From contig JABLXA010000010.1 of the NCBI GenBank assembly GCA_013178415.1, positions 1 through 64,000 of the forward strand: DNA of 64,000 nt, read 5' to 3'. Both the position numbers and the translations under genes were made by a program. The notes under the pieces were generated by a model. That model had not been told where the DNA came from, ran no database searches, and saw only the letters and a program-made list of their open reading frames with translations. Below, one piece after another: positions 1 to 64,000 of this stretch. The stretch's first letter is position 1. Every line of letters starts with the position of its first letter. Source of the stretch: Bacillota bacterium (lineage in GTDB: Bacteria; Bacillota; SHA-98; Ch115).

Positions 1-2
1 GG

Positions 3-872
3 GACTTCGGTCTTGAGTTCAAGGACATATTCACGAGGCACATCTACATCCCAGCACCGGACATGGGTACAGGGCCCCTTGAGATGACCCAGATATATAA
101 CGCAACCATGGATCCTGCATCTGTGACGGGTAAGCCCCAGGGCATCCAGGGATGGCTCCCTGGAAGAAAAGAGAGCACAGGATACGGGGTAATGGCTAGC
201 ACCCTGAAGGCTATAGACATCCTGGGTCTTGACCCAAAGAGCGTCAAGGTTGCGATCCAGGGGTTTGGCAATGTTGGCTCCCATACAGCCATGTTCCTCC
301 ATGAGAAGGGGATAAGGATAGTCGGGATCACGGATGTAAACGGTGGGGTGTATAACAGGGATGGCCTGGATATAGAGGAGCTCTTAAAGTATGCAGAGAA
401 GACGATGACAGTAGCTGGGTTTGATGGAGGGGTGCCGCTGACGAATGAGGAGCTATTCTCCCTTGATGTAGACATCCTGATACCCGCAGCGACGGGCCAT
501 GTGGTAAACAAGGATACGGCACCAACTATAAGGGCAAAGGCAGTAGTAGGGGCAGCCAACATGCCGGTGACCCCGGAAGGTATGGAGGTGCTGGAGAGCG
601 AGGGGATAATGTTCTTTCCGGATATCATAGCAAACGCAGGGGGCGTCATAGCATCGCAGCTGGAGTATTCAGGGTCTTTGAGCGCCCGGCAGAGGACCAA
701 GGAGCGGGTGCTCGAGATAGTGGCAGAGAAGATAGAGGATGCCTTTGAGCGCACGGTTGAGATAGCAAAGCAAGAGAAGGTGAACCTCACAGAGGCGGCG
801 ATCGAGCTTGCGGTGATGAGAGTTCACGATGCCATGGTCCAGAGGGGATGGGTAAGCACGGGTACGGCTTAG
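3..872 (+). CDS. Glu/Leu/Phe/Val dehydrogenase, C-terminal part (gene enters from the left edge)
   Basis: The frame is open from the first bases of the window, so the N-terminus lies outside it. The visible part begins just before the IPAPDMGTG motif, the counterpart of the substrate-domain segment of glutamate dehydrogenases. It continues through TGKPQG and STGYGV into a Rossmann domain with GFGNVG, the NAD(P)-binding glycine motif. The segments PAATGHVVN, GAANMPVTPEG and FPDIIANAGGVIASQLE are typical of the family's C-terminal half. The usual reaction is reversible oxidative deamination of glutamate or a branched or aromatic amino acid. The loop GIQGWLPGRKESTGYG differs from the common GGSxGRxxATG version, so substrate and cofactor cannot be assigned. 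The nearest downstream gene is an amino-acid permease 600 bp away, which would fit amino-acid catabolism, though they need not be co-transcribed. Confidence 0.93.
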   Translation, partial: DFGLEFKDIFTRHIYIPAPDMGTGPLEMTQIYNATMDPASVTGKPQGIQGWLPGRKESTGYGVMASTLKAIDILGLDPKSVKVAIQGFGNVGSHTAMFLHEKGIRIVGITDVNGGVYNRDGLDIEELLKYAEKTMTVAGFDGGVPLTNEELFSLDVDILIPAATGHVVNKDTAPTIRAKAVVGAANMPVTPEGMEVLESEGIMFFPDIIANAGGVIASQLEYSGSLSARQRTKERVLEIVAEKIEDAFERTVEIAKQEKVNLTEAAIELAVMRVHDAMVQRGWVSTGTA

Positions 873-1488
873 TCCGTACCCGTTAAGTAATATACCTCAT
901 CGGTTCATCAACATATTGCAATAAAAAATACATATGTTTAAGAAGGAAAGTGCTACGTATTGCCGAATATATGAGTCATAAACTATATAAATAACCAATA
1001 AATATGGTCAAGCCTTCCGTAAAACCCAAATTAAATTATGTAATGTAAGTTTATAACTATAAGTATAACACATGCCTTACTTTCCGAACCTTCGTTTTAT
1101 CTGGCTTTGGGCGTTTATAATTATTTATTGTATTTCTTAACATGATATATATAACATAGTGGTTGATTATATGGTTATTCTGTGTCCAGAATGTGTCTAG
1201 AATCTAATAGGTATAATGACCTCAGATGTAGTCTCGTTTGATCTTGTGGGGAATTGGACAGTGGATCCCTGGTGGGTGGAATTAATGAATGGAAAGGTCT
1301 ATATTTCTGGAGGTGAGGAAGGGGCATCCAAGTCATAAGCCTAGTAACCATGAGACTTCGGAATTTCGGAGAGTCTACTAAAAATATATCGGGGGGAATT
1401 GGAGCTAATAGGTAATGGCAAATACAAATGTGGTATTGGGTAGACAGTACACAGCTAATAGACTCATAAAGGAGTGTGTAATATCTCA
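873..1488. other. AT-rich intergenic region, no gene recognised
   Basis: About 600 bp, clearly richer in A/T than the flanking genes, especially 890-1180. I looked for a T-box or another amino-acid riboswitch in the part before the permease and did not find the conserved T-box sequence or a convincing aptamer core. A minus-strand frame across 1175-1489 has no recognisable protein features and is probably chance. The region must carry the permease promoter. Confidence 0.5.
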
Positions 1489-3081
1489 ATGCCAGAAGAA
1501 AAGAAGCTATATGCTAGAAAGAGCTCCGGATTAGTTCGCACAATAGGCATTTTCGGTGCTATGGTATTCGGTGTGCATTGTATTAGCCTTTCATCGTCGG
1601 GCTATATACCATTTTCGTGGGTTGCATCTGTGTGGCCCGGCAGCAGCATTATTGGCGTATTAACAGTAGCTATGGTCCTCTGCCTCTTCCACGCTTATAC
1701 CTACGCCTGTATAGGCTCGACCATGCCTCGCGCTGCTGCAGACTACACCCTAGCCAGCCGGGTGTTGAGCCCGCCGCTTGCATTCGGGGCTAGCTGGACT
1801 TTGGTTATATTCTCCGCCGTCGTCGCCGGAGGGCTCATAGCCTGGATCCCATCGGGTGCCCTGCCCACGCTTCTTCAATCTATAGGTATTATCTTCGATA
1901 AGCCTGGGCTAAGGCACTTGGCTGAACTATCCCAGAGTCCAACAGGTATTATCGTTATAGGCACGATCTGCGTTGTGATTACGTATTTAACAATGATTCT
2001 CCCAACTAGAACGATCGTTCGGATCCTCGAGATCGGATTCTTCCTCGGTCTACTTGCATGGGTTATCATTTACATCTCCTTGCTTTCGGCTCCTGGACCT
2101 GAGTTTTTCCAGCAGGCATGGGATAAATTCATGGGGGCAGGGAGTTACGCCAGTCGCATATCCAAAGCCGAAGCGGCAGGCATGAGTTACGGCGCCAACA
2201 TGTGGACCATGACCCTCGCCGGTTTGATCATGGGCTTCTGGATATTCTATGGTTATTATATACCGACATTCTTCGCGGGCGAAGTCAAGCAAGCCTCCAA
2301 GACCCTCATCGCCGGCAGCTGGTCCTCGCTCATAATCACCTGGGCCATATTTGTATTCGGGGCTTTACTGCTCCAGAGGCTTGTTCCGCTCAAGTGGATC
2401 GCGGCTGAAGGCTATTTATTCAATAATACTAAAGAGTTCGCTATGCCGTGGATTACGTTTTATGCTGCGATACTTAAGCCAAATATTATACTCGTAGGGC
2501 TCGTGGCATTGGGCTGGATATATACACTGATAAATCTCGCGCAGACATATTTCTTTTATGCAAGCCGTATTGTATTTGCCTGGGCGTTTGACCGTTTGAT
2601 TCCTGATAGCGTCTGCTACGTCAACCCGAAGCTTCACAGCCCTATTATTGCCGTTACAATTATCGCAGCTATCGCTGAGATTGGTGTGATAGATGCGGCG
2701 CTTGGTGGGGTGTTGGGGACCCAGCTCAATTTCGTATTCTTCGCGGTTTGGACTCAGTTAGTACCAGTATTGGCTATCACCCTGCTTCCATTCCTTAAGC
2801 GAGATATCTATGAGCAGGCCCCGGATATTATGAAGTGGAAGATCGGTAAGATCCCCGGCATTACAGTTATCGGGGTCATTACGCTCGCGTACCTTATATG
2901 GATGATCGTTGCATCCTTCCTGTTCCCCGCAGTTGGCGGAGGCATAGGGCCATCGAGGCTTATTACGTTGGTTAGCTTTTTCGCCAGCGGTATTGCTGTT
3001 TACTACGTCGCCAGGTGGTATAGGCTTAATACAGAGGGGATAGATATCTCATGGACGTTTAAGACCATCCCGCCAGTGTAA
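1489..3081 (+). CDS. APC-superfamily amino-acid/polyamine permease
   Basis: A 530-residue, strongly hydrophobic protein with about twelve predicted membrane segments and the general look of the amino acid-polyamine-organocation superfamily. The N-terminus RTIGIFGAMVFGVH sits at TM1, where APC members have an unwound helix that binds substrate. A long loop follows TM5 near SAPGPEFFQQAWDKF, and HSPIIAVTIIAAIAEIG falls in the late part, as in APC proteins. The frame opens at GTG 1474, but the ribosome site AAAGGAG ends at 1474, so ATG 1489 is the usable start. It probably imports an amino acid or amine by proton or sodium symport. The substrate cannot be read from sequence. The dehydrogenase upstream suggests amino-acid use. 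Confidence 0.85.
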   Translation: MPEEKKLYARKSSGLVRTIGIFGAMVFGVHCISLSSSGYIPFSWVASVWPGSSIIGVLTVAMVLCLFHAYTYACIGSTMPRAAADYTLASRVLSPPLAFGASWTLVIFSAVVAGGLIAWIPSGALPTLLQSIGIIFDKPGLRHLAELSQSPTGIIVIGTICVVITYLTMILPTRTIVRILEIGFFLGLLAWVIIYISLLSAPGPEFFQQAWDKFMGAGSYASRISKAEAAGMSYGANMWTMTLAGLIMGFWIFYGYYIPTFFAGEVKQASKTLIAGSWSSLIITWAIFVFGALLLQRLVPLKWIAAEGYLFNNTKEFAMPWITFYAAILKPNIILVGLVALGWIYTLINLAQTYFFYASRIVFAWAFDRLIPDSVCYVNPKLHSPIIAVTIIAAIAEIGVIDAALGGVLGTQLNFVFFAVWTQLVPVLAITLLPFLKRDIYEQAPDIMKWKIGKIPGITVIGVITLAYLIWMIVASFLFPAVGGGIGPSRLITLVSFFASGIAVYYVARWYRLNTEGIDISWTFKTIPPV

Positions 3082-3219
3082 GGTAATCAAGGTCGTCTCA
3101 TCCAGGCCGTGCCCAGGTTAGATTACCTGCAGAGTGGGTTAGCATTAGGTCGCGGGTCGGATTAGGATCAAGTTAGGTAAGTTTGGAATAAGCTGAGTGT
3201 AGGTCGAAGCTTCTCGTGT

Positions 3220-3255
3220 GGGGAGGCAACCCCGGGTTGCTTCCCCTGAGTTTTT
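3220..3255 (+). terminator. Rho-independent terminator after the permease gene
   Basis: An 11-bp stem, GGGGAGGCAAC paired with GTTGCTTCCCC (one G-T pair), closes a 5-nt loop and is followed by TGAGTTTTT. It lies 139 nt after the permease stop and before the next gene on the same strand, so it separates the two transcription units. Confidence 0.75.
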
Positions 3256-3338
3256 GATAACCGGGCGAGCTTCCAGCTTAAACATCTTAGTTAGATATTG
3301 AAGCTCTCATTGATAAAATTAGGGGTGGTAACGACAGT

Positions 3339-4292
3339 ATGGCATTGACTCGTATATTATTTGCATCAGATTTTCATGGTTCAAACGCTTGCTTCCGTAA
3401 ATTCGTAAGTGCAGGTCTAACCTACCAGGCGAATGTTATGATTGTAGGTGGGGATGTGACGGGTAAAGGAATCATCCCAATAATTCATCATGGTAAGGGA
3501 GTATACGAGGGGTACCTTTTCGGAGCAAAAAATGTGTGTGAGACTGCTGAGGAACTTAACAAGTTCAAAGAACAAATATCGAATGTCGGCTTTTACCCGC
3601 TGGTGCTTGAACCGGATGAGGCTAGGGAGCTCGAGGCTGATCATTCGAAGATGGATGAGGTATTCGGGAAGCTGATGAATGAGAGGGTCATTGAGTGGCT
3701 GGAGCTTGCGGAGAAATATCTTAAACCTAAGGGAATTAAGATGTTTTTTATGCCAGGTAACGACGACTCCTATGTCATCGACGAGGTAATTGGGCAATCG
3801 GAATATGTTATTAATCCGGATGAAAGGATCTGTTGGATCGATGACTATCACGAAGTGGCGGGCCTGGGTTCAAATAATATGACGCCGTGGAAGTGCCCAC
3901 GTGATATGGCGGAAGAGGAGTTGGACACCAGGATTGAGAACCTGGCAGCGAGACTCGAGAAGCCCGAAAACGCTATTTTTGCCTTCCACTGTCCGCCGTA
4001 TGATTCGTTGCTGGATACCGCTCCAGACCTGGATAAAGACCTCAGGATTAAAACCGCCGGTGGGCAGGTTTTGATGAAGCCTGTTGGAAGCACCGCGGTG
4101 CGGAATGCCATCAAGAAATGGCAGCCGCTCTTAAGCTTGCATGGTCATATTCACGAGGCTGCCGGCCATACAAGGATCGGAAAGACGCTCGCGATTAATC
4201 CTGGTAGTGAATACGCCGAGGGTATCATGAAGGCAGCACTGGTGAATCTTGATAGAGATAAAGTGAAGGGGCATATGATTATTTCGGGATAG
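3339..4292 (+). CDS. Calcineurin-like metallophosphoesterase
   Basis: A 317-residue member of the dinuclear metal phosphoesterase superfamily. All diagnostic blocks are present in order: FASDFHG (D-x-H) near the start, GGDVTG (GD), PGNDD (GN[HD]), FHCPPYD and LHGHIHE (GHxH) near residue 270. The insert between the second and third blocks is longer than in small family members, about 100 residues. Such enzymes hydrolyse phosphomonoesters or diesters with Mn2+ or Fe2+. No signal peptide is visible, so it is probably cytoplasmic. It starts a same-strand run with a nucleotidyltransferase-like gene 13 bp downstream and a PHP phosphoesterase after that, which suggests linked work on a nucleotide or sugar phosphate. 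The actual substrate is unknown. Confidence 0.88.
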   Translation: MALTRILFASDFHGSNACFRKFVSAGLTYQANVMIVGGDVTGKGIIPIIHHGKGVYEGYLFGAKNVCETAEELNKFKEQISNVGFYPLVLEPDEARELEADHSKMDEVFGKLMNERVIEWLELAEKYLKPKGIKMFFMPGNDDSYVIDEVIGQSEYVINPDERICWIDDYHEVAGLGSNNMTPWKCPRDMAEEELDTRIENLAARLEKPENAIFAFHCPPYDSLLDTAPDLDKDLRIKTAGGQVLMKPVGSTAVRNAIKKWQPLLSLHGHIHEAAGHTRIGKTLAINPGSEYAEGIMKAALVNLDRDKVKGHMIISG

Positions 4293-4305
4293 GAGGCGAG
4301 GTAGT

Positions 4306-5094
4306 ATGGTGACTGGAGCCTACGGAAAGCCGAAGCCCGACTTTCGTGAGGAACTTGAAAGAATCTTGCATATCCTCGACCAGCCCGAGCATAGCGACAT
4401 CATGATGCGCGTCATAGGAGCCCTGGCTTTCAACCTGCATTGTCCCAGGTTTAATTATATCCAGGGGGCGCTGGGGCGCAAGTTTACGGATATAGACTTT
4501 GTCGCATATTCAACTTACACCAAGAGGATAATCGAACTCCTATCCTCTCTTGGCTATGAAGAGGATGTAGCTGTTACAAGATTCTTTGGTGAGCAGCGGC
4601 TCGTGTTCCATGATCGTGAAAATGACCGTCATATCGACGTGTTTTTCAACGAACTTAAATTCTGTCATCGCATTCCATTCAGGGGGCGCCTTGAAGTTGA
4701 CAAGCCGACGATCCCTCTTGCGGAATTGTTGCTTGAGAAGCTCCAGATAGTCAAAATCAACGAGAAGGATATCATAGACTCTATCATGCTTCTCAGGGAA
4801 CACCCCTTAGGTCGGACCGATGAAGAAACCATTAATGTGAACATAATCGGGGCGTTATGCTCGAGCGATTGGGGATGGTGGCGCACCGTAACGAGAAATA
4901 GCGCAATTATCCGGGAAAATCTTGAAAGCTATTCACAATTGACGGATGAGGACCGCGTGGCGGTTGCCTCTCAGCTCGATGGGCTCATGAAGTATCTGGA
5001 TGAGGAGCCGAAGAGTCTGCGCTGGCGTCTGCGCAGCCTAATCGGTGAACGCGTAAAGTGGTATGAGGAAGTGGAGGAATTGGCTAATAGATGA
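4306..5094 (+). CDS. Nucleotidyltransferase-fold protein (AbiEii-like)
   Basis: 262 residues. The N-terminal half has the pattern of an MNT/AbiEii-type nucleotidyltransferase: a GALGRKFTDIDFVAY segment carrying the D-x-D pair, then NDRHIDVFF supplying a third acidic residue, and PLAELLLEKLQIVKINEKD, which resembles the helix after the catalytic core. The C-terminal half (SSDWGWWRTVTRN onward) is helical and I do not recognise it. The start follows an AGGAGGCGAGG ribosome site 13 bp behind the phosphoesterase. AbiEii-like proteins are often toxins, but no antitoxin partner sits here, and the neighbours are phosphoesterases, so a metabolic or RNA-modifying transferase is equally possible. Confidence 0.65.
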   Translation: MVTGAYGKPKPDFREELERILHILDQPEHSDIMMRVIGALAFNLHCPRFNYIQGALGRKFTDIDFVAYSTYTKRIIELLSSLGYEEDVAVTRFFGEQRLVFHDRENDRHIDVFFNELKFCHRIPFRGRLEVDKPTIPLAELLLEKLQIVKINEKDIIDSIMLLREHPLGRTDEETINVNIIGALCSSDWGWWRTVTRNSAIIRENLESYSQLTDEDRVAVASQLDGLMKYLDEEPKSLRWRLRSLIGERVKWYEEVEELANR

Positions 5095-5197
5095 GCCCGC
5101 CGTTGCCCTCGTGCACTCGTAGGGGGCTAAATGAGTTTTCGAAAATCGCTTGCCAGGATGGTTTCGATATTAGTAGAATTGAAATAGCGGTTTTTAG

Positions 5198-5229
5198 AGA
5201 TTGGTATACCATAATAGGTATACCAATCT
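5198..5229. promoter_or_regulatory. Perfect 13-bp inverted repeat in the leader of the PHP gene
   Basis: AGATTGGTATACC and its exact reverse complement are separated by six bases (ATAATA). It lies in the 215-bp gap between the nucleotidyltransferase-like gene and the PHP gene, about 80 bp before the PHP start. There is no T-run after it, so it is more likely an operator than a terminator. Confidence 0.6.
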
Positions 5230-5309
5230 TTGTCGTGTGCCCGGTATGGGCTCACGAGAGGGAGGCCGGGCCGCGATTTCTAAATGTCAGAGAGGAGTTA
5301 GTGTGCCTA

Positions 5310-6179
5310 ATGGCTTTGGAGGTTAAATCGAACCGGCAAATGAATAAAAGGCAAGAGGGCCGGCTGGGGCCCCTTATCGATTACCATTTACATTCGCATT
5401 TTTCCCCGGATGGCCTGTCCACAATAGACGAACAATGCGAGCGCGCTGCTGCGCTTGGATTCCGCGAGGTATGCTTCGCCGATCATTTCGATTTCGAGCC
5501 CAGGGGCGGCCACTGGTATGGATTCCTTGATTACGAGCGCTATATTGAGGCTATTTCCAGGGCGAAGGCGAAATGGCAGGGTAGATTGATGATAAGGAAA
5601 GGGATCGAGCTGGACTTTCAGTCGCATTACGGGGACCAGGTGAGGGATTTTCTCGCCGGCAAGGAGTTCGATTTTGTGTTAGGGTCTATACATTGGGTGG
5701 ACAGGCTCTCGCTGGTATCGGAGCTTTATGAGGGCCGGAGCATGGAGGAGGCTTATGGGCGCTACTTCGAGGAAGCCCATGGGGCGGCGAAAACCGGGCT
5801 ATATGACGTTATCGCCCACCTGGATTATATAAAGCGGTATGCATTCCAGGTATATGGGAAATTTGACTTCTTCTCCCGGTTTTATGATCAGATCGAGGCG
5901 ATACTCAAGGTGATGGTGGAAAACGGGACGGGTCTCGAGATCAATACCTCAGGCTTGCGGGGGGAGCTTGGCGAGACTTTGCCGGGGCCGGGTATCGTGA
6001 AGCTTTACAGGGAATTGGGCGGAGAGATCGTCACAATCGGGTCCGACGCGCATTGCACTGTCGATCTCGGATCGGGAATAGCCGAGGCTTTAGCCCTTTT
6101 GCAGACTGTGGGCTTCGATTATGTGGCGGTTTTCCATAAAAGGGAGCCAAAGTTCTTGAGGATCGAGACAGTAGCCTAG
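5310..6179 (+). CDS. PHP-domain phosphoesterase, histidinol-phosphatase (HisK/HisJ) type
   Basis: 289 residues. The PHP metal ligands appear in order: DYHLHSHFSPDG (HxH), FADHFDF, KGIELDF, GSIHWVD, IAHLDYIKR and IGSDAHC near the C-terminus. This is the trinuclear metal site of the family that includes monofunctional histidinol-phosphate phosphatases. The frame stays open back to 5091, but that extra leader has no family similarity. AGAGGAG at 5291-5297 supports ATG 5310, although the spacing of 12 nt is slightly long; ATG 5343 is an alternative. No other his genes are in view, and its neighbours are a metallophosphoesterase and a nucleotidyltransferase-like protein, so a different phosphate ester may be the substrate. 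A perfect dyad lies in its leader. Confidence 0.85.
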   Translation: MALEVKSNRQMNKRQEGRLGPLIDYHLHSHFSPDGLSTIDEQCERAAALGFREVCFADHFDFEPRGGHWYGFLDYERYIEAISRAKAKWQGRLMIRKGIELDFQSHYGDQVRDFLAGKEFDFVLGSIHWVDRLSLVSELYEGRSMEEAYGRYFEEAHGAAKTGLYDVIAHLDYIKRYAFQVYGKFDFFSRFYDQIEAILKVMVENGTGLEINTSGLRGELGETLPGPGIVKLYRELGGEIVTIGSDAHCTVDLGSGIAEALALLQTVGFDYVAVFHKREPKFLRIETVA

Positions 6180-6361
6180 CCTCCTCTGGCGTGGCCTCGC
6201 CCCCATGATGTCCCGGGCCTGGGGCCGGATAGCGTCGGATAACGGACCTCGAAGCCCGGGGGACGGCTAATATGTTGGATAATTAGAGGAAGGAATTAAT
6301 GCTCACATGTAGAATGCTGCATATTGAATCTCGCTAGGAAGCTAGAACGGAGGGGTAGGTT

Positions 6362-6733
6362 ATGGCAAGAAGCATAAAGATCACAGCGGGACAGGTGGAG
6401 GTCCAGGCGGTCTTAAACGATTCGAAGACGGCCGATGCTATCCGGGATGCCCTTCCAATTAGTGGAAGGGCTAACAGGTGGGGTGATGAGATCTATTTTT
6501 CAACACCTGTCAAGCTTGCCCCTGATAACGCAAAGGCTGTTGTGGAGAACGGGGACATCGCCTACTGGCCGCCGGGCCACGCGTTTTGCATATTCTTCGG
6601 ACCCACGCCCGCGAGCACGGGAAATGAAATAAGGCCCGCGAGCCCGGTAAACGTGTTCGGAAAGATCACCGGCGATGCCGCAATCCTCAAGAATGTTAAG
6701 GACGGGGAAAAGGTCACTATCAGCGCGTTATAG
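6362..6733 (+). CDS. Cyclophilin-fold protein of the TM1367/DUF3830-like family
   Basis: 123 residues, close to the usual length of this small family. The recognisable segments are ALPISGRANRWGDEIYFSTPV, DIAYWPPGHAFCIFFGPTPAS and the end part SPVNVFGKI. The fold resembles cyclophilin, but the catalytic arginine and the peptide-binding residues of true prolyl isomerases are not evident, so the biochemical role is unknown. The GGAGGGGT ribosome site just before ATG 6362 fixes the start. It is 58 bp upstream of a cysteine-hydrolase gene on the same strand and may be co-transcribed with it. Confidence 0.8.
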   Translation: MARSIKITAGQVEVQAVLNDSKTADAIRDALPISGRANRWGDEIYFSTPVKLAPDNAKAVVENGDIAYWPPGHAFCIFFGPTPASTGNEIRPASPVNVFGKITGDAAILKNVKDGEKVTISAL

Positions 6734-6791
6734 AGCACCAGTTGGCGCGATGAGCTTTTACCAGGCTTTTATCAGGAAGGAGGCGAGGGGC

Positions 6792-7322
6792 ATGTCCAAG
6801 GAAGCCGGGGAGGTCTTGCTTGTCATAGATATGTTGAACGACTTCATAGACCCCCGGGGCGCCCTTTATGTAGGCGATGAGGCCCGGGAGGTAGTCGGGC
6901 CCATAAGAAGGCGGGTAGAGCGGGCGAGACGCGAGGGCATCCCGGTCATCTACGTGTGCGACCGCCACCTCGAGTCCGACCCGGAGTTTCGGATGTTTCC
7001 GAAACATTGCGTGACAGGGACATGGGGAGCCGAGGTCGTGGCGGAGCTTGCGCCCGGGCCGGAAGACCGCGTGATCCCGAAGCGCCGCTACAGCGCATTC
7101 TTCCAAACGGATCTCGACCTCACGCTCCGGGAGCTCGGTGTGGGCCGCCTCGTAATCGCGGGGGTCTGCACAAACATATGCGACCTCTACACGGCCGCGG
7201 ACGCCAGGATGCTGAATTACGAGGTGGTCGTGCCGCGGGACTGCGTCGCGTCCTTTGACCGCGCGGCGCACGATTTCGCCCTCTCCGAGATGGAGAGGAC
7301 GCTGGGGGCCAAGATAGAGTAG
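6792..7322 (+). CDS. Isochorismatase/nicotinamidase-family cysteine hydrolase
   Basis: 176 residues. The catalytic triad of the family is visible: D13 in VIDMLNDF, K97 in VIPKRRYSAF, and the nucleophile C126 in GVCTNICD. VTGTWGAEV is the usual loop before the lysine, and the cis-peptide region precedes the cysteine. Family members cleave amide or vinyl-ether bonds, for example nicotinamide, carbamoyl groups or isochorismate. The specificity here is open, with nicotinamidase-like being a reasonable guess. The frame is open from 6675, overlapping the previous gene, but AAGGAGG ten bases before ATG 6792 identifies the real start. It converges on the rRNA methyltransferase gene with only 11 bp between the two stops. 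Confidence 0.88.
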   Translation: MSKEAGEVLLVIDMLNDFIDPRGALYVGDEAREVVGPIRRRVERARREGIPVIYVCDRHLESDPEFRMFPKHCVTGTWGAEVVAELAPGPEDRVIPKRRYSAFFQTDLDLTLRELGVGRLVIAGVCTNICDLYTAADARMLNYEVVVPRDCVASFDRAAHDFALSEMERTLGAKIE

Positions 7323-7333
7323 AGGGTGGGGGC

Positions 7334-8845
7334 TCACTGGTTTTGGAGGAGCGCGCAGCACTCCACGTGCGCGGTCTGCGGGAACATGTCCACCGGCTGC
7401 ACCTCGACCGCCTGGTAGCCGGCCTTCGCGAGGCGGGAAAGGTCGCGGGCGAGGGTCTCGGGATTACATGATACATAGATGATGCGCCGGGGGGCGAGGG
7501 CAACTATCCCTGAAATGGCGTCTTTCTCGCAGCCGGGCCTTGGGGGGTCGACAACCACTATGTCCACATTCCCCTCCCGCTGGCCGGGCTCTTCACGCGC
7601 TTCCCCTCCCGCATGACCCTCGAGCGCATTCTTCTTGAGGGCATTTTTCCCATTTTTTTCGAGAATACCTTTAATGCTCTTGCCCTTGAGCACGCCCTCA
7701 ACTCTGCCCGTAATGAAGGTGCAATTGTGGAGCCCGTTGAGGGTCGCGTTTTCTATCGCGTTCCTCGTGGCGGTTTCAACTACCTCGATGCCGTATACAT
7801 GACGAGCCCGCTGCGCCAGTAGGAGAGAGATGGTGCCGATTCCCGAATAGGCATCAAGCACCGTTTCTTCGCCTGTGAGGTTTGCATAGCCTAGTATTAC
7901 GCCATACAAAAGCTCCGTTGCCGCGGGGTTCACCTGGAGAAATGATTCGGCTGAGACGCGGAACTCCAGCCCATGTATGTGTTCCGTGAGCCAGTCCCGC
8001 CCGAGGAGGAGGCGCGGCCCGGGGGCGCCCGGGTTGATGCTCGTGGCGAAGACCTTCCCGCCTACGTCTTCGATCACGCCCACGAGCCCAGGCACGAGCT
8101 CCACCAGTCTATGGGCTAGGTCGCCTATACTGGGAAGAGACTGCTCATGAAGAGGCCCCCCGTGGGTCACGAGCACCGCCAGGGCCTCCCGGCCGTCGCC
8201 CGAGGTGCGCGCAACGAGGTGGCGGAGAGCTCCACCGGAACCGGGGTTATATACTGGAACGCCCAGCCTCCGGACGAGATTGTTCAGCGCCTGGAATATC
8301 CTATTGTTTGTATGGCTCTGGATGATGCACTCGTCAAAATCGACGACTTCCCGCGTGCGGCGAGCATAGAATCCCGATAGGAAATCCGCGGGAGACCGGG
8401 GCCCGGACTGGTGGGGCCCGGACCCGGGGGATTCGTATGAGTATCTGGCCTTGTTCCGGTAGTGAAAGCGTTGCGGCGCGGGGAGGCAATCCTTGACGCT
8501 GGCATCTTTGATCTTCCCGATTCGCTCCAGGGCCTGTCTCACCCTGCGCGTCTTGTATTCCAGCTGGGCTTCATAGGATACATGCTGGAGCTGGCAACCC
8601 CCGCATTGGAAATAGACAGGGCACGGGGGCGGTACGCGGTCGCCCGATTCTTCAATGACCGAGAGGAGCTCGGCCTCGACGTATTTCCCCTTGTCCGCGA
8701 TGACCCTCGCACGGACCACATCGCCCGGGGCGGCGTATGGGACGAATACTACACGGCCGTCCCTGCCCTGCCGGCCCACACCCTCGCCGGCGTGGTTCAG
8801 GTCATGGATTTCAAGCTCCAAAACGTCTCCCAGTCCCATTTCCAT
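7334..8845 (-). CDS. rlmD: 23S rRNA (uracil-C5)-methyltransferase, RlmD/RumA type
   Basis: About 503 residues from ATG 8845. An N-terminal TRAM domain (LGDVLELEIHDLNHAGEG) is followed by the cysteine cluster CPVYFQCGGC that holds a 4Fe-4S centre in RumA-like enzymes. The SAM-binding motif is DAYSGIGTISLLLA, the DPPRPG loop follows, and VSCNPETLARD contains the catalytic cysteine. PVDMFPQTAHVE with the proton-abstracting glutamate ends the protein. It methylates C5 of a uridine in 23S rRNA using SAM; the exact position (U747, U1939 or both) cannot be told. An unusual insert of about 30 Lys/Gly/Glu-rich residues lies just before DPPRPG. The start is uncertain: ATG 8839 is possible, and the frame is open to 8974. 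The first 35 bp overlap the thioesterase gene upstream, implying a shared transcript. Confidence 0.9.
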   Translation of the reverse strand: MEMGLGDVLELEIHDLNHAGEGVGRQGRDGRVVFVPYAAPGDVVRARVIADKGKYVEAELLSVIEESGDRVPPPCPVYFQCGGCQLQHVSYEAQLEYKTRRVRQALERIGKIKDASVKDCLPAPQRFHYRNKARYSYESPGSGPHQSGPRSPADFLSGFYARRTREVVDFDECIIQSHTNNRIFQALNNLVRRLGVPVYNPGSGGALRHLVARTSGDGREALAVLVTHGGPLHEQSLPSIGDLAHRLVELVPGLVGVIEDVGGKVFATSINPGAPGPRLLLGRDWLTEHIHGLEFRVSAESFLQVNPAATELLYGVILGYANLTGEETVLDAYSGIGTISLLLAQRARHVYGIEVVETATRNAIENATLNGLHNCTFITGRVEGVLKGKSIKGILEKNGKNALKKNALEGHAGGEAREEPGQREGNVDIVVVDPPRPGCEKDAISGIVALAPRRIIYVSCNPETLARDLSRLAKAGYQAVEVQPVDMFPQTAHVECCALLQNQ

Positions 8846-9338
8846 GATTCGATTTAGCCCGGGCCCTTCGCCTGAGCCTTTCCTCCCTCCGGATCGTGGC
8901 CTCCTTGAATTGGCGTATTTCTTCGTCACTCTCCACGATGATAGGTGGAACCCGCGTAGGCTTTCCCTCATCATCTAGTGCCACAAAGGTGAAATAGGCT
9001 GTATTCGTATGCCTGCGGGTTCCCGAGGTGAGGTCCTCGCCGTATACCTTGATCATTACTTCCATAGATGTGTTGCCTGTCCAGGTTACGGTGGCCTCCA
9101 GCACTACTACCTCGCCGACCTTGATGGGTTCCTGAAAGCTGATTCCGTCCACATAGACCGTCACGACGGGGCGATTGCAGTGGCGCGATGCTGCGATAGC
9201 GCCCGCTATATCCATCAGATGCATCACCTTGCCCCCGAGGATATTTCCAAGGGGGTTGGCATCATTGGGGAGGACGAGCTCCGTCATTACGACAGCGGAT
9301 TCGCTGGGCCGTTTACCTCTATTAGTCATCATTCCCAT
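8811..9338 (-). CDS. Hotdog-fold acyl-CoA thioesterase
   Basis: 175 residues with the hexameric acyl-CoA hydrolase pattern (YciA/BACH-like). VLPNDANPLGNILGGKVMHLMD carries the family's Asn/Gly loop and the catalytic Asp helix. VTVYVDGISFQEPIKVGE follows, and then NTSMEVMIKVYGEDL. The reaction is hydrolysis of acyl-CoA to the free acid and CoA in the cytoplasm. The C-terminal 30 residues are Arg/Lys-rich and look like an added tail. A GGGAG ribosome site lies 11 bases before ATG 9338. The 3' end overlaps the start of rlmD on the same strand. Confidence 0.9.
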   Translation of the reverse strand: MGMMTNRGKRPSESAVVMTELVLPNDANPLGNILGGKVMHLMDIAGAIAASRHCNRPVVTVYVDGISFQEPIKVGEVVVLEATVTWTGNTSMEVMIKVYGEDLTSGTRRHTNTAYFTFVALDDEGKPTRVPPIIVESDEEIRQFKEATIRREERLRRRARAKSNHGNGTGRRFGA

Positions 9339-9652
9339 GTTCTTTGCAACTCCCTCAACATCTTCCCCCAGAAGAATCCTGATCTTCCCCGGAGGGATCC
9401 TGGATTCAGATTGGACTCGGCCGGGGTAGATTCCGATCGCCTACTCGCCTACTGTATTTCGTTCCCATGTTATCCTATAGATCGGACATCGTCAAGATTT
9501 TATAATATTTATTACGCCCTGTTTGTCTAACATTTGCCGAGAAGTAGTACAATATTGCGATATAATATGTTTGTGCGGACTTCAGGGCACTAGAATAATA
9601 GCCCTAGAAATAATAGCCTTGGAGAATCCCCGAAAGGAGATGGGATTTCAGG

Positions 9653-11428
9653 TTGGTACGAATCGAGAATCTATCCGACACATTGCGACGCATTGAGGGG
9701 AGGGGCTATAAAGCGTATCAGGACATTCGTGGAGAGTATGCCTACAGGGACGCGAATCTCGAATTCATCCTCATCGTCGACCACGTCCAGGCCGACCCGT
9801 TTGCTCCTCCCAGCCGGATCAGGGTCCAGGTCCCGCAGCGGGTCGCGGGCTTCCCGCAGCGCTACCTCGAGAGCAAGATCCGGCGGGTGGCCCTATCGGA
9901 CTTCCTGACCAGGAGCTTCGCGCTCGCTGCAAGGGCGAGGACAAAAACGAGCGGTCCCGGCGCAGGCCCCTGGGCAAGCTCGAGCCACGAGGCTGAGGTG
10001 GGCGTTCCAATAGGGGGCACCGGCAGGAGCGGGCAGGTTTCAATAGCCAGGTCCGGCCAGGAGATACTGGAGCGCAATTCCGTCCTGATAGATGAGAATA
10101 TGGTGGAAGTCAGGTTCACCGTCGGGCTGCCAGCCGCGGGCCGGAGGATACTAGGCAGGGCGGCTCAGGCCATTTTTTTGGAGCTCTTACCCAGGATCGT
10201 AGCTGGGGCGCTGATATATAAGGCTTTGCCCGCTGAGTCGCTGGACAGGCACGTGAAGACGGCGGAAGATGCTGAGGCCCTCAGAGGCATGCTGGGTGAG
10301 AAGGGCCTGGTGGCCTTCGTCGGCAACGGGGCCATATTGCCGCGGCGAAGCGGGGTTGATGACAGGCCGCTGCCGGCGGAGAGGGCAATCCCATTTTCAT
10401 CGCCACCATCCCTCGAGGTTGAATTCGATTTGCCCAACAGGGGACGCACCAGGGGCATGGGGATTCCCGAAGGCGTTACGCTGATAGTGGGCGGTGGTTA
10501 CCATGGTAAGTCGACGTTGTTGAGGGCCATCGAACGGGGCGTCTACAACCATATACCCGGGGACGGGCGGGAGCTCGTGGTGACCTCGCCCCTGGCCATG
10601 AAGATCCGGGCCGAGGACGGCCGGGCCGTCACCAGGACGGATATAAGCCCATTCATCAAAGGCCTGCCGTTGGGCGGCGACACCCGGTCCTTTTCGACGG
10701 AGAATGCGAGCGGCAGCACATCGCAGGCCGCAAATATAATGGAGGCGCTGGAGGCGGGCGCGAAGGTGCTGCTGGTCGACGAGGATACCTCCGCTACCAA
10801 CTTCATGATCAGGGACCGGAGGATGCAGGCCCTTGTCGCGAAGGCAAAGGAGCCCATAACGCCGTTCATCGACAGGATAGAGTCGCTCAAGGAGTCCGGG
10901 GTCTCTACCATACTCGTGCTGGGCGGGTCGGGCGATTACTTTGATGTGGCGGATACGGTCATAATGATGGATGAGTACAGGCCCGTCGACGTCACACGAA
11001 GGGCAAAGGATATAGCGCGTGAGCTCCAGACAGGCCGCATAAACGAGGCGGGCGAGGACCGCCCATTCCCGAGGCCGAGGGTCCCGGCCTCGCTCGGGCT
11101 CGGGGATATGGAGGGCCGCCGGTCGAAGGTGAAGGCCATGGGCACGGATGCTATCCGCCTTGGCCACGAGGAGATCGACCTTTCCTTTGTAGAGCAGGTG
11201 GTGGACGACGGACAGACCAGGTTTATCGCCGACGCCTTGAGATACCTGGGCAGGAAGCTCGTCAATGGCCGGTCGACGATTCCCGAGCTCATATCGAGAC
11301 TCTGGGCCGTCCTCGAGCGGGAAGGCCTGGACGCGGTAGCCCCATATGTGCGGGGTGATTATTGCATGGCAAGGCCACTGGAGGTCGCCGCAGCCTTGAA
11401 CAGATTGCGGACCCTGCAGATAAAGTAG
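9653..11428 (+). CDS. Predicted ATPase of the ABC class (COG3044-type)
   Basis: 591 residues. It has an N-terminal domain typical of this family (ADPFAPPSRIRVQVP), a Walker A GGGYHGKST near residue 285, a signature-like segment SGSTSQAANIMEA, and Walker B VLLVDEDTSATNF. The order and spacing match a stand-alone family of ABC-type ATPases with no membrane partner, present in many Bacillota and of unknown biological role. The late segment LSFVEQVVDDGQTRFIADALRYL is also characteristic. The likely start is TTG 9653 behind GAAAGGAG, with a rather long gap of about 14 nt; no better in-frame start is seen. Transcribed alone and divergent from the thioesterase gene. Confidence 0.88.
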   Translation: MVRIENLSDTLRRIEGRGYKAYQDIRGEYAYRDANLEFILIVDHVQADPFAPPSRIRVQVPQRVAGFPQRYLESKIRRVALSDFLTRSFALAARARTKTSGPGAGPWASSSHEAEVGVPIGGTGRSGQVSIARSGQEILERNSVLIDENMVEVRFTVGLPAAGRRILGRAAQAIFLELLPRIVAGALIYKALPAESLDRHVKTAEDAEALRGMLGEKGLVAFVGNGAILPRRSGVDDRPLPAERAIPFSSPPSLEVEFDLPNRGRTRGMGIPEGVTLIVGGGYHGKSTLLRAIERGVYNHIPGDGRELVVTSPLAMKIRAEDGRAVTRTDISPFIKGLPLGGDTRSFSTENASGSTSQAANIMEALEAGAKVLLVDEDTSATNFMIRDRRMQALVAKAKEPITPFIDRIESLKESGVSTILVLGGSGDYFDVADTVIMMDEYRPVDVTRRAKDIARELQTGRINEAGEDRPFPRPRVPASLGLGDMEGRRSKVKAMGTDAIRLGHEEIDLSFVEQVVDDGQTRFIADALRYLGRKLVNGRSTIPELISRLWAVLEREGLDAVAPYVRGDYCMARPLEVAAALNRLRTLQIK

Positions 11429-11465
11429 GCACAATAGACACAAGTTGATGTTGATGCCCCCGCAA

Positions 11466-12302
11466 TCAGGTTTTTTTCAAGGTTTTTTCAAACCACTCGA
11501 TTGACTTCTGGAGCACCTTTGATTCCCACTCCCGGGAGTTGTAGGTGTGGTCGGCGCCGGGAAGGATATAGACCTCGGCCTTCCCGCCGGCCCCTGTTAT
11601 GGCCCGCTCAAATATCTCGCTGTGTGATACCGGGACGGTGGCGTCGGCGTCGCCGTGGACTATGAGAACGGGGGCCTTTGCTTTCTTTATTTCCTCATAA
11701 GGCTTGGCCCCGGCCAGGCCCAGCAAGAAATCCCTGCCCACAACATCTCCCTCGAGGTCTACCTCATTGAGCCGGCCATTGTTGTCAAGCTCCTGCAGCA
11801 GCTTCACATTGTCCGCGAAGAGTGGAACTCCGGCAAAATCGGCCACCGCTGACCAGAGGACCACCGACTTTACCCGCGGGTCCCTGCCCCCTACGCAGGC
11901 GGCCACGGCGCCGCCCATGCTCAGCCCGAGTATTCCCACCCTCCCGGGGTCGACCCCGTCCTGGCCGCACAGGAAGTCCAGGGCAGCTATGGCATCGGAA
12001 ACCTCGCCTTCGAAGGTCATCTCGGAGAACTCGCCCTCGCTGTCACCGGAGCCCCTGAAGTCAAACCTCAAGGTCCAGATCCCCTTATTTGCCAGCATCT
12101 CAGCAAGTTTTACAAAAATCCGGTGCGCCTCAACCTTCTGGCCAGTAAAGCCGTGGAATAGGGCCACGCCCGGGGCCTTGCCGCTGGGTTCCCCTCCGCC
12201 AGGGCTCGAGTTGCCAGGCTTGTGCAAAACCCCTATGATCTTTTGTCCCTTATTTGAGAAGGTTACAGGGTCTCTCGTGGTGCGGGTCATAGTTTGGATC
12301 AT
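11466..12302 (-). CDS. Alpha/beta hydrolase (esterase/prolyl-oligopeptidase-like)
   Basis: 278 residues. The family blocks are LFHGFTGQK (oxyanion loop), RFDFRGSGDSEG, the nucleophile elbow GLSMGG with S128, HGDADATVP with D220, and GADHTY with H252, giving a complete Ser-Asp-His triad. The fold resembles the cinnamoyl-esterase/dienelactone-hydrolase-like group often annotated as an S9-like hydrolase. No signal peptide is present, so it is probably a cytoplasmic esterase. AAAGGAG eight bases before ATG 12302 fixes the start. It converges on the ABC-class ATPase gene. Confidence 0.88.
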   Translation of the reverse strand: MIQTMTRTTRDPVTFSNKGQKIIGVLHKPGNSSPGGGEPSGKAPGVALFHGFTGQKVEAHRIFVKLAEMLANKGIWTLRFDFRGSGDSEGEFSEMTFEGEVSDAIAALDFLCGQDGVDPGRVGILGLSMGGAVAACVGGRDPRVKSVVLWSAVADFAGVPLFADNVKLLQELDNNGRLNEVDLEGDVVGRDFLLGLAGAKPYEEIKKAKAPVLIVHGDADATVPVSHSEIFERAITGAGGKAEVYILPGADHTYNSREWESKVLQKSIEWFEKTLKKT

Positions 12303-12720
12303 CTATTCTGCTCCTTTCTTTCCTTATTATGTTCGACCATTGTGCCCTAAATCCTTCCCTAAATCCTCTATTCTAGTTTTACTCGCTACTTTTGCTCGGG
12401 TCTAGACTCTTCCACCCGTGGTTTCGCCCTGACCTTGCCCTCGGATTTCACCCTTAGACCTAATCTCGGGATCTCCACCTGTTCGTCCTTGGTAGCTCAT
12501 CCTTGCCCATTCCTGGCATCTTCATTTTGTCCCTCCCCCCTTGACATGCCGGGTGGGGTGCGGGAGAATGAAAGAAGCAGGAATCAAGCAGGCAGCGAGA
12601 ATTCGGCGGGCAGACGGTTAGATTGGAGCAGATTTTCATGGTGCTCCGGAAATAGGTAAGGCGGGTAAGATGATGGCGAGGGCGAGTAACAAGTAAGAGG
12701 AGGGGAAAGGGATAAAGACG
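12303..12720. other. Intergenic region between divergent hydrolase and Fic genes
   Basis: About 420 bp, presumably holding the divergent promoters. No repeats or known regulatory element were recognised. An open frame at 12435-12659 on the plus strand is rich in unlikely residues and has no family similarity. Confidence 0.4.
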
Positions 12721-13509
12721 ATGGATCCCAGAGGAACCCCTTTTGGAGAAGCGAAGAAAACACTTTTAGAAACGCTTTTAGATGAAATCGACAAGAAAAG
12801 AGCGATCATAGATAGCCACAGGCCCCTTCCGGAGGCCGTTGTTCGAAAGTTGAAGGAGTATCTTGATGTGGAGTGGACGTATACGAGCAACGCCATCGAA
12901 GGGAGCACCATAACCAGGCAGGAAACCCTGGTCATCCTGAAGCATGGGCTTACCGTAAGGGGTAAACCGCTTGTGGAACACCTCGAGGTTGTCAACCATA
13001 AGGCCGCTATAGATTTCGTCGAGGGCCTCGCGAAGAGTGATGTCCCTATTACAGAACTTGAGATACGACAGATCCATTCACTGATCCTTAAGGGGATAGA
13101 TGATGACAATGCCGGGAGGTACCGGACCCATCAGGTTTACATATCGGGCTCAAAGTACGTTCCTCCCGACCCTGTGGATGTCCCGGTTCGTATGAGGGAG
13201 TTTGCCGCCTGGCTCAGCAAGGCTAGGTCAGGCATTCATCCGGTTGAGTGTGCGGCCCTTGCACATCTTGAGCTTGTACGTATTCACCCTTTCATGGATG
13301 GCGATGGAAGAACTGCAAGGCTTCTCATGAACCTCATCCTGATGCGGCACAGCTACCCCATCGCTATCGTAAGGCCGGAAGATAGGCTTGGATACTACGA
13401 CGTTCTAGAAGGAGCAGGGGAGGGCAATAAGGAAGATTTTGTTATTTTGATGGCAACCGCCGTGAACAAGATGGCGGATATCTACGTCAAGGCGATAGGT
13501 CAGAGATAG
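12721..13509 (+). CDS. Fic-domain AMP/UMP-transferase with its own inhibitory helix (class II)
   Basis: 262 residues. The Fic core motif is HPFMDGDGR at 189-197, with Asp where the consensus has Asn. The N-terminal helix carries SNAIEG at 56-61, which fits the inhibitory motif (S/T)xxxE(G/N) used in class II Fic proteins to block ATP binding. The enzyme would transfer a nucleotide from NTP onto a hydroxyl side chain of a target protein and be kept inactive by E60. No separate antitoxin gene is nearby, as expected with built-in inhibition. It lies 6 bp before the glycosylase gene. The Asn-to-Asp change may alter metal or phosphate binding, but GDGR variants occur in the family. Confidence 0.9.
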   Translation: MDPRGTPFGEAKKTLLETLLDEIDKKRAIIDSHRPLPEAVVRKLKEYLDVEWTYTSNAIEGSTITRQETLVILKHGLTVRGKPLVEHLEVVNHKAAIDFVEGLAKSDVPITELEIRQIHSLILKGIDDDNAGRYRTHQVYISGSKYVPPDPVDVPVRMREFAAWLSKARSGIHPVECAALAHLELVRIHPFMDGDGRTARLLMNLILMRHSYPIAIVRPEDRLGYYDVLEGAGEGNKEDFVILMATAVNKMADIYVKAIGQR

Positions 13510-13515
13510 GTCAGA

Positions 13516-14271
13516 ATGGGGATGCATATGCAGGCAGAGACTCCAACTGAACAGGCATGTATAGGGCAGGCATATGTGCTGGAGATTTATGAACGTCTCC
13601 TGGGCCACTTTGGGCCCCAGCACTGGTGGCCGGGGGAAACCCCATTCGAGGTCGTGGTGGGGGCTATTCTCACCCAGTCGGCCGCATGGCGAAATGTGGA
13701 GAAGGCGATCTCCAACCTCAAGGCGGAAGGTTATCTGTCCCTGGATGGGATCCTTGGCCTGCCGGAGGCGAGGCTTACGGCGCTCATCCGGCCGTCGGGC
13801 TATTACAACGCGAAGGCGCGCAAGCTCAAGGCCTTCTGTTCATTTCTCGCGGAGGCCTATCAGGGGAGTCTGGAGGCTATGTGCGCGAGGCCTCTCGATG
13901 AGGTCCGGGCCGAGCTGCTCAATGTCTATGGCATCGGCCGGGAAACCGCCGATTCGATCTTGCTCTACGCCTGTGGGCTGCCGACATTTGTGGTTGATGC
14001 ATACACGAGGAGGATATTTGAGCGGCTCGGACTCATTGGGCCCCGGCGGGGTTACGAGGAAATTCGCCGGTTCTTCATGGATAGGCTCCCGGCCTCGGTC
14101 CCTCTTTTTAATGAATATCACGCCCTGCTCGTCGCCTTGGGGAAGGACATCTGCCTCTTGAGGAAGCCAAGGTGTGAGAGCTGCCCGCTGAACTCCATCT
14201 GCGATAATTATGCTTCCTCTGCTTCCGCAGCGGCAAGCGCAGCGCCACATCAGGCGATAGCAGGAGTTTAA
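13516..14271 (+). CDS. HhH-GPD DNA glycosylase, endonuclease III-related (MagIII-like)
   Basis: 251 residues. The helix-hairpin-helix is LLNVYGIGRETADSILL (135-151) and the catalytic aspartate is D161 in FVVDAYTRR. A C-terminal 4Fe-4S cluster has C213, C220, C223 and C229 in the usual x6-x2-x5 spacing. Where endonuclease III has the lyase lysine (GVGRKTA), this protein has E143, so it should be a monofunctional glycosylase without AP-lyase activity. 3-methyladenine glycosylase III and related enzymes are the best match. ILTQSAAWRNVEKAI is the conserved N-terminal helix. The exact start among three close Met codons is uncertain. The C-terminal Ala/Ser-rich tail is not conserved. Confidence 0.87.
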   Translation: MGMHMQAETPTEQACIGQAYVLEIYERLLGHFGPQHWWPGETPFEVVVGAILTQSAAWRNVEKAISNLKAEGYLSLDGILGLPEARLTALIRPSGYYNAKARKLKAFCSFLAEAYQGSLEAMCARPLDEVRAELLNVYGIGRETADSILLYACGLPTFVVDAYTRRIFERLGLIGPRRGYEEIRRFFMDRLPASVPLFNEYHALLVALGKDICLLRKPRCESCPLNSICDNYASSASAAASAAPHQAIAGV

Positions 14272-14298
14272 GGCGGGATTGAGAATGGGGGTTGAATC

Positions 14299-15147
14299 GT
14301 GGGTGCAGATCTAGGCAAGAACGTCTTGATAACGGGCGCCTCGTCGGGCATCGGAGCGGCCACCGCGCTTCTCCTGGCGCGCGAGGGCTATAATGTCTGG
14401 GGCACAACGCGCAGGCTGGACAAGCTAGCGACCCTGCCCGAGGAGCTACGCCGCCGGGTTTCGTTTGTCGAGATGGACGTCACGGATCAGGCTTCTGTAG
14501 ATCGCGGCGTGGCTGAGGTCCTCCGCCAGGCTGGCCAGATAGACATTCTGATTAATAACGCGGGTTATGCCATCTATGGGCCGGTGGAGGAAGTGCCCAT
14601 GGAACTCGCCAAGGCACAGTTCGAAACAAACGTCTTCGGGGCGCTCCGCGTTATCCAGGCCGTTGTCCCGGCCATGCGGGAGCGGCGCAACGGCCTCGTG
14701 ATCAATATGAGCTCCCTCGCAGGCAAGCTGGTTATCCCATTCCAGGTCCACTATGCAGCCAGCAAACACGCGATCGAGGCTTTCACCGAAGGCCTCCGCC
14801 AGGAGCTGCGGCCGTTTGGGGTCAAGGTGGCGGCCATCGAGCCTGGCGACATCAATACTAACTTCAACAACGCCACCCAGTTTGGGCAGAGGAGCGACTC
14901 GCCCTATAAGCGGTGGACGGATGCCAGCTGGCGCACGATCGACGTCAATTTGCGCAGGGCCCCGGGGCCCGAGGTTGTTGCACGCAAGGTGCTGGCTGTG
15001 GTGCGAAGAGCGCAGAGGTCTAATCCGGCAACGCGCTATCCCGCGGGCGATTTCATGTCCACAAAGTTTCCATTTCTGGTCCGTTTCCTGCCTGACAGTG
15101 TGCGGGAATTCGCCATCCGCGTTTTCTACGGGATTAATTTCCGTTAA
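14299..15147 (+). CDS. Short-chain dehydrogenase/reductase
   Basis: 282 residues, GTG start behind GGGGGTTG. The classical SDR blocks are all visible: the TGASSGIG cofactor loop, EMDVTD, NNAGYAIYG, MSSLAGK with the catalytic Ser, and VHYAASKHA with the YxxxK pair. The C-terminal extension beyond the core, with GDINTNFNN and a final FPFLVRFLPDSV, resembles SDRs acting on lipids or retinol-like substrates. An Arg in TTRRLDK after the first strand suggests NADP(H). The substrate is unknown. The gene is followed 43 bp later by an SGNH hydrolase on the same strand. Confidence 0.9.
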   Translation: MGADLGKNVLITGASSGIGAATALLLAREGYNVWGTTRRLDKLATLPEELRRRVSFVEMDVTDQASVDRGVAEVLRQAGQIDILINNAGYAIYGPVEEVPMELAKAQFETNVFGALRVIQAVVPAMRERRNGLVINMSSLAGKLVIPFQVHYAASKHAIEAFTEGLRQELRPFGVKVAAIEPGDINTNFNNATQFGQRSDSPYKRWTDASWRTIDVNLRRAPGPEVVARKVLAVVRRAQRSNPATRYPAGDFMSTKFPFLVRFLPDSVREFAIRVFYGINFR

Positions 15148-15190
15148 GTTGAGAGCGGATGGGATAATTGTTTCTTGGAGAGGGAGTCAC

Positions 15191-16051
15191 TTGAATCTGG
15201 TAATCGTTGGGGATAGCCTCACCCAGGGCGTTCCTGGGTGTTCGTATGTTTCCATTCTTGAACGCATGTTACCTTCATTCTCCATCATCGCCCTGGGGCT
15301 CGGCGGCGATACACTGCTGGGAATCTCGCACAGGGCTGTAGCCTACCTGTCCGGGGCCGGAGAGGGAGCGGTGCCTGTGCCGGAGGTGATGGTGGTCGAG
15401 GCAGGCGCAAACGATATCCTGATGCCGCTCCTCGAACCCCGGGGAATGGGGTGGGAGGGCCTCGGGAGGAAGCTCAGAGCAAGAGGGAGCCTTCCCACAT
15501 TTGACCCTTCGGAGTTTGGGGCGTTATACAGGAAAACCGTTGACCGGATTCTCGAGGCGGGGGTCCGCAAGGTTGTCGCGGTCACCATCGCATGCCTGGG
15601 AGAGGTGCCGTCGAGCCCTTCCAACAGGTTGCGCGACGCATTCAACGCCGAGATCCGCAAACTGGATACAGGCACCGGCATCGCAGGTAAAGATCATGTG
15701 AATGCTGATATCGATATGGTGAACGCTATGGTTAGCCCGAAGAACCCGGAGGCCGTCAGCGCGCGCCCCTGTCCGCCCGCTGGTCTACCCGGCTCCTACG
15801 TTGCGGTGGCGGATACGGCTGCGGAGTTCGATCGCTATCTCATCAATTCCGCCGGCAGCTCCAGCTCCTACCTGTTGGACTCCTTTACAGCGCTGACACT
15901 GGACGGGCTCCAGACCAGCATCCCGGGGATCGCGGATAATCTGAGCAAGGAGAGGGGCTTGAGACTGACCGTCGATGGTGTTCATCTCAATAGCCGGGGC
16001 GCGGAGATATACGCCAGGTGCATTGCGGGCCGGGTGTTACCTTCCCCTTAA
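15191..16051 (+). CDS. SGNH/GDSL-family hydrolase
   Basis: About 286 residues from TTG 15191, supported by GGAGAGGGAG a few bases upstream. The frame is open much further back, to 14753, but that part overlaps the SDR gene and has no similarity. Block I is VIVGDSLTQG with the nucleophilic serine, block II is LGLGGDTL with the Gly, block III is EAGANDIL with the Asn, and block V is DGVHLNSRG with Asp and His. The set is complete, so esterase or lipase activity is expected. No signal peptide is seen. A longer-than-usual middle part, rich in Ser and Ala, precedes block V. Confidence 0.85.
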   Translation: MNLVIVGDSLTQGVPGCSYVSILERMLPSFSIIALGLGGDTLLGISHRAVAYLSGAGEGAVPVPEVMVVEAGANDILMPLLEPRGMGWEGLGRKLRARGSLPTFDPSEFGALYRKTVDRILEAGVRKVVAVTIACLGEVPSSPSNRLRDAFNAEIRKLDTGTGIAGKDHVNADIDMVNAMVSPKNPEAVSARPCPPAGLPGSYVAVADTAAEFDRYLINSAGSSSSYLLDSFTALTLDGLQTSIPGIADNLSKERGLRLTVDGVHLNSRGAEIYARCIAGRVLPSP

Positions 16052-16188
16052 ATTTTGATCTTACATGAGACCAAAGACGAAAGCCCCGGAATTCACCCTG
16101 GGAAGGGTGTCAGGAAGTATAGATGCTAGGGCCGGGCAATATAGGTTGTATGGGTATCCTGCAAGAGTATTCCTTGCCTCTATTGGAT

Positions 16189-16208
16189 GTTAATGGTATA
16201 CTATTAAC
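16189..16208. promoter_or_regulatory. Imperfect 20-bp palindrome upstream of the DUF433/DUF5615 pair
   Basis: GTTAATGGTATACTATTAAC is symmetric at 18 of 20 positions and lies about 50 bp before the antitoxin start. This is where a toxin-antitoxin complex would bind to repress its own operon. The role is inferred from position only. Confidence 0.5.
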
Positions 16209-16260
16209 GAACCTTCTTGATGGGAAAATATAATTAGTGGAACGACTGGAGGTGGGGTGG

Positions 16261-16512
16261 ATGAAAAGAAATAGCAGATTACTCGAACGTATAGTTCTAG
16301 ATCCTAAAATTATGACCGGAAAACCGATTATCAAGGGGACACGGTTAACCGTTCAATATATTCTGGGGTTATTGGCTCACGGAGCTAGTATTGAGGAGAT
16401 TTTGCAGGAATATGAGGGGTTAACCCGGGAGGATATCCAAGCCTGTCTTCTATTTGCAACGGAAGCGCTTGATGATAGCACCTTCATGCCGCTGACAGCG
16501 GGGGCGCTATAA
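16261..16512 (+). CDS. DUF433 antitoxin
   Basis: 83 residues. The conserved DUF433 stretch is visible: RIVLDPKIMTGKPIIKGTRL, then TVQYILGLLAHGASIEEIL, ending in a winged-helix-like EYEGLTREDIQACLLFA. DUF433 proteins are DNA-binding antitoxins paired with DUF5615 PIN-like toxins. GGAGGTGG immediately upstream selects ATG 16261 over the GTG at 16237. The stop codon directly abuts the toxin start, which implies translational coupling. Confidence 0.9.
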   Translation: MKRNSRLLERIVLDPKIMTGKPIIKGTRLTVQYILGLLAHGASIEEILQEYEGLTREDIQACLLFATEALDDSTFMPLTAGAL

Positions 16513-16869
16513 ATGAGGTTTCTTGTAGACGAATGTGTTGGCCCCGTAGTCGCTAAATGGCTTCGAGAACATCATCATGACGTTTTTTCAGTCTACGAGG
16601 AGGCGCGAGGTTCAGAGGACGAAGCTATTCTCAAAAAAGCTGTTGATAGTGACCGCATCTTGATCACGAATGATAAGGATTTCGGGTCTCTCGTTTTTCG
16701 AGAGGGGAAAAAACATAGTGGTGTGATCCTTTTGCGGTTGGAAGACGAACGTGCTGCTAATAAGATAGCTGTGTTGCGCAGCTTGATCGAACGGTACGCT
16801 CAAAGGCTCGATGGGAATTTTGTCGTGGCAACTGAAACAGCTGTCCGATTTGTTACCCAGCTACGCTAA
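16513..16869 (+). CDS. DUF5615 PIN-like toxin
   Basis: 118 residues. MRFLVDECVG provides the first acidic residue of a Mut7-C/PIN-like nuclease fold, and RILITNDKDFGSLVFREG is the hallmark second acidic block. HSGVILLRLED follows. The family is predicted to be an RNA-cleaving toxin neutralised by the adjacent DUF433 protein. It begins at the base after the antitoxin stop codon. Confidence 0.9.
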   Translation: MRFLVDECVGPVVAKWLREHHHDVFSVYEEARGSEDEAILKKAVDSDRILITNDKDFGSLVFREGKKHSGVILLRLEDERAANKIAVLRSLIERYAQRLDGNFVVATETAVRFVTQLR

Positions 16870-16952
16870 CGAAGCATATCTTGTACTGCCCTTGCCTCTA
16901 TTTTTATGCCCCTTTAATAAGATTATAGGCGAGTTAAATCTATATGGGATAG

Positions 16953-17003
16953 AGTGAATTGGCAGGCGCCAGGCTAATAATGCCTGGCGCCTGCCAATTC
17001 ACT
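16953..17003. repeat. Perfect 22-bp inverted repeat with 7-nt loop
   Basis: The left arm begins AGTGAATTGGCAGGCG at 16953 and the right arm ends at 17003 as its exact complement; the loop is TAATAAT. It sits between convergent genes (DUF5615 toxin and PFOR). The arms are too long and the T-tract is missing for a simple terminator. It looks more like a short palindromic repeat or a miniature mobile hairpin, possibly used as a bidirectional transcription barrier. No second copy was noticed in the window. Confidence 0.6.
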
Positions 17004-17030
17004 GAACGATGTTCACGTCTTGCTTTTGAG

Positions 17031-17060
17031 ACCCCACCCGCATCGTGTGGGGTTCTTTCT
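17031..17060. terminator. Possible terminator hairpin between convergent genes
   Basis: ACCCCAC at 17031-17037 pairs with GTGGGGT at 17047-17053, followed by TCTTTCT. The stem is short (7 bp) and the T-run is broken, so this is weak. It would stop plus-strand transcription coming from the toxin gene. Confidence 0.4.
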
Positions 17061-17130
17061 CGACTGTTCCGCGCTTACACTTAGCTCTCCATAATTTAGT
17101 TAGAGTTTGCAGCCAGCATTTACACCAACC

Positions 17131-20670
<3,540 letters not shown>

Positions 20671-20754
20671 TCATCTCCTTGATGAGAATTGTATTTTATG
20701 GCCAGTTTCTCAGGCCGAACATAGAGCCATGATAGAGCCATGCTACCTCTAACT

Positions 20755-20783
20755 ATAATATACTTAATGTGTGGTTAAGTCAA
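20755..20783 (-). promoter_or_regulatory. Sigma-A-type promoter of nifJ
   Basis: On the minus strand the -35 is TTGACT (20783-20778), followed by a 17-bp spacer and TATTAT (20760-20755). It lies about 85 bp before the nifJ start codon, giving a leader of roughly 78 nt. Confidence 0.75.
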
Positions 20784-20847
20784 TTTTAACTGGGGCATAA
20801 TCTTAACTTGTGATATAAACTCCCATATTGCTACCAGAGGCTGGGCA

Positions 20848-20928
20848 TGCTGCCCCATGCAGCATATCTTTGAAAAATGTGCTGCACTACGCAGCATGTT
20901 CTGGCGGGATGTGCTGCAATCTGCAGCA
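20848..20928. promoter_or_regulatory. Three phased TGCTGC-N5-GCAGCA palindromes
   Basis: Identical half-sites TGCTGC and GCAGCA flank 5-nt spacers at 20848-20864, 20880-20896 and 20912-20928. The centres are exactly 32 bp apart, close to three helical turns. A lone half-site ACAGCA follows at 20941. The array is 65-145 bp upstream of the nifJ -35 box and 150-230 bp upstream of the vapBC start. The geometry suggests cooperative binding of a dimeric regulator to one DNA face. Which gene it serves is not settled. Confidence 0.65.
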
Positions 20929-21027
20929 TGGTGAGAATCTACAGCACGGTGAGGGATAGGGGGTACTTAGATCCTGGCAGTAATATGGAGATTTATATCG
21001 TAAGTTGAGAACCAAGACAATGAACAC

Positions 21028-21056
21028 TTGCCTCTTAAGCGCTAAAGCGCTATACT
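21028..21056 (+). promoter_or_regulatory. vapBC promoter with two AGCGCT boxes in the spacer
   Basis: TTGCCT at 21028 and TATACT at 21051 are 17 bp apart, 20 bp before the antitoxin start. The spacer holds AGCGCT twice (21038 and 21046), each a perfect 6-bp palindrome. This is the position expected for autorepression by the VapBC complex. Confidence 0.65.
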
Positions 21057-21076
21057 CATGATGAGGTGATTTCCCT

Positions 21077-21313
21077 ATGGCGCGAAAAATAAGTGTCTAT
21101 GTGGATGAGGAGTTCCACAAGGCTCTCAAGGCCGCTGCGAGCCTTCAGGGTTTGTCCTTATCTGAATTCATGATACGCGCGACGCGTCGCGCGTTGAAGG
21201 CTCCCGACCGCAAAGCTGTAGCCGCGAGGATGGACGCAATTCGCGGCTTAATAGGTACAAGGTTCTCGGCTGACGAGATCAGAGCCATGCGGGAGGAGGG
21301 GCGCCGCAGTTGA
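21077..21313 (+). CDS. VapB-type ribbon-helix-helix antitoxin
   Basis: 78 residues. The N-terminal strand RKISVYVDEEFHKALK and the helices AASLQGLSLSEFMIRATRRAL form a ribbon-helix-helix DNA-binding domain. The charged tail (RFSADEIRAMREEG) is the likely toxin-neutralising part. Its start follows TGAGGTGATTTCCCT. The stop overlaps the TTG start of the PIN toxin by four bases. Confidence 0.85.
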   Translation: MARKISVYVDEEFHKALKAAASLQGLSLSEFMIRATRRALKAPDRKAVAARMDAIRGLIGTRFSADEIRAMREEGRRS

Positions 21314-21735
21314 CGGAATCCGTGGTGGTAGACGCATCCGTGGCTCTATCGTGGGTGCTTCCTGGAGAGGATACTCAGGACGTCATCAAGTTGCGAGACA
21401 GGGCGGCCGACAAGCCAGGTATCTCGCTCTTTGTGCCTCCGACCTTCTGGTACGAAGTTGCGAACGCTCTTTGGGTGGCTACGCGCCGGCAGAGGATAAC
21501 ACCGGAAGTTGCCGGGGAAGCCCTGAGTGTCTTGCGCGACTTTCTTTTTGAGGAATGGGCACCCGACCCGGCCGCTTGTTTGGGCATGGCTCTGGAACAA
21601 GAGATTTCAGTGTACGATGCTGCGTATCTTCAGATCGCTACGGACACCCGCAGTCTCCTGTGGACAGTCGACCGGCTTCTCCTTCAGGCAAGTAGGCGAC
21701 TGGGCCTGAGGACAGAGCCACTCGAGCGAGTCTAA
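21310..21735 (+). CDS. VapC-type PIN-domain toxin
   Basis: 141 residues with the PIN nuclease acidic set: VVVDASVALSWVLPGE (first Asp), YEVANALWVATRR (Glu) and ISVYDAAYLQIA (Asp), then LLWTVDRLLL. This family cuts tRNA or rRNA and is neutralised by VapB. The start is TTG 21310, overlapping the antitoxin stop (TTGA), so the two are translationally coupled. It converges on the ABC exporter operon. Confidence 0.88.
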   Translation: MTESVVVDASVALSWVLPGEDTQDVIKLRDRAADKPGISLFVPPTFWYEVANALWVATRRQRITPEVAGEALSVLRDFLFEEWAPDPAACLGMALEQEISVYDAAYLQIATDTRSLLWTVDRLLLQASRRLGLRTEPLERV

Positions 21736-21853
21736 GGACACGGGGATCCCCCCTGGGCAACCGGTCGCCGGGCACGAAGTCCGCCAGGCGCGACCCCCTG
21801 TCCCTTGCCAGTCCAGCAGCAAGCCAATGCGGTGCGGCGGGGACTGGCCGCGC

Positions 21854-23791
21854 TCAGACCGCCTGGTCGTCGACATAGGCTCCGATAAATTGGCTATTGT
21901 AAAGATCGGCGTAGAATCCCCCCTTGGCGAGCAACTGTTTGTGGTTGCCGGTCTCGATGATGCTGCCGTTATTCATCACCAGGATCAACTCCGCGTTGCG
22001 GATTGTGGAGAGCCGGTGAGCGATGACGAAACTCGTCCGGCCCTTCATCAGCTCCGCCATGGCCTTTTGGATGTAGACCTCGGTTCTCGTGTCGACGCTG
22101 CTGGTAGCTTCGTCGAGAATGAGGATGGCCGGATCGGCCAGGAACGCCCGGGCGATGGTCAGCAACTGCTTCTCGCCCTGGGAGATGTTGGAGGCCTCCT
22201 CATTCAGGATGGTGTTGTAACCATCGGGGAGAGCCCTGATAAAGTGGTCGGCCTGCGCCGCCCTGGCCGCCCTCACGATCTCCTCGTCGGTGGCGCCCTC
22301 GCGGCCGTAGGCGATGTTGTCCCGGATAGTGCCGTTGAAGAGCCAAGTATCCTGCAGCACCATGCCAAAGAGCCTGCGCAGTTCGCCGCGCTTCAGATCC
22401 CTGATGTCGACGCCGTCGACGGTGATCCTGCCGCCGTCTATCTCGTAGAAACGCATCAGCAGGTTGACGAGCGTGGTCTTGCCCGCGCCGGTCGGGCCGA
22501 CGATGGCGATGGTCTGCCCTGGTTTGACCTCGATATTCAGGTTCTCGATCAATGGGTGGTCTTCCTTGTAGCTGAACCTGACGTTTTGGAATTTGACCTC
22601 GCCCCGCGGGGACAGGATCGTTGTGGCCCCGGCGGCATCGGGAATCTCCTCTGACTCGTCGAGCAGCTCAAAGACACGCTCGGCGGAAGCCACCGTCGAC
22701 TGAAGGATATTCACGATATTGGCCGTTTGCGCGATGGGCATGGTGAACATCCTCTGGTACTGGATGAATGCCGTGATATCGCCGAGCTCAATCCCTCGTT
22801 TGGTGACCATGATCCCACCGACGACGCAGATCAGCACGTAGCCGATGTTATTTATGAAATTCATCAGCGGGAAAATGATTCCGGAGACGAACTGCGCCCG
22901 CCAACCCGCGTTGTAGAGTCGTTCGTTGATCTGGTTGAATTTATCAATCGCCTTGCCCTCGTGTCCAAAGGCCTTGACGATCTTGTGACCGGTATACATC
23001 TCCTCCACGTGGCCGTTTAGCAAGCCGAGCTCCCGCTGCTGCGCCGCGAAGTTCTTCTGCGAAAATCTGGCGATCATTGCCGTCGCGAAGAAAGAAAGCG
23101 GGAGTGTCAGGAGGCAGATCAGCGTCAACAACCAACTGATGGTGAACATCATGATGATGGCACCGATGATGCCGACGAACGAGTTGATAAGCTGCGCCAG
23201 GCTCTGCTGCAAGGTCATGCTGATGTTATCGATGTCGTTCGTCATCCGGCTCATTATCTCGCCGTGCGTGCGCCCGTCAAAGAATTTCAGCGGCAGGCGG
23301 GCGAGCTTGTCATTCATATCCCGGCGCATGGCAAAAACAGTTTTTTGGGCCACGCCCGCCATGGTATATTGCGTCACATAGCTGAAAAGCGCGCTTGCAG
23401 CATAGAGCCCGATCAACCACAGGACGATATGCCCAATATACTGGAAATCCACGCTGGCGGGCAACCCCATGAATCTCATCCCGAATGTTCGTCCCAGGCT
23501 GGTGATGGCCCTCCCCATGATCTTGGGGCTGATAATGCTGAGCACTGTGCTGGCAATAGCGGCCGAAAGCACGATCAGCAGCCGCGGCCACAAGGGCTTC
23601 AGATAAATGACCAATCTCTTCAACGTGCCCTTGAAGTTCTTGGCTTTTTCCACCGGCCGGCCGAAACCGTGCCCGCCGCCGAAGCCTCCCCTGCCGGGTC
23701 TGAAGCCGCCGGGCCCCATCGGCCCCGTTGGTCGTTGTTGTTCCATGTGATCCCTGCTCATGTGGTCTCCGCTCATACGATCTCCACTCAT
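21854..23791 (-). CDS. ABC multidrug exporter half-transporter, catalytic-Glu subunit
   Basis: 645 residues: an N-terminal six-helix export domain and a C-terminal nucleotide-binding domain. Walker A is GPTGAGKTT, the signature is the divergent NISQGEKQ, and Walker B is ILILDEATSSVD with an intact catalytic Glu. The first 50 residues are unusual: a repeated MSGD-type pentapeptide with four Met codons, then a Gly/Arg/Phe-rich stretch. It overlaps the partner gene by ATGA. The partner has the complementary set (good signature, Asp in place of the catalytic Glu), so the two form a heterodimer with one active ATP site, as in TM287/288, BmrCD and LmrCD. Substrates are probably hydrophobic drugs or lipids. 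Confidence 0.92.
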   Translation of the reverse strand: MSGDRMSGDHMSRDHMEQQRPTGPMGPGGFRPGRGGFGGGHGFGRPVEKAKNFKGTLKRLVIYLKPLWPRLLIVLSAAIASTVLSIISPKIMGRAITSLGRTFGMRFMGLPASVDFQYIGHIVLWLIGLYAASALFSYVTQYTMAGVAQKTVFAMRRDMNDKLARLPLKFFDGRTHGEIMSRMTNDIDNISMTLQQSLAQLINSFVGIIGAIIMMFTISWLLTLICLLTLPLSFFATAMIARFSQKNFAAQQRELGLLNGHVEEMYTGHKIVKAFGHEGKAIDKFNQINERLYNAGWRAQFVSGIIFPLMNFINNIGYVLICVVGGIMVTKRGIELGDITAFIQYQRMFTMPIAQTANIVNILQSTVASAERVFELLDESEEIPDAAGATTILSPRGEVKFQNVRFSYKEDHPLIENLNIEVKPGQTIAIVGPTGAGKTTLVNLLMRFYEIDGGRITVDGVDIRDLKRGELRRLFGMVLQDTWLFNGTIRDNIAYGREGATDEEIVRAARAAQADHFIRALPDGYNTILNEEASNISQGEKQLLTIARAFLADPAILILDEATSSVDTRTEVYIQKAMAELMKGRTSFVIAHRLSTIRNAELILVMNNGSIIETGNHKQLLAKGGFYADLYNSQFIGAYVDDQAV

Positions 23792-25515
23792 GCGATCTCC
23801 TCCTCGGACAGCTGCGAGGAGACGATCTCGCGATAGACCTCGCAGGTTTTCAAGAGCTCTTTATGGGTGCCGATACCGGCGACCCTGCCTTCGTCCAGGA
23901 CGACGATCCGGTCCGCGTCCATGACCGTGCTGACCCTCTGGGCCACGATCAGCACCGTGGCATCGGCCGTTTCCCTTTTCAGCGTCCCGCGCAGCCTGGC
24001 ATCGGTCTTGAAGTCGAGGGCGGAAAAACTGTCATCGAAGATGTAGATCTCGGGCCTCCTGATCAGCGCGCGGGCGATGGCAAGCCGCTGTTTCTGTCCG
24101 CCCGAAATGTTGGTCCCACCCTGGGCGATCTCGGAGTCGAAGCCATCCTTCATCTCGGAGATGAAATCCAGGGCCTGGGCGATCTCCGCCGCACGCCGGA
24201 CTTCTTCATCGGTAGCATCTTCCTTGCCGTACCTGATATTGTCGGCAACCGTGCCGGAGAAAAGCACGGCCTTTTGAGGCACGAAGCCGATCTTGGCCCT
24301 CAATTCTTCCTGGGCCATCTCCCGGACATCCACCCCATCCACCAGGACGCTGCCGCCGTTGACATCGTAAAAACGCGGGATCAGGCTGACCAGCGTCGAT
24401 TTGCCCGAGCCTGTGCCGCCGATGATGGCGGTGACCTCACCCGGGCAGGCGCGGAAGGAAACATCTCTGACGGCGGGTTCCTCTGCGCCGTGATAGCTGA
24501 AGGTCACATCGCGAAATTCTACATAGCCCTTCTTGCTGTCCCCGCTCCTGGTCACCGCCGGGTCGTTGATCTCGGGCTCGATGGCCAGTACCTCGTTGAT
24601 CCTGGCTGCGGAGGCCTGGGCCCGGGGAATCATGATGAACAGCATCGAGGCCATAAGGAGCGAGATCATGATCTGCATGGCGTATTGGAAAAACGCCATC
24701 ATGTTGCCGATTTCCAGGGTTCCGTGGTCGATGCGGATGCTGCCGAACCAGATAATGGCGACCATCGTGAAGTTCATGACCAGCATCATGGTCGGCATCA
24801 AGAGGGCCATCAGCTTGTTGGCCCTGATGGAGGTCTCGGTCAGGTCGAGGTTGGCCTCGTGGAAACGCCTTTTCTCGTGGTCAGTGCGGTTGAAAGCCCG
24901 GATGACTCTGATGCCCTCGAGGTTCTCTCGCACGATCAGGTTTATCCGGTCGATCTTTTTCTGGATGGTTCTGAAAAGCGGCAGGCCCTTACAGGCGACG
25001 AAGATGACTATGGCCGCGAGGATAGGCAGGACAACGGCCAAGACCCAGGCCAAACCCCTATCCTTCGATAGGGCCATGATGATACCACCAATGCACATGA
25101 TGGGGGCGCTGATCATCATCCGCATCATGACCATAGTGACCATTTGGATCTGGGTGACATCATTGGTGTTCCTGGTAATGAGGGAGGGGGTGCCGATCCT
25201 GTCGAATTCGTGCAGTGAAAACCTCTCCACATGGGTAAATATCCTGCTGCGCAATATCTTGCCAAAGCCCATGGCCGTCTTGGCCGACAAGAAGGCTGCC
25301 ACAATCGAGCAGATGGTCCCTCCCAGGGCGACAAGCAGCATCAGCCGGCCGATTCTCCAGATGTAACCTACATCGCCTTTCATGATCCCGGTATTGACGA
25401 TATCCGACATCAAGGTCGGGAGGTACAGCTCGGAAAGCGTCTGCAGGAATACGAGACTTATAATAGATGCGATCTGGATCCGGTATGGTTTGAGGAATTT
25501 GAATAACTTGATCAT
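23788..25515 (-). CDS. ABC multidrug exporter half-transporter, degenerate-site subunit
   Basis: 575 residues with six membrane helices and a C-terminal ATPase domain. Walker A is GGTGSGKST, the signature is the canonical NISGGQKQR, and Walker B is IYIFDDSFSALD, where Asp replaces the catalytic Glu. This substitution marks the degenerate site of heterodimeric exporters. The downstream gene overlaps by four bases and supplies the intact Glu. The upstream abrB-type gene 107 bp away on the same strand is the probable regulator. Confidence 0.92.
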   Translation of the reverse strand: MIKLFKFLKPYRIQIASIISLVFLQTLSELYLPTLMSDIVNTGIMKGDVGYIWRIGRLMLLVALGGTICSIVAAFLSAKTAMGFGKILRSRIFTHVERFSLHEFDRIGTPSLITRNTNDVTQIQMVTMVMMRMMISAPIMCIGGIIMALSKDRGLAWVLAVVLPILAAIVIFVACKGLPLFRTIQKKIDRINLIVRENLEGIRVIRAFNRTDHEKRRFHEANLDLTETSIRANKLMALLMPTMMLVMNFTMVAIIWFGSIRIDHGTLEIGNMMAFFQYAMQIMISLLMASMLFIMIPRAQASAARINEVLAIEPEINDPAVTRSGDSKKGYVEFRDVTFSYHGAEEPAVRDVSFRACPGEVTAIIGGTGSGKSTLVSLIPRFYDVNGGSVLVDGVDVREMAQEELRAKIGFVPQKAVLFSGTVADNIRYGKEDATDEEVRRAAEIAQALDFISEMKDGFDSEIAQGGTNISGGQKQRLAIARALIRRPEIYIFDDSFSALDFKTDARLRGTLKRETADATVLIVAQRVSTVMDADRIVVLDEGRVAGIGTHKELLKTCEVYREIVSSQLSEEEIA

Positions 25516-25558
25516 AATACACCATCTCTCTAGTCGGTCGCAGTAGTGAAGATGCGCG

Positions 25559-25590
25559 CATAATCAATCCAAGCGATGATTAATCCAAGC
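25559..25590. repeat. Two tandem 16-bp direct repeats between abrB-type gene and exporter
   Basis: Two 16-bp units abut directly at 25559-25574 and 25575-25590. On the minus strand they share GCTTGGATT, then (A/G)AT(C/T)AT in the rest; 13 of 16 positions agree. They sit 45-75 bp before the first exporter gene and could be a binding site for the AbrB-type protein. Confidence 0.45.
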
Positions 25591-25622
25591 CAGATTTCAT
25601 AGCCAGGGTTCATTTACTCTGC

Positions 25623-25892
25623 CTAACCTTTATCTTCCTTATCCTGGCGCTCAACGGACATTCGAAACAATTTCTCCAGGCTGTTCACCTGTTCGCTCAA
25701 CCTCGCCAGCAACCCGCTGACCGCCTCGGCCTTGATCATCACCAATCCGTGGCCGCCAAAGCCTCCACCCAGCACCAGCATCTTGTCGCCAGGCTTGATC
25801 CCTTGAGCCTCCCTGGCTTGTTGGGGGATGACTACCTGCCCGCGTTCACCGACGGTTACGGCGCCATAAAAAATCGGTTCATGCCCAGTCAT
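25623..25892 (-). CDS. SpoVT/AbrB-family transcriptional regulator
   Basis: 89 residues. The swapped-hairpin domain is visible as AVTVGERGQVVIPQQAREAQGIKPGDKMLVLG, followed by a Gly-rich turn and a C-terminal helix SGLLARLSEQVNSLEKLF. Such short proteins lie directly upstream of two-gene ABC exporters in Bacillota and probably control them. The start follows AAGAAGG. It is transcribed in the same direction as the exporter genes, 107 bp ahead of them. The C-terminal helix may sense a ligand or dimerise; no enzymatic domain is present. Confidence 0.87.
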   Translation of the reverse strand: MTGHEPIFYGAVTVGERGQVVIPQQAREAQGIKPGDKMLVLGGGFGGHGLVMIKAEAVSGLLARLSEQVNSLEKLFRMSVERQDKEDKG

Positions 25893-25915
25893 GATTTACC
25901 TTCTTTCGTGAAATG

Positions 25916-25941
25916 GATCATTCGATCATTCATATATGAAT
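25916..25941. promoter_or_regulatory. Direct repeat plus palindrome upstream of the abrB-type gene
   Basis: GATCATTC is repeated in tandem (25916-25931), and ATTCATATATGAAT (25928-25941) is a perfect 14-bp palindrome. They lie 24-50 bp before the regulator start, where its own promoter must be. An autoregulatory operator is a reasonable guess. Confidence 0.45.
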
Positions 25942-26035
25942 AGTATGATAGTACATGTTGGAGAGCGGAGCAAGGGTGAGATTTTCACGTTTTCACCGAT
26001 GGAACCGAGATCAGCCGCGTTGAAAACGCCTTGCC

Positions 26036-26261
26036 GTTTCACGTCACGCGTTAGGGCCCGAATGCTGACGTACATCACTCTCTTTGCCTTTCCCGTGATG
26101 TACATCATTATTCGTCTCGCATCACCCGTTCTGTACGTCACTTGTTCCCTCGGAACCGTTCCCCACAGAAATCCTCATGGCCAATGACTGATGTACATCA
26201 CGCTTTCGGGGTGAAGGCTGACATATATCACGATTCTATGCCCACCCGTTCCCTATCTCAC
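26036..26261. repeat. Phased array of TGAYGTACATCA palindromes, about 30-bp period
   Basis: Near-identical 12-bp palindromes occur at 26066 (TGACGTACATCA), 26096 (TGATGTACATCA, perfect), 26189 (TGATGTACATCA, perfect) and 26219 (TGACATATATCA). A half-conserved copy is at 26129, and degenerate ones are at 26036 and 26250. The TCA(C/T) ends fall at 26044, 26075, 26105, 26138, 26198, 26228 and 26258, so nearly every step is 30-33 bp or twice that. The sequence between copies is not conserved and there is no adjacent cas gene. It lies 145-370 bp ahead of the abrB-type gene and 270-500 bp ahead of the radical SAM gene. Confidence 0.65.
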
Positions 26262-26490
26262 TTGTAGCAGATACCATACGACCCATATCATTGTTTCCCA
26301 TCCACGGCTTTGACTTTGACTATCTCATCTTCTATACTGTAAGGGATGATCTCGTTGAGATCCGGAGGATACTCCACGGAAAACGAAAATACGACTTTCT
26401 TCCTTGAGTTGGAGATAATTATATAGACATATCTGATTCATTAAGCTGAAAAAGAACAGAATAATATCTGATACTTAACAGGGATTTTGA

Positions 26491-26512
26491 GCTGGTATAA
26501 CGCTGGTATAAC
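26491..26512 (+). promoter_or_regulatory. Tandem GCTGGTATAAC repeat before the radical SAM gene
   Basis: The 11-bp unit GCTGGTATAAC is present twice without a gap, 21 bp before the predicted start. Each copy contains an extended -10-like TGGTATAAC. It probably contains the operon promoter. Confidence 0.45.
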
Positions 26513-26532
26513 GCAAGGCGGTTGAGGAGATA

Positions 26533-27981
26533 TTGCCTATCGGACGTCACGGTATAAAAACGGCAAGTTTTGGGGTGTGCGCCCGGCGACTTAGGCTGGC
26601 AGAAGGTGTGCGCCTGCGACGGGAGCATTTCGGCGGGCTGGCGTTCCAAATGACTACCGGTACGACCGTTGATCTCGATCGGGAAGCCTTCACTTTGATC
26701 TCCGACGTGCAGGCAGAAGGAATAATCAGCGAAGATGCTTTGCTGATGCGCTGGGGCGCAGCCGCTAATTCCCGCACGGCGTCTCCAGCCACAACCAGAG
26801 AAGTGATATGGCGGCTCCTGGAATTAGGCGTTCTCCGGGAGGTGGCTTCCCCTTTCGCCCAAATCGAGAGCAAAGCGCCGGGGAGCACGAATCTTCCCCA
26901 AGGTGAGGGCGCGAATACCCTGAGCGGAACCTGGCCAGAGGGGTCACAGCTGAGTGCGCCCGAAACCGTGCATTGGGCGCTTACTTATCGCTGTGAGGCG
27001 AATTGCCCTGATTGTTATGCCACTCGCCATAGGAAGCGATTCTCCAAGGAATTAGACACCAGGGAAGCTATGCACGTGATGGAACGGATTGCCGCCTGGG
27101 GTGTTTTTCAGCTCGCCTTTGGCGGCGGAGAGCCTTTGCTCCGTCGTGACCTGACAGAGCTGGCAGCGTATGCGCGAGGAATCGGCTTTGTTGTCCATCT
27201 TACTACTGGGGTGGAAGAGATAGATGACTTGACCTGGCGAAAGTTGGCCCGGGGGGTCACCACTGTCCAAATCGGGGTCAAACCGGAGCGACTGCTGGCG
27301 CAACCGCTGGAGGAGGTGGCACGATTGCAGCGTTTAGTGGTGGGGGCGAAGGAAGTCGGCCTGCCAGTTGGCGCGAATCTTATGCTCTCAGCGTCGGTAA
27401 TGCGAAATTTCCTAGATTTAGTCCTCAGGCTTACGGAAGCGGGATTTATGCGCTTTACCCTCCTTCGCTATAAACCGCCTGCGTCTGCCACGCGCTGGCG
27501 GACAGAAAATCCAACGCCTGAAGCGATGGGCGCCTTTGAAAAGAATCTGCCGAAAATCCTGGCGCGCCAAGGCCGGGCGCTACAATGGCGGATTGACTGT
27601 GCGCTCGGTTTTCTCCAGCGCCGTCTGGCGCCCGTGCAGGCCTTGGTCGCCGGGATTCGGGGTTGCGCGGCGGCGAGTCGGATTGTTGCCCTCGCGCCGG
27701 ACGGCTCTGTTTTTCCCTGCTCACAGCTGGTCGCTCCAGCTCTGTTGGCCGGTAATATCTTGGCCGATGAGCCGACGCGGCTCTGGGCGGAAGCAATTCC
27801 GTTGCAGAGATACCGGGGTTTCAGGGCGACGGACGAGTTTATGCAGAGCGCGTGCGGTATCTGCGGGGCCAGGGAGCAGTGCGGCGGCTGCCGGGCCCTG
27901 GCTGAAGATGCCCTTGGGGGCGATAGCGGCTGCCCGGGACCTCTTTTCCCGCCCCGGACGCAACCGGGGGGAGGCGGATGA
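26533..27981 (+). CDS. Radical SAM/SPASM protein with PqqD-like N-terminal region
   Basis: 482 residues. The radical SAM cluster is C154-x3-C158-x2-C161 (CEANCPDC), followed by FGGGEPLLR, the GGE motif that binds SAM. The C-terminal part has C378, C396 with the preceding DGSVFPC, then CGICGAREQCGGC and C467. This is a SPASM-type pattern holding auxiliary Fe-S clusters. Residues 20-105 (VRLRREHFGGLAFQM, VDLDREAFTLISDVQ) resemble the RiPP-recognition PqqD fold. Enzymes of this build install crosslinks or other changes in ribosomal peptides. The start is TTG 26533 near GAGGAG, with a short spacing; GTG 26575 is an alternative. Its stop overlaps the next small gene by ATGA. Confidence 0.85.
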   Translation: MPIGRHGIKTASFGVCARRLRLAEGVRLRREHFGGLAFQMTTGTTVDLDREAFTLISDVQAEGIISEDALLMRWGAAANSRTASPATTREVIWRLLELGVLREVASPFAQIESKAPGSTNLPQGEGANTLSGTWPEGSQLSAPETVHWALTYRCEANCPDCYATRHRKRFSKELDTREAMHVMERIAAWGVFQLAFGGGEPLLRRDLTELAAYARGIGFVVHLTTGVEEIDDLTWRKLARGVTTVQIGVKPERLLAQPLEEVARLQRLVVGAKEVGLPVGANLMLSASVMRNFLDLVLRLTEAGFMRFTLLRYKPPASATRWRTENPTPEAMGAFEKNLPKILARQGRALQWRIDCALGFLQRRLAPVQALVAGIRGCAAASRIVALAPDGSVFPCSQLVAPALLAGNILADEPTRLWAEAIPLQRYRGFRATDEFMQSACGICGAREQCGGCRALAEDALGGDSGCPGPLFPPRTQPGGGG

Positions 27982-28070
27982 TTGACCTACGGGAATACTG
28001 CGGTTATCCTCTCTGGTTGATCGAGAATCTAGAAAGGGAACCTCAAGAGAGTTCAAGTGCTTATGATTGA
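27978..28070 (+). CDS. 30-residue peptide, candidate RiPP precursor
   Basis: The ATG lies in an ATGA overlap with the radical SAM stop, and the frame closes with TGA at 28068-28070. The peptide starts MIDLREYCGYPLW, continues LIENLEREPQ and ends ESSSAYD. It has one Cys (residue 8), two or more aromatic residues near it, and a hydrophilic C-terminus. No family is recognised. The overlap indicates translational coupling, and the following gene starts only 14 bp later behind GGAGGG. A maturase-adjacent short peptide is the usual setting of RiPP precursors, but 30 residues is short, and it could instead be a small structural partner or a coupling peptide. Confidence 0.55.
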   Translation: MIDLREYCGYPLWLIENLEREPQESSSAYD

Positions 28071-28084
28071 GGAGGGAATTGTTG

Positions 28085-28858
28085 GTGAAGATCATCAGTG
28101 TCCGGAAAGGTTTTACCGCTGATCATAGTTCCACCTCATACGAGTTTCTGGCGATTGACCGTCCTTTGGACCCGCAAGCAAGGAGCGCCGTTGCTAGCCT
28201 CTCGCGGCGGGCGAGACCCACATCTCGGCGGGTTAGTTTTGTCTACAATGTGGACGGCTATGATATCCCTGGTGGATGGGAAGCCTTAATGGAGAAATAT
28301 TACGATGTGATGTATATGGAAAGTTACGGCTGGTGGTTGCTGGCCATGGCCTTTAACGCTTCCCCTGGACAGCGGCAGGCATTAAAGGAATATGCCTTTG
28401 ACGGGGTTGAGGACTTAGGCGTCGAGATTCTCACGCGAGGTAACAGGGTGATCGTGGCGATTCATTGCCAACTTGAGGAGGGCTTTGCGCCAGACGAAGG
28501 CTGGGAGGCCTATGACGAAGATCCTGACGAGGAAGAGGAAGAAGGTAATGGTGAGGATGGGGATGAGGATGAAGACCACGGGGAATCGGTAGCCAGAAAT
28601 AAGGCAGAGCAAGTGGTTGTGGTCGAGACCGATAATTACCTTCTTAATCTATTAGGACAAATCCGCCGCCAGCTTATGGCCGGGGACTATCGCGCCCTCT
28701 ATGCGGTTTGGGAAAAGTACCGCTATTATGATGACGAGGAGGGAGAGAGCGAGGACGAGGCCGAAGGGGAGAAAGAGGAAGGACCTCCAGTGCCGCCGGA
28801 GAAGGAAACTGGCAAGCAAGTCATCTCGGCCCTACGTGATTTATTAGTAGTGCCTTAG
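28085..28858 (+). CDS. Acidic protein of unknown function, third gene of the radical SAM unit
   Basis: 257 residues from GTG 28085, chosen because GGAGGG lies 8 bases upstream; the frame opens at TTG 28067. The N-terminus KIISVRKGFTADHSSTSYEF is followed by LAIDRPLD, then WEALMEKYYDVMYMES. From memory, these last parts resemble a widespread family of hypothetical proteins starting YYEFLAIDRPL and found with SWIM zinc-finger proteins; I could not verify this. Residues around 145-180 and 220-240 are almost purely Asp/Glu. No catalytic motif, signal peptide or membrane segment is seen. Tight linkage to the radical SAM gene and the small peptide suggests a role as partner, carrier or target of the maturation. 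Confidence 0.75.
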   Translation: MKIISVRKGFTADHSSTSYEFLAIDRPLDPQARSAVASLSRRARPTSRRVSFVYNVDGYDIPGGWEALMEKYYDVMYMESYGWWLLAMAFNASPGQRQALKEYAFDGVEDLGVEILTRGNRVIVAIHCQLEEGFAPDEGWEAYDEDPDEEEEEGNGEDGDEDEDHGESVARNKAEQVVVVETDNYLLNLLGQIRRQLMAGDYRALYAVWEKYRYYDDEEGESEDEAEGEKEEGPPVPPEKETGKQVISALRDLLVVP

Positions 28859-28932
28859 TCAAAGGCTTATCCGATGTGTTGAAAGAAAAATGCAGCAGTA
28901 CCCATCAGACCGCGTCGTTCATATGCTTTGCC

Positions 28933-29337
28933 TCAGGATTGCACTCCGTAAGGAATAAAGCCATATTGGGGAAAGTGTTGGTCAAAAGCCACGGCCTTGG
29001 TTATACCTAACCGCTCCATAGCTGCAAAGGTGGTTGCATCGGTGTAGGAAAAGGCCTTGTCGCGGTAAGTAAATATGATTACCCTGGCTTTCTCTTCGTC
29101 TTCTTCTGTGATTCGTTCCACAGGCCAACATAGCCCCTTTAACCAGCCCCTAGCTATCTCTGGGCCTAGTCTACTCATGAGCAAGGCATGACACTCAGCA
29201 ACAATGAAATTCGTAATTACCACCGCGACCTGGTGCTTCGCCAACTCTCTGAATAGGGATATGGCCTGTTGATGGAAGCCGTCGGACCGGTCCAACAACG
29301 CGTAGACTCCGCTTGTATCTATCATTATTTTTTCCAT
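28933..29337 (-). CDS. VapC-type PIN-domain toxin
   Basis: 134 residues with IMIDTSGVYALLDRSD (first Asp), FIVAECHALL (Glu), FSYTDATTFAAMERLG (Asp) and KAVAFDQHFPQYGF (last Asp). This is the full PIN acidic set, closest to the VapC group with long second helices. Expected to be an RNase toxin. Its start overlaps the upstream AbrB-type antitoxin by 13 bp on the same strand. Confidence 0.9.
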   Translation of the reverse strand: MEKIMIDTSGVYALLDRSDGFHQQAISLFRELAKHQVAVVITNFIVAECHALLMSRLGPEIARGWLKGLCWPVERITEEDEEKARVIIFTYRDKAFSYTDATTFAAMERLGITKAVAFDQHFPQYGFIPYGVQS

Positions 29338-29597
29338 CGTTCGACCTCCCCCTCGGCAAGATAATGGTCATGGTTTACGGAGATATCCGTGTAGCCGCTT
29401 GCTCCTGCACCGACTAAACGCCAGATAGGATCATCTGCACTCAAAGGGCGTACTGGCTCGACCTTTCGCAAACGGATCTCGTCGCCTTCCAGATAGATCT
29501 GGATATAGTCACCCTCACGGATGTTCAACCTCCTCCTAATCGAGATAGGGATTGTCAACTGCCCCTTGGCCGTCATTCGCATAAGCTCGTGGCTCAT
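29325..29597 (-). CDS. AbrB-type (VapB) antitoxin
   Basis: 90 residues. MRMTAKGQLTIPISIRRRLNIREGDYIQI is a clear swapped-hairpin AbrB/MazE DNA-binding domain. The tail ending HDHYLAEGEVERWKK is the likely toxin-binding part. GGAGGGAGAAG precedes ATG 29597. A good promoter and an inverted repeat lie directly upstream. Confidence 0.9.
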   Translation of the reverse strand: MSHELMRMTAKGQLTIPISIRRRLNIREGDYIQIYLEGDEIRLRKVEPVRPLSADDPIWRLVGAGASGYTDISVNHDHYLAEGEVERWKK

Positions 29598-29614
29598 CCT
29601 TCTTCTCCCTCCTG

Positions 29615-29662
29615 GTAAGATATTCTTACTTTAAGTATACCATTACCCTGTTGAAGGATCAA
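29615..29662 (-). promoter_or_regulatory. vapBC promoter and overlapping inverted repeat
   Basis: On the minus strand TTGATC (29662-29657) and TATACT (29639-29634) are separated by 17 bp. Just downstream, GTAAGA-TAT-TCTTAC (29615-29629 as read on the plus strand) is an inverted repeat over the expected transcription start, ideal for autorepression. Confidence 0.7.
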
Positions 29663-29737
29663 TACATCATCGCATGTCACAGCCTAAACTCGCCATCAGC
29701 CTCAGAGTATGAGATCATGAATCCGGAGGTGTTTGCT

Positions 29738-30065
29738 ATGCTATTATCCACGACCCCATATATCGAAGGAAGGCCTGTCCGCGAATAGCGAATACCTTGG
29801 CGTTGTGGCCGGAGAAGCTATATATAATGGGCGCCAACATTGTCAGGGATATTTTCGCAAGTATCACCGATATCTTCGGAGGGAGATCAGGCGCTTATGA
29901 GGAGAAGCTTGCGCAAGCCCGCCGCGTGGCGCTCCAGGAAATGGCTGATCAAGCAACCCACCTTGGAGCAAATGCGGTAATCGGTATAGATATCGATTAC
30001 GAAGTCGTCAGGGAAGGAATGCTGATGGTGACCGCGAGCGGGACTGCGGTGCGAATTGACTCGCC
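29738..30065 (+). pseudogene. YbjQ/UPF0145 family gene with two frameshifts
   Basis: GGAGGTGTTTGCT leads into ATG 29738, reading [16 protein letters not shown], the normal start of this family, then hits TAG at 29786. The 7-bp unit GCGAATA is duplicated exactly there (29781-29794); removing one copy restores [11 protein letters not shown] second shift follows in a TATATA stretch near 29822, after which [19 protein letters not shown] and [19 protein letters not shown] continue in the third frame. The family's usual C-terminal ASGTAVRI is reached at about 30060, and then unrelated sequence follows. The intact protein is a small pentameric putative metal-binding protein of unknown role. Confidence 0.8.
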
Positions 30066-30178
30066 ATCCGGACAGTGCTGTGTCGCCTCAGAAATTATAC
30101 GTGACCTGCGTTTTCAGCACGGTGCCTGGCCGGTTGACGGTCATACCAGGGATAGTCCCTCCCGCAAACTCCCCACCT

Positions 30179-30370
30179 TCATCCCCCGAGAAGGCCGTTG
30201 CCGATAAGGATAGCTGCCATCGCTCGCTGAGGAGGATATGGGTCCCTAATGATTTGTTTCGCCGTTGGCTCGGCTGCGCGAGCATTCCCGGCTCCAGCGA
30301 CTGATATAAACAGTAGTGCCGGCAGTAGTGCCAAAAAGATGATTCTGCTCAACCGTAATTTTTTTCTCAT
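30179..30370 (-). pseudogene. N-terminal fragment of an exported protein (LolA/outer-membrane-sorting-like)
   Basis: From ATG 30370 the minus strand reads a clear signal peptide, MRKKLRLSRIIFLALLPA, ending NARAAEP with a signal-peptidase site. TAKQIIR follows, as in the start of LolA/outer-membrane lipoprotein-sorting-like proteins. Similarity ends there and an unrelated tail reaches a stop at 30179. It lies just after the FtsX-type permease remnant, as such genes do in intact operons, so this is the broken third member of that operon. Confidence 0.55.
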
Positions 30371-30393
30371 GCCTGTCTCCCCCAATCCATTAT

Positions 30394-30862
30394 TAAGCCT
30401 GGGCCCTCAAGGCCTGCGTCGGCTCAATCCTGGCGGCACTTCGAGCCGGCCAGTAGACTGATATCAATGTTACAAGGTAAATTTATCGCCCACACCGAGT
30501 CCGAGCTTATCCAGGGTCCTGTAGCCCATAACCGCCCCTCGCTCTCCGGGCTCGAGAAACCGGCCATCCACGAGATAGCGATAAGGCCGTATCATCTTTT
30601 CTTCTGCCGCGGGATCGACCCCCATAGCCATCATGCCCCTGAGCTGCGCTCCCTCGCTCGCCATCGCCCCAAAACGCAAGCGCGGGACGACGTTTTCTAC
30701 GGAATCTATCTGTTTCAGGGCTTCAACCATCGCCTGGTAACCTTCCCCATTGAAACCGTCAACAGGGTAGTTGAGAGAAAGGAGCCTTTCTTTGATCTGA
30801 TATCCCCTGTCGATAATCCGCACATGGCCTGAACCCAGCCTGATGGAGTTATCTGTAAGCAT
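30394..30862 (-). pseudogene. FtsX/MacB-type ABC permease with internal deletion
   Basis: The 30862-30470 frame encodes DNSIRLGSGHVRIIDRGY and later RPYRYLVDGRFLEPGERGAV, the extracellular domain of MacB-like permeases. It ends abruptly at LGVGDKFTL. In another frame, 30463-30394 encodes ISVYWPARSAARIEPTQALR then a stop, the C-terminal end of the same family. The last three membrane helices that should lie between are gone, and the first helix is also missing. Part of another piece (GIDLERDRRVFDLGQYKG) is found upstream in a third frame. Confidence 0.7.
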
Positions 30863-30944
30863 CTCGATAGATCCATCTGCAGTCCCTTATACTGGCCCAG
30901 GTCAAATACCCGGCGGTCTCTCTCGAGGTCGATCCCCACAGCTA

Positions 30945-31208
30945 TTAGCGGGCGTAATCCATGACCATTGGATCGTGGGTGCTGAATATGAACGTCGTAC
31001 CCTTTGTCTCATTCATGTTCCTCATCAAGCCCAGGATTGCCTTTCCCGTCTCCGAATCCAGGTTGGCCGTGGGTTCATCCGCGAGGACGAGATCCGGGTC
31101 CTTTACAAGGGCCCTGGCTATAGCCACCCTCTGTTGCTGGCCTCCAGAGAGATCGCTGGGTCTTCGTCCTTCAAGACCCTCGAGCCCCACGTCAGCCAGG
31201 ATCTTCAT
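30945..31208 (-). pseudogene. C-terminal half of an ABC ATPase (LolD/MacB-type)
   Basis: [19 protein letters not shown] is the signature, [14 protein letters not shown] is Walker B, and [13 protein letters not shown] carries the H-loop. The N-terminal half with Walker A is absent; sequence upstream of 31208 has no similarity. Together with the permease and signal-peptide remnants it marks a decayed lipoprotein-sorting or efflux operon. Confidence 0.8.
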
Positions 31209-31579
31209 AACCCTATTCTACCGGGAATTCTGGAACTATCCGTTGTACTAGTTTCTAACGGCATCCGTGTTCGGGCTCGTTCTAGGGTGGGTCTACTGGG
31301 AGATGGGCTGGAAGCCGCAATCCTCGGACACACCCTTTATGATTTCGTTGCGGTAGTGTGGCTGTTGAGATAGCTCATCCTCGGTGCGCGCCCTCGTCAC
31401 CTCTAACCTCCAAGGCTCATGCCTTTCAGGGTTCCAGGGAACACTTCGACGCCAGAGAGCAGGCTACGCTATTTCGGGGGCTGATGAAGGAAACATGTGG
31501 CAGGTGGCGAATTGTTACCCGAAAGGGGGGTGTTTAGCGTATTCCTAATCGCTGCCCGGCGCGGTGCTTAGAAGTGGTA

Positions 31580-31588
31580 TGGTATAAT
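31580..31588 (+). promoter_or_regulatory. Extended -10 promoter of first AAA-ATPase paralogue
   Basis: TGGTATAAT has a consensus -10 with the TGN extension and no obvious -35. It is 91 bp before the start codon. The second paralogue has the same ATGGTATAAT at almost the same distance (89 bp). Confidence 0.6.
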
Positions 31589-31673
31589 TAACCTGTACGT
31601 GATGGAGTATATACTTGGGTCTAACAGGACAACATGGAAAATCGTATTTATCTAAAGGTGCTCAAGGGAGGGC

Positions 31674-33557
31674 ATGGCAATGGTCGAGGCTGTCGAGGCT
31701 AAGGTATTGCCGGTTGAGGAGCTGGTCTCTGAGGAGGAGTTCACCGACCGGGTGGAGGTGCTGAGGGAGCTCGAGGACTGGTACCGCAATATCAAGCGCA
31801 GGATCTCGAGCAGCCTTGCGCTCATCTCCCCTCGGCGGATGGGCAAGACCACTGTGCTCGACAGGTTGGTCAATATCGTATTCTTCAAAGACTATGACGT
31901 GGCTCCCTTCTACTTCAAGATGAAACGCGAGGAAACCACGCTGCGGAAGTTCCTGCTGGAATACTACACCACATTCTTCAGGCAGTATATTGCATACATG
32001 TTGAAGGATCCCTCGCTCTATAAGAATGAAGAGATGGATCTCAAGAGTCTATTGAATTTACGAACCAACAATGAGAAAGTAAGGTTCATTCAGAAAGAGA
32101 ATCTGAGAAGATTCATCGAGAGATATGAGGAATACGACTGGCAAGACGCCCGTAATCACTGGGAGGCTATGATCAAGACCCCTGAATTTCTTGGTGCGAT
32201 GCTCGGGGTTCATGTGGCAGTTATTATTGATGAATTCCAGGACATGAAGTTCTATGTTTACGATACTGACCAAATCCCACCGGATAAGAGGAACATTCCA
32301 GGATTGATAAACCTCACCGCCACATACGACCGCCAATCCCAGAGCAGGCGTGCTCCCATGCTGGTCGCTGGCTCCGCTGTAACCATGATATTCCGCACCG
32401 TCATGGGTGGGCCCCTTGGAGGGCGCTTTGGCTTTAAGTATTTGAAGCCCATGTCAATCGAGGATGGCGCCACCCTGATGAAGAAGCTCCTCAGGATGCG
32501 AGATTCAGACATCACCGATGAGCTTGCCATTTATTTGAGCTCCAGAGTAAACGGCCACCCTTACTACGTATACTGCTGCGCCGACTCTGACTGCCCCGAC
32601 AAGGATTTCACAATAAAGGAAGGCATCGACAGGGTCATAGAATACGAGGTCACAAGGGGCAAGATATTTGGCTTCTGGGAGACCCACTTTGCGGAGAACC
32701 GGCAGTATATAAATCAGGATAATGACATAGAGCTTGGGAAGAAGATCATCTACTATTTCACCAAGTACAACAACGCCCCTGTAGACATAGAGGAGATAGC
32801 AAATAAGCTCAAGGTGAACAAGTATGCGGTGGAGGAGAAGATAGAAAAGCTCTACCAGGCAGACTTGGTCTACAGAAGCGACTTCAAGTATTACACCTTC
32901 AACGACATCATGCTCATGCGCTACATCCAGCACCGGTATGAGAATGAGCTAAAGGATGTTGAGAAGGTGGATCTCAAGGAGCAGGGAACCTTCAACTATG
33001 TAAAGGGCAAGTTCCTGGAGATGGTGGTCCAGAATGTAATGTCCAGGTTCAACAACGAGGAGCTCGATGGGAGACTCTTCGGCCTCCCTGGAGAGGTTAT
33101 CATAGCTCCCCTCTTCAGGGCACGGGGAGATATGGTCGTGAAGCTTCCCACATCCGGCGAATATCAGGTTGATGCATACGGGGACTATGAGCGGGATGGG
33201 GTAAAGCATATATGGGTGGCGGAGTGCAAGTACCGGAAGGGCGAGCCCATGACCGCCCAGGAGGTAAAGAAAGCCCTTGAGGCAGCGGATGCGCTGAAGG
33301 AGATGCGGAGAGGCCAGGATCTTACGGTATGGCTTGTGTCGACGGGCGGGTTTACAAAGGATGCACTGGCTCTGATAAAAGAGTGTGAGATGCAAGGCGG
33401 TGGCGTGCAGGAGGGCGAGTTGCAAGGTGAGGCGCAAAAGAGCGGGGCAAAGAAGAGAGAGATTCAAAAGAGACGCTGCCTCTTCTCAGGCCAGGATGAG
33501 ATAAACGAGATCGCCAAGCTGTATGGCGTAGGGGTGAAAGTCGTAGAGCTGAAATAA
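31674..33557 (+). CDS. AAA-type ATPase with C-terminal PD-(D/E)XK-like domain, paralogue 1
   Basis: 627 residues. Walker A is ISPRRMGKTTVL at 51-62, Walker B is VAVIIDEFQDM near 181-190, and sensor-like LVAGSAVTMIFR follows, as in the archaeal-type ATPase family (ATPase_2). A winged-helix-like segment (NKLKVNKYAVEEKIEKLYQAD) is in the middle. The last quarter has YQVDAYGDY and WVAECKYRKGE, matching the D...ExK of a restriction-endonuclease-like fold. It differs from its paralogue at 46976-48757 by an extra hydrophilic run of about 27 residues (CEMQGGGVQEGELQGEAQ...) near the end. The role is unknown; a DNA-processing or defence function is plausible. Confidence 0.82.
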   Translation: MAMVEAVEAKVLPVEELVSEEEFTDRVEVLRELEDWYRNIKRRISSSLALISPRRMGKTTVLDRLVNIVFFKDYDVAPFYFKMKREETTLRKFLLEYYTTFFRQYIAYMLKDPSLYKNEEMDLKSLLNLRTNNEKVRFIQKENLRRFIERYEEYDWQDARNHWEAMIKTPEFLGAMLGVHVAVIIDEFQDMKFYVYDTDQIPPDKRNIPGLINLTATYDRQSQSRRAPMLVAGSAVTMIFRTVMGGPLGGRFGFKYLKPMSIEDGATLMKKLLRMRDSDITDELAIYLSSRVNGHPYYVYCCADSDCPDKDFTIKEGIDRVIEYEVTRGKIFGFWETHFAENRQYINQDNDIELGKKIIYYFTKYNNAPVDIEEIANKLKVNKYAVEEKIEKLYQADLVYRSDFKYYTFNDIMLMRYIQHRYENELKDVEKVDLKEQGTFNYVKGKFLEMVVQNVMSRFNNEELDGRLFGLPGEVIIAPLFRARGDMVVKLPTSGEYQVDAYGDYERDGVKHIWVAECKYRKGEPMTAQEVKKALEAADALKEMRRGQDLTVWLVSTGGFTKDALALIKECEMQGGGVQEGELQGEAQKSGAKKREIQKRRCLFSGQDEINEIAKLYGVGVKVVELK

Positions 33558-33627
33558 CGCCAGCTCCCTATCCAAGCCCAAGCCCTCCGGGATGCTAAGC
33601 TCCATCCGCATGAGTCTGTGCTCACTG

Positions 33628-34038
33628 TCACGGTTCCACCCGCACCACGTCGGGGATTCGGTCAAAATCCCGGTCGTAAGAGTAGATGGTCCCCGCTTCC
33701 TGGGAGATGAGCTGTGCAGCCACGAAGGCGTCAGTCCAATCGATGTTGTAGCGCACGTAAAGGCGCAAAGCCAGGAAAACGGCCTCCTTCCCCGAGCAGT
33801 GCAGACCACGCAGGTTCATAATCGGCGTAAGCAGATCGGCGATCTCTGCCTTACTCTGCCGGTAGAACTTCTCCAGGGTCCAGATTACGTCCGCTAACAC
33901 CAGGTCTGGAAGCCAAACCTGTTCCTCGTTGCGCTCCACCTTCTCAAGCAGAGCTGAGCAGGCTTCCGCTTTCTGCGGGTTATCATTGGTCAGGAAGCGT
34001 AGGATGATGTTGGCATCAAGCACGGGTATTTTTCGCAT
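33628..34038 (-). CDS. VapC-type PIN-domain toxin
   Basis: 136 residues from ATG 34038; the frame runs further upstream without similarity. VLDANIILRFLTND (Asp), LADVIWTLEKFYR (acidic), NIDWTDAFVAAQL (Asp) and IYSYDRDFDRIPDV (final Asp) make a complete PIN domain. It overlaps the AbrB-type antitoxin gene by 23 bp. Confidence 0.9.
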   Translation of the reverse strand: MRKIPVLDANIILRFLTNDNPQKAEACSALLEKVERNEEQVWLPDLVLADVIWTLEKFYRQSKAEIADLLTPIMNLRGLHCSGKEAVFLALRLYVRYNIDWTDAFVAAQLISQEAGTIYSYDRDFDRIPDVVRVEP

Positions 34039-34267
34039 TGATACGGTCCTCCATGGCGGCGTGACGGGCTTTCTTAAAGTCCTGAGGGCCGCTGACGGCG
34101 ACCTTCCCGCGCAGGCTGGCAATCCCCTGAGGCGCGAGGGTCACCCGGAAATCGCGCTCCCCCTCAATGAAGCGAAGGTAGGTCCCGGGTTTGATATTGA
34201 ACCGTTTCCGCAACCCCGCCGGAAGCGTGATCTGCCCCTTACTCGAGACTTTGACGATTTCCGACAT
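34016..34267 (-). CDS. AbrB-type (VapB) antitoxin
   Basis: 83 residues. MSEIVKVSSKGQITLPAGLR and KRFNIKPGTYLRF form a swapped-hairpin AbrB domain. The basic C-terminus (KKARHAAMEDRINAKN) probably contacts the toxin. A consensus-like promoter is upstream, and AAAGGAGATG precedes the start. Confidence 0.9.
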   Translation of the reverse strand: MSEIVKVSSKGQITLPAGLRKRFNIKPGTYLRFIEGERDFRVTLAPQGIASLRGKVAVSGPQDFKKARHAAMEDRINAKNTRA

Positions 34268-34314
34268 TCACCACATCTCCTTTACTGTTGCCGCTTTTAC
34301 TTTACCTATACTAT

Positions 34315-34343
34315 ATTATATGACATCCTTAGGGCGATGTAAA
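34315..34343 (-). promoter_or_regulatory. Strong sigma-A promoter of the vapBC pair
   Basis: On the minus strand TTTACA (34343-34338), a 17-bp spacer and TATAAT (34320-34315). It lies 48 bp before the antitoxin start. GTAAAG occurs twice between the -10 and the start codon and could be an operator. Confidence 0.75.
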
Positions 34344-34574
34344 CGTCTCGAGTTGGTTCACTTAAAATCCAAACGAGACGTAATCGTTGTCGCACGCAAG
34401 AATCCAAACGAAATAGTAGGCTATAAGGGGGAAGGCGGGGTATAAGGGGAACATCCGGGACAGGCCCCCGGCGCCATAGAGCTCGAAACGAATAGCAGGG
34501 AAGCGTGGTTAGGCGGAGAATTATATACAATATTTCTCGATGCCGTACATAGACTCAAGGGGGCATAGCTGGTG

Positions 34575-35504
34575 ATGGATGTTTTTAAGCTGCGCGACAG
34601 TCTGGTGGCAGATTATGGCCATTATGTGCGTAGTTTTATCCACATTCAAGACGAGAGGATCCAGGAGATGGTTGGGCGGGCACTGGAAGAAGGATTGCTT
34701 TGGCCAGACCCGCTAATTCAGCTCAACCCGTCTTTTGAACCCGGCGAGTCCATCGATGAATTAGTAGAAAGCGGCATCCTCCACCCCGAATGTGGCCGCA
34801 TCTTTCGCCTAAAGAAAGGTGAGGGCAGTACGGGGAAACCGCTACGCCTCCACAGGCACCAGGCGGATGCCATCAAGATCGCGCGGACCGGGGCCAATTA
34901 CGTTCTGACGACCGGCACCGGCTCGGGCAAGAGTTTAGCCTATATTATTCCCATGGTCGACTGGGTGCTTCGTCGAGGCCCCGGGCGAGGGATCTAAGGG
35001 CTTGTGGTCTATCCCATGAACGCCCTGGCCAACAGGCAGTTTGGGGCACTCGAGAAATTCCTCAATCAGGGAGACCCTGATGGCAAAGGACCTGTCACAT
35101 TTGCGCGCTATACCGGCCAGGAGGACGCCGCCGAAAGAGAACGGATCCTCACGAATCCGCCGGATATTCTTCTTACGAATTACGTCATGCTTGAGCTCAT
35201 CCTTACACGGCCTGATGAAAGGAAACTGGTTCAGGCTGCGCAGGATTTGCGTTTCCTGGTTTTGGACGAGCTACATACCTACCGGGGCCGTCAGGGGGCG
35301 GACGTGGCGATGCTGGTCCGTAGGGCCCGGGATGCGTTTGCCGCCGAAATCCTCCAGTGCGTGGGCACCTCTGCAACCCTGGCGGGGCCGGGTGCGTTTG
35401 ATGAGCAGCGGGACGAGGTCGCCCGTGTGGCTTCGCTGATGTTCGGCGCGTCTATGAAGCCTGAGCATGTCATCAGCGAGACTCTCAGGTATGTTCACCC
35501 TTAA
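34575..35504 (+). pseudogene. DEAD/DEAH-box helicase, interrupted and truncated
   Basis: The first part carries motif I, TTGTGSGKSLAYIIP, and ends with TAA at 34995. In the same frame it continues LVVYPMNALANRQFGALEKF (motif Ia), ILLTNYVMLELIL, FLVLDELHTYRG (DE-x-H) and CVGTSATLAG (SAT). Thus one stop codon splits a helicase between motifs I and Ia, consistent with a CAA-to-TAA change. After ISETLRYVHP the frame ends at 35504 and the second RecA domain is missing, with a VapBC pair next. The N-terminus resembles large helicases of defence islands (YprA/DrmA-like), which normally exceed 1000 residues. Confidence 0.85.
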
Positions 35505-35562
35505 TATTTGATATAATACAAGTAAGAAAAATAGAGAATGTAAAGAATCGGGGTGATGTCCG

Positions 35563-35841
35563 ATGTTTGACCTGGCGAAGGTCAGTTCCAAAGGACAGGT
35601 TACTATTCCGGTCGATATCAGGAGAAAGCTTAAGCTCAAGGAAGGAGACAAGGTGCTGTTCATGGCGGAAGGAGACAGGGTGTTTCTAGCAAATGCCTCA
35701 TTGGTAGCGCTCAAAGACATGCAGCAGGCCATGAAGGGCCTGGCAGAGAAACAGGGCCTGGTATCGGAAGCTGATGTCTCCAGACTGGTAAAAGAGGTTC
35801 GGAAGGAGCTCTGGGAACAACGTCATGAGGGTAATGATTGA
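35563..35841 (+). CDS. AbrB-type (VapB) antitoxin
   Basis: 92 residues. MFDLAKVSSKGQVTIPVDI and RRKLKLKEGDKVLF form a standard AbrB swapped-hairpin domain; the C-terminal helix (MKGLAEKQGLVSEADVSRLV) is the likely toxin-binding part. TATAAT lies at 35512, but the -35 is unclear. It overlaps the toxin gene by 17 bp. The pair sits exactly at the broken end of the helicase gene. Confidence 0.9.
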   Translation: MFDLAKVSSKGQVTIPVDIRRKLKLKEGDKVLFMAEGDRVFLANASLVALKDMQQAMKGLAEKQGLVSEADVSRLVKEVRKELWEQRHEGND

Positions 35842-36232
35842 CACTAACGTGCTCATATCAGCACTCCTATTCCCCGAGTCTCGGCCGGCGGCACTGGTAG
35901 CACTGCTGGCCGAGGAACATACTATTGTGTTGTGTACTCAGGTAGTTTTGGAGCTCCGCAAAGTCTTCCGTCGGAAATTCCCAGACAGATTGCTAAATCT
36001 TGAACGCTTTCTATCGGAGTTTGCATTTGAATTGGCTTATACGCCCGAAAATGGTGTTTCTCTTGGTCATCTTCAGATGAGAGATAAGGCCGATTTGCCA
36101 ATATTAGCTTCTGCTATCCTGGCTGACGTTGATGTGATTATAAGTGGTGATCAAGATTTCTTGAGCCTTAGCCTGGAAAGGCCGGAGATACTCACGGTGA
36201 ATGAGTTCCAAGAGCGATATGGGGGTAGTTGA
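35825..36232 (+). CDS. PIN-domain toxin (PIN_3/COG1569-like)
   Basis: 135 residues. MRVMIDTNVLISALLFPESRP, LELRKVFRRKFP, RDKADLPILASAILA and VIISGDQDFLSL are the conserved parts of the COG1569-type PIN group, with all acidic residues. Expected to be an RNase toxin neutralised by the overlapping AbrB-type gene. Confidence 0.9.
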   Translation: MRVMIDTNVLISALLFPESRPAALVALLAEEHTIVLCTQVVLELRKVFRRKFPDRLLNLERFLSEFAFELAYTPENGVSLGHLQMRDKADLPILASAILADVDVIISGDQDFLSLSLERPEILTVNEFQERYGGS

Positions 36233-36552
36233 GCCTCATGGTTTTAAATGAAGTTTGTTTGAGCCATACAGGCAGTTTGCCACTGACCAGCACGCATTCG
36301 ATCGCCTGATTGCTATCGCCGTTCTAGCTTGGAATGCCGCCTTGCTCGATGAAACGGACAGCCGCGATTTGATAGATCAAGCCGTGGAAGCAGGCATATA
36401 ACACGATGATAAGCAGGTCCGGGCAGAGGCGCAGCAGATCATCACGAGCTGATTGAACGCAAGAAACGGCATTTCCCCGAATGCAACCGGTTTGTTCTCG
36501 ACTACCATGTATCAGAAACTCAAGACCGCCTTCACTTATCCGTCGTATCAAT
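36233..36552. other. Degraded sequence between VapBC and XRE-ImmA remnant
   Basis: On the plus strand, pieces such as FDRLIAIAVLAWNAALLDET and RDLIDQAVEAG can be read in different frames between stops. They look like a decayed gene for a small protein, but I do not recognise the family. Confidence 0.35.
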
Positions 36553-37260
36553 TCTATAGGAAGGAGGATCAGGCAGGCGAGGGTTGCGTGCGGCTTGTCC
36601 ATGCGTGAGCTTGCTGGTAAGATCGGCGTGTCGCCCACAGCGATTGCTAAGTATGAACACAATGAAATCTTGCCGCGTCCGTCCGTGCTGCTCGTCTTGC
36701 CCGTGCACTCGGAGTGGATACCGGTTATTTCTTCCGCAGGATGCAGGTGGAGCTGTGTGCTCCTGCATACCGTAGACATGCTCGCTTCCCCATCAAGATT
36801 CAGCATTCCATCGAAGCCATCGTGGCGAACGTGCTGGAGAACTACTTGACGGTTGAATCTCTATTCCCCGAGGGAAAGCGTGTCCAGTTTGATGTGCGGC
36901 TCGATCCTGTGGTCTCGGTTGACGAGGCCGAGAAGGCGGCGGAGTCCTACGCATCTTGACCTAGATGAATTAATGATCTTGAAACAGGAATACGGGGTAA
37001 GTATGCAAGCATGGGCGAGACGCGCTTACGATCTGGGCGTCATCTCTCAATACGTTTACAGGAAGACCTGCCAGGAGTTTAGCAGGATGGGATGGCGTAA
37101 AGAAGAGCCCGGAGATCAATTACCAGAGGAATCGCCTCTCAGGATTCTCCTCCTGGTTCGTCAGGCGCTAGCCGAGAACCTTGTCTCCAAGGCGACGGCG
37201 AATGAGTTGCTTGGGAAAGAGCCCCGCAAGAGAGTTAGAGCCTCCGAGAAGAGGCTTCGC
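36553..37260 (+). pseudogene. XRE-HTH/ImmA-IrrE-type regulator with peptidase domain deleted
   Basis: A helix-turn-helix (RQARVACGLSMRELAGKIGV and TAIAKYEHNEILPRPSVLL) is read first. A frameshift follows, and TGYFFRRMQVELCAPAYR continues to DEAEKAAESYAS, then a stop at 36957. In a third frame LDELMILKQEYGVSMQAWAR through EFSRMGWRKEEPGDQ gives the C-terminal end of the same family. In intact members about 90 residues with the zinc-peptidase motif HExxH lie between those last two parts; here they are absent. Such proteins normally cleave a repressor to switch on mobile elements or stress genes. Confidence 0.75.
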
Positions 37261-37444
37261 GCCGCGGCCGACAGCCTAGCTACGAAATATGAGTCCGATA
37301 GGGACCTTGTGCACTTCAGTGTGGCTGACGATCCCGAGTTCGACAGTGACAAGGCACAAAGAGGATGGAGATCGATCCGAGGGCGAGATACCGCCCGGCC
37401 TATTCATTAGTCAGAATCCTAACTTAAGAATAGATGCTGGAATT

Positions 37445-39307
37445 TTACATCTCCCGCTGCCGCCGGAGCCATTCCAATACAGGGTCGCGGCCTTCGCGGA
37501 TGTCCCGCATGGTGGCGGAGATAGGGACGTCCGGGTAGAGCGCGTCCGCTGGGTCGCGGGCCGGGTCGGGCCGGACGAAGCGGGTGGTGGAGACGTTGAA
37601 AGCCCAGCCGGTGTTGGGTGTCCTGAAATTCAGGATGTCACCATATTCGCTGGGCGTCCCGCCGGTGGGAGTACCGACTACCTGGGCCAGATGGTTGTCG
37701 GAGAGGAGCGCAGCGAAGTCCACGGCAGAGCTGAATGAATGCCACGAGGTCAGGACGTATACCTGGCCCCGGAACAGCTGGTTCGCGCGCGCCCGCGGCT
37801 GGATGGGATAAGGGAACCACCGCCCGTTGAAAAAGGTCTGGCTTAAGAATGTGAGTACGCTCAACCAGAAGCTGCGCTGTTGGGCCAATTGCGGCGAAAA
37901 GCGTGTCCACCGGGATACGGCGCGCAGGTTGCTATAGGGCAGGTATTTTAGAAAGGCGCTTACCACCATGGAATTGCCGCCGCCGTTGCGTCGGAGATCG
38001 ATAGCGACACTCTGGATGTCGTCCTTTTGGACGGCAGCGAAAAACTCATCTACGGCTTGGCGGTAGGCCTTCGTATTATCGCACCTATCCAGCCAAAAAA
38101 GACCATATTCTGCTGAGCGGTCCACAGTCCAGCCGAACCAGGGACGTGGTTCGGCCGCCGGGACCCCGCCGGATGCCACGCCGATCACGTATACCGTCTC
38201 GGGAGCGCCGGGATCACGCCGGGGGATGGGATGGACGGTGAACGTAAGCCGCTGCCCCCGCCGGAGCACTTCGAGGTGGATAGCGCGGCCCTGGCTCCCG
38301 CATTCCTGGATGGCGCGGCCAAGGTCGTCAGTGGAAAGAACCGGCGCACCTTCTACCTTCAAGATCCGGTCGCCCGGCCGAAGACCAGCTTCTGCTGCAG
38401 GGGAAGATGTGCGCCCCGTGGCGGCATCGGTGTCTTCCACGGTCTGGGTGATAGTCAGTCCATCCCATATTGGGATCCGGGCGCTAATGTTAGTGCCGGT
38501 GCTGGCGCTGGCAGTTGTGCCGTCGGTAGCGGTGACCCCAGCGCTGGCGGCGGCGTCGGACGGAGCTCGCCGGGATACCACAGGGTGGGGACGGCGGACA
38601 ACCATGTGAACGGTCTCCCCTCCGGCGCCCTGCTCTCGCTCCCGCTCCCGCTTCTGCCCCTGCTCTTGCTCTTGCTCTTGCTCCTGCACCAAGCCCAGGC
38701 CTTGCAGGACTATGCCGTTCCCTAAGTATTGGCCGCCTACGGCTTTGACCCAATACAGATTCCCATGGGGGATCCAGGCACTGAGCTCTGTCAACAACTG
38801 CTCAGGCGTGCGACCGCCCAGGCTGACCAGCTCATCCCCTGGACGCACAGGAAGGGTGGGGTCGAGGACCTGGGTGACCACGATCCCGTCTTCGGCCCAG
38901 GTCAGGCCCACCGGAAGCAACCCTGCGTCAGGGGGCCAGAGAATGGTGTGTGCATCCTGCAGGGAAGAGACTAGGGCATTAGCCAGGGCGAAAAACCTCC
39001 ATGCTGATAAGGGCTGCTGTAGCTGCGCTTTCATAGCACCGGCGCGTGCCGCGAATTCATCACGTGCAAAGCGGCTGGTCAGGGCGGGGTGGACTTGCTG
39101 TATGACCGAGGTAATATAACTCAGGTCCTCCAGCATCTCTTGAGGCTGCAGCAACTCCTTGCCTGGCAACGATGTCTCCCCAGGAGTAGCCGCAGTTGCA
39201 GGGGACGTTGCCGTCCGCAGGCCCGCCGGCAGGCCTGCCACCACCAACAGTAACGTCAGTGGGAGAGCCAGGATCCAAACTTTAAGCCGTAACCAGCTTG
39301 GGTTCAA
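37445..39307 (-). CDS. S41-family C-terminal-processing-like peptidase with PDZ domain, exported
   Basis: 620 residues. The N-terminus has a signal-like helix (LKVWILALPLTLLLVVAGLP). A PDZ domain lies at about residues 290-350 (AAEAGLRPGDRILKVEG). The S41 core has SVAIDLRRNGGGNSMVVSAF and VLTSWHSFSSAVDFAALLSD with the nucleophilic Ser, then VVGTPTGGTPSEYGD. Near residue 207 a stretch of alternating Gln/Glu then Arg/Glu residues is encoded by tandem hexanucleotides and interrupts the protein; it is not a family feature. It is expected to act at the outer face of the membrane on unknown substrates. It is transcribed alone, converging on the XRE-ImmA remnant. Confidence 0.85.
   Translation of the reverse strand: MNPSWLRLKVWILALPLTLLLVVAGLPAGLRTATSPATAATPGETSLPGKELLQPQEMLEDLSYITSVIQQVHPALTSRFARDEFAARAGAMKAQLQQPLSAWRFFALANALVSSLQDAHTILWPPDAGLLPVGLTWAEDGIVVTQVLDPTLPVRPGDELVSLGGRTPEQLLTELSAWIPHGNLYWVKAVGGQYLGNGIVLQGLGLVQEQEQEQEQGQKREREREQGAGGETVHMVVRRPHPVVSRRAPSDAAASAGVTATDGTTASASTGTNISARIPIWDGLTITQTVEDTDAATGRTSSPAAEAGLRPGDRILKVEGAPVLSTDDLGRAIQECGSQGRAIHLEVLRRGQRLTFTVHPIPRRDPGAPETVYVIGVASGGVPAAEPRPWFGWTVDRSAEYGLFWLDRCDNTKAYRQAVDEFFAAVQKDDIQSVAIDLRRNGGGNSMVVSAFLKYLPYSNLRAVSRWTRFSPQLAQQRSFWLSVLTFLSQTFFNGRWFPYPIQPRARANQLFRGQVYVLTSWHSFSSAVDFAALLSDNHLAQVVGTPTGGTPSEYGDILNFRTPNTGWAFNVSTTRFVRPDPARDPADALYPDVPISATMRDIREGRDPVLEWLRRQREM
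38600..38700. repeat. Hexanucleotide repeat inside the S41 peptidase gene
   Basis: On the plus strand TTGCTC and close variants (CTGCTC, CTCCTG, CGCTCC) are repeated many times from about 38628 to 38692. Each unit adds two residues to the Gln/Glu or Arg/Glu run, so length changes stay in frame. Confidence 0.65.
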
Positions 39308-39802
39308 CCATGTTCAACCTCCGTAACTATCCAGGACTTCTCGAAAAATCTGGTGCCTGACGATTTCGGCCTTGAATTCGGTGGCAGTAATGGGCTGAGC
39401 ATTGAGACTACCCCTATAAGTATTGTGCACTTCCATTGTACTCAAATCGCATGGAAACGGCAACGAGGATCGCACATAGGCCTCCTCCTTCTTCAGCGCA
39501 CCAGCCACCCCTCCGCCGGCTCAGAGGGCTCAGACAACTCATACGCATCAGCACCTATCCACTGGGCTGTCCGGTAGCGATTCTACAATTTTACACCAAC
39601 GTAATATACAGACTGGCAGCGCAGTGATAAAATTTGAATAGAAGGGCCGCCTAACGTGCTAGTAGTTGGGTTGGCTGTATAGTTGGCGGTGCAGTATAGT
39701 TGCCAGTATGGAAGGGCCAAAATAGCGAAGGAGGGGGGAAGCGGCGTCTTCCCCACATGCCTGAATGCCTGAAAGCATGGGCTTCCGACGCCGCGTAATT
39801 CG
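39308..39802. other. Intergenic region, nothing recognised
   Basis: About 495 bp between divergent genes. Several short frames exist on both strands, but none shows family features. Promoters for the S41 gene and the ABC exporter are expected here; no consensus box is convincing. The ABC gene also lacks a clear ribosome site. Confidence 0.4.
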
Positions 39803-40669
39803 TTGAGTGGATCTTTCCTATTGAATTTGGAGGGAGTTACCAAGACCTATCGTGGGAGCGCGCGACCCGCGGTTGACAGCCTCGACCTTGGGGTTAGATC
39901 AGGCGAGATATTTGGATTCCTTGGCCCGAATGGCGCCGGGAAAACCACCACCATAAAAATAGTTGTGGGGCTTCTGAGGCCTGATAAGGGGCGAGTCATT
40001 CTGGACGGTTTTGACGCAGCAAGAGATCCAATTCGCGTCAAACGCCAGATTGGATATGTCCCTGATAATCCGGACCTATATGACAGGCTCACCGGAATTG
40101 AGTACCTCAATTTCATCGCGGATGTGTTTGGTGTTTCACAAGATGAAAGAAGGCGACGAATTCAGGATCTTGCAGATATGTTTGAGTTGAGCGGGGCAAT
40201 CACTGATATAATCCAGAGTTACTCGCATGGGATGAAGCAAAAGCTGGCGCTCATGGGCGCCCTGTTGCACGACCCTCGCCTATTCATCCTGGACGAGCCC
40301 ATGGTCGGCCTCGACCCCAGATCCTCCCACCTCTTCAAGGAGCTCATGCGAAAACACTGCGACCGCGGAAATGCAGTATTCTTTTCCACCCACATACTCG
40401 AGGTTGCAGAAAGGCTATGTGACAGGGTGGGCATCATCAACCGGGGGCGCCTCATCGCCTCCGGCACAATGGAAGAGCTTCGCGCCATGCACAAGACAGA
40501 TGAATCCCTCGAGGATATCTTCCTCGAGTTGACAGAAACCAGATCGCTCGAGACCGCATCGCTCGATACCACTATGGAAACCGGGTCTCCAAATCTAAAG
40601 GCCGGGATAAAAACCGGAAAGGCCGGGACCAGGCTGCCCGGGGCAGGGAAGGGGGATCGAGGCCGGTGA
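39803..40669 (+). CDS. ABC-2-type exporter ATP-binding protein
   Basis: 288 residues. Walker A is GPNGAGKTTT, the Q-loop region is IGYVPDNPDLYDRLTG, the signature is SYSHGMKQKLAL (a common variant in this group), Walker B is LFILDEPMVGLDP, and the H-loop is FFSTHILEVAERL. A C-terminal tail of about 45 residues is low in complexity (TETRSLETASLDTTMETG). The start is uncertain: TTG 39803 and TTG 39821 are both possible and neither has a good ribosome site. It overlaps the permease gene by four bases (GTGA). Confidence 0.88.
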   Translation: MSGSFLLNLEGVTKTYRGSARPAVDSLDLGVRSGEIFGFLGPNGAGKTTTIKIVVGLLRPDKGRVILDGFDAARDPIRVKRQIGYVPDNPDLYDRLTGIEYLNFIADVFGVSQDERRRRIQDLADMFELSGAITDIIQSYSHGMKQKLALMGALLHDPRLFILDEPMVGLDPRSSHLFKELMRKHCDRGNAVFFSTHILEVAERLCDRVGIINRGRLIASGTMEELRAMHKTDESLEDIFLELTETRSLETASLDTTMETGSPNLKAGIKTGKAGTRLPGAGKGDRGR

Positions 40670-42375
40670 AAACACGCCTTTTATCCTTGATCCTCACCCA
40701 GCTAAATATGAATTTCGGTATATCGCATTCGCGCTACTACTATCTAAAAAAGCGCGAACGCCTCTGGGAGCCAATCCTTATTGCGTTTTCTATCGGTATC
40801 CTCGCCGTCTTGCTGGCTATCGGGGTCTTCAAGCTTGCATCTATGTATTATGATGCCACCGCCGCCCTGGGGCAGGAGGATTTGACCCTGATCCTTGGCA
40901 TACTGCTATCCCAGGTCATAGTGATGATCCTGGGTTTTGTCCTGGTTATAGCGGTCTTTTACTTCTCAAACGACCTGCTCATCTTGATTCCATTGCCCTT
41001 CCGGCCAGCGGAGGTGCTTCTGGGGAAGTTTTCAGTAATCCTCGCAAATGAATATGTCGGGCTCGCAGTGTTTCTCATCCCCCTGATCATTGCCTACGCC
41101 ATTAAGGCTGGTGTGAACCCACTGGTGTATGGACTGACAGCAATAGCGATATTCCTCTCGCTTCCCGTAATTCCATTGGTCATCGCCGCCATCCCGGCGG
41201 TGCTCCTGATGCGAGTGACGAATCTCTCCCGGAGAAAAGACGCTCTTATCATGATTGGTGGATTTCTGTTCATCACCCTTGTACTAGGGTTTCAGATCCT
41301 TGTGCAGACGACGATTCCGGCACCTGGTGAGGAGAGCGAGTTCGTAAGAAAGATGCTTTCGGCGGCCAATAGCCTCGTGGACATCGCGGGGAGACAGTTC
41401 CCTCCCAGCATATGGGCGACAAAGGCCCTCGCAGAGGCGGGGACAGCGCCAGGTCTATCCAATCTCGTCCTTTTTCTTGGGGCATCAGTCTTGGGAGTCG
41501 CAGCGCTTCTCGCGATAGGAAACAAGGTCTTTTACGAAGGGGTTATCAGCGGTTTTGAGGCGGGGGCGCGAACGAGACGGAAATCCCTCGTGCTCGTAAA
41601 TGAGCTTCCCGTTTCAAGATACCTTGAACACTCCCCATATGTGGCCATTGCGCTCACTGAAATGCGGCTGTTCGTCAGGACACCTGCTTTCGTGCTCAAC
41701 GGTTTTGCCGGTTTTGTGATATTCCCGGTGATGATGATCATGATGTCTACTGTGGGCAAATCCGGACTCCAGCAGTTCTGGGAAATGCTATATTCCGTCC
41801 CTGATATAAGGGCAGTGGGCGCGCTAGTCGTCGGCGCGTATTTTTTTGTCATGGCGGCCATGTCTTCCATCCCGGTTACGCCTTTTTCACGAGAGGGGAT
41901 GAGGAATATATGGATTCCGATGAGCTTGCCCCTGAGCGGCAGGATGGTTGCTCTAGGTAAGGCACTCGGAGCTGAATGGATGATTATCCTTGGTGCTTTG
42001 CCCGGGCTTGCCGCTATCGAGTATATCCTCAGGCTCCCTTTGTGGTCCTTATTGGCAGGGACGATCATCGGGATATTGGCATCCTCCAGCTTTTGCCTGT
42101 GGGGCGTGGTCATTGACATGGCGCGCCCGATGTTAAACTGGAACGATCCTCAGAAGGCCATCAAGTCGAATCTCAATACAGTCTTGGGGATGCTGGTGGG
42201 CTTTGTTATTGTTGTAATATTAGGGTTCGCTGTGATGCTGGCCCTTGATGCAGGGCTCCCAGGCTGGGCAGTAGTGGCGGCAATGATTCTGCTTATTATA
42301 GTCGCGTCAGCTTTGACACTCAGGATCGCAGGCACGATTGCCGACCACGTCTGGGGGGCGGGCATCACCTCCTGA
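40666..42375 (+). CDS. ABC exporter permease (large ABC-2-like membrane protein)
   Basis: 569 residues, GTG start inside the stop of the ATPase gene. About twelve to fourteen hydrophobic segments are visible, including LLSQVIVMILGFVLVIAVFY near the start and FVLNGFAGFVIFPVMMIMM in the middle. The pattern matches the Bacillota family of large exporter permeases (PF16949-like) paired with an ATPase of the type upstream. Substrate unknown. No accessory gene follows directly. Confidence 0.82.
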   Translation: MKTRLLSLILTQLNMNFGISHSRYYYLKKRERLWEPILIAFSIGILAVLLAIGVFKLASMYYDATAALGQEDLTLILGILLSQVIVMILGFVLVIAVFYFSNDLLILIPLPFRPAEVLLGKFSVILANEYVGLAVFLIPLIIAYAIKAGVNPLVYGLTAIAIFLSLPVIPLVIAAIPAVLLMRVTNLSRRKDALIMIGGFLFITLVLGFQILVQTTIPAPGEESEFVRKMLSAANSLVDIAGRQFPPSIWATKALAEAGTAPGLSNLVLFLGASVLGVAALLAIGNKVFYEGVISGFEAGARTRRKSLVLVNELPVSRYLEHSPYVAIALTEMRLFVRTPAFVLNGFAGFVIFPVMMIMMSTVGKSGLQQFWEMLYSVPDIRAVGALVVGAYFFVMAAMSSIPVTPFSREGMRNIWIPMSLPLSGRMVALGKALGAEWMIILGALPGLAAIEYILRLPLWSLLAGTIIGILASSSFCLWGVVIDMARPMLNWNDPQKAIKSNLNTVLGMLVGFVIVVILGFAVMLALDAGLPGWAVVAAMILLIIVASALTLRIAGTIADHVWGAGITS

Positions 42376-42529
42376 GCACTGAGCACCTTGACGGTCCCCT
42401 CCGGGGCACCCAACATCTGTCACCGTAGTCCGGGTAACGCCCTGGCGGGCAAAGAGCAAGTCCATGTTGGCAATTGACTGACGCCAGTGATCTTATGGTG
42501 GACCCCAAGCTAAAGGAGATGATGTACCA

Positions 42530-43276
42530 ATGAGTTTCGCCGATAAGGTCGTTATAGTTACGGGAGCCGGTAGAGGAATCGGGAAATGCATTGCCATGAC
42601 ATATGCATCCCACGGCGCGAAGGTGGTCATAGCAGAAAAAGATTCAGCCTTTGGTGAAGAGACTCTCAAATCGATAAGAGAATCCGGTGGAGAGGCCATT
42701 TTCTGTCCGACGGACGTGACAAAGCCCGGAGATATTCAGAGGTTGATGAAAGAAGTCGATGAGGCTTATTGTGGAATCGATATTTTGATTAACAATGCTG
42801 GCATTTCTATACCGAAATCTCCCTATGAGTTAACCGTCGAGGACTGGAATCTTGTGTTGAATACCAATCTACGCAGCATCTTTCTCTGCTCTCGCGAGGC
42901 GGCGAAGGTCATGCGAAGACGGGGCAGGGGATCGATCGTAAATATCGCCTCCACCCGGGCTTTCATGTCTGAGCCGAATACAGAGGCTTATGCAGCTTCA
43001 AAGGGCGGGATCATCGCATTGACCCATGCTTTGGCTGTTTCGCTTGGGCCGGATCATATTCAGGTGAATGCCATCAGCCCGGGCTGGATCGAAACAGGAG
43101 ATTACAGCCAGTTGCGCGAGATTGATCACCTTCAGCATCCAGCCGGGCGGGTTGGAAAACCCGACGATATAGCCAGGGCCTGCCTCTATCTCACCAAAGA
43201 AGAAAATGATTTCATCACCGGAGCCAATATCGTGATCGATGGGGGAATGACACGCAAGATGATCTATGTTCCTTGA
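42530..43276 (+). CDS. Short-chain dehydrogenase/reductase (FabG-like)
   Basis: 248 residues, the usual length of classical SDRs. TGAGRGIGK is the cofactor loop, NNAGISIP the NNAG motif, NIASTRAF carries the catalytic Ser, and YAASKGG the YxxxK pair. ISPGWIETG and FITGANIVIDGGMTRKM end the protein as in the family. E-K-D after strand 2 (VVIAEKDS) suggests NAD(H). AAAGGAG eleven bases before ATG 42530 supports the start. Substrate unknown. Confidence 0.92.
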   Translation: MSFADKVVIVTGAGRGIGKCIAMTYASHGAKVVIAEKDSAFGEETLKSIRESGGEAIFCPTDVTKPGDIQRLMKEVDEAYCGIDILINNAGISIPKSPYELTVEDWNLVLNTNLRSIFLCSREAAKVMRRRGRGSIVNIASTRAFMSEPNTEAYAASKGGIIALTHALAVSLGPDHIQVNAISPGWIETGDYSQLREIDHLQHPAGRVGKPDDIARACLYLTKEENDFITGANIVIDGGMTRKMIYVP

Positions 43277-43374
43277 CACTGTGATATCAGTCCGCCAGGG
43301 CAACCTCCCAGAGATGTGCGGTTGCGCAGTACCCTACCCCATTATGCGACCCTATTATGCGACGAAGCAAATTA

Positions 43375-43626
43375 GCGGGCGGACCAATGGAGGCCGGCTT
43401 CGCGTGCAAGGCGCATCGCCTCCTGGTATTCGCGCCGGGTTATCGGGCGGTCGAGGGGCGGATGTTCCCTGGCGCGGTATTCAGGCCGGTACTGGACCAT
43501 GATGTTGATATAGGTGTCGCGCGAGATCTCGTCTGCAATGAACCTGACGATCTCGGCCATTCCTGCTTTGCAAAAACCAGGATAGCTGGCAAACTGCCTG
43601 TAGCCTTTTAGCCCGAGTACCTGAAC
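43375..43626 (-). pseudogene. C-terminal remnant of a PflX-like radical SAM protein
   Basis: The minus strand reads VRFIADEISRDTYINIMVQY, RPEYRAREHPPLDRPITR and REYQEAMRLAREAGL then a stop. This is the characteristic end of COG1313 (PflX-type) radical SAM proteins. The upstream part containing the CxxxCxxC motif is not present; the frame runs on without similarity to 43749. Confidence 0.65.
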
Positions 43627-43702
43627 GATATCTGAAAGGCGGCGAGAAAAGCTCGCAGATCTGGGGCGCAGAGGAGGATTTGGAGAGAGTGGGGGTTTTC
43701 TC

Positions 43703-43882
43703 ATGCGAAGGAAATTGAAGCAAATGCCCATAGGGATAGACAGCTTCAAGAATGTATATACGTTCTCAAGTAAGACGGCGGAGGAAGCGGCAAGGGAAGC
43801 ATTGCAGCAGATAGAGAGCCGCAGGTATGACGGAGGGATAAAGAATATAGGCGTGAAGGAACGGAGTCATTGCGGCCATTGA
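43703..43882 (+). pseudogene. Deletion relic of an AAA-ATPase-like/DUF1703 protein (59 residues)
   Basis: The frame starts MRRKLKQMPIGIDSFK, which resembles the N-terminus of the AAA-ATPase-like family (PF09820). It then jumps to AEEAAREALQQIESRRYDGG and IKNIGV, resembling the C-terminal nuclease-like end (DUF1703). About 400 residues between are missing, yet the fusion is in frame. Such intact proteins are about 500 residues. It is more probably a relic than a functional small gene. Confidence 0.55.
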
Positions 43883-43914
43883 TTTTTGCAGATATGTTGA
43901 TATGTTGCAGCGCC

Positions 43915-43943
43915 TTGTCGTCAGCAGCCCTGCATGTTATAAT
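43915..43943 (+). promoter_or_regulatory. Promoter of the MNT/HEPN pair
   Basis: TTGTCG at 43915 and a perfect TATAAT at 43938 with a 17-bp spacer, 48 bp before the start codon. CATGT (43933) and ACATG (43946) form a small inverted repeat around the -10. Confidence 0.7.
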
Positions 43944-43990
43944 GCACATGATTGATATGCCTACCATTGTCAGAAGAGGCGAGTGCATTC

Positions 43991-44419
43991 ATGCTGGAAT
44001 ATGATCGGCAAAAGGAGATTGTGCGTTACCTCGCGTCCGATTCCAGGGTCATACTAGCATTTCTTTTTGGTTCATTTGCAAAAGACAGAGCTAGGTCCAG
44101 TTCAGATCTGGATATTGCCGTCTATCTAGCGTCGCCTTATTTAGACCAGGATGTTGCCGACATCTGGAATCATTTGGAAGATATTTCACACCGAGATGTA
44201 GATCTTATCGTGTTAAATGACGCCCCACCCGGTATATCCTGGACCGCAATGCGGGGGAGAATTCTTGTTGACAAAAATCCGAAGCTGCGGCTAGAACTCA
44301 TGCTTGCAAAATCACGCGAAGCTGAGGATTTCCGCGAGTTCCAAATGGATTTTTTGCGCGAAAGAAGCCGGCATTGGGGGAAGAAGCATGTTCAGCCTAT
44401 CAGCAGAGCAGATCAATAG
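43991..44419 (+). CDS. mntA: MntA-type minimal nucleotidyltransferase (antitoxin)
   Basis: 142 residues from ATG 43991; upstream codons back to 43952 are in frame but not conserved. FLFGSFAKDRARSSSDLDIAV holds the GS(x)nDxD motif (G27, S28, D39, D41), and DVDLIVLND supplies the third Asp. In characterised pairs MntA transfers AMP onto a Tyr of the HEPN partner and so disables it. It overlaps the HEPN gene by 32 bp. Confidence 0.88.
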   Translation: MLEYDRQKEIVRYLASDSRVILAFLFGSFAKDRARSSSDLDIAVYLASPYLDQDVADIWNHLEDISHRDVDLIVLNDAPPGISWTAMRGRILVDKNPKLRLELMLAKSREAEDFREFQMDFLRERSRHWGKKHVQPISRADQ

Positions 44420-44828
44420 CATTGCGTTAAGGTTGGATTTTCTTCGAGTAGAAGCGGGGGATCTTCTCCGATTTGCCACCATGACCCAGGCGGATTATAT
44501 TACAGATAGAGATCGTAGGCGCAGCTTGGAAAGATTGGTCGAAAACATTGTGAATGCCTGCACTGATATAGTCAAAATCGTATTATCTTCAGAAGATCTC
44601 CCTGTGCCGGAAACTTATCGTGATGCTATGGTGCAGGCCGGGATAGTAGGGCTTCTTGAAGAGAGCCTTGCTGAGAAGCTCGCGGAATTCACCCGCATGA
44701 GAAATATCATTGCGCATCAATATCTTGATATTCGTTGGGCAGCGCTTCGCAACTTCATCGATGACAGCCCTGCCGCTTTGCGGCAATTTATCAGTAATGT
44801 AGAGGCTCTACTAAATAAGGCCACCTGA
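44388..44828 (+). CDS. hepT: HepT-type HEPN RNase toxin (DUF86)
   Basis: 146 residues. The HEPN catalytic motif is RNIIAHQY with R105, H110 and Y112, matching Rx4HxY. In the known systems the Tyr is AMPylated by MntA. LERLVENIVNACTDIVKIV is the conserved second helix. All residues for toxicity and its control are present, so the pair should be functional. The start at ATG 44388 is set by AGGGGGAAG upstream. Confidence 0.9.
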   Translation: MFSLSAEQINSIALRLDFLRVEAGDLLRFATMTQADYITDRDRRRSLERLVENIVNACTDIVKIVLSSEDLPVPETYRDAMVQAGIVGLLEESLAEKLAEFTRMRNIIAHQYLDIRWAALRNFIDDSPAALRQFISNVEALLNKAT

Positions 44829-44995
44829 AATATTAGAGAGAAAGTCATCACCTATACATTTAGGCTGGGAAGCTATGGTGGGGGCTGTTGATATCGGTGA
44901 CACCTGGGCGACCAGACGTGGACGGGGAGAAGCCGGTAGCCCAAGAGATCACGTAAGCGACTATTTGGCGCCGCGAGATGTGTCCTACGAGCTCT

Positions 44996-45640
44996 CTAGC
45001 GGAAATAGATCAGAGCTCCAAGGCCAGAAAAGTCAAAGAGAATATGAGAGATGGTCGTCCAGAGAATCGAGCCAGTGCGTCTCGCTACCCAACCCCACAT
45101 CAGGCCCACCAGCCCAGCTACAATCACCAAGGAAACGCTTCCCCCGGGCGCGGTATTTGGGAATACAGATTGGGGTGAAAAATGCCAGACCCCAAAGCCA
45201 ATGGCCGGATAGATATAGCCAAGGAACAAATGACCTGGAAATATTTTAACATAAGTTCCTCGCCAAAGGACTTCCTCGAGGGTTCCATTGACCAGGGCGA
45301 TACCGGACGACGCTAGAATGATCACTAGATCTGCTCTTGGCAATACTTTCGGGAAGGCATAGCCAAAACCCAAAATCAGAGGTATCATCAAGAGGGTCAA
45401 ACCTAACCATGCCGGCCGCCCGAAACGGAAAGGCGTATCCCGGAATGACTCTCGGAAACCCTGGCGTCCTAGAATCCATAGAGAAAAGAATAGGCCCCAA
45501 CAAATCCAGTAGAATAGGAAACCGCCGAAATAGCCGGCCTTGGGGCCGAAGAGCGCAACCAGCCACTGATAACAAAGATAGGTGCTTATGGAGAGCACTA
45601 GTGGCATCAAAATCAAAGCCTTCTGTTTCAAGGAAAACAT
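44996..45640 (-). CDS. CPBP-family intramembrane metalloprotease
   Basis: 214 residues from ATG 45640 (45658 is an alternative), with about six to seven membrane helices. The glutamate motif is NGTLEEVLWRG (EExxxR), FGVWH gives the second motif (FxxxH) and SHILFD the third His. All active-site residues of the Rce1/CPBP (PF02517) family are kept. In bacteria these proteins often provide bacteriocin self-immunity or process peptides; no bacteriocin gene is seen beside it. Divergent from the methyltransferase gene. Confidence 0.88.
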   Translation of the reverse strand: MFSLKQKALILMPLVLSISTYLCYQWLVALFGPKAGYFGGFLFYWICWGLFFSLWILGRQGFRESFRDTPFRFGRPAWLGLTLLMIPLILGFGYAFPKVLPRADLVIILASSGIALVNGTLEEVLWRGTYVKIFPGHLFLGYIYPAIGFGVWHFSPQSVFPNTAPGGSVSLVIVAGLVGLMWGWVARRTGSILWTTISHILFDFSGLGALIYFR

Positions 45641-45996
45641 TGATCGTCTCCCCTCCAAACTGGTTTCGTTCTTGGTCGCACATGGCGGAGAAGGATGTCT
45701 CAGTAGTTATGGGGTTCAGGCTGTCAGCTACATCATGCAATTGGAAATGGGTCGCAGATATGAGTATATCATGGAAGAAGCTGGTTTACAACATGCGTAT
45801 TCGGCCAAACTGGGAATATCCCATGGCCTCCCATGGATGATGGTATGCCCCTGGCAATTGGCGGCGCTAAGTTCAGATACATGCAAAACAGGTAGACAGA
45901 AAAGAGTGCAGGGGCTATCCTAGGTTGGAACTCGCTTACAGACAGGAGACACAAAGAACTTAACGCCTTTCTTCAATGATTGGAGGTTTATGCGAA

Positions 45997-46674
45997 ATGA
46001 GTAATCACGGGCCTGCAAATATCGAAAGGATGTCTGAATTCTTTGACAGAAGGGCGGAAGGCTATGACTCGCATATGAGGGAGGTACTTGCAGCCGATTT
46101 TCAACCTTTCTATAGAGCGGTGGCCACCCCCATGACTCCAACGAGCGAACGGATTTCCATCCTCGACCTTGGTTGCGGGACCGGTCTTGAGCTCGAAGAT
46201 ATCTTTGCCAGAATTCCAAACGCTCGCGTTACTTGCATAGATTTATCAGCAAATATGCTGGATAGATTAAAAGCTAAATATCTCGGAAGGTCACATCAGC
46301 TCACTATCATCCATGGGTCATATCTGACGACCCATTTCTCAGAAGGGAAATTCGACTATGCAGTGTCGGTCCAGGCGATGCATCACTTCGTAAAGGACAT
46401 AAAACGAGGGTTGTATGAAAGGATCAAAAATGCTCTCAAGCCAGGCGGCAAATATATAGAAGGTGACTATGTGGTATCCCCCGAGGAGGAAGAGCGTTAT
46501 CTCGCTGAATATGCTGCAAAGATGGCCGGGGACCCTAGTGAGGCCATTTATCATGTAGATATCCCATTTTCGGTCGATACCCAGAGGAGACTTTTGTTAG
46601 AGGTAGGTTTCGCCAGAGTGGACGTTATCTTCAATAAGGAACGAGCCGCTGTCTATTCTGCCGCCCGATCATAG
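45997..46674 (+). CDS. Class I SAM-dependent methyltransferase
   Basis: 225 residues from ATG 45997, behind GGAGGTTTATGCGAA; an upstream ATG at 45976 is less likely. SILDLGCGTGLELEDIF is motif I, CIDLSANML motif II, and FDYAVSVQAMHHFV motif IV, as in the UbiE/methyltransferase-25 group. EGDYVVSPEEEERYLAEYAA is a short helical insert. The substrate is unknown and the gene appears to be on its own. Confidence 0.88.
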   Translation: MSNHGPANIERMSEFFDRRAEGYDSHMREVLAADFQPFYRAVATPMTPTSERISILDLGCGTGLELEDIFARIPNARVTCIDLSANMLDRLKAKYLGRSHQLTIIHGSYLTTHFSEGKFDYAVSVQAMHHFVKDIKRGLYERIKNALKPGGKYIEGDYVVSPEEEERYLAEYAAKMAGDPSEAIYHVDIPFSVDTQRRLLLEVGFARVDVIFNKERAAVYSAARS

Positions 46675-46975
46675 TGATTTGTTTCTATCTGGATGCATAA
46701 ATGATAAAGTGCAGCGTATCTCGCCCTGGCTGAAAGAGAGAAATGTGAGCTTTGGACGGCTGATGCGCCTTTTGCCAGGGTCGCATCAGTCAGCTATCCA
46801 TTGGTTCGAAGCCTGGCGCAGGGTTAGGTTCGATAAAGGCCGGGCAGCGCGCAGCTTAAGATCTTTCGGTTTTTAAAGGTGAATGGTATAATAAATTTAA
46901 TCCTTTTAATAATGTCTAGGATTTTGTGGCTCCCAGAGCCACGCAGTTCTATTGTCTTGCGAAAGGAGAATGTGA
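46675..46975. other. Intergenic region before second AAA-ATPase paralogue
   Basis: 300 bp with no gene recognised apart from the extended -10 promoter at 46884. A short frame at 46679-46876 has no similarity to a known family. Confidence 0.4.
46884..46892 (+). promoter_or_regulatory. Extended -10 promoter of second AAA-ATPase paralogue
   Basis: TGGTATAAT, 89 bp before the start codon and preceded by A, as in the first paralogue (31580). No convincing -35. Confidence 0.6.
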
Positions 46976-48757
46976 ATGATCGCGCCCAAGATTCCACCGG
47001 TAGAGGAATTAGTCTCCGAAGAGGAATTTACCGACCGGGTGGAGATCCTGCGGGAACTGGAAGGCTGGGTTCGAAATATCAAACGCCGCATCTCCAGCAG
47101 CCAGGCGCTCATCTCTCCGCGCCGTCTGGGCAAGACCGCCGTATTGGACCGGCTGGTCAATACGGTTTTCTTTAAGGATTATGAGGTGGCGCCCTTCTAC
47201 TTTAAGATGAAGCGGGAGGAGACCACGCTACATAAATTTCTGCTCGAATACTACACAACCTTTTTTCGACAATATATCGCCTATATCCTCAAGGATTCGG
47301 CGTTATATGGAAATAGATCCACAGATCTCAAAGATCTATTGGACATAAAGACAGATGACGAAAGGATTCGGTATATTCAAGAACAGCATATAAAGAAGTT
47401 TGTAAAAAGATATCACCACTATGGTTGGCAGGACGCGCGCAACCATTGGGAGGACATGATCGCCACCCCCGAATACCTTGGGTCCGCTCTGGGGATCAAT
47501 GTGGCGGTGATTATCGACGAGTTCCAGGACATGAAATTCTACATATACGATGCCGAGGATGAGATGAAAGTAGACCCAAAGACCGATAGGCCAACGGACC
47601 TCACGGCCACCTATGACCGCCAGTCCCAGAGCCGGCGCGCCCCTATGCTGGTCTCAGGCTCGGCGGTGACCGTGATCTTTCGCACCGTCATGGGTGGTCC
47701 TTTGGGTGGACGGTTTGGCTTTAAGTATCTGAAGCCCCTGACAATCGAGGACGGGGCCGCGCTGCTAAAAAAGCTGCTCAAAGTCCGGGACGCTGAGACT
47801 ACGGATGAACTCGCCATCTATCTGAGTTCCCAGGTGAACGGTCATCCATATTACGTTTACTGCTGCGCCGAATCAGATTGTCCCGGCAAGAGCTTTCTCA
47901 CCAGAGAGGAGATTGACAGGGTCATCGAATATGAAGCCACCAGGGGCAAGATCTTCGGCTTTTGGGAGACCCATTTTGCGGAGAACCGGCAGTTCATCAA
48001 CCAGGATAACGACATGGAACTCGGCAAGAAGATCATCTACTACTTTACGAAATACAACAACGCTCCTGTGAACATAGATGAAATCGCTGGCAAGCTCAAA
48101 GTGAGCAAGCACGCCGTGGAAGAAAAGATCGAGAAGCTCTACCAGGCGGACTTGGTATACCGGAGCGACTTCAAGTATTACACCTTCAACGACATTATGC
48201 TCATGCGCTACATCCAGAACCGGTATGAAAACGAGCTGAAGGACATAGAGAAGGTGGATTTAAGTGAGCAGGGGCTTTTCAACTATGTGAAAGGCAAGTT
48301 TTTGGAGATGGTGGTGCAAAATGTGATGTCCAGGTTCAACGGGGAAGAGTTGGACGGAGTCCTCTTCGGTCGCCCTGGAGAGAAGGTCACGGCTCCGCTT
48401 TTCAAGGCGCATGGCGACATCGTCGTAAAGCTGCCTGATTCGCAGGAATACCAGGTTGATGCGTATGGGGATTACGAGGCGGATGGGGCGAGGCACGTGT
48501 GGGTAGCGGAATGCAAGTACCGCAAGAAGGAACCAATGACTGCGCAGGAAGTGGAGAGGGCGCTTGCGGCGGCAAAAGCGGTTCAGGAAGCGCGCAGCAG
48601 TCATGACTTTGTGGTTTGGCTTGTTTCGACGGGCGGGTTTACCCAGGAGGCGCTTGCCATGGCGCGAGAAAAAGCATGCCTCATCTCCGGGCAGCAGGAG
48701 ATCAACGAGATCGCCCGTCTGTATGGCATCGGCGTGAAGGTAGTTGAATTGGAGTGA
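46976..48757 (+). CDS. AAA-type ATPase with C-terminal PD-(D/E)XK-like domain, paralogue 2
   Basis: 593 residues. By eye at least three quarters of positions match paralogue 1 (31674-33557), with long identical runs such as MGGPLGGRFGFKYLKP and KLYQADLVYRSDFKYYTFND. Walker A is SPRRLGKTAVL, Walker B is AVIIDEFQDM, and the nuclease-like end has YQVDAYGDYE and WVAECKYRKKE. The long hydrophilic insert near the end of paralogue 1 is absent here. Codon choice differs markedly from paralogue 1 despite the protein identity, so the duplication is not recent or one copy came by transfer. AAAGGAG lies 7 bases before ATG 46976. Confidence 0.85.
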   Translation: MIAPKIPPVEELVSEEEFTDRVEILRELEGWVRNIKRRISSSQALISPRRLGKTAVLDRLVNTVFFKDYEVAPFYFKMKREETTLHKFLLEYYTTFFRQYIAYILKDSALYGNRSTDLKDLLDIKTDDERIRYIQEQHIKKFVKRYHHYGWQDARNHWEDMIATPEYLGSALGINVAVIIDEFQDMKFYIYDAEDEMKVDPKTDRPTDLTATYDRQSQSRRAPMLVSGSAVTVIFRTVMGGPLGGRFGFKYLKPLTIEDGAALLKKLLKVRDAETTDELAIYLSSQVNGHPYYVYCCAESDCPGKSFLTREEIDRVIEYEATRGKIFGFWETHFAENRQFINQDNDMELGKKIIYYFTKYNNAPVNIDEIAGKLKVSKHAVEEKIEKLYQADLVYRSDFKYYTFNDIMLMRYIQNRYENELKDIEKVDLSEQGLFNYVKGKFLEMVVQNVMSRFNGEELDGVLFGRPGEKVTAPLFKAHGDIVVKLPDSQEYQVDAYGDYEADGARHVWVAECKYRKKEPMTAQEVERALAAAKAVQEARSSHDFVVWLVSTGGFTQEALAMAREKACLISGQQEINEIARLYGIGVKVVELE

Positions 48758-48866
48758 CACGCGTTATTGCCACTCCTTGATTACCCGTTTCATAAACTCG
48801 GCCGGCACCTAGGTCCTTCTATGGACGGAACAGATCGTAACCGTACTTTATACTTGTAGGCGCAGT

Positions 48867-49038
48867 GAAAGACGTGGATATCAAGGTCTGGGATGCCAGT
48901 TAACGCGTGAACCTGCGCGGGCCGATCCTGCTGGCGCGCGCCTTCATTCCCGGGATGGTGGCCCGCAATTGGGGCGTATTCGTTTACGTGTCCTCCGCAT
49001 CGCGGACAGGAGACTTCATCCATGCAGGCGTTGACTGA
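48867..49038 (+). pseudogene. Fragment of a short-chain dehydrogenase
   Basis: The plus strand reads VNLRGPILLARAFIPGMVAR then NWGVFVYVSSASRTGDF, the classical SDR segment with the catalytic-Ser strand. There is a stop just before (TAA at 48901) and the YxxxK part and both ends are missing. Confidence 0.65.
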
Positions 49039-49426
49039 CGCCGGAATTAATATTCCTGAACAGGGCCAGACGGTCGGGAGCCGCTCGCTGACGCCTGAGC
49101 AATTCGAGCAGGCGGCAGCGCTTTGCCATTCGGTGCGCACGACGCTTGCCGAGCAGTCAGCGGGCTGGAAGGAACGCTCCATCTTCGAACAACAATGGCT
49201 CATTCGTGCTTTTTGCCAGAAAGCCTCCCTGCCCGTGGACGAATGGTTTCGGGCGCTCGAACGGTTGGAGGCGGCTTTGCGGCAGCAGGACTCCACCGCA
49301 CTGGCAATGATCAATGCTCCATTGGACCGCCTGGCAGTTTACTACGACCATCTTTACGAGATGGCCAGGGGGTATGTGAAAGATCTAGTGCAACGTGATG
49401 AACAACTCCGTATTATCAGGGGTTGA
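49022..49426 (+). CDS. Hypothetical protein
   Basis: 134 codons, mostly helical: SLTPEQFEQAAALCHSVRTT, WLIRAFCQKASLPVDEWFRA and LAVYYDHLYEMARGYVKDLV. I do not recognise the family. The composition and the amphipathic heptad-like spacing look like real protein, but there is no clear ribosome site. Its first 17 bp overlap the SDR fragment in another frame, so the true N-terminus may be lost. It could itself be a remnant. Confidence 0.45.
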   Translation: MQALTDAGINIPEQGQTVGSRSLTPEQFEQAAALCHSVRTTLAEQSAGWKERSIFEQQWLIRAFCQKASLPVDEWFRALERLEAALRQQDSTALAMINAPLDRLAVYYDHLYEMARGYVKDLVQRDEQLRIIRG

Positions 49427-49469
49427 CAGGCAGAAGTCGAACAGCTTCATTCGTTATTGGGATAGGCGT

Positions 49470-49727
49470 TCACACCTGCGTATTTGTGTCGCTGCAATGT
49501 GCGCTCTGCAACAGGTGGAATAAATGGCGAGTAACATTGGCTACTAAGAATGGATGATTATTGCAGATATGAAATGCATAAGCTGCCGCCATTTCAAAGA
49601 TGTCTCTATGGAGGAACTCCCCGTTGAAGGAGGCCTGTGGCATCGCCAGGGCTGAAAGCAATAAATCGATGTCGCGAATGCCTGGGTGCCCCCCATAGCG
49701 TTCAATCTGGTCCTTATGAACTTCGAT
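49470..49727 (-). pseudogene. Doc-type Fic toxin remnant
   Basis: From 49727 the minus strand reads IEVHKDQIERYGGHPGIRDI, DLLLSALAMPQASFNGEFLH and then EMAAAYAFHICNNHPFL. This is the Doc (death-on-curing) family almost word for word. A TAG lies just before it, so the N-terminus is gone. After HPFL the frame slips to unrelated residues, losing the DGNKR half of the catalytic motif. No Phd-type antitoxin gene is visible next to it. Confidence 0.75.
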
Positions 49728-49930
49728 CTATACTATAATGGTAGTGTTGTTGTTACTCGGGCACTCGTTGCTAGACATGATGCTCCATCTTTCTGATCTA
49801 TGTAAGGTGCCTACCAAGGGACGTGTTACACCCTACAGAGTATTATTTTGTGAGCTAAAGGTGAACGACAGTACCCGTCCGCTTTATGGACAGGTTACCA
49901 TCAAACTGGTACATAAGCGGGGAACACATC

Positions 49931-52900
49931 ATGAGTACGCTCGAGGAACTCTTGCCCAACGCCGCGGTGCGCGGCATTCACCCTGACTGCCTGGTCACCG
50001 TCGTCGGAGCTCAATGGTTTGGTTCAGACGCGGTTGAGCTGACATACAAGGATCCGACCGGCCGAGTAGCTAACGTGCTGCTTTTCAGGCAGGATGAATC
50101 CCGTCTCCAAGTGGTGGAGCATGGGCGGCCCTGGAGCTTCGATGGGGACGGCAGCCTTTTTCGGCTCGTTTCGGAAGCATACCGTATTCGGCTGACGCAC
50201 CTCTTCGACCCGGTGATGGCTGTACATACCTCGCTGGTCGAGCCATTGCCACACCAGATCACCGCGGTTTATGAGACTATGCTGCCACGGCAACCGCTCC
50301 GCTTTCTCCTGGCCGATGATCCGGGAGCGGGTAAGACCATCATGGCTGGGCTCCTGATTAAGGAGCTAATCGCCCGTGGTGACCTACAGCGTTGCCTTGT
50401 GGTGTGCCCGGGAAGTCTTGCCGAACAGTGGCAGGATGAGCTTTACCGGCGCTTCCAGCTAAACTTCGAAATCATGACCAACGATAAGCTGGAGGCCGCC
50501 CGAACCGGGAACTGGTTTCGCGAAAACAACCTGGTTATTGCCAGGCTCGATAAGCTCTCTCGTGACGAGGATGTCCAGGCGAAGCTTAAGGCCCCCGAAT
50601 GCCAATGGGACCTGGTAGTAGTCGACGAGGCGCACAAATTGTCGGCGACGTTCTTTGCAGGTGAGGTCAAGTATACCAAGCGTTACAGATTGGGACAGTT
50701 ACTCTCGACGCTCACTCGCCACTTCCTTCTTATGACCGCCACGCCGCATAACGGCAAGGAGGCAGATTTTCAGCTTTTCATGGCCCTTCTGGACGGAGAT
50801 CGGTTTGAAGGGCGTTACCGTGATGGCGTGCACACCGTGGATGTCTCTGACCTGATGCGTCGCATGGTGAAGGAGAAGCTACTCAAGTTCGATGGAACGC
50901 GGCTATTCCCCGAGCGTATCGCCTACACCGTACCCTACAGGCTGTCAGATGCCGAGGCGAGGCTTTACAAAGAAGTAACCGGGTACGTCCGAGAGGAGTT
51001 CAATCGGGCAGATGCTTTGCAAAACGAGAAGCGGGCCGGCACGGTAGGGTTCGCGCTCACCATTCTTCAACGGCGGCTGGCCTCCTCGCCAGAGGCCATC
51101 TACCAGTCCCTTAGACGGCGACGGGAACGGCTGGAAAAACGGCTTCGCGAACTCGAATTGCTCCAGCGTGGAGCGACCGTGGTTCTTCCAATCGAAGGCC
51201 CGGTTTTGGATGCCGAGGATGTGGAGGACCTGGAGGATGCTCCGGAAACTGAAGTTGCCGTCGCCGAGGAACAGGTTCTGGACCAAGCTACGGCCGCGCG
51301 CACCATAGGCGAGCTCAGGGCCGAAATCGAGGTGCTCAACCGCCTTGAGCGCCTGGCTCAATCCGTACGCCATAATGGCGAGGACCGCAAGTGGTGCGAG
51401 CTGGCCAACTTGCTGAGCGAGATCTTTACGCCTTCCGTTCTGGTCGGCCGCGTGGCTGAAGAAGCCGCACCATATGGGTCAGGCGATATCCCCCGTCCCG
51501 CGCCGTCGCCCCAGGAGAAGCTGGTCATCTTTACCGAGCACCGGGATACGCTGTTCTACCTTCATGAGCGAATTAGCACGCTTCTCGGACGCCCGGAGGC
51601 GGTGGTGTGCATCCATGGTGGCATGGGCCGCGAAGAGCGGATGAAGGCGCAAGAGGCCTTCAGGATGGATCCAGAGGTGCGGGTGCTCGTTGCAACTGAC
51701 GCGGCCGGCGAAGGCATCAACCTTCAACGCTCCCACCTCATGATTAATTATGACCTACCTTGGAATCCCAATCGTCTTGAGCAGCGCTTTGGGCGTATCC
51801 ATCGCATCGGTCAGACGGAGGTCTGCCATCTGTGGAATTTGGTGGCCGAGGAAACGCGTGAAGGTGAGGTCTACCAGACCCTGCTCAAGAAGCTTGAAGA
51901 GGCTCGCAAGGCTCTGGGCGGGCAGGTGTTTAATGTTCTTGGCAAGGTGCAGTTTGAGGGCCGGCCCTTGCGCGATCTGTTGATCGAGGCGATTCGCTAT
52001 GGCGAGATGCCTGAGATTCGGGAACGCATCACCCGCGTCGTGGCCAATGCGTTCGACCAGGGTCGGCTTCAAGATCTCCTAGAGGAACGCGTACTCGCTG
52101 TCGAAGCTATGGACATGAGTCGGGTGCAACGCGTCCGGGAGGAGATGGAGCGGGCTGAGGCTCGGCGCTTGCAGCCGCACTACATCGAGTCATTCTTTTT
52201 GGAAGCCTTCCGGCAACTTGGAGGCACCATTAGGCAGCGTGAACCGCACCGCTACGAGATTACCCATGTACCTGCACAAATACGTAGCCGCGACCACCTG
52301 ATAGGCACTGGCGAGCCCGTGCTGCCACCATATGAACGAGTCGTCTTTGACAAGCCGTTGATCGCACCCCAAGGTCAACCGCTGGCAGCTTTTCTGTGCC
52401 CAGGTCACCCCTTGCTCGACGCCACACTGGATCTTATCCTCGAACGCCACCGCGACCTGCTGCGCCACGGAACTGTGCTGGTCGACGAGCGCGACTCAGG
52501 GGACGCTCCTCGGCTGTTGTTTTACCTGGAACACGCCGTTCAAGACGCCAGCCGTACACGTACTGGTCAGCAGCGCGTCATCTCAAAGCGCATGCTGTAC
52601 GTAGAACTAGATGCGGCAGGCCGCGCTCACCACATTGACTATGCGCCCTACCTGGACTACCGCCCGCTTAAGCCGGATGAACCAGATGTCGAGACTATTC
52701 TTAAACGCCCCGAGTGTGCCTGGATCACGCACGACCTGGAACAGAAGGCGCTGGGCTACGCCATTGCCCAGGTCGTGCCGGAACATCTGCAAGAGGTTCG
52801 TTCTCGCCGCCTGGCGCTCATTGACAAGACCCGCGCGGCGGTAAAGGATCGCCTGGCTAAGGAGATCAGCTACTGGGATCACAGGGCGGAGGAGCTCAAG

Positions 52901-53506
52901 ATACAAGAACAGGCCGGCAAGCCCAACGCCCGTTTAAATTCGCAAGAGGCGCGCCGGCGGGCCGATGAACTACAGGCACGTCTCGAGCGGCGCATGGAGC
53001 AACTCAGCCTGGAAGGGCAAATCTCGGCTCTGCCACCGGTGGTGCTTGGGGGTCTGGTGGTCATTCCTATAGGGTTACTAGCGAAAATGATGGGCATTAC
53101 CCCGAGCACCCCAGTTGGCGCTACCGATACACAAGCCGCAGCCACTCGCGCCCGCGCTATTGTGATGGAGGTTGAGCGGCGGCTGGGCTTTGAGCCGGTC
53201 GACCGGGAGGCTGATAAGGTCGGCTACGATATTGAAAGCCATATACCCGGCACCGGCAAGCTCCGTTTCATCGAAGTCAAAGGGCGGGTGAGCGGCGCCA
53301 CTACGGTCACCATGACCAAGAACGAGATTCTATATTCGCTCAACAAGCCCGACGACTATATTCTAGCCGTCGTCGAGTTTCTCGATGGCGATCAGTATCG
53401 CGTCCACTACATACGCGCTCCATTCCAGCGCGAGCCGGATTTCGGGGTGACGAGCGTGAACTATGATTTCGCCGAGCTGTTGGCGAGGGCGGAGGAACCA
53501 GCATGA
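49931..53506 (+). CDS. SNF2-family helicase with C-terminal DUF3883 domain
   Basis: 1191 residues from ATG 49931. Motif I is LADDPGAGKTIMAGLL (about 127-142), motif II VVVDEAHKL (about 228), motif III TATPHNG (about 270), motif V TDAAGEGINLQ (about 590) and motif VI FGRIHRIGQTE (about 620). A long charged middle part follows. The C-terminal 110 residues (VGYDIESHIPGTGKLRFIEVKGR) are a DUF3883 domain, a nuclease-like fold with E-x-K, found in defence helicases. DISARM DrmD has a comparable helicase; the neighbours differ, so this is not a standard DISARM locus. The next gene overlaps by ATGA. It is the first gene of a four-gene cluster. Confidence 0.88.
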   Translation: MSTLEELLPNAAVRGIHPDCLVTVVGAQWFGSDAVELTYKDPTGRVANVLLFRQDESRLQVVEHGRPWSFDGDGSLFRLVSEAYRIRLTHLFDPVMAVHTSLVEPLPHQITAVYETMLPRQPLRFLLADDPGAGKTIMAGLLIKELIARGDLQRCLVVCPGSLAEQWQDELYRRFQLNFEIMTNDKLEAARTGNWFRENNLVIARLDKLSRDEDVQAKLKAPECQWDLVVVDEAHKLSATFFAGEVKYTKRYRLGQLLSTLTRHFLLMTATPHNGKEADFQLFMALLDGDRFEGRYRDGVHTVDVSDLMRRMVKEKLLKFDGTRLFPERIAYTVPYRLSDAEARLYKEVTGYVREEFNRADALQNEKRAGTVGFALTILQRRLASSPEAIYQSLRRRRERLEKRLRELELLQRGATVVLPIEGPVLDAEDVEDLEDAPETEVAVAEEQVLDQATAARTIGELRAEIEVLNRLERLAQSVRHNGEDRKWCELANLLSEIFTPSVLVGRVAEEAAPYGSGDIPRPAPSPQEKLVIFTEHRDTLFYLHERISTLLGRPEAVVCIHGGMGREERMKAQEAFRMDPEVRVLVATDAAGEGINLQRSHLMINYDLPWNPNRLEQRFGRIHRIGQTEVCHLWNLVAEETREGEVYQTLLKKLEEARKALGGQVFNVLGKVQFEGRPLRDLLIEAIRYGEMPEIRERITRVVANAFDQGRLQDLLEERVLAVEAMDMSRVQRVREEMERAEARRLQPHYIESFFLEAFRQLGGTIRQREPHRYEITHVPAQIRSRDHLIGTGEPVLPPYERVVFDKPLIAPQGQPLAAFLCPGHPLLDATLDLILERHRDLLRHGTVLVDERDSGDAPRLLFYLEHAVQDASRTRTGQQRVISKRMLYVELDAAGRAHHIDYAPYLDYRPLKPDEPDVETILKRPECAWITHDLEQKALGYAIAQVVPEHLQEVRSRRLALIDKTRAAVKDRLAKEISYWDHRAEELKIQEQAGKPNARLNSQEARRRADELQARLERRMEQLSLEGQISALPPVVLGGLVVIPIGLLAKMMGITPSTPVGATDTQAAATRARAIVMEVERRLGFEPVDREADKVGYDIESHIPGTGKLRFIEVKGRVSGATTVTMTKNEILYSLNKPDDYILAVVEFLDGDQYRVHYIRAPFQREPDFGVTSVNYDFAELLARAEEPA

Positions 53507-55173
53507 ATGGATCAAGTCATCAGAGCGAAACGGATCTTCTAGAGAAGCTTGAACAATGGATTCAGGGTCAGGAGGGTGAGCGCCTCGAATTTAAGGAGGC
53601 GCGGATACGATTCTCTTTTGAGGACCTGGGCAGATACTGTTGCGCTCTGGCGAACGAGGGTGGGGGTATGGTGATCCTAGGTGTCACCGATCAACGGCCG
53701 CGTAGGATTGTTGGTACCCAAGCGTTCATGCAGCCAGAACGGACGCGCAGCGAATTGATACAGAAATTGCGATTGCTTATTAAGGTGCAGGAGATCTTTC
53801 ACCCTAATGGTCGGGTGCTCGTCTTTCAGGTGCCAAACCGTCCGCTAGGTACTCCGCTTAAGTGGGATGGGGTTTATTGGTCCCGACAGGCTGATAGCCT
53901 CGTGCCGATGTCCGAGGATAAGCTAAGGGGCATTTTCGCCGAGACTGGCCACGACTTCTCGGCTGAAGTATGTCCAGGTATAGGAATGAAAGATCTCGAC
54001 GGGCAAGCCATCGAGAACTTCCGACGGCGCTGGATCGACAAGTCGAGAAACAGCGCCCTCGCCGGCATTGGGGCCGAACAGCTTCTACGCGATGCCGAGC
54101 TTCTTTTGCCGAACGGCTTCACTTACGCTGCCCTCATCCTATTCGGAACGCGCGCAGCACTCAGTCGGTTCCTCGCCCAGGCTGAGGTGATCTTTGAATA
54201 TCGTCCTTCGGAAGCTGCTGGTCCAGCCGCTCAACGTGTCGAGTACCGACAAGGTTTCTTTTCTTTCTATGAGGACCTATGGACCGCGATCAATCTACGG
54301 AACGATTTACAACACTATCAGGAGGGGTTCTTCGTTCATGACGTTCCGACATTCGCTGAGCGCCCGGTGCGCGAAGCGATCCTAAACGCTATAAGCCATC
54401 GGGATTATCAACTAGGCGGAAGTGTCTTCGTCCGTCAATACCCGCGCCGGTTAGTGGTCGAGAGTCCCGGCGGACTTCCTGTGGGTATTACTGTCGAGAA
54501 TATCTTAGACCGCCAGGCTCCCCGTAACCGGCGTATTGCGGAAGCGTTTGCCCGTTGTGGACTGGTCGAACGCTCCGGCCAGGGCGTGAATTTGATGTTT
54601 GAAGAGAGCATTAAGCAGGGGAAACCCAGACCCGATTTCTCCGGCACAGACGCGTATCAGGTGACGCTTACCCTCCATGGTCAGGTTCAGGATCCCCGTT
54701 TTATCGCCTTTTTGGAGCAGGTCAACCGCGAGGTTCAGGTCAGCTTCGACGTTCAAGACCTGCTTCTTCTAGACCTGATTCACCACGAGGAGCCCATTTC
54801 ATTACATTTGCAGCACCGCCTTCGGCGGCTAGCCGATCTGGGGGTAATCGAAACGGTCGGGCGCGGGCGAGGAACGCGCTATCTGCTTGCTAGACGGTTC
54901 TATGTTGCGAGTGGTCAGCGAGGGCTCTACACCCGTCGGAGGGGACTGGACCGGGATCAAAATAAGGCACTTCTACTTAAGCACCTTCAGGAGGCCTTTC
55001 CAGAGGGCTGCGCGATTAGTGAACTTCAGCAAGTCGTACCGGCCTTGTCGCGCGCCCACATTAAGCGTCTTCTAGACGAGCTTCGGCGTGAAGATAAAGT
55101 GCGAGTTGAAGGGCGGAAGCGGGGGTCAAGATGGTGCGCCATGGAGTCACGGCCAAGAGGGGAACGTGGTTGA
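53503..55173 (+). CDS. AlbA_2 (Schlafen-like)/HATPase_c_4 protein
   Basis: 556 residues. ERLEFKEARIRFSFEDLGRY and NEGGGMVILGVTD form the N-terminal AlbA_2 domain. EAILNAISHRDYQLGGSVFV and FARCGLVERSGQGVNLMFEE belong to the ATP-binding C-terminal module typical of COG2865 proteins. A winged helix follows (HLQHRLRRLADLGVIETVGRG). Such proteins are annotated as transcriptional regulators or putative nucleic-acid-binding sensors; some act in defence. It overlaps the helicase gene by four bases, so it is part of the same system. Confidence 0.87.
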   Translation: MNGSSHQSETDLLEKLEQWIQGQEGERLEFKEARIRFSFEDLGRYCCALANEGGGMVILGVTDQRPRRIVGTQAFMQPERTRSELIQKLRLLIKVQEIFHPNGRVLVFQVPNRPLGTPLKWDGVYWSRQADSLVPMSEDKLRGIFAETGHDFSAEVCPGIGMKDLDGQAIENFRRRWIDKSRNSALAGIGAEQLLRDAELLLPNGFTYAALILFGTRAALSRFLAQAEVIFEYRPSEAAGPAAQRVEYRQGFFSFYEDLWTAINLRNDLQHYQEGFFVHDVPTFAERPVREAILNAISHRDYQLGGSVFVRQYPRRLVVESPGGLPVGITVENILDRQAPRNRRIAEAFARCGLVERSGQGVNLMFEESIKQGKPRPDFSGTDAYQVTLTLHGQVQDPRFIAFLEQVNREVQVSFDVQDLLLLDLIHHEEPISLHLQHRLRRLADLGVIETVGRGRGTRYLLARRFYVASGQRGLYTRRRGLDRDQNKALLLKHLQEAFPEGCAISELQQVVPALSRAHIKRLLDELRREDKVRVEGRKRGSRWCAMESRPRGERG

Positions 55174-55521
55174 GCACTACCGCAATTGAGCCTGGAATCA
55201 GTTATGGCTCAGAAAGAGTTTAAATGAGCCATAAATGAGCCATAAATGAGCCATAAATGAGCCATAAGGGACGATGGAATGGGCGAACGATGGATAAATC
55301 ATTTGAGTGAAACGCTGTAGTAAGCCACGCCAGCCGTATCGCGCGCTTACCAAGTGTCTATTGGACGGGTTCCGGTTTAGCGGTCAAGCACGAGCTGATG
55401 CGCGAAAACGGGATGGACCATGGCTCAAAAAGAATATAACGGAGCCACAGATAGAGGTATAGAGGGCGCTACACCAGCAATCCTTGGGTGCCGCTATTGC
55501 TCAGGAAGGAGATCTGCACAA
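55174..55521. other. Intergenic leader of the methyltransferase gene
   Basis: About 350 bp separating the first two genes of the cluster from the second two. It holds the TGAGCCAT repeat array and presumably a second promoter. An open frame from 55420 runs into the methyltransferase but lacks family similarity before 55522. Confidence 0.5.
55222..55265. repeat. Four tandem AAATGAGCCAT units (11 bp each)
   Basis: The unit AAATGAGCCAT is repeated exactly four times without a gap. The inverse ATGGCTCA appears once just before it (55204-55211) and once after it (55420-55427). The 11-bp period is about one helical turn, so identical faces are presented. It lies about 260 bp upstream of the methyltransferase start. 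Confidence 0.8.
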
Positions 55522-58377
55522 ATGACACAGCATCAGAGAAAGCTCATCGAAGTCGCTCTCCCGTTGCCGGAAATCAACGACGCGTCAGCGTACGATAAGA
55601 TGCCCGGCATCGGGCCGCATCCAAAGGGGATTCATCACTGGTGGGCGCGCCTTCCTCTTCCCACTGCCCGCGCTATCCTGTTTGCCTCGGTGGTCGATGA
55701 CCCGAGCGCGCATCCAGATAGGTTCGCCACGGAGGAGGCGCAGAATGCCGAACGGGAGCGGCTGTTCGGGATCATCCGCCGGATGATGCAGAAGCAATTG
55801 CACCGCCATCCAGAGGTCTACGCTGAAGCACGGGCTGAGATGCTGAAGCACTGCGGAGGGCGCCTTCCCGCGATTCTCGACCCGTTTGCCGGTGGTGGTT
55901 CTATCCCTCTTGAAGCGGCTCGGCTTGGCTTTAAGGCGTACGCGGGCGACCTTAACCCGATCGCGGTGCTGTTGAATAAGTGTAACCTTGAGCTTGTGCC
56001 CCGGTGGGCCGGCAGACCTCCGGTAAACCCCGAGGATAGGCAAAAAATCGGCGGAACAGACTCTTGGCCTGGAGCCTCAGGACTAGCGGCTGACGTGCGC
56101 TACTATGGGCGTGTCGTCCTGGGGCGGGCGCGGGAGAAGATCGGGCATCTCTACCCACCGGTGAAGGTGACCAAGGAGATGGCGGAAGACCGGCCCGATT
56201 TGAAGCCCTATGTCGGGAAAGAGTTGCCCGTCATCGCATGGATCTGGGCGCGCACCGTGGCTAGTCCGAACCCGGCCGCTCGGAGAGCGCACGTTCCGCT
56301 GCTAAGTACCTTTTGGCTTTCGAGTAAGAAGGGGAGCGAGGCTTGGCTCGAGCCCATCGTGGACCGGACAACCGGTATCTGGCGCTTTGCGGTGCGCATC
56401 GGCCCCCCCAAAGACCGTGCGGCGGTGAAGGCGGGGACGAAGAGCGGCACGGGTGGGTTTCGGTGCTTGGTTTCGGACTCGCCCATTCCCTTCGACTACA
56501 TCCGTGCCGAAGGGGAACGGCGGCGACTCGGCTTCGCGATGGTCGCCATTGTTGCACAGCTTCCACGGGGTCGGGCTTATCTGCCAGTGAGCGACGAACA
56601 GGTAAAAGCAGCCGCATCTGTGTCGCCGTCTGACTTCCCCGACAGCGACCTGCCGGCGGAAGCCTTGGGTTTTCGTATCCAGAACTACGGCATCACGAAG
56701 CACTGGCAGATGTTCACCCCCCGCCAGCTCACCGCGGTGGTGACGCTCTCGGACCTGGTGAAGGCGATCCGAGAGGATGTGCGGCGGGATGCAGGCGCCG
56801 CGGGACTTTCAGACGAGGACGCGGAGGCTTACGCTGCCATGGTGGTGACATTTCTGGCGCTGAATCTGAATCGCTGCGCGGACCTCGGCAACTCGCTTTG
56901 CACATGGAATCACTGTGACCAAGTGCTGCGAAATCTCTTCAAGCGTCAGGCAATCCCGATGGTGTGGGACTTCGCTGAAGCAAACATCCTGGAAGGTGTT
57001 GTCGGCGGCTGGTCAACCTGCATTGAACGAACAGCAAGATCCATCGAAACGATGTCCACACGTCGGGCAGGCCACGCCCGCCAGATTGACGCGGCGAGTC
57101 CTTGGAACGGACTCAGAAACGTCCTCGTCAGTACCGATCCGCCCTACTACGACAACATCGGCTACGCCGCCTTAAGTGACTTCTTCTATGTCTGGCTGCG
57201 ACGCACGGTAGGTGATCTCTACCCTGATCTTTTCAAGACGATCCTCGTGCCCAAGGAGCCAGAGCTGGTCGCCGCTCCGGAACGCTTCAGTGGCGATAAA
57301 TACAAAGCCAAGGAACACTTTGAATCCGGCTTTCGCAAAGCTTTTGTCGCGTTGCGCGAGAAAATGGACCCGCGGTTTCCGTTGACGGTTTACTACGCCT
57401 TCAAGCAGGATGACGAGGAAAGCGGTGCGGGCGAGGAAGAGGCGGACGCAAGCAACGGCTTAACGATCGACCGCACCACCGGGTGGGAAACGATGCTGGA
57501 ATCTCTCATCGGCACCGGTTTTCAAATCACGGCTACTTGGCCGGTGCGCGCGTCGCAGGCATGGCGGATGCGAGCTATGAGGTCGAATGCCCTCGCCTCC
57601 TACAGCGTGTTCGCCTGCCGACCCCGGCCGGCAGATGCCCCGCAGACCGACCGGCGTTCGTTTGTGGCGGAACTAAAGCGGGAGCTCCCGGCGGCGCTGC
57701 GCCGCCTCCGGCAGGGCAACATCGCCCCGGTGGACTTTGCCCAGGCCGCCATCGGCCCGGGCATGGCGATCTACTCACGGTATCGCCGCATTCTGGAGTC
57801 GAGCGGGAGACCTATGACCGTACGCACGGCGCTCGCCCTCATTAACCAGACCTTGACTGAGGTGCTGTCGGAGCAGGAGGATGAGTTTGACGCCGATACC
57901 CGCTGGGCGCTGGCTTGGTTCGAGCAGTTGGGTTTTGCTGAGGGTGAATTCGGTGTGGCTGAGACGCTTTCCAAGGCCAAAAACACCAGTGTCAGCGGCA
58001 TGGTTCAGGCGGGGATCCTCTCGTCGAAGGGCGGCAAGGTGCGTCTGCTGCGTCCCGACGAATTGCCCAAGGAGTGGGATCCAGTTGCTGACCTGCGTTT
58101 GACGGTGTGGGAAATGGTGCATCACCTGATTCGCGCGTTGGAGGCGGGCGGTGAGGGCGCGGCTGCGGAGTTGGTGCGTAAGTTCGGCTCTAAGGCCGAG
58201 ATGGCCCGTGATCTGGCCTACCGGCTTTACACTATATGCGAGCGCAAGAAGCGAGCCCAGGAGGCGCTTTCCTATAACGGCCTCGTTCAGAGTTGGCCGG
58301 AGATCACACGGCTGGCGCGCGAGGGCAGTGAGTCCGGACAAGCACAAAGATCATTGTTCGAAGAGAGTGGGGAATAA
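55522..58377 (+). CDS. DUF1156-type DNA methyltransferase
   Basis: 951 residues from ATG 55522, with AAGGAG 10 bases upstream. The N-terminal DUF1156 region reads KLIEVALPLPEIN and HPKGIHHWWARLPLPTARAI. Motif I is ILDPFAGGGSIPLEAARLG (about 119-137), and motif IV is STDPPYYDNIGYAAL (about 536-550), DPPY being typical of N6-adenine or N4-cytosine transferases. These two motifs are more than 400 residues apart with a large helical insert. The target base and site cannot be predicted. In antiviral clusters this type marks host DNA while the partner ATPase and helicase act on unmarked DNA. Three bases separate it from the DUF499 gene. Confidence 0.9.
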   Translation: MTQHQRKLIEVALPLPEINDASAYDKMPGIGPHPKGIHHWWARLPLPTARAILFASVVDDPSAHPDRFATEEAQNAERERLFGIIRRMMQKQLHRHPEVYAEARAEMLKHCGGRLPAILDPFAGGGSIPLEAARLGFKAYAGDLNPIAVLLNKCNLELVPRWAGRPPVNPEDRQKIGGTDSWPGASGLAADVRYYGRVVLGRAREKIGHLYPPVKVTKEMAEDRPDLKPYVGKELPVIAWIWARTVASPNPAARRAHVPLLSTFWLSSKKGSEAWLEPIVDRTTGIWRFAVRIGPPKDRAAVKAGTKSGTGGFRCLVSDSPIPFDYIRAEGERRRLGFAMVAIVAQLPRGRAYLPVSDEQVKAAASVSPSDFPDSDLPAEALGFRIQNYGITKHWQMFTPRQLTAVVTLSDLVKAIREDVRRDAGAAGLSDEDAEAYAAMVVTFLALNLNRCADLGNSLCTWNHCDQVLRNLFKRQAIPMVWDFAEANILEGVVGGWSTCIERTARSIETMSTRRAGHARQIDAASPWNGLRNVLVSTDPPYYDNIGYAALSDFFYVWLRRTVGDLYPDLFKTILVPKEPELVAAPERFSGDKYKAKEHFESGFRKAFVALREKMDPRFPLTVYYAFKQDDEESGAGEEEADASNGLTIDRTTGWETMLESLIGTGFQITATWPVRASQAWRMRAMRSNALASYSVFACRPRPADAPQTDRRSFVAELKRELPAALRRLRQGNIAPVDFAQAAIGPGMAIYSRYRRILESSGRPMTVRTALALINQTLTEVLSEQEDEFDADTRWALAWFEQLGFAEGEFGVAETLSKAKNTSVSGMVQAGILSSKGGKVRLLRPDELPKEWDPVADLRLTVWEMVHHLIRALEAGGEGAAAELVRKFGSKAEMARDLAYRLYTICERKKRAQEALSYNGLVQSWPEITRLAREGSESGQAQRSLFEESGE

Positions 58378-58380
58378 GAA

Positions 58381-61300
58381 ATGGCGATCACCAATTACGA
58401 ACGCGTCGGCAAGGCGCTGGAGCTGCTTAAGGATGGGCTCGCGCCGTTTGTCGAGCGCGAACTCAAATCGCAATACGGTAAGTACTGGATTACAGAGGTG
58501 ACTGCTAACTGGCCCAATGATGTGTTGTGGACCGGCGATGGCGAGCAACCTCATTTAGACTCCGCCGCGCTGCTACGGCTCATGTGGGAGCAGTGGAACG
58601 ACGTCTTCCGCAAAACCCTGGGCCAGGCTGAACGCAGTCTGGTAAGTGAATTGCATCAGGTTCGCAACAAGTGGGCGCATCAGGAACGGTTTTCCAGTGA
58701 TGACGCCTATCGTGCCCTCGACTCTGCCAGCAGACTTCTGACAGCTATTTCCGCTTCGCAGGCTGCAGATCTTGAGAAGATGAAGATGGAGCTGCTCCGT
58801 GTGCGCTTTGATGAACAGGTACGCACCGAGCAGCGTAGGAGCGCGGGTACGGCTATTCAGGGTGTAGCGACGGGGAATCTAAAACCCTGGCGTGAAGTGG
58901 TTACCCCGCATCGGGACGTGGCCAGCGGACGTTACCAGCAAGCTGAATTCGCGGCCGACCTTTGGCAAGTTTATTTGGGTGAGGGCAGTGACGAATATAG
59001 AAACCCGGTGGAGTTCTATCGGCGGACCTATCTCACAGAGAGTCTCAAACGCCTGTTGGTGCAGGGCGTGCAGCGACTGACAGGCGAAGGTGGCGACCCC
59101 GTGGTTCAACTACAGACAAATTTCGGCGGTGGCAAGACCCACGCCATGCTAGCGCTTTATCACCTTTTCTCTGACACTCAGCCCCATGAGCTGATGGGCA
59201 TCGACGGCGTACTACGAGATGCCGGTGTAGACAAACTGCCGGCAGCCCGACGAGTGGTGCTGGTTGGAAATAAGATTTCACCCGGAAATCCGGTGACCAA
59301 GCCCGATGGGACGGTTGTGCGAACGCTGTGGGGCGAGCTGGCATGGCAGCTCGGGGGGAAAGAAGCCTTTGACCGGGTGCGGGCCGACGATGAGAATGCA
59401 ACAAGCCCCGGGGATGTGCTACGCGAGCTGTTCAATCGGTATAGGCCTTGCCTGATACTAATTGACGAGTGGGTGGCCTATGCTCGGCAGCTTCATGACC
59501 AAAGCGATTTACCGGCGGGCAGTTTTGAAACGCAGTTCACTTTCGCGCAAGTCCTAACGGAGTCGGCCAAATCGGCAAAACAGTGCCTGCTCGTGATCAG
59601 CCTTCCTGCATCGGATACTGCAGGGTCGCCCCACATACAGGCTGATGACGTGGAAGTCGGTGGGCATCGCGGCAGGGAGGCGCTGGATCGTCTGCGCAAT
59701 GTAGTCGGACGCGTGGAGTCATCATGGCGTCCAGCCAGCCGTGAAGAGGGCTTTGAGATTGTCCGTAGGCGCCTGTTTGAACCGCTGGTAACGCAGGAGC
59801 AGTTTGTGGCACGGGACACGGTGGCCCGCGCATTCCACGACCTTTATGAAACACAGCATCAGGAGTTTCCGCTCGAATGCCGCGGGGCGGAATATGAGCA
59901 GTGGCTCAAGGCGGCCTACCCGATCCACCCGGAGGTATTCACCAGGCTTTATGATGATTGGTCGACACTGCTGAAATTCCAGCGCACCCGGGGCGTTCTA
60001 CGCCTCATGGCTGCGGTGATTCATAGCTTGTGGGAAAAGGGCGATCGCAATCCACTGATTCTGCCGGCGAGTATTCCCATTGATGACCCCCGCGTCCAAT
60101 TTGAACTCACCCGCTACCTTTCGGACAACTGGGTCCCGGTGATCGAGAAAGACGTGGATGGGCCAAATTCCCTTCCCCTTCACCTGGATGGTGAACTGCC
60201 GAACCTAGGCAAATTCTCTGCCTGCCGCCGCGCTGCGCGGACGATCTACCTGGGGTCAGCCCCGACGGCTACGGCTGCAAATCGCGGAATCGAGGACAGG
60301 CGCGTTAAGCTGGGCTGCGTTATGCCAGGCGAAACGCCAGCCGTGTTTGGCGATGCATTGCGCCGCCTTGCAGCCTCGGCCACTTACCTTTACCAGGATG
60401 GTCCCCGCTACTGGTATTCAACCCAGCCCACCGTGACTAAACTGGCCGACGACCGGGCCGAGCAACTCAAACGCAATCCCGATGCTGTCAAGCAAGCACT
60501 CGATAAGCGCTTGCGCGCCGACGCGCGCGAAAAAGGCGACTTCGGCAGAATCCATCCTCTCCCTCAGTCTCCTCAGGACGTTCCGGATGATTTGGATGCC
60601 CGGCTGGTGGTTCTCGGAATCGATCACCCATACAGCAAGGAGCCTGATAGCCCCGCAGAAGTCGCAGCCAGGGAGATCCTGGAATCGCGCGGGACTTCGC
60701 CCCGCCTTTACCGCAATACGCTTGCCTTCCTCGCCGTGGATAGGACTCGGCTACAGGACCTGGACGAGGCGGTTCGCCGATTTTTGGCCTGGGAATCGAT
60801 TCTGGCGGAGAAGGAGATCCTCGACCTTTCGCCTCACCAGGTGAAGCAGGCCGAGACCCAGAGGGATATTGCGGACAGCACGGTGGCCGCGCGCATCCCC
60901 GAGGCCTATCAATGGTTGCTGGTCCCTGTTCAGGATTCCCCGCAGCCGGAGGTAAAATGGCAGGCTCTCCGCCTCTCCGGCCAGGAGCCTTTGGCTGTGC
61001 GAGCCAGCAAGAGACTACGCAACGAAGAGCTTCTGGTGACCAGTTTTGCTCCTACACGCTTGCGGATGGAACTAGACCGCGTGCCGCTGTGGCGAGGTGA
61101 TCACGTCGCTATTGGGCAGCTTGTGGAGGACTTCGCACGCTACAACTATTTACCCCGGCTTAGGGGTCCAGAGGTCTTACTCGCTGCCATACGCGACGGG
61201 CTAGCCCTCTTGACCTGGGAGATAGATTCTTTTGCCTACGCTGATAGCTACGATGAAGCAGTGGGCCGCTATCGTGGGTTGCGTTACGCGCAGCAGGTAC

Positions 61301-61728
61301 CCACCGTGGGCTCTGATGCATCAGGGTTGATCGTAAAGCCCGAAGTGGCACTCAGACAGATCGAGGCGACGATGGCGCCATCACCCCAACCCAAGCCGCC
61401 GGGGGGCCCGAACGGTGGTCCAAAGGTACCGACGCCGCCAGGGCCGCAGCCCGGCCCGGGTGCGCCGCCCCCTGGTTCGCCTGATCCGGTTCTCTTGAAG
61501 CGCTTCCATGGTACCGTGTTACTCGATCCAGAGCGCGTCGGCCGTGATGCCAGCGTGGTTGCTGACGAGGTTATCGCCCACCTTGTTGGGCTGGTGGGTG
61601 CAAAGGTGAAGGTAACCTTGGAGATCGAAGCGGAAATCCCTTCAGGCGCTCCTGAACAGGTTGTGCGGACTATCACGGAAAACAGCCGGACGCTTAAGTT
61701 CGACGGCCATGGGTTTGAGCGGGAGTAG
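58381..61728 (+). CDS. Swt1-type HEPN domain fused to DUF499 P-loop ATPase
   Basis: 1115 residues. Residues 1-125 resemble the Swt1 HEPN domain (VGKALELLKDGLAPFVEREL) and carry R95-NKWA-H100, an Rx4H motif expected in active HEPN ribonucleases. The DUF499 ATPase has VVQLQTNFGGGKTHAMLALY (Walker A, 241-260) and CLILIDEWVAYARQ (Walker B, 357-370). A Pro/Gly-rich linker at about 1000-1040 leads to a small C-terminal domain. DUF499 is distantly related to the BrxC/PglY-type ATPases of BREX. The gene is three bases behind the methyltransferase and is the last of the cluster. It may couple ATP use on invading DNA to RNA cleavage. Confidence 0.88.
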   Translation: MAITNYERVGKALELLKDGLAPFVERELKSQYGKYWITEVTANWPNDVLWTGDGEQPHLDSAALLRLMWEQWNDVFRKTLGQAERSLVSELHQVRNKWAHQERFSSDDAYRALDSASRLLTAISASQAADLEKMKMELLRVRFDEQVRTEQRRSAGTAIQGVATGNLKPWREVVTPHRDVASGRYQQAEFAADLWQVYLGEGSDEYRNPVEFYRRTYLTESLKRLLVQGVQRLTGEGGDPVVQLQTNFGGGKTHAMLALYHLFSDTQPHELMGIDGVLRDAGVDKLPAARRVVLVGNKISPGNPVTKPDGTVVRTLWGELAWQLGGKEAFDRVRADDENATSPGDVLRELFNRYRPCLILIDEWVAYARQLHDQSDLPAGSFETQFTFAQVLTESAKSAKQCLLVISLPASDTAGSPHIQADDVEVGGHRGREALDRLRNVVGRVESSWRPASREEGFEIVRRRLFEPLVTQEQFVARDTVARAFHDLYETQHQEFPLECRGAEYEQWLKAAYPIHPEVFTRLYDDWSTLLKFQRTRGVLRLMAAVIHSLWEKGDRNPLILPASIPIDDPRVQFELTRYLSDNWVPVIEKDVDGPNSLPLHLDGELPNLGKFSACRRAARTIYLGSAPTATAANRGIEDRRVKLGCVMPGETPAVFGDALRRLAASATYLYQDGPRYWYSTQPTVTKLADDRAEQLKRNPDAVKQALDKRLRADAREKGDFGRIHPLPQSPQDVPDDLDARLVVLGIDHPYSKEPDSPAEVAAREILESRGTSPRLYRNTLAFLAVDRTRLQDLDEAVRRFLAWESILAEKEILDLSPHQVKQAETQRDIADSTVAARIPEAYQWLLVPVQDSPQPEVKWQALRLSGQEPLAVRASKRLRNEELLVTSFAPTRLRMELDRVPLWRGDHVAIGQLVEDFARYNYLPRLRGPEVLLAAIRDGLALLTWEIDSFAYADSYDEAVGRYRGLRYAQQVPTVGSDASGLIVKPEVALRQIEATMAPSPQPKPPGGPNGGPKVPTPPGPQPGPGAPPPGSPDPVLLKRFHGTVLLDPERVGRDASVVADEVIAHLVGLVGAKVKVTLEIEAEIPSGAPEQVVRTITENSRTLKFDGHGFERE

Positions 61729-61851
61729 CTGTTCCCCGTTCCCCTGCCAGACCCGCGTTGGGGGTTGGTGTCGTTACCGGTGTAATATCACGTTGGAGTA
61801 GAGGAAGCCAGCCAAGGCATAAGAGGGGCATAGAATAGGAGAGTAGGACAC

Positions 61852-62430
61852 ATGAAACAAAAGGCATTTGCGCTTTGCGGCATCTTTGCCGTAGCGCTGT
61901 ATGTGGCGGCAGTAATTATTGGAGGCATAGTCACGCCCGGCTATAGTCACATAGCGAACGCAGTGAGCGAGTTGATAGCTTCAGGCGCGCCGGCAAAGGC
62001 TGTCCTTGATTCGCTTTTCATTGGATATAACCTGCTTCTCGTGGCATTTGCGGCGGGTTTCTGGAAGGGGGCCGGGGGAAAAGGCCAAAAGGCTGCGCGC
62101 CTTGCCGCCATATTCATCTGGGTCGCTGGGATACTTGGGGTGCTTATGGCCCAGCCATTCCCAATGGACCAGAGAAATACGCCCGCGACATTCGCTGGGA
62201 TCATGCACATAGCGGCAGCCGGGCTATGTTTTTTATCCACCATGCTGGCAGTCCTGTTTGCCGGGATATCCTTTGGTAAGGCTCCAGAGGGAAGGAGTTA
62301 TGCATTCTATTCATATATAACGCTCGCCATTATTTTTGTGACCGGCGGGCTTGCGGCAGCCAGCGCTGGGATGGGCTCGGCATTAATGGGGTTTGCAGAA
62401 AGAGCCACGATAGGCGCATTTTTGCAATGA
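61852..62430 (+). CDS. DUF998 membrane protein, shortened by an in-frame TGA
   Basis: 192 residues with about six membrane helices. VIIGGIVTPGYSHIANAVSE and QPFPMDQRNTPATFAGIMH are typical DUF998 blocks. It ends ERATIGAFLQ then TGA. The same frame then continues VSFVALRWLSDLARF to a stop near 62507, which resembles the usual last helix (FLQW...). A single TGG-to-TGA change would explain it. The protein lacks part of its final helix and may be non-functional. Function of the family is unknown. Confidence 0.75.
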   Translation: MKQKAFALCGIFAVALYVAAVIIGGIVTPGYSHIANAVSELIASGAPAKAVLDSLFIGYNLLLVAFAAGFWKGAGGKGQKAARLAAIFIWVAGILGVLMAQPFPMDQRNTPATFAGIMHIAAAGLCFLSTMLAVLFAGISFGKAPEGRSYAFYSYITLAIIFVTGGLAAASAGMGSALMGFAERATIGAFLQ

Positions 62431-63156
62431 GTTTCCTTTGTCGCGCTTCGGTGGCTATCCGACCTAGCTAGGTTTACCGGATCCGGCCGGTTCCGGTTAG
62501 TCCGATAGGTAAATGCGCAATTAGCCCTATGCCTAGCCCGGTGCCTGAACGCAGTGAGAATCCCCATCCGATGGATATCAGGATGGGCTTGCTATACATA
62601 GTATGATGGGATTGGCTGTAATAACCTGATGGGGATATAGAGGGCTCTTCTTCGGACCGCCTTTGGTCCGGCTTGCGCACAGGCGCTATGAAGATGCGAA
62701 GATGCATTGTGCCCGCGCGCCGAAAACACTCTAGCCCGTTCAGCATACCGCATCCGGCTGTGAATTCGGCGTGCCAATGGTTCATCCACCTGGGGTCGGA
62801 TATCACTGCTTCTAAAAATTGGGCCTCCACTAGCCTTGCGGTCTCCACATCTTCAAAGGATTTTCTTTCCATAACATGGTATCAGTGACAGGCTGAATAT
62901 CCAACACTGAAAAGGATACCTCCGATTCGTAGAGGAATCGAAGGTGTTATTCGCTGGGGAGTAGATCAATTCTTGCTCGGCGCTACTAGATCATTTTATC
63001 ACCGGTGCTGACACATACCCTATTGACGAGGCGATATTCATGTCCTATCCTTAGTTATATGAGTTCCCGCGGGACTTTTCCCTCTGGCTAAGGCCGCTAT
63101 TAAGTGGTTATACGGAAGACCTGCAACCTTTGCGAACTGCGGTGGGGTTCTGATTA
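62431..63156. other. Long region without an assignable gene
   Basis: The beginning holds the lost tail of the DUF998 gene. A minus-strand frame (62872-62474) starts MERKSFEDVETARLVEAQFL and later reads EFTAGCGMLNGLE, which looks protein-like for about 50 codons and then loses coherence; I do not recognise it. 62900-63156 shows nothing. Confidence 0.4.
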
Positions 63157-63360
63157 TCATGGTTGTTCGATCCAGAGATAATTTTTGTATTGTTCCTCGG
63201 CCTTCATGTGTCTCAGCATTCCTTTCAAGGCCAGCTCAACTATTTCCTGAGCTTCGCGGACTACGTCCGAATAATCTTCCTCCGCAAATAGCACATCAAG
63301 AGCCTTAAGGCGTTTCTCGGCCTTGATCAGGTAGCTTCCGCCGAGAGTCAGGCCAGTCAT
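63157..63360 (-). pseudogene. HEPN-domain fragment (HepT-like)
   Basis: 67 codons: GGSYLIKAEKRLKALDVLFA and EAQEIVELALKGMLRHM are the first helices of a HEPN protein. It ends early at YLWIEQP and lacks the Rx4-6H motif, being half the normal length of about 130. It overlaps the nucleotidyltransferase gene by four bases, the normal order of an MNT-HEPN pair. Confidence 0.65.
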
Positions 63361-63848
63361 AGGTCGATTATCTCCCCCCTTCTGAAATCAGGTTTTAGGT
63401 CCCAATACCAGGCTCCTTTCCACTTTACCTTTTTCGCACCCAGCGCCTGAAGCTTCCTTTTTAGTTCATCCAGGTAGTCCGCGAAAAAGCCATTCCTATC
63501 ATAGAGAATCCTTGCATCTTCAATCATGTCCAAGAACAGAAGACTTCCCGACTTTACCTCATGCGGGGTTTTGATCGCAGGCGAGAGTTCGGGCGTTATT
63601 CCGCGCTTCTTCATGTCATTGAGAACATCACTCAGGGACTCCTCCAGCTGAGAGAATTCCTCCATACGTTTCAATCTGCCCTCCGGGAGGGGGGATGCCA
63701 CGACTAGCAAATCCACGTCCGAATCAGGCCGCGGGACTCCACGTCCCACTGAGCCATAGACCGCCAGGGTGATCAGGCGTTCTCCATAGAGCTCCAACGC
63801 TCTTTCTTTGATCGCTTAAAGCAAGCCGTTGAGGAATTCCATCAACAT
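63357..63848 (-). pseudogene. MNT nucleotidyltransferase with stop at codon 11
   Basis: From ATG 63848 behind GAGAGGAG the frame reads MLMEFLNGLL, then TAA (63818-63816), then AIKERALELYGERLITLAVY. GSVGRGVPRPDSDVDLLVV with the GSx...DxD motif follows, and the frame ends at 63357. The part before the stop fits the family's N-terminal helix, so the TAA looks like a nonsense change. Translation could restart at TTG 63797, giving a 146-residue protein with the catalytic motif kept. Its HEPN partner is truncated, so the module is probably dead. Confidence 0.65.
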
Positions 63849-64000
63849 GGAAATCGCTCCTCTCCCGAATATCTTTCTGCACAAAGAGCAAGATCTCCTC
63901 CCAAATATCATGTCCGAGATCCCTGCCAATGATGATCCACGTTCCGCGCGTCACTTTAGGTCTCTGGACTCATAAAGAACCCGCCCGGTATGGATAATCC
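63849..64000. other. Right edge, short minus-strand frame
   Basis: A minus-strand frame from 63954 starts MTRGTWIIIGRDLGHDIWEE and runs on in a frame different from the nucleotidyltransferase. It has no recognisable family and may be chance or the end of a gene outside the window. Confidence 0.25.

Follow-up and report, generated by a model that had tools for sequence, protein, structure and literature searches.

Sequence comparison shows that the genes for a radical SAM (rSAM) enzyme and for the acidic HSSTSYEF protein directly downstream of it are a conserved pair, one that appears not to have been described. We lean slightly towards reading the pair as a protein-maturation unit, in which the enzyme holds and modifies the N-terminus of its partner and in which the enzyme tail of the genome studied here was truncated by a frame shift and a deletion. 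The partner as substrate, its N-terminus as the site that the enzyme probably modifies, and the chemistry are what we infer. The short open reading frame (ORF) between the two genes, which a first-pass annotation had taken for a RiPP precursor, is by its alignment a broken, frame-shifted leftover of the enzyme's own C-terminal tail.

The window, i.e. the whole 64,000-nucleotide stretch of Bacillota DNA that was analysed, encodes the enzyme at 26533..27981 (+), a 482-aa RRE-radical SAM-SPASM protein with a TTG start, whose core is intact and whose C-terminal tail is removed by the frame shift. The reading frame departs from the homologous tail frame within 27949..27981 (+), where a G-rich stretch lies ahead of the TGA. 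A 30-aa ORF at 27978..28070 (+) overlaps the rSAM ORF by 4 bp (ATGA), and a gap of 14 bp separates it from the 257-aa acidic protein (28085..28858, +), which has a GTG start and carries HSSTSYEF near its N-terminus. The coordinates, overlap and gap first given for these three packed frames hold, as does the description of the acidic protein; the middle frame does not stand as a gene of its own, being a tail remnant that is absent from homologous loci. Neither the 30-aa frame nor the acidic protein matched Pfam at a meaningful level. Convergent with the rSAM-partner unit lies a PIN-domain protein gene (28933-29337) with a MazE/AbrB-type antitoxin gene (29325-29597), together spanning 28933-29597 (-). 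A second MazE-type gene is found at 25623-25892 (-) and another PIN protein gene at 33628-34122 (-), and the product of 31674-33557 (+) combines an N-terminal ATPase_2-like part (below the cut-off) with a C-terminal Mrr-type nuclease domain.

The enzyme is, by sequence and predicted fold, an RRE-radical SAM-SPASM protein closest to SuiB. Its radical SAM/SPASM identity, proposed in the first-pass annotation, is borne out by a match to Pfam Radical_SAM (PF04055, 2.9e-12), by a SPASM match slightly below the cut-off (0.0005) and by a TIGR04085 score of 31.7 bits against a cut-off of 27. The CX3CX2C cluster motif of the radical SAM superfamily is present as C154-X3-C158-X2-C161 and is invariant in the family, as are the SPASM cysteines at 378, 396, 441, 444, 450, 453 and 467. 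These are arranged as C378-X12-G-X4-C396, C441-X2-C444-X5-C450-X2-C453 and C467, and so differ in one spacing (X2, not X3) from the seven-cysteine pattern of the SPASM subfamily, CX9-15GX4C-gap-CX2CX5CX3C-gap-C (PMC6231123). Every invariant column of the family is present in the window enzyme. The N-terminus had been called PqqD-like; PF05402 (PqqD) does not match it, and what supports an RRE (PqqD/SuiB-like) domain at 26575..26850 (+) is a profile of the N-terminal domain alone, which finds SuiB as its best PDB match (E=1.9e-4), together with a predicted fold whose strands and helices follow the RRE order. The full family profile likewise places SuiB first in the PDB (3e-21), with an alignment that starts from the N-terminal domain. 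The intact homologue from Fuchsiella (L025) was modelled with AlphaFold2 (mean pLDDT 77): strands at the N-terminus are followed by three helices and then by the rSAM and SPASM domains, after which comes a C-terminal part, of lower confidence, with a helix/strand order resembling a winged helix. A fold search with this model again returned SuiB as the best PDB match (5.6e-17), and BlsE and AbmM were also among the matches.

SuiB, which with SuiA makes streptide by a Lys-Trp cross-link (PDB 5v1q, 5v1t), is thus the nearest known enzyme and has the same N-terminal RRE, radical SAM and two-auxiliary-cluster SPASM domains. The identity is, however, about 20%, most homologues of the window enzyme carry an additional tail predicted to be winged-helix-like, and the partner is a folded protein rather than a short peptide; no conserved SuiA-like small-peptide gene was found, nor any Trp in the conserved partner segment that a Lys-Trp cross-link would use. 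PqqE/PqqD and mycofactocin MftC/MftB share the RRE plus rSAM/SPASM logic and are among the best NCBIfam matches, but here the RRE is fused rather than separate, a conserved small-peptide gene is missing, and the scores are far under the cut-offs (PqqE 92 of 381 bits, mycofactocin maturase 83 of 265, GeoRSP 78 of 400). The short conserved precursor expected next to an RRE-fused maturase was not found in the ~20 loci, and the partner segment has no Cys of the kind that a sactipeptide or ranthipeptide substrate contains. By these criteria the pair falls outside the PqqE, mycofactocin, GeoRSP and sactipeptide systems.

The origin of the 30-aa ORF is evident from the ends of the homologous enzymes. 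The window enzyme terminates after PPRTQPGGGG, where homologues read PP.TQLGK.GR.LDL.EY. In the homologues PPxTQ(L/P)G..GR runs on in frame as a tail, whereas in the window the continuation, RMIDLREYCGYPLWLIENLERE, lies in another frame. Its first part corresponds to the tail start (RKLDLKEYC in L036) and its second part to the tail end (YPRWILKGRLSDRE in L036), so that the peptide MIDLREYCGYPLWLIENLERE joins the first and last parts of an rSAM tail (DLKEYC…YPRWI) and lacks about 80 residues from the middle. None of 50,000 shuffles reached the score of the peptide against both tail anchors, and among 51,631 31-mers from the six-frame translation of the window the anchor score was reached by the peptide itself, in two registers, and by nothing else. 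The frame shift, seen in one genome, may be a true event or an assembly error; the internal deletion in the remnant is not explicable by a single-base error.

Apart from the window, the end of the rSAM can be read in 20 loci. In 19 of these an in-frame tail continues for 31-145 residues beyond the SPASM domain and reaches, or just enters, the acidic gene; the remaining one, L028, has a stop that interrupts its tail just before the YPxW end. The long form reads RKLDLKEY...YMERYGVGQ.RAVKEL...DIQESIGFTSGG.PFAS.EEI..WLEE....YP.WL, and short forms retain YPxW. Outside the window the distance from the rSAM gene to the partner gene is -44 to +38 nt, which leaves no space for a third gene, and a separate conserved small ORF was found in none of the ~20 homologous loci. 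Shortening or interruption of the tail has occurred repeatedly in the family, with the YPxW end tending to persist (L028:3602-5230, L010:6578-8029 and 27949-28070 of the window).

The position and overlap of the small ORF do resemble a RiPP locus, and the first-pass annotation accordingly proposed a peptide modified by the rSAM protein. Because the homologous loci lack the small frame and its product matches the rSAM tail in sequence, this proposal is refuted, and we give it next to no credence. The outcome that had been named in advance as refuting it, a small frame that is unconserved or broken in homologous loci, is what the comparison of ~20 loci returned. Cys8, put forward as a residue that would support a precursor, falls on a tail position that reads DLKEYC in L036 and DLENYL or DLTEYL elsewhere; it is the single Cys of the remnant and is not conserved in the homologous tails. 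The 30-aa precursor was rejected on the locus comparison and the tail-anchor scoring together. Another use of the remnant would be as a detached tail subunit, with re-initiation at the ATGA overlap yielding a shortened tail peptide. The overlap itself, the sequence GGGGGGAGG just upstream and the retained YPxW end, which L010 also keeps in a tail that is cut down and still fused, are in keeping with this; the loss of the predicted winged-helix part, the stop in the tail end of L028 and the widely varying tail lengths, which suggest weak constraint, make it rather improbable.

Pairing of the enzyme with the HSSTSYEF protein was observed in ~20 loci, which come from at least five phyla and have the HSSTSYEF gene directly 3' of the rSAM gene. 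Sixteen loci are in named genomes, namely Paradesulfitobacterium, Desulfosporosinus, Natroniella, Fuchsiella, other Bacillota MAGs, Elusimicrobiota, KSB1, Aerophobota and Bacteroidota MAGs. The loci were found by a search with the acidic protein, and nearly all have a homologous rSAM gene immediately upstream on the same strand; relatives also occur in other genera within the same phylum. In Bacillota, Elusimicrobiota, KSB1, Aerophobota and Bacteroidota alike, the homologous loci consist of two genes only, and no further family is shared by more than three of 25 neighbourhoods. Of 399 genomes of the phylum, eight have the specific rSAM (E<=1e-166), and these same eight are the ones with an intact partner; the next-best rSAM match (1e-41) does not include the N-terminal domain. 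In one genome (G088) the genes of the pair are at the ends of two contigs, which is consistent with an assembly break. The distance matrices of the rSAM and partner families correlate at r=0.81, a value to which the shared ancestry of adjoining genes also contributes. No viral contig was found to encode a relative of the rSAM, and no partner homologue was found in phage and plasmid records.

Remnants of the pair were found in two genomes: G314 (L040) has a broken rSAM in pieces, with stops, beside a partner fragment that itself carries a stop, and G312 (L039) has a lone partner fragment. The window copy as a whole might likewise be decaying, its tail already lost and the pair disappearing as in these genomes. 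The remnants and the window's own frame shift and deletion point in this direction, but all invariant rSAM, SPASM and partner columns are intact in the window copy, and we regard such decay as unlikely.

Members of the HSSTSYEF family are ~220-260 residues long and share 33 invariant columns, all of which are present in the window copy. In the model of the partner (mean pLDDT 77), a well-predicted domain at residues ~17-130 (mostly above 90) is followed by an acidic linker and, at the C-terminus, by helices. The first 14 residues have pLDDT below 50 and are predicted to be disordered. Searches with the partner against Pfam, NCBIfam, PHROGs, PADLOC, PDB sequences and PDB folds returned nothing significant; in the fold search no PDB entry matched at E<=0.001, and the best was a weak, poorly superposed ACT-like similarity to an aspartate kinase regulatory subunit (2.6e-3). 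We found no paper on the motif. We also considered whether the segment might be a case of a general N-terminal motif, GFxxNSSSSSF: Pfam gave no family for short test peptides, and in 12 genomes the DNA pattern did not exceed background.

No other partner segment is as conserved as residues 9-23 (mean 0.91, 11 of 15 invariant). They belong to the N-terminal segment of residues 1-23, VKIISVRKGFTADHSSTSYEFLA (28085..28153, +), with the consensus K-I-I-S-V-R-K-G-F-x-A/S-D-H-S-S-T-S-Y-E-F. We propose this segment as the recognition and modification site: it is predicted to be largely disordered, is almost unchanged in sequence from phylum to phylum and was seen only with the rSAM, and so resembles such a site. 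The first-pass annotation set the acidic protein aside as not a known RiPP component; it is the conserved partner, and a better substrate candidate than the 30-aa peptide. A radical SAM maturation unit is plausible from the RRE, rSAM and SPASM domains and the strictly linked partner gene, but not as a three-gene RiPP locus with a peptide.

Relatives of the partner that lack the segment are also found. A distant one, encoded in G376 (27% identity over 220 aa, 2e-10 pairwise), is a member of an unnamed set of proteins that start with MSEYQYYEF, and G376 has no match to the specific rSAM family at 1e-30. These proteins align along the length of the HSSTSYEF protein as distant homologues but, unlike it, have no N-terminal extension and often have a longer C-terminus: all six that were aligned lack ~12 N-terminal residues that every rSAM-linked protein carries and that the conserved stretch GF..DHSSTSYEF overlaps. 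In five annotated regions around MSEYQYYEF genes no rSAM is annotated alongside. The family (~270-400 aa; L041:6560-7733 (-), L087-L091) is spread over actinobacteria, cyanobacteria, proteobacteria and Bacteroidota. Its hosts include Rhodococcus, Streptomyces, Trichormus and Paraburkholderia. It occurs in 27 plasmid records from actinobacteria, cyanobacteria, Acinetobacter and others, and some of the plasmid genes are near toxin-antitoxin, HNH or helicase genes. At the thresholds used, one member had no Pfam match and five had no NCBIfam match.

The folded domain predicted at residues 17-130 and the existence of a related rSAM-free family could also mean that the HSSTSYEF protein serves the enzyme as a partner or scaffold, with an N-terminus that docks on the RRE, the real substrate being a small molecule or another protein encoded elsewhere; the conserved N-terminus could be a docking peptide or a signal. 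Some fold-related rSAM enzymes do use small molecules, BlsE and AbmM being in the fold list. The RRE-rSAM-SPASM/Twitch build is common to SuiB, CteB and SkfB; in the SuiB crystal the leader was neither held by the RRE nor in contact with it (PMC6231123). Against a scaffold, fusion of an RRE to rSAM/SPASM typically marks an enzyme with a ribosomal substrate, and the invariance extends to side chains (D, H, S, S, T, S, Y), beyond residues that form a strand. We consider a scaffold possible, though doubtful.

For the maturation unit that we favour, QhpD may serve as the nearest working model. It modifies QhpC, the gamma subunit of quinohemoprotein amine dehydrogenase, an operon-encoded protein that is held via its N-terminal leader (PMC7876137), and the anatomy of partner and segment here appears to fit. 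QhpD forms Cys-Asp/Glu thioethers, whereas the segment here contains no Cys, and further genes of such a system do not recur in the neighbourhood. In the proposed mechanism the enzyme would hold the flexible extra N-terminal segment of the folded partner, and a radical from the CX3CX2C cluster would modify a residue in the invariant DHSSTSY stretch. As Cys is absent from partner residues 1-23 (and none is invariant anywhere in the partner), thioether chemistry there is unlikely, and a C-C or C-O bond with His, Ser, Thr or Tyr would be the more likely product. In the window genome the enzyme tail, whose length varies across the family, would have been truncated by the frame shift and internal deletion, its leftover reading as a 30-codon ORF.

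A truncated enzyme tail can therefore mimic a RiPP precursor, and removal of the false precursor puts a testable pair in its place. Cultured hosts of the pair exist in Fuchsiella, Natroniella and Paradesulfitobacterium, and the MSEYQYYEF family, which lacks the segment and occurs where this rSAM was not found, is a natural control. We tentatively suggest that in this pair, found mostly in anaerobes, one branch of a widespread family of unnamed proteins gained a short segment, which the enzyme turns into a cross-linked or cofactor-like group with no cysteine involved. To our knowledge, few radical SAM enzymes act on a folded partner protein by modifying a leader-like N-terminus. If the suggestion is true, the modified N-terminal group would give the folded partner protein a new function.
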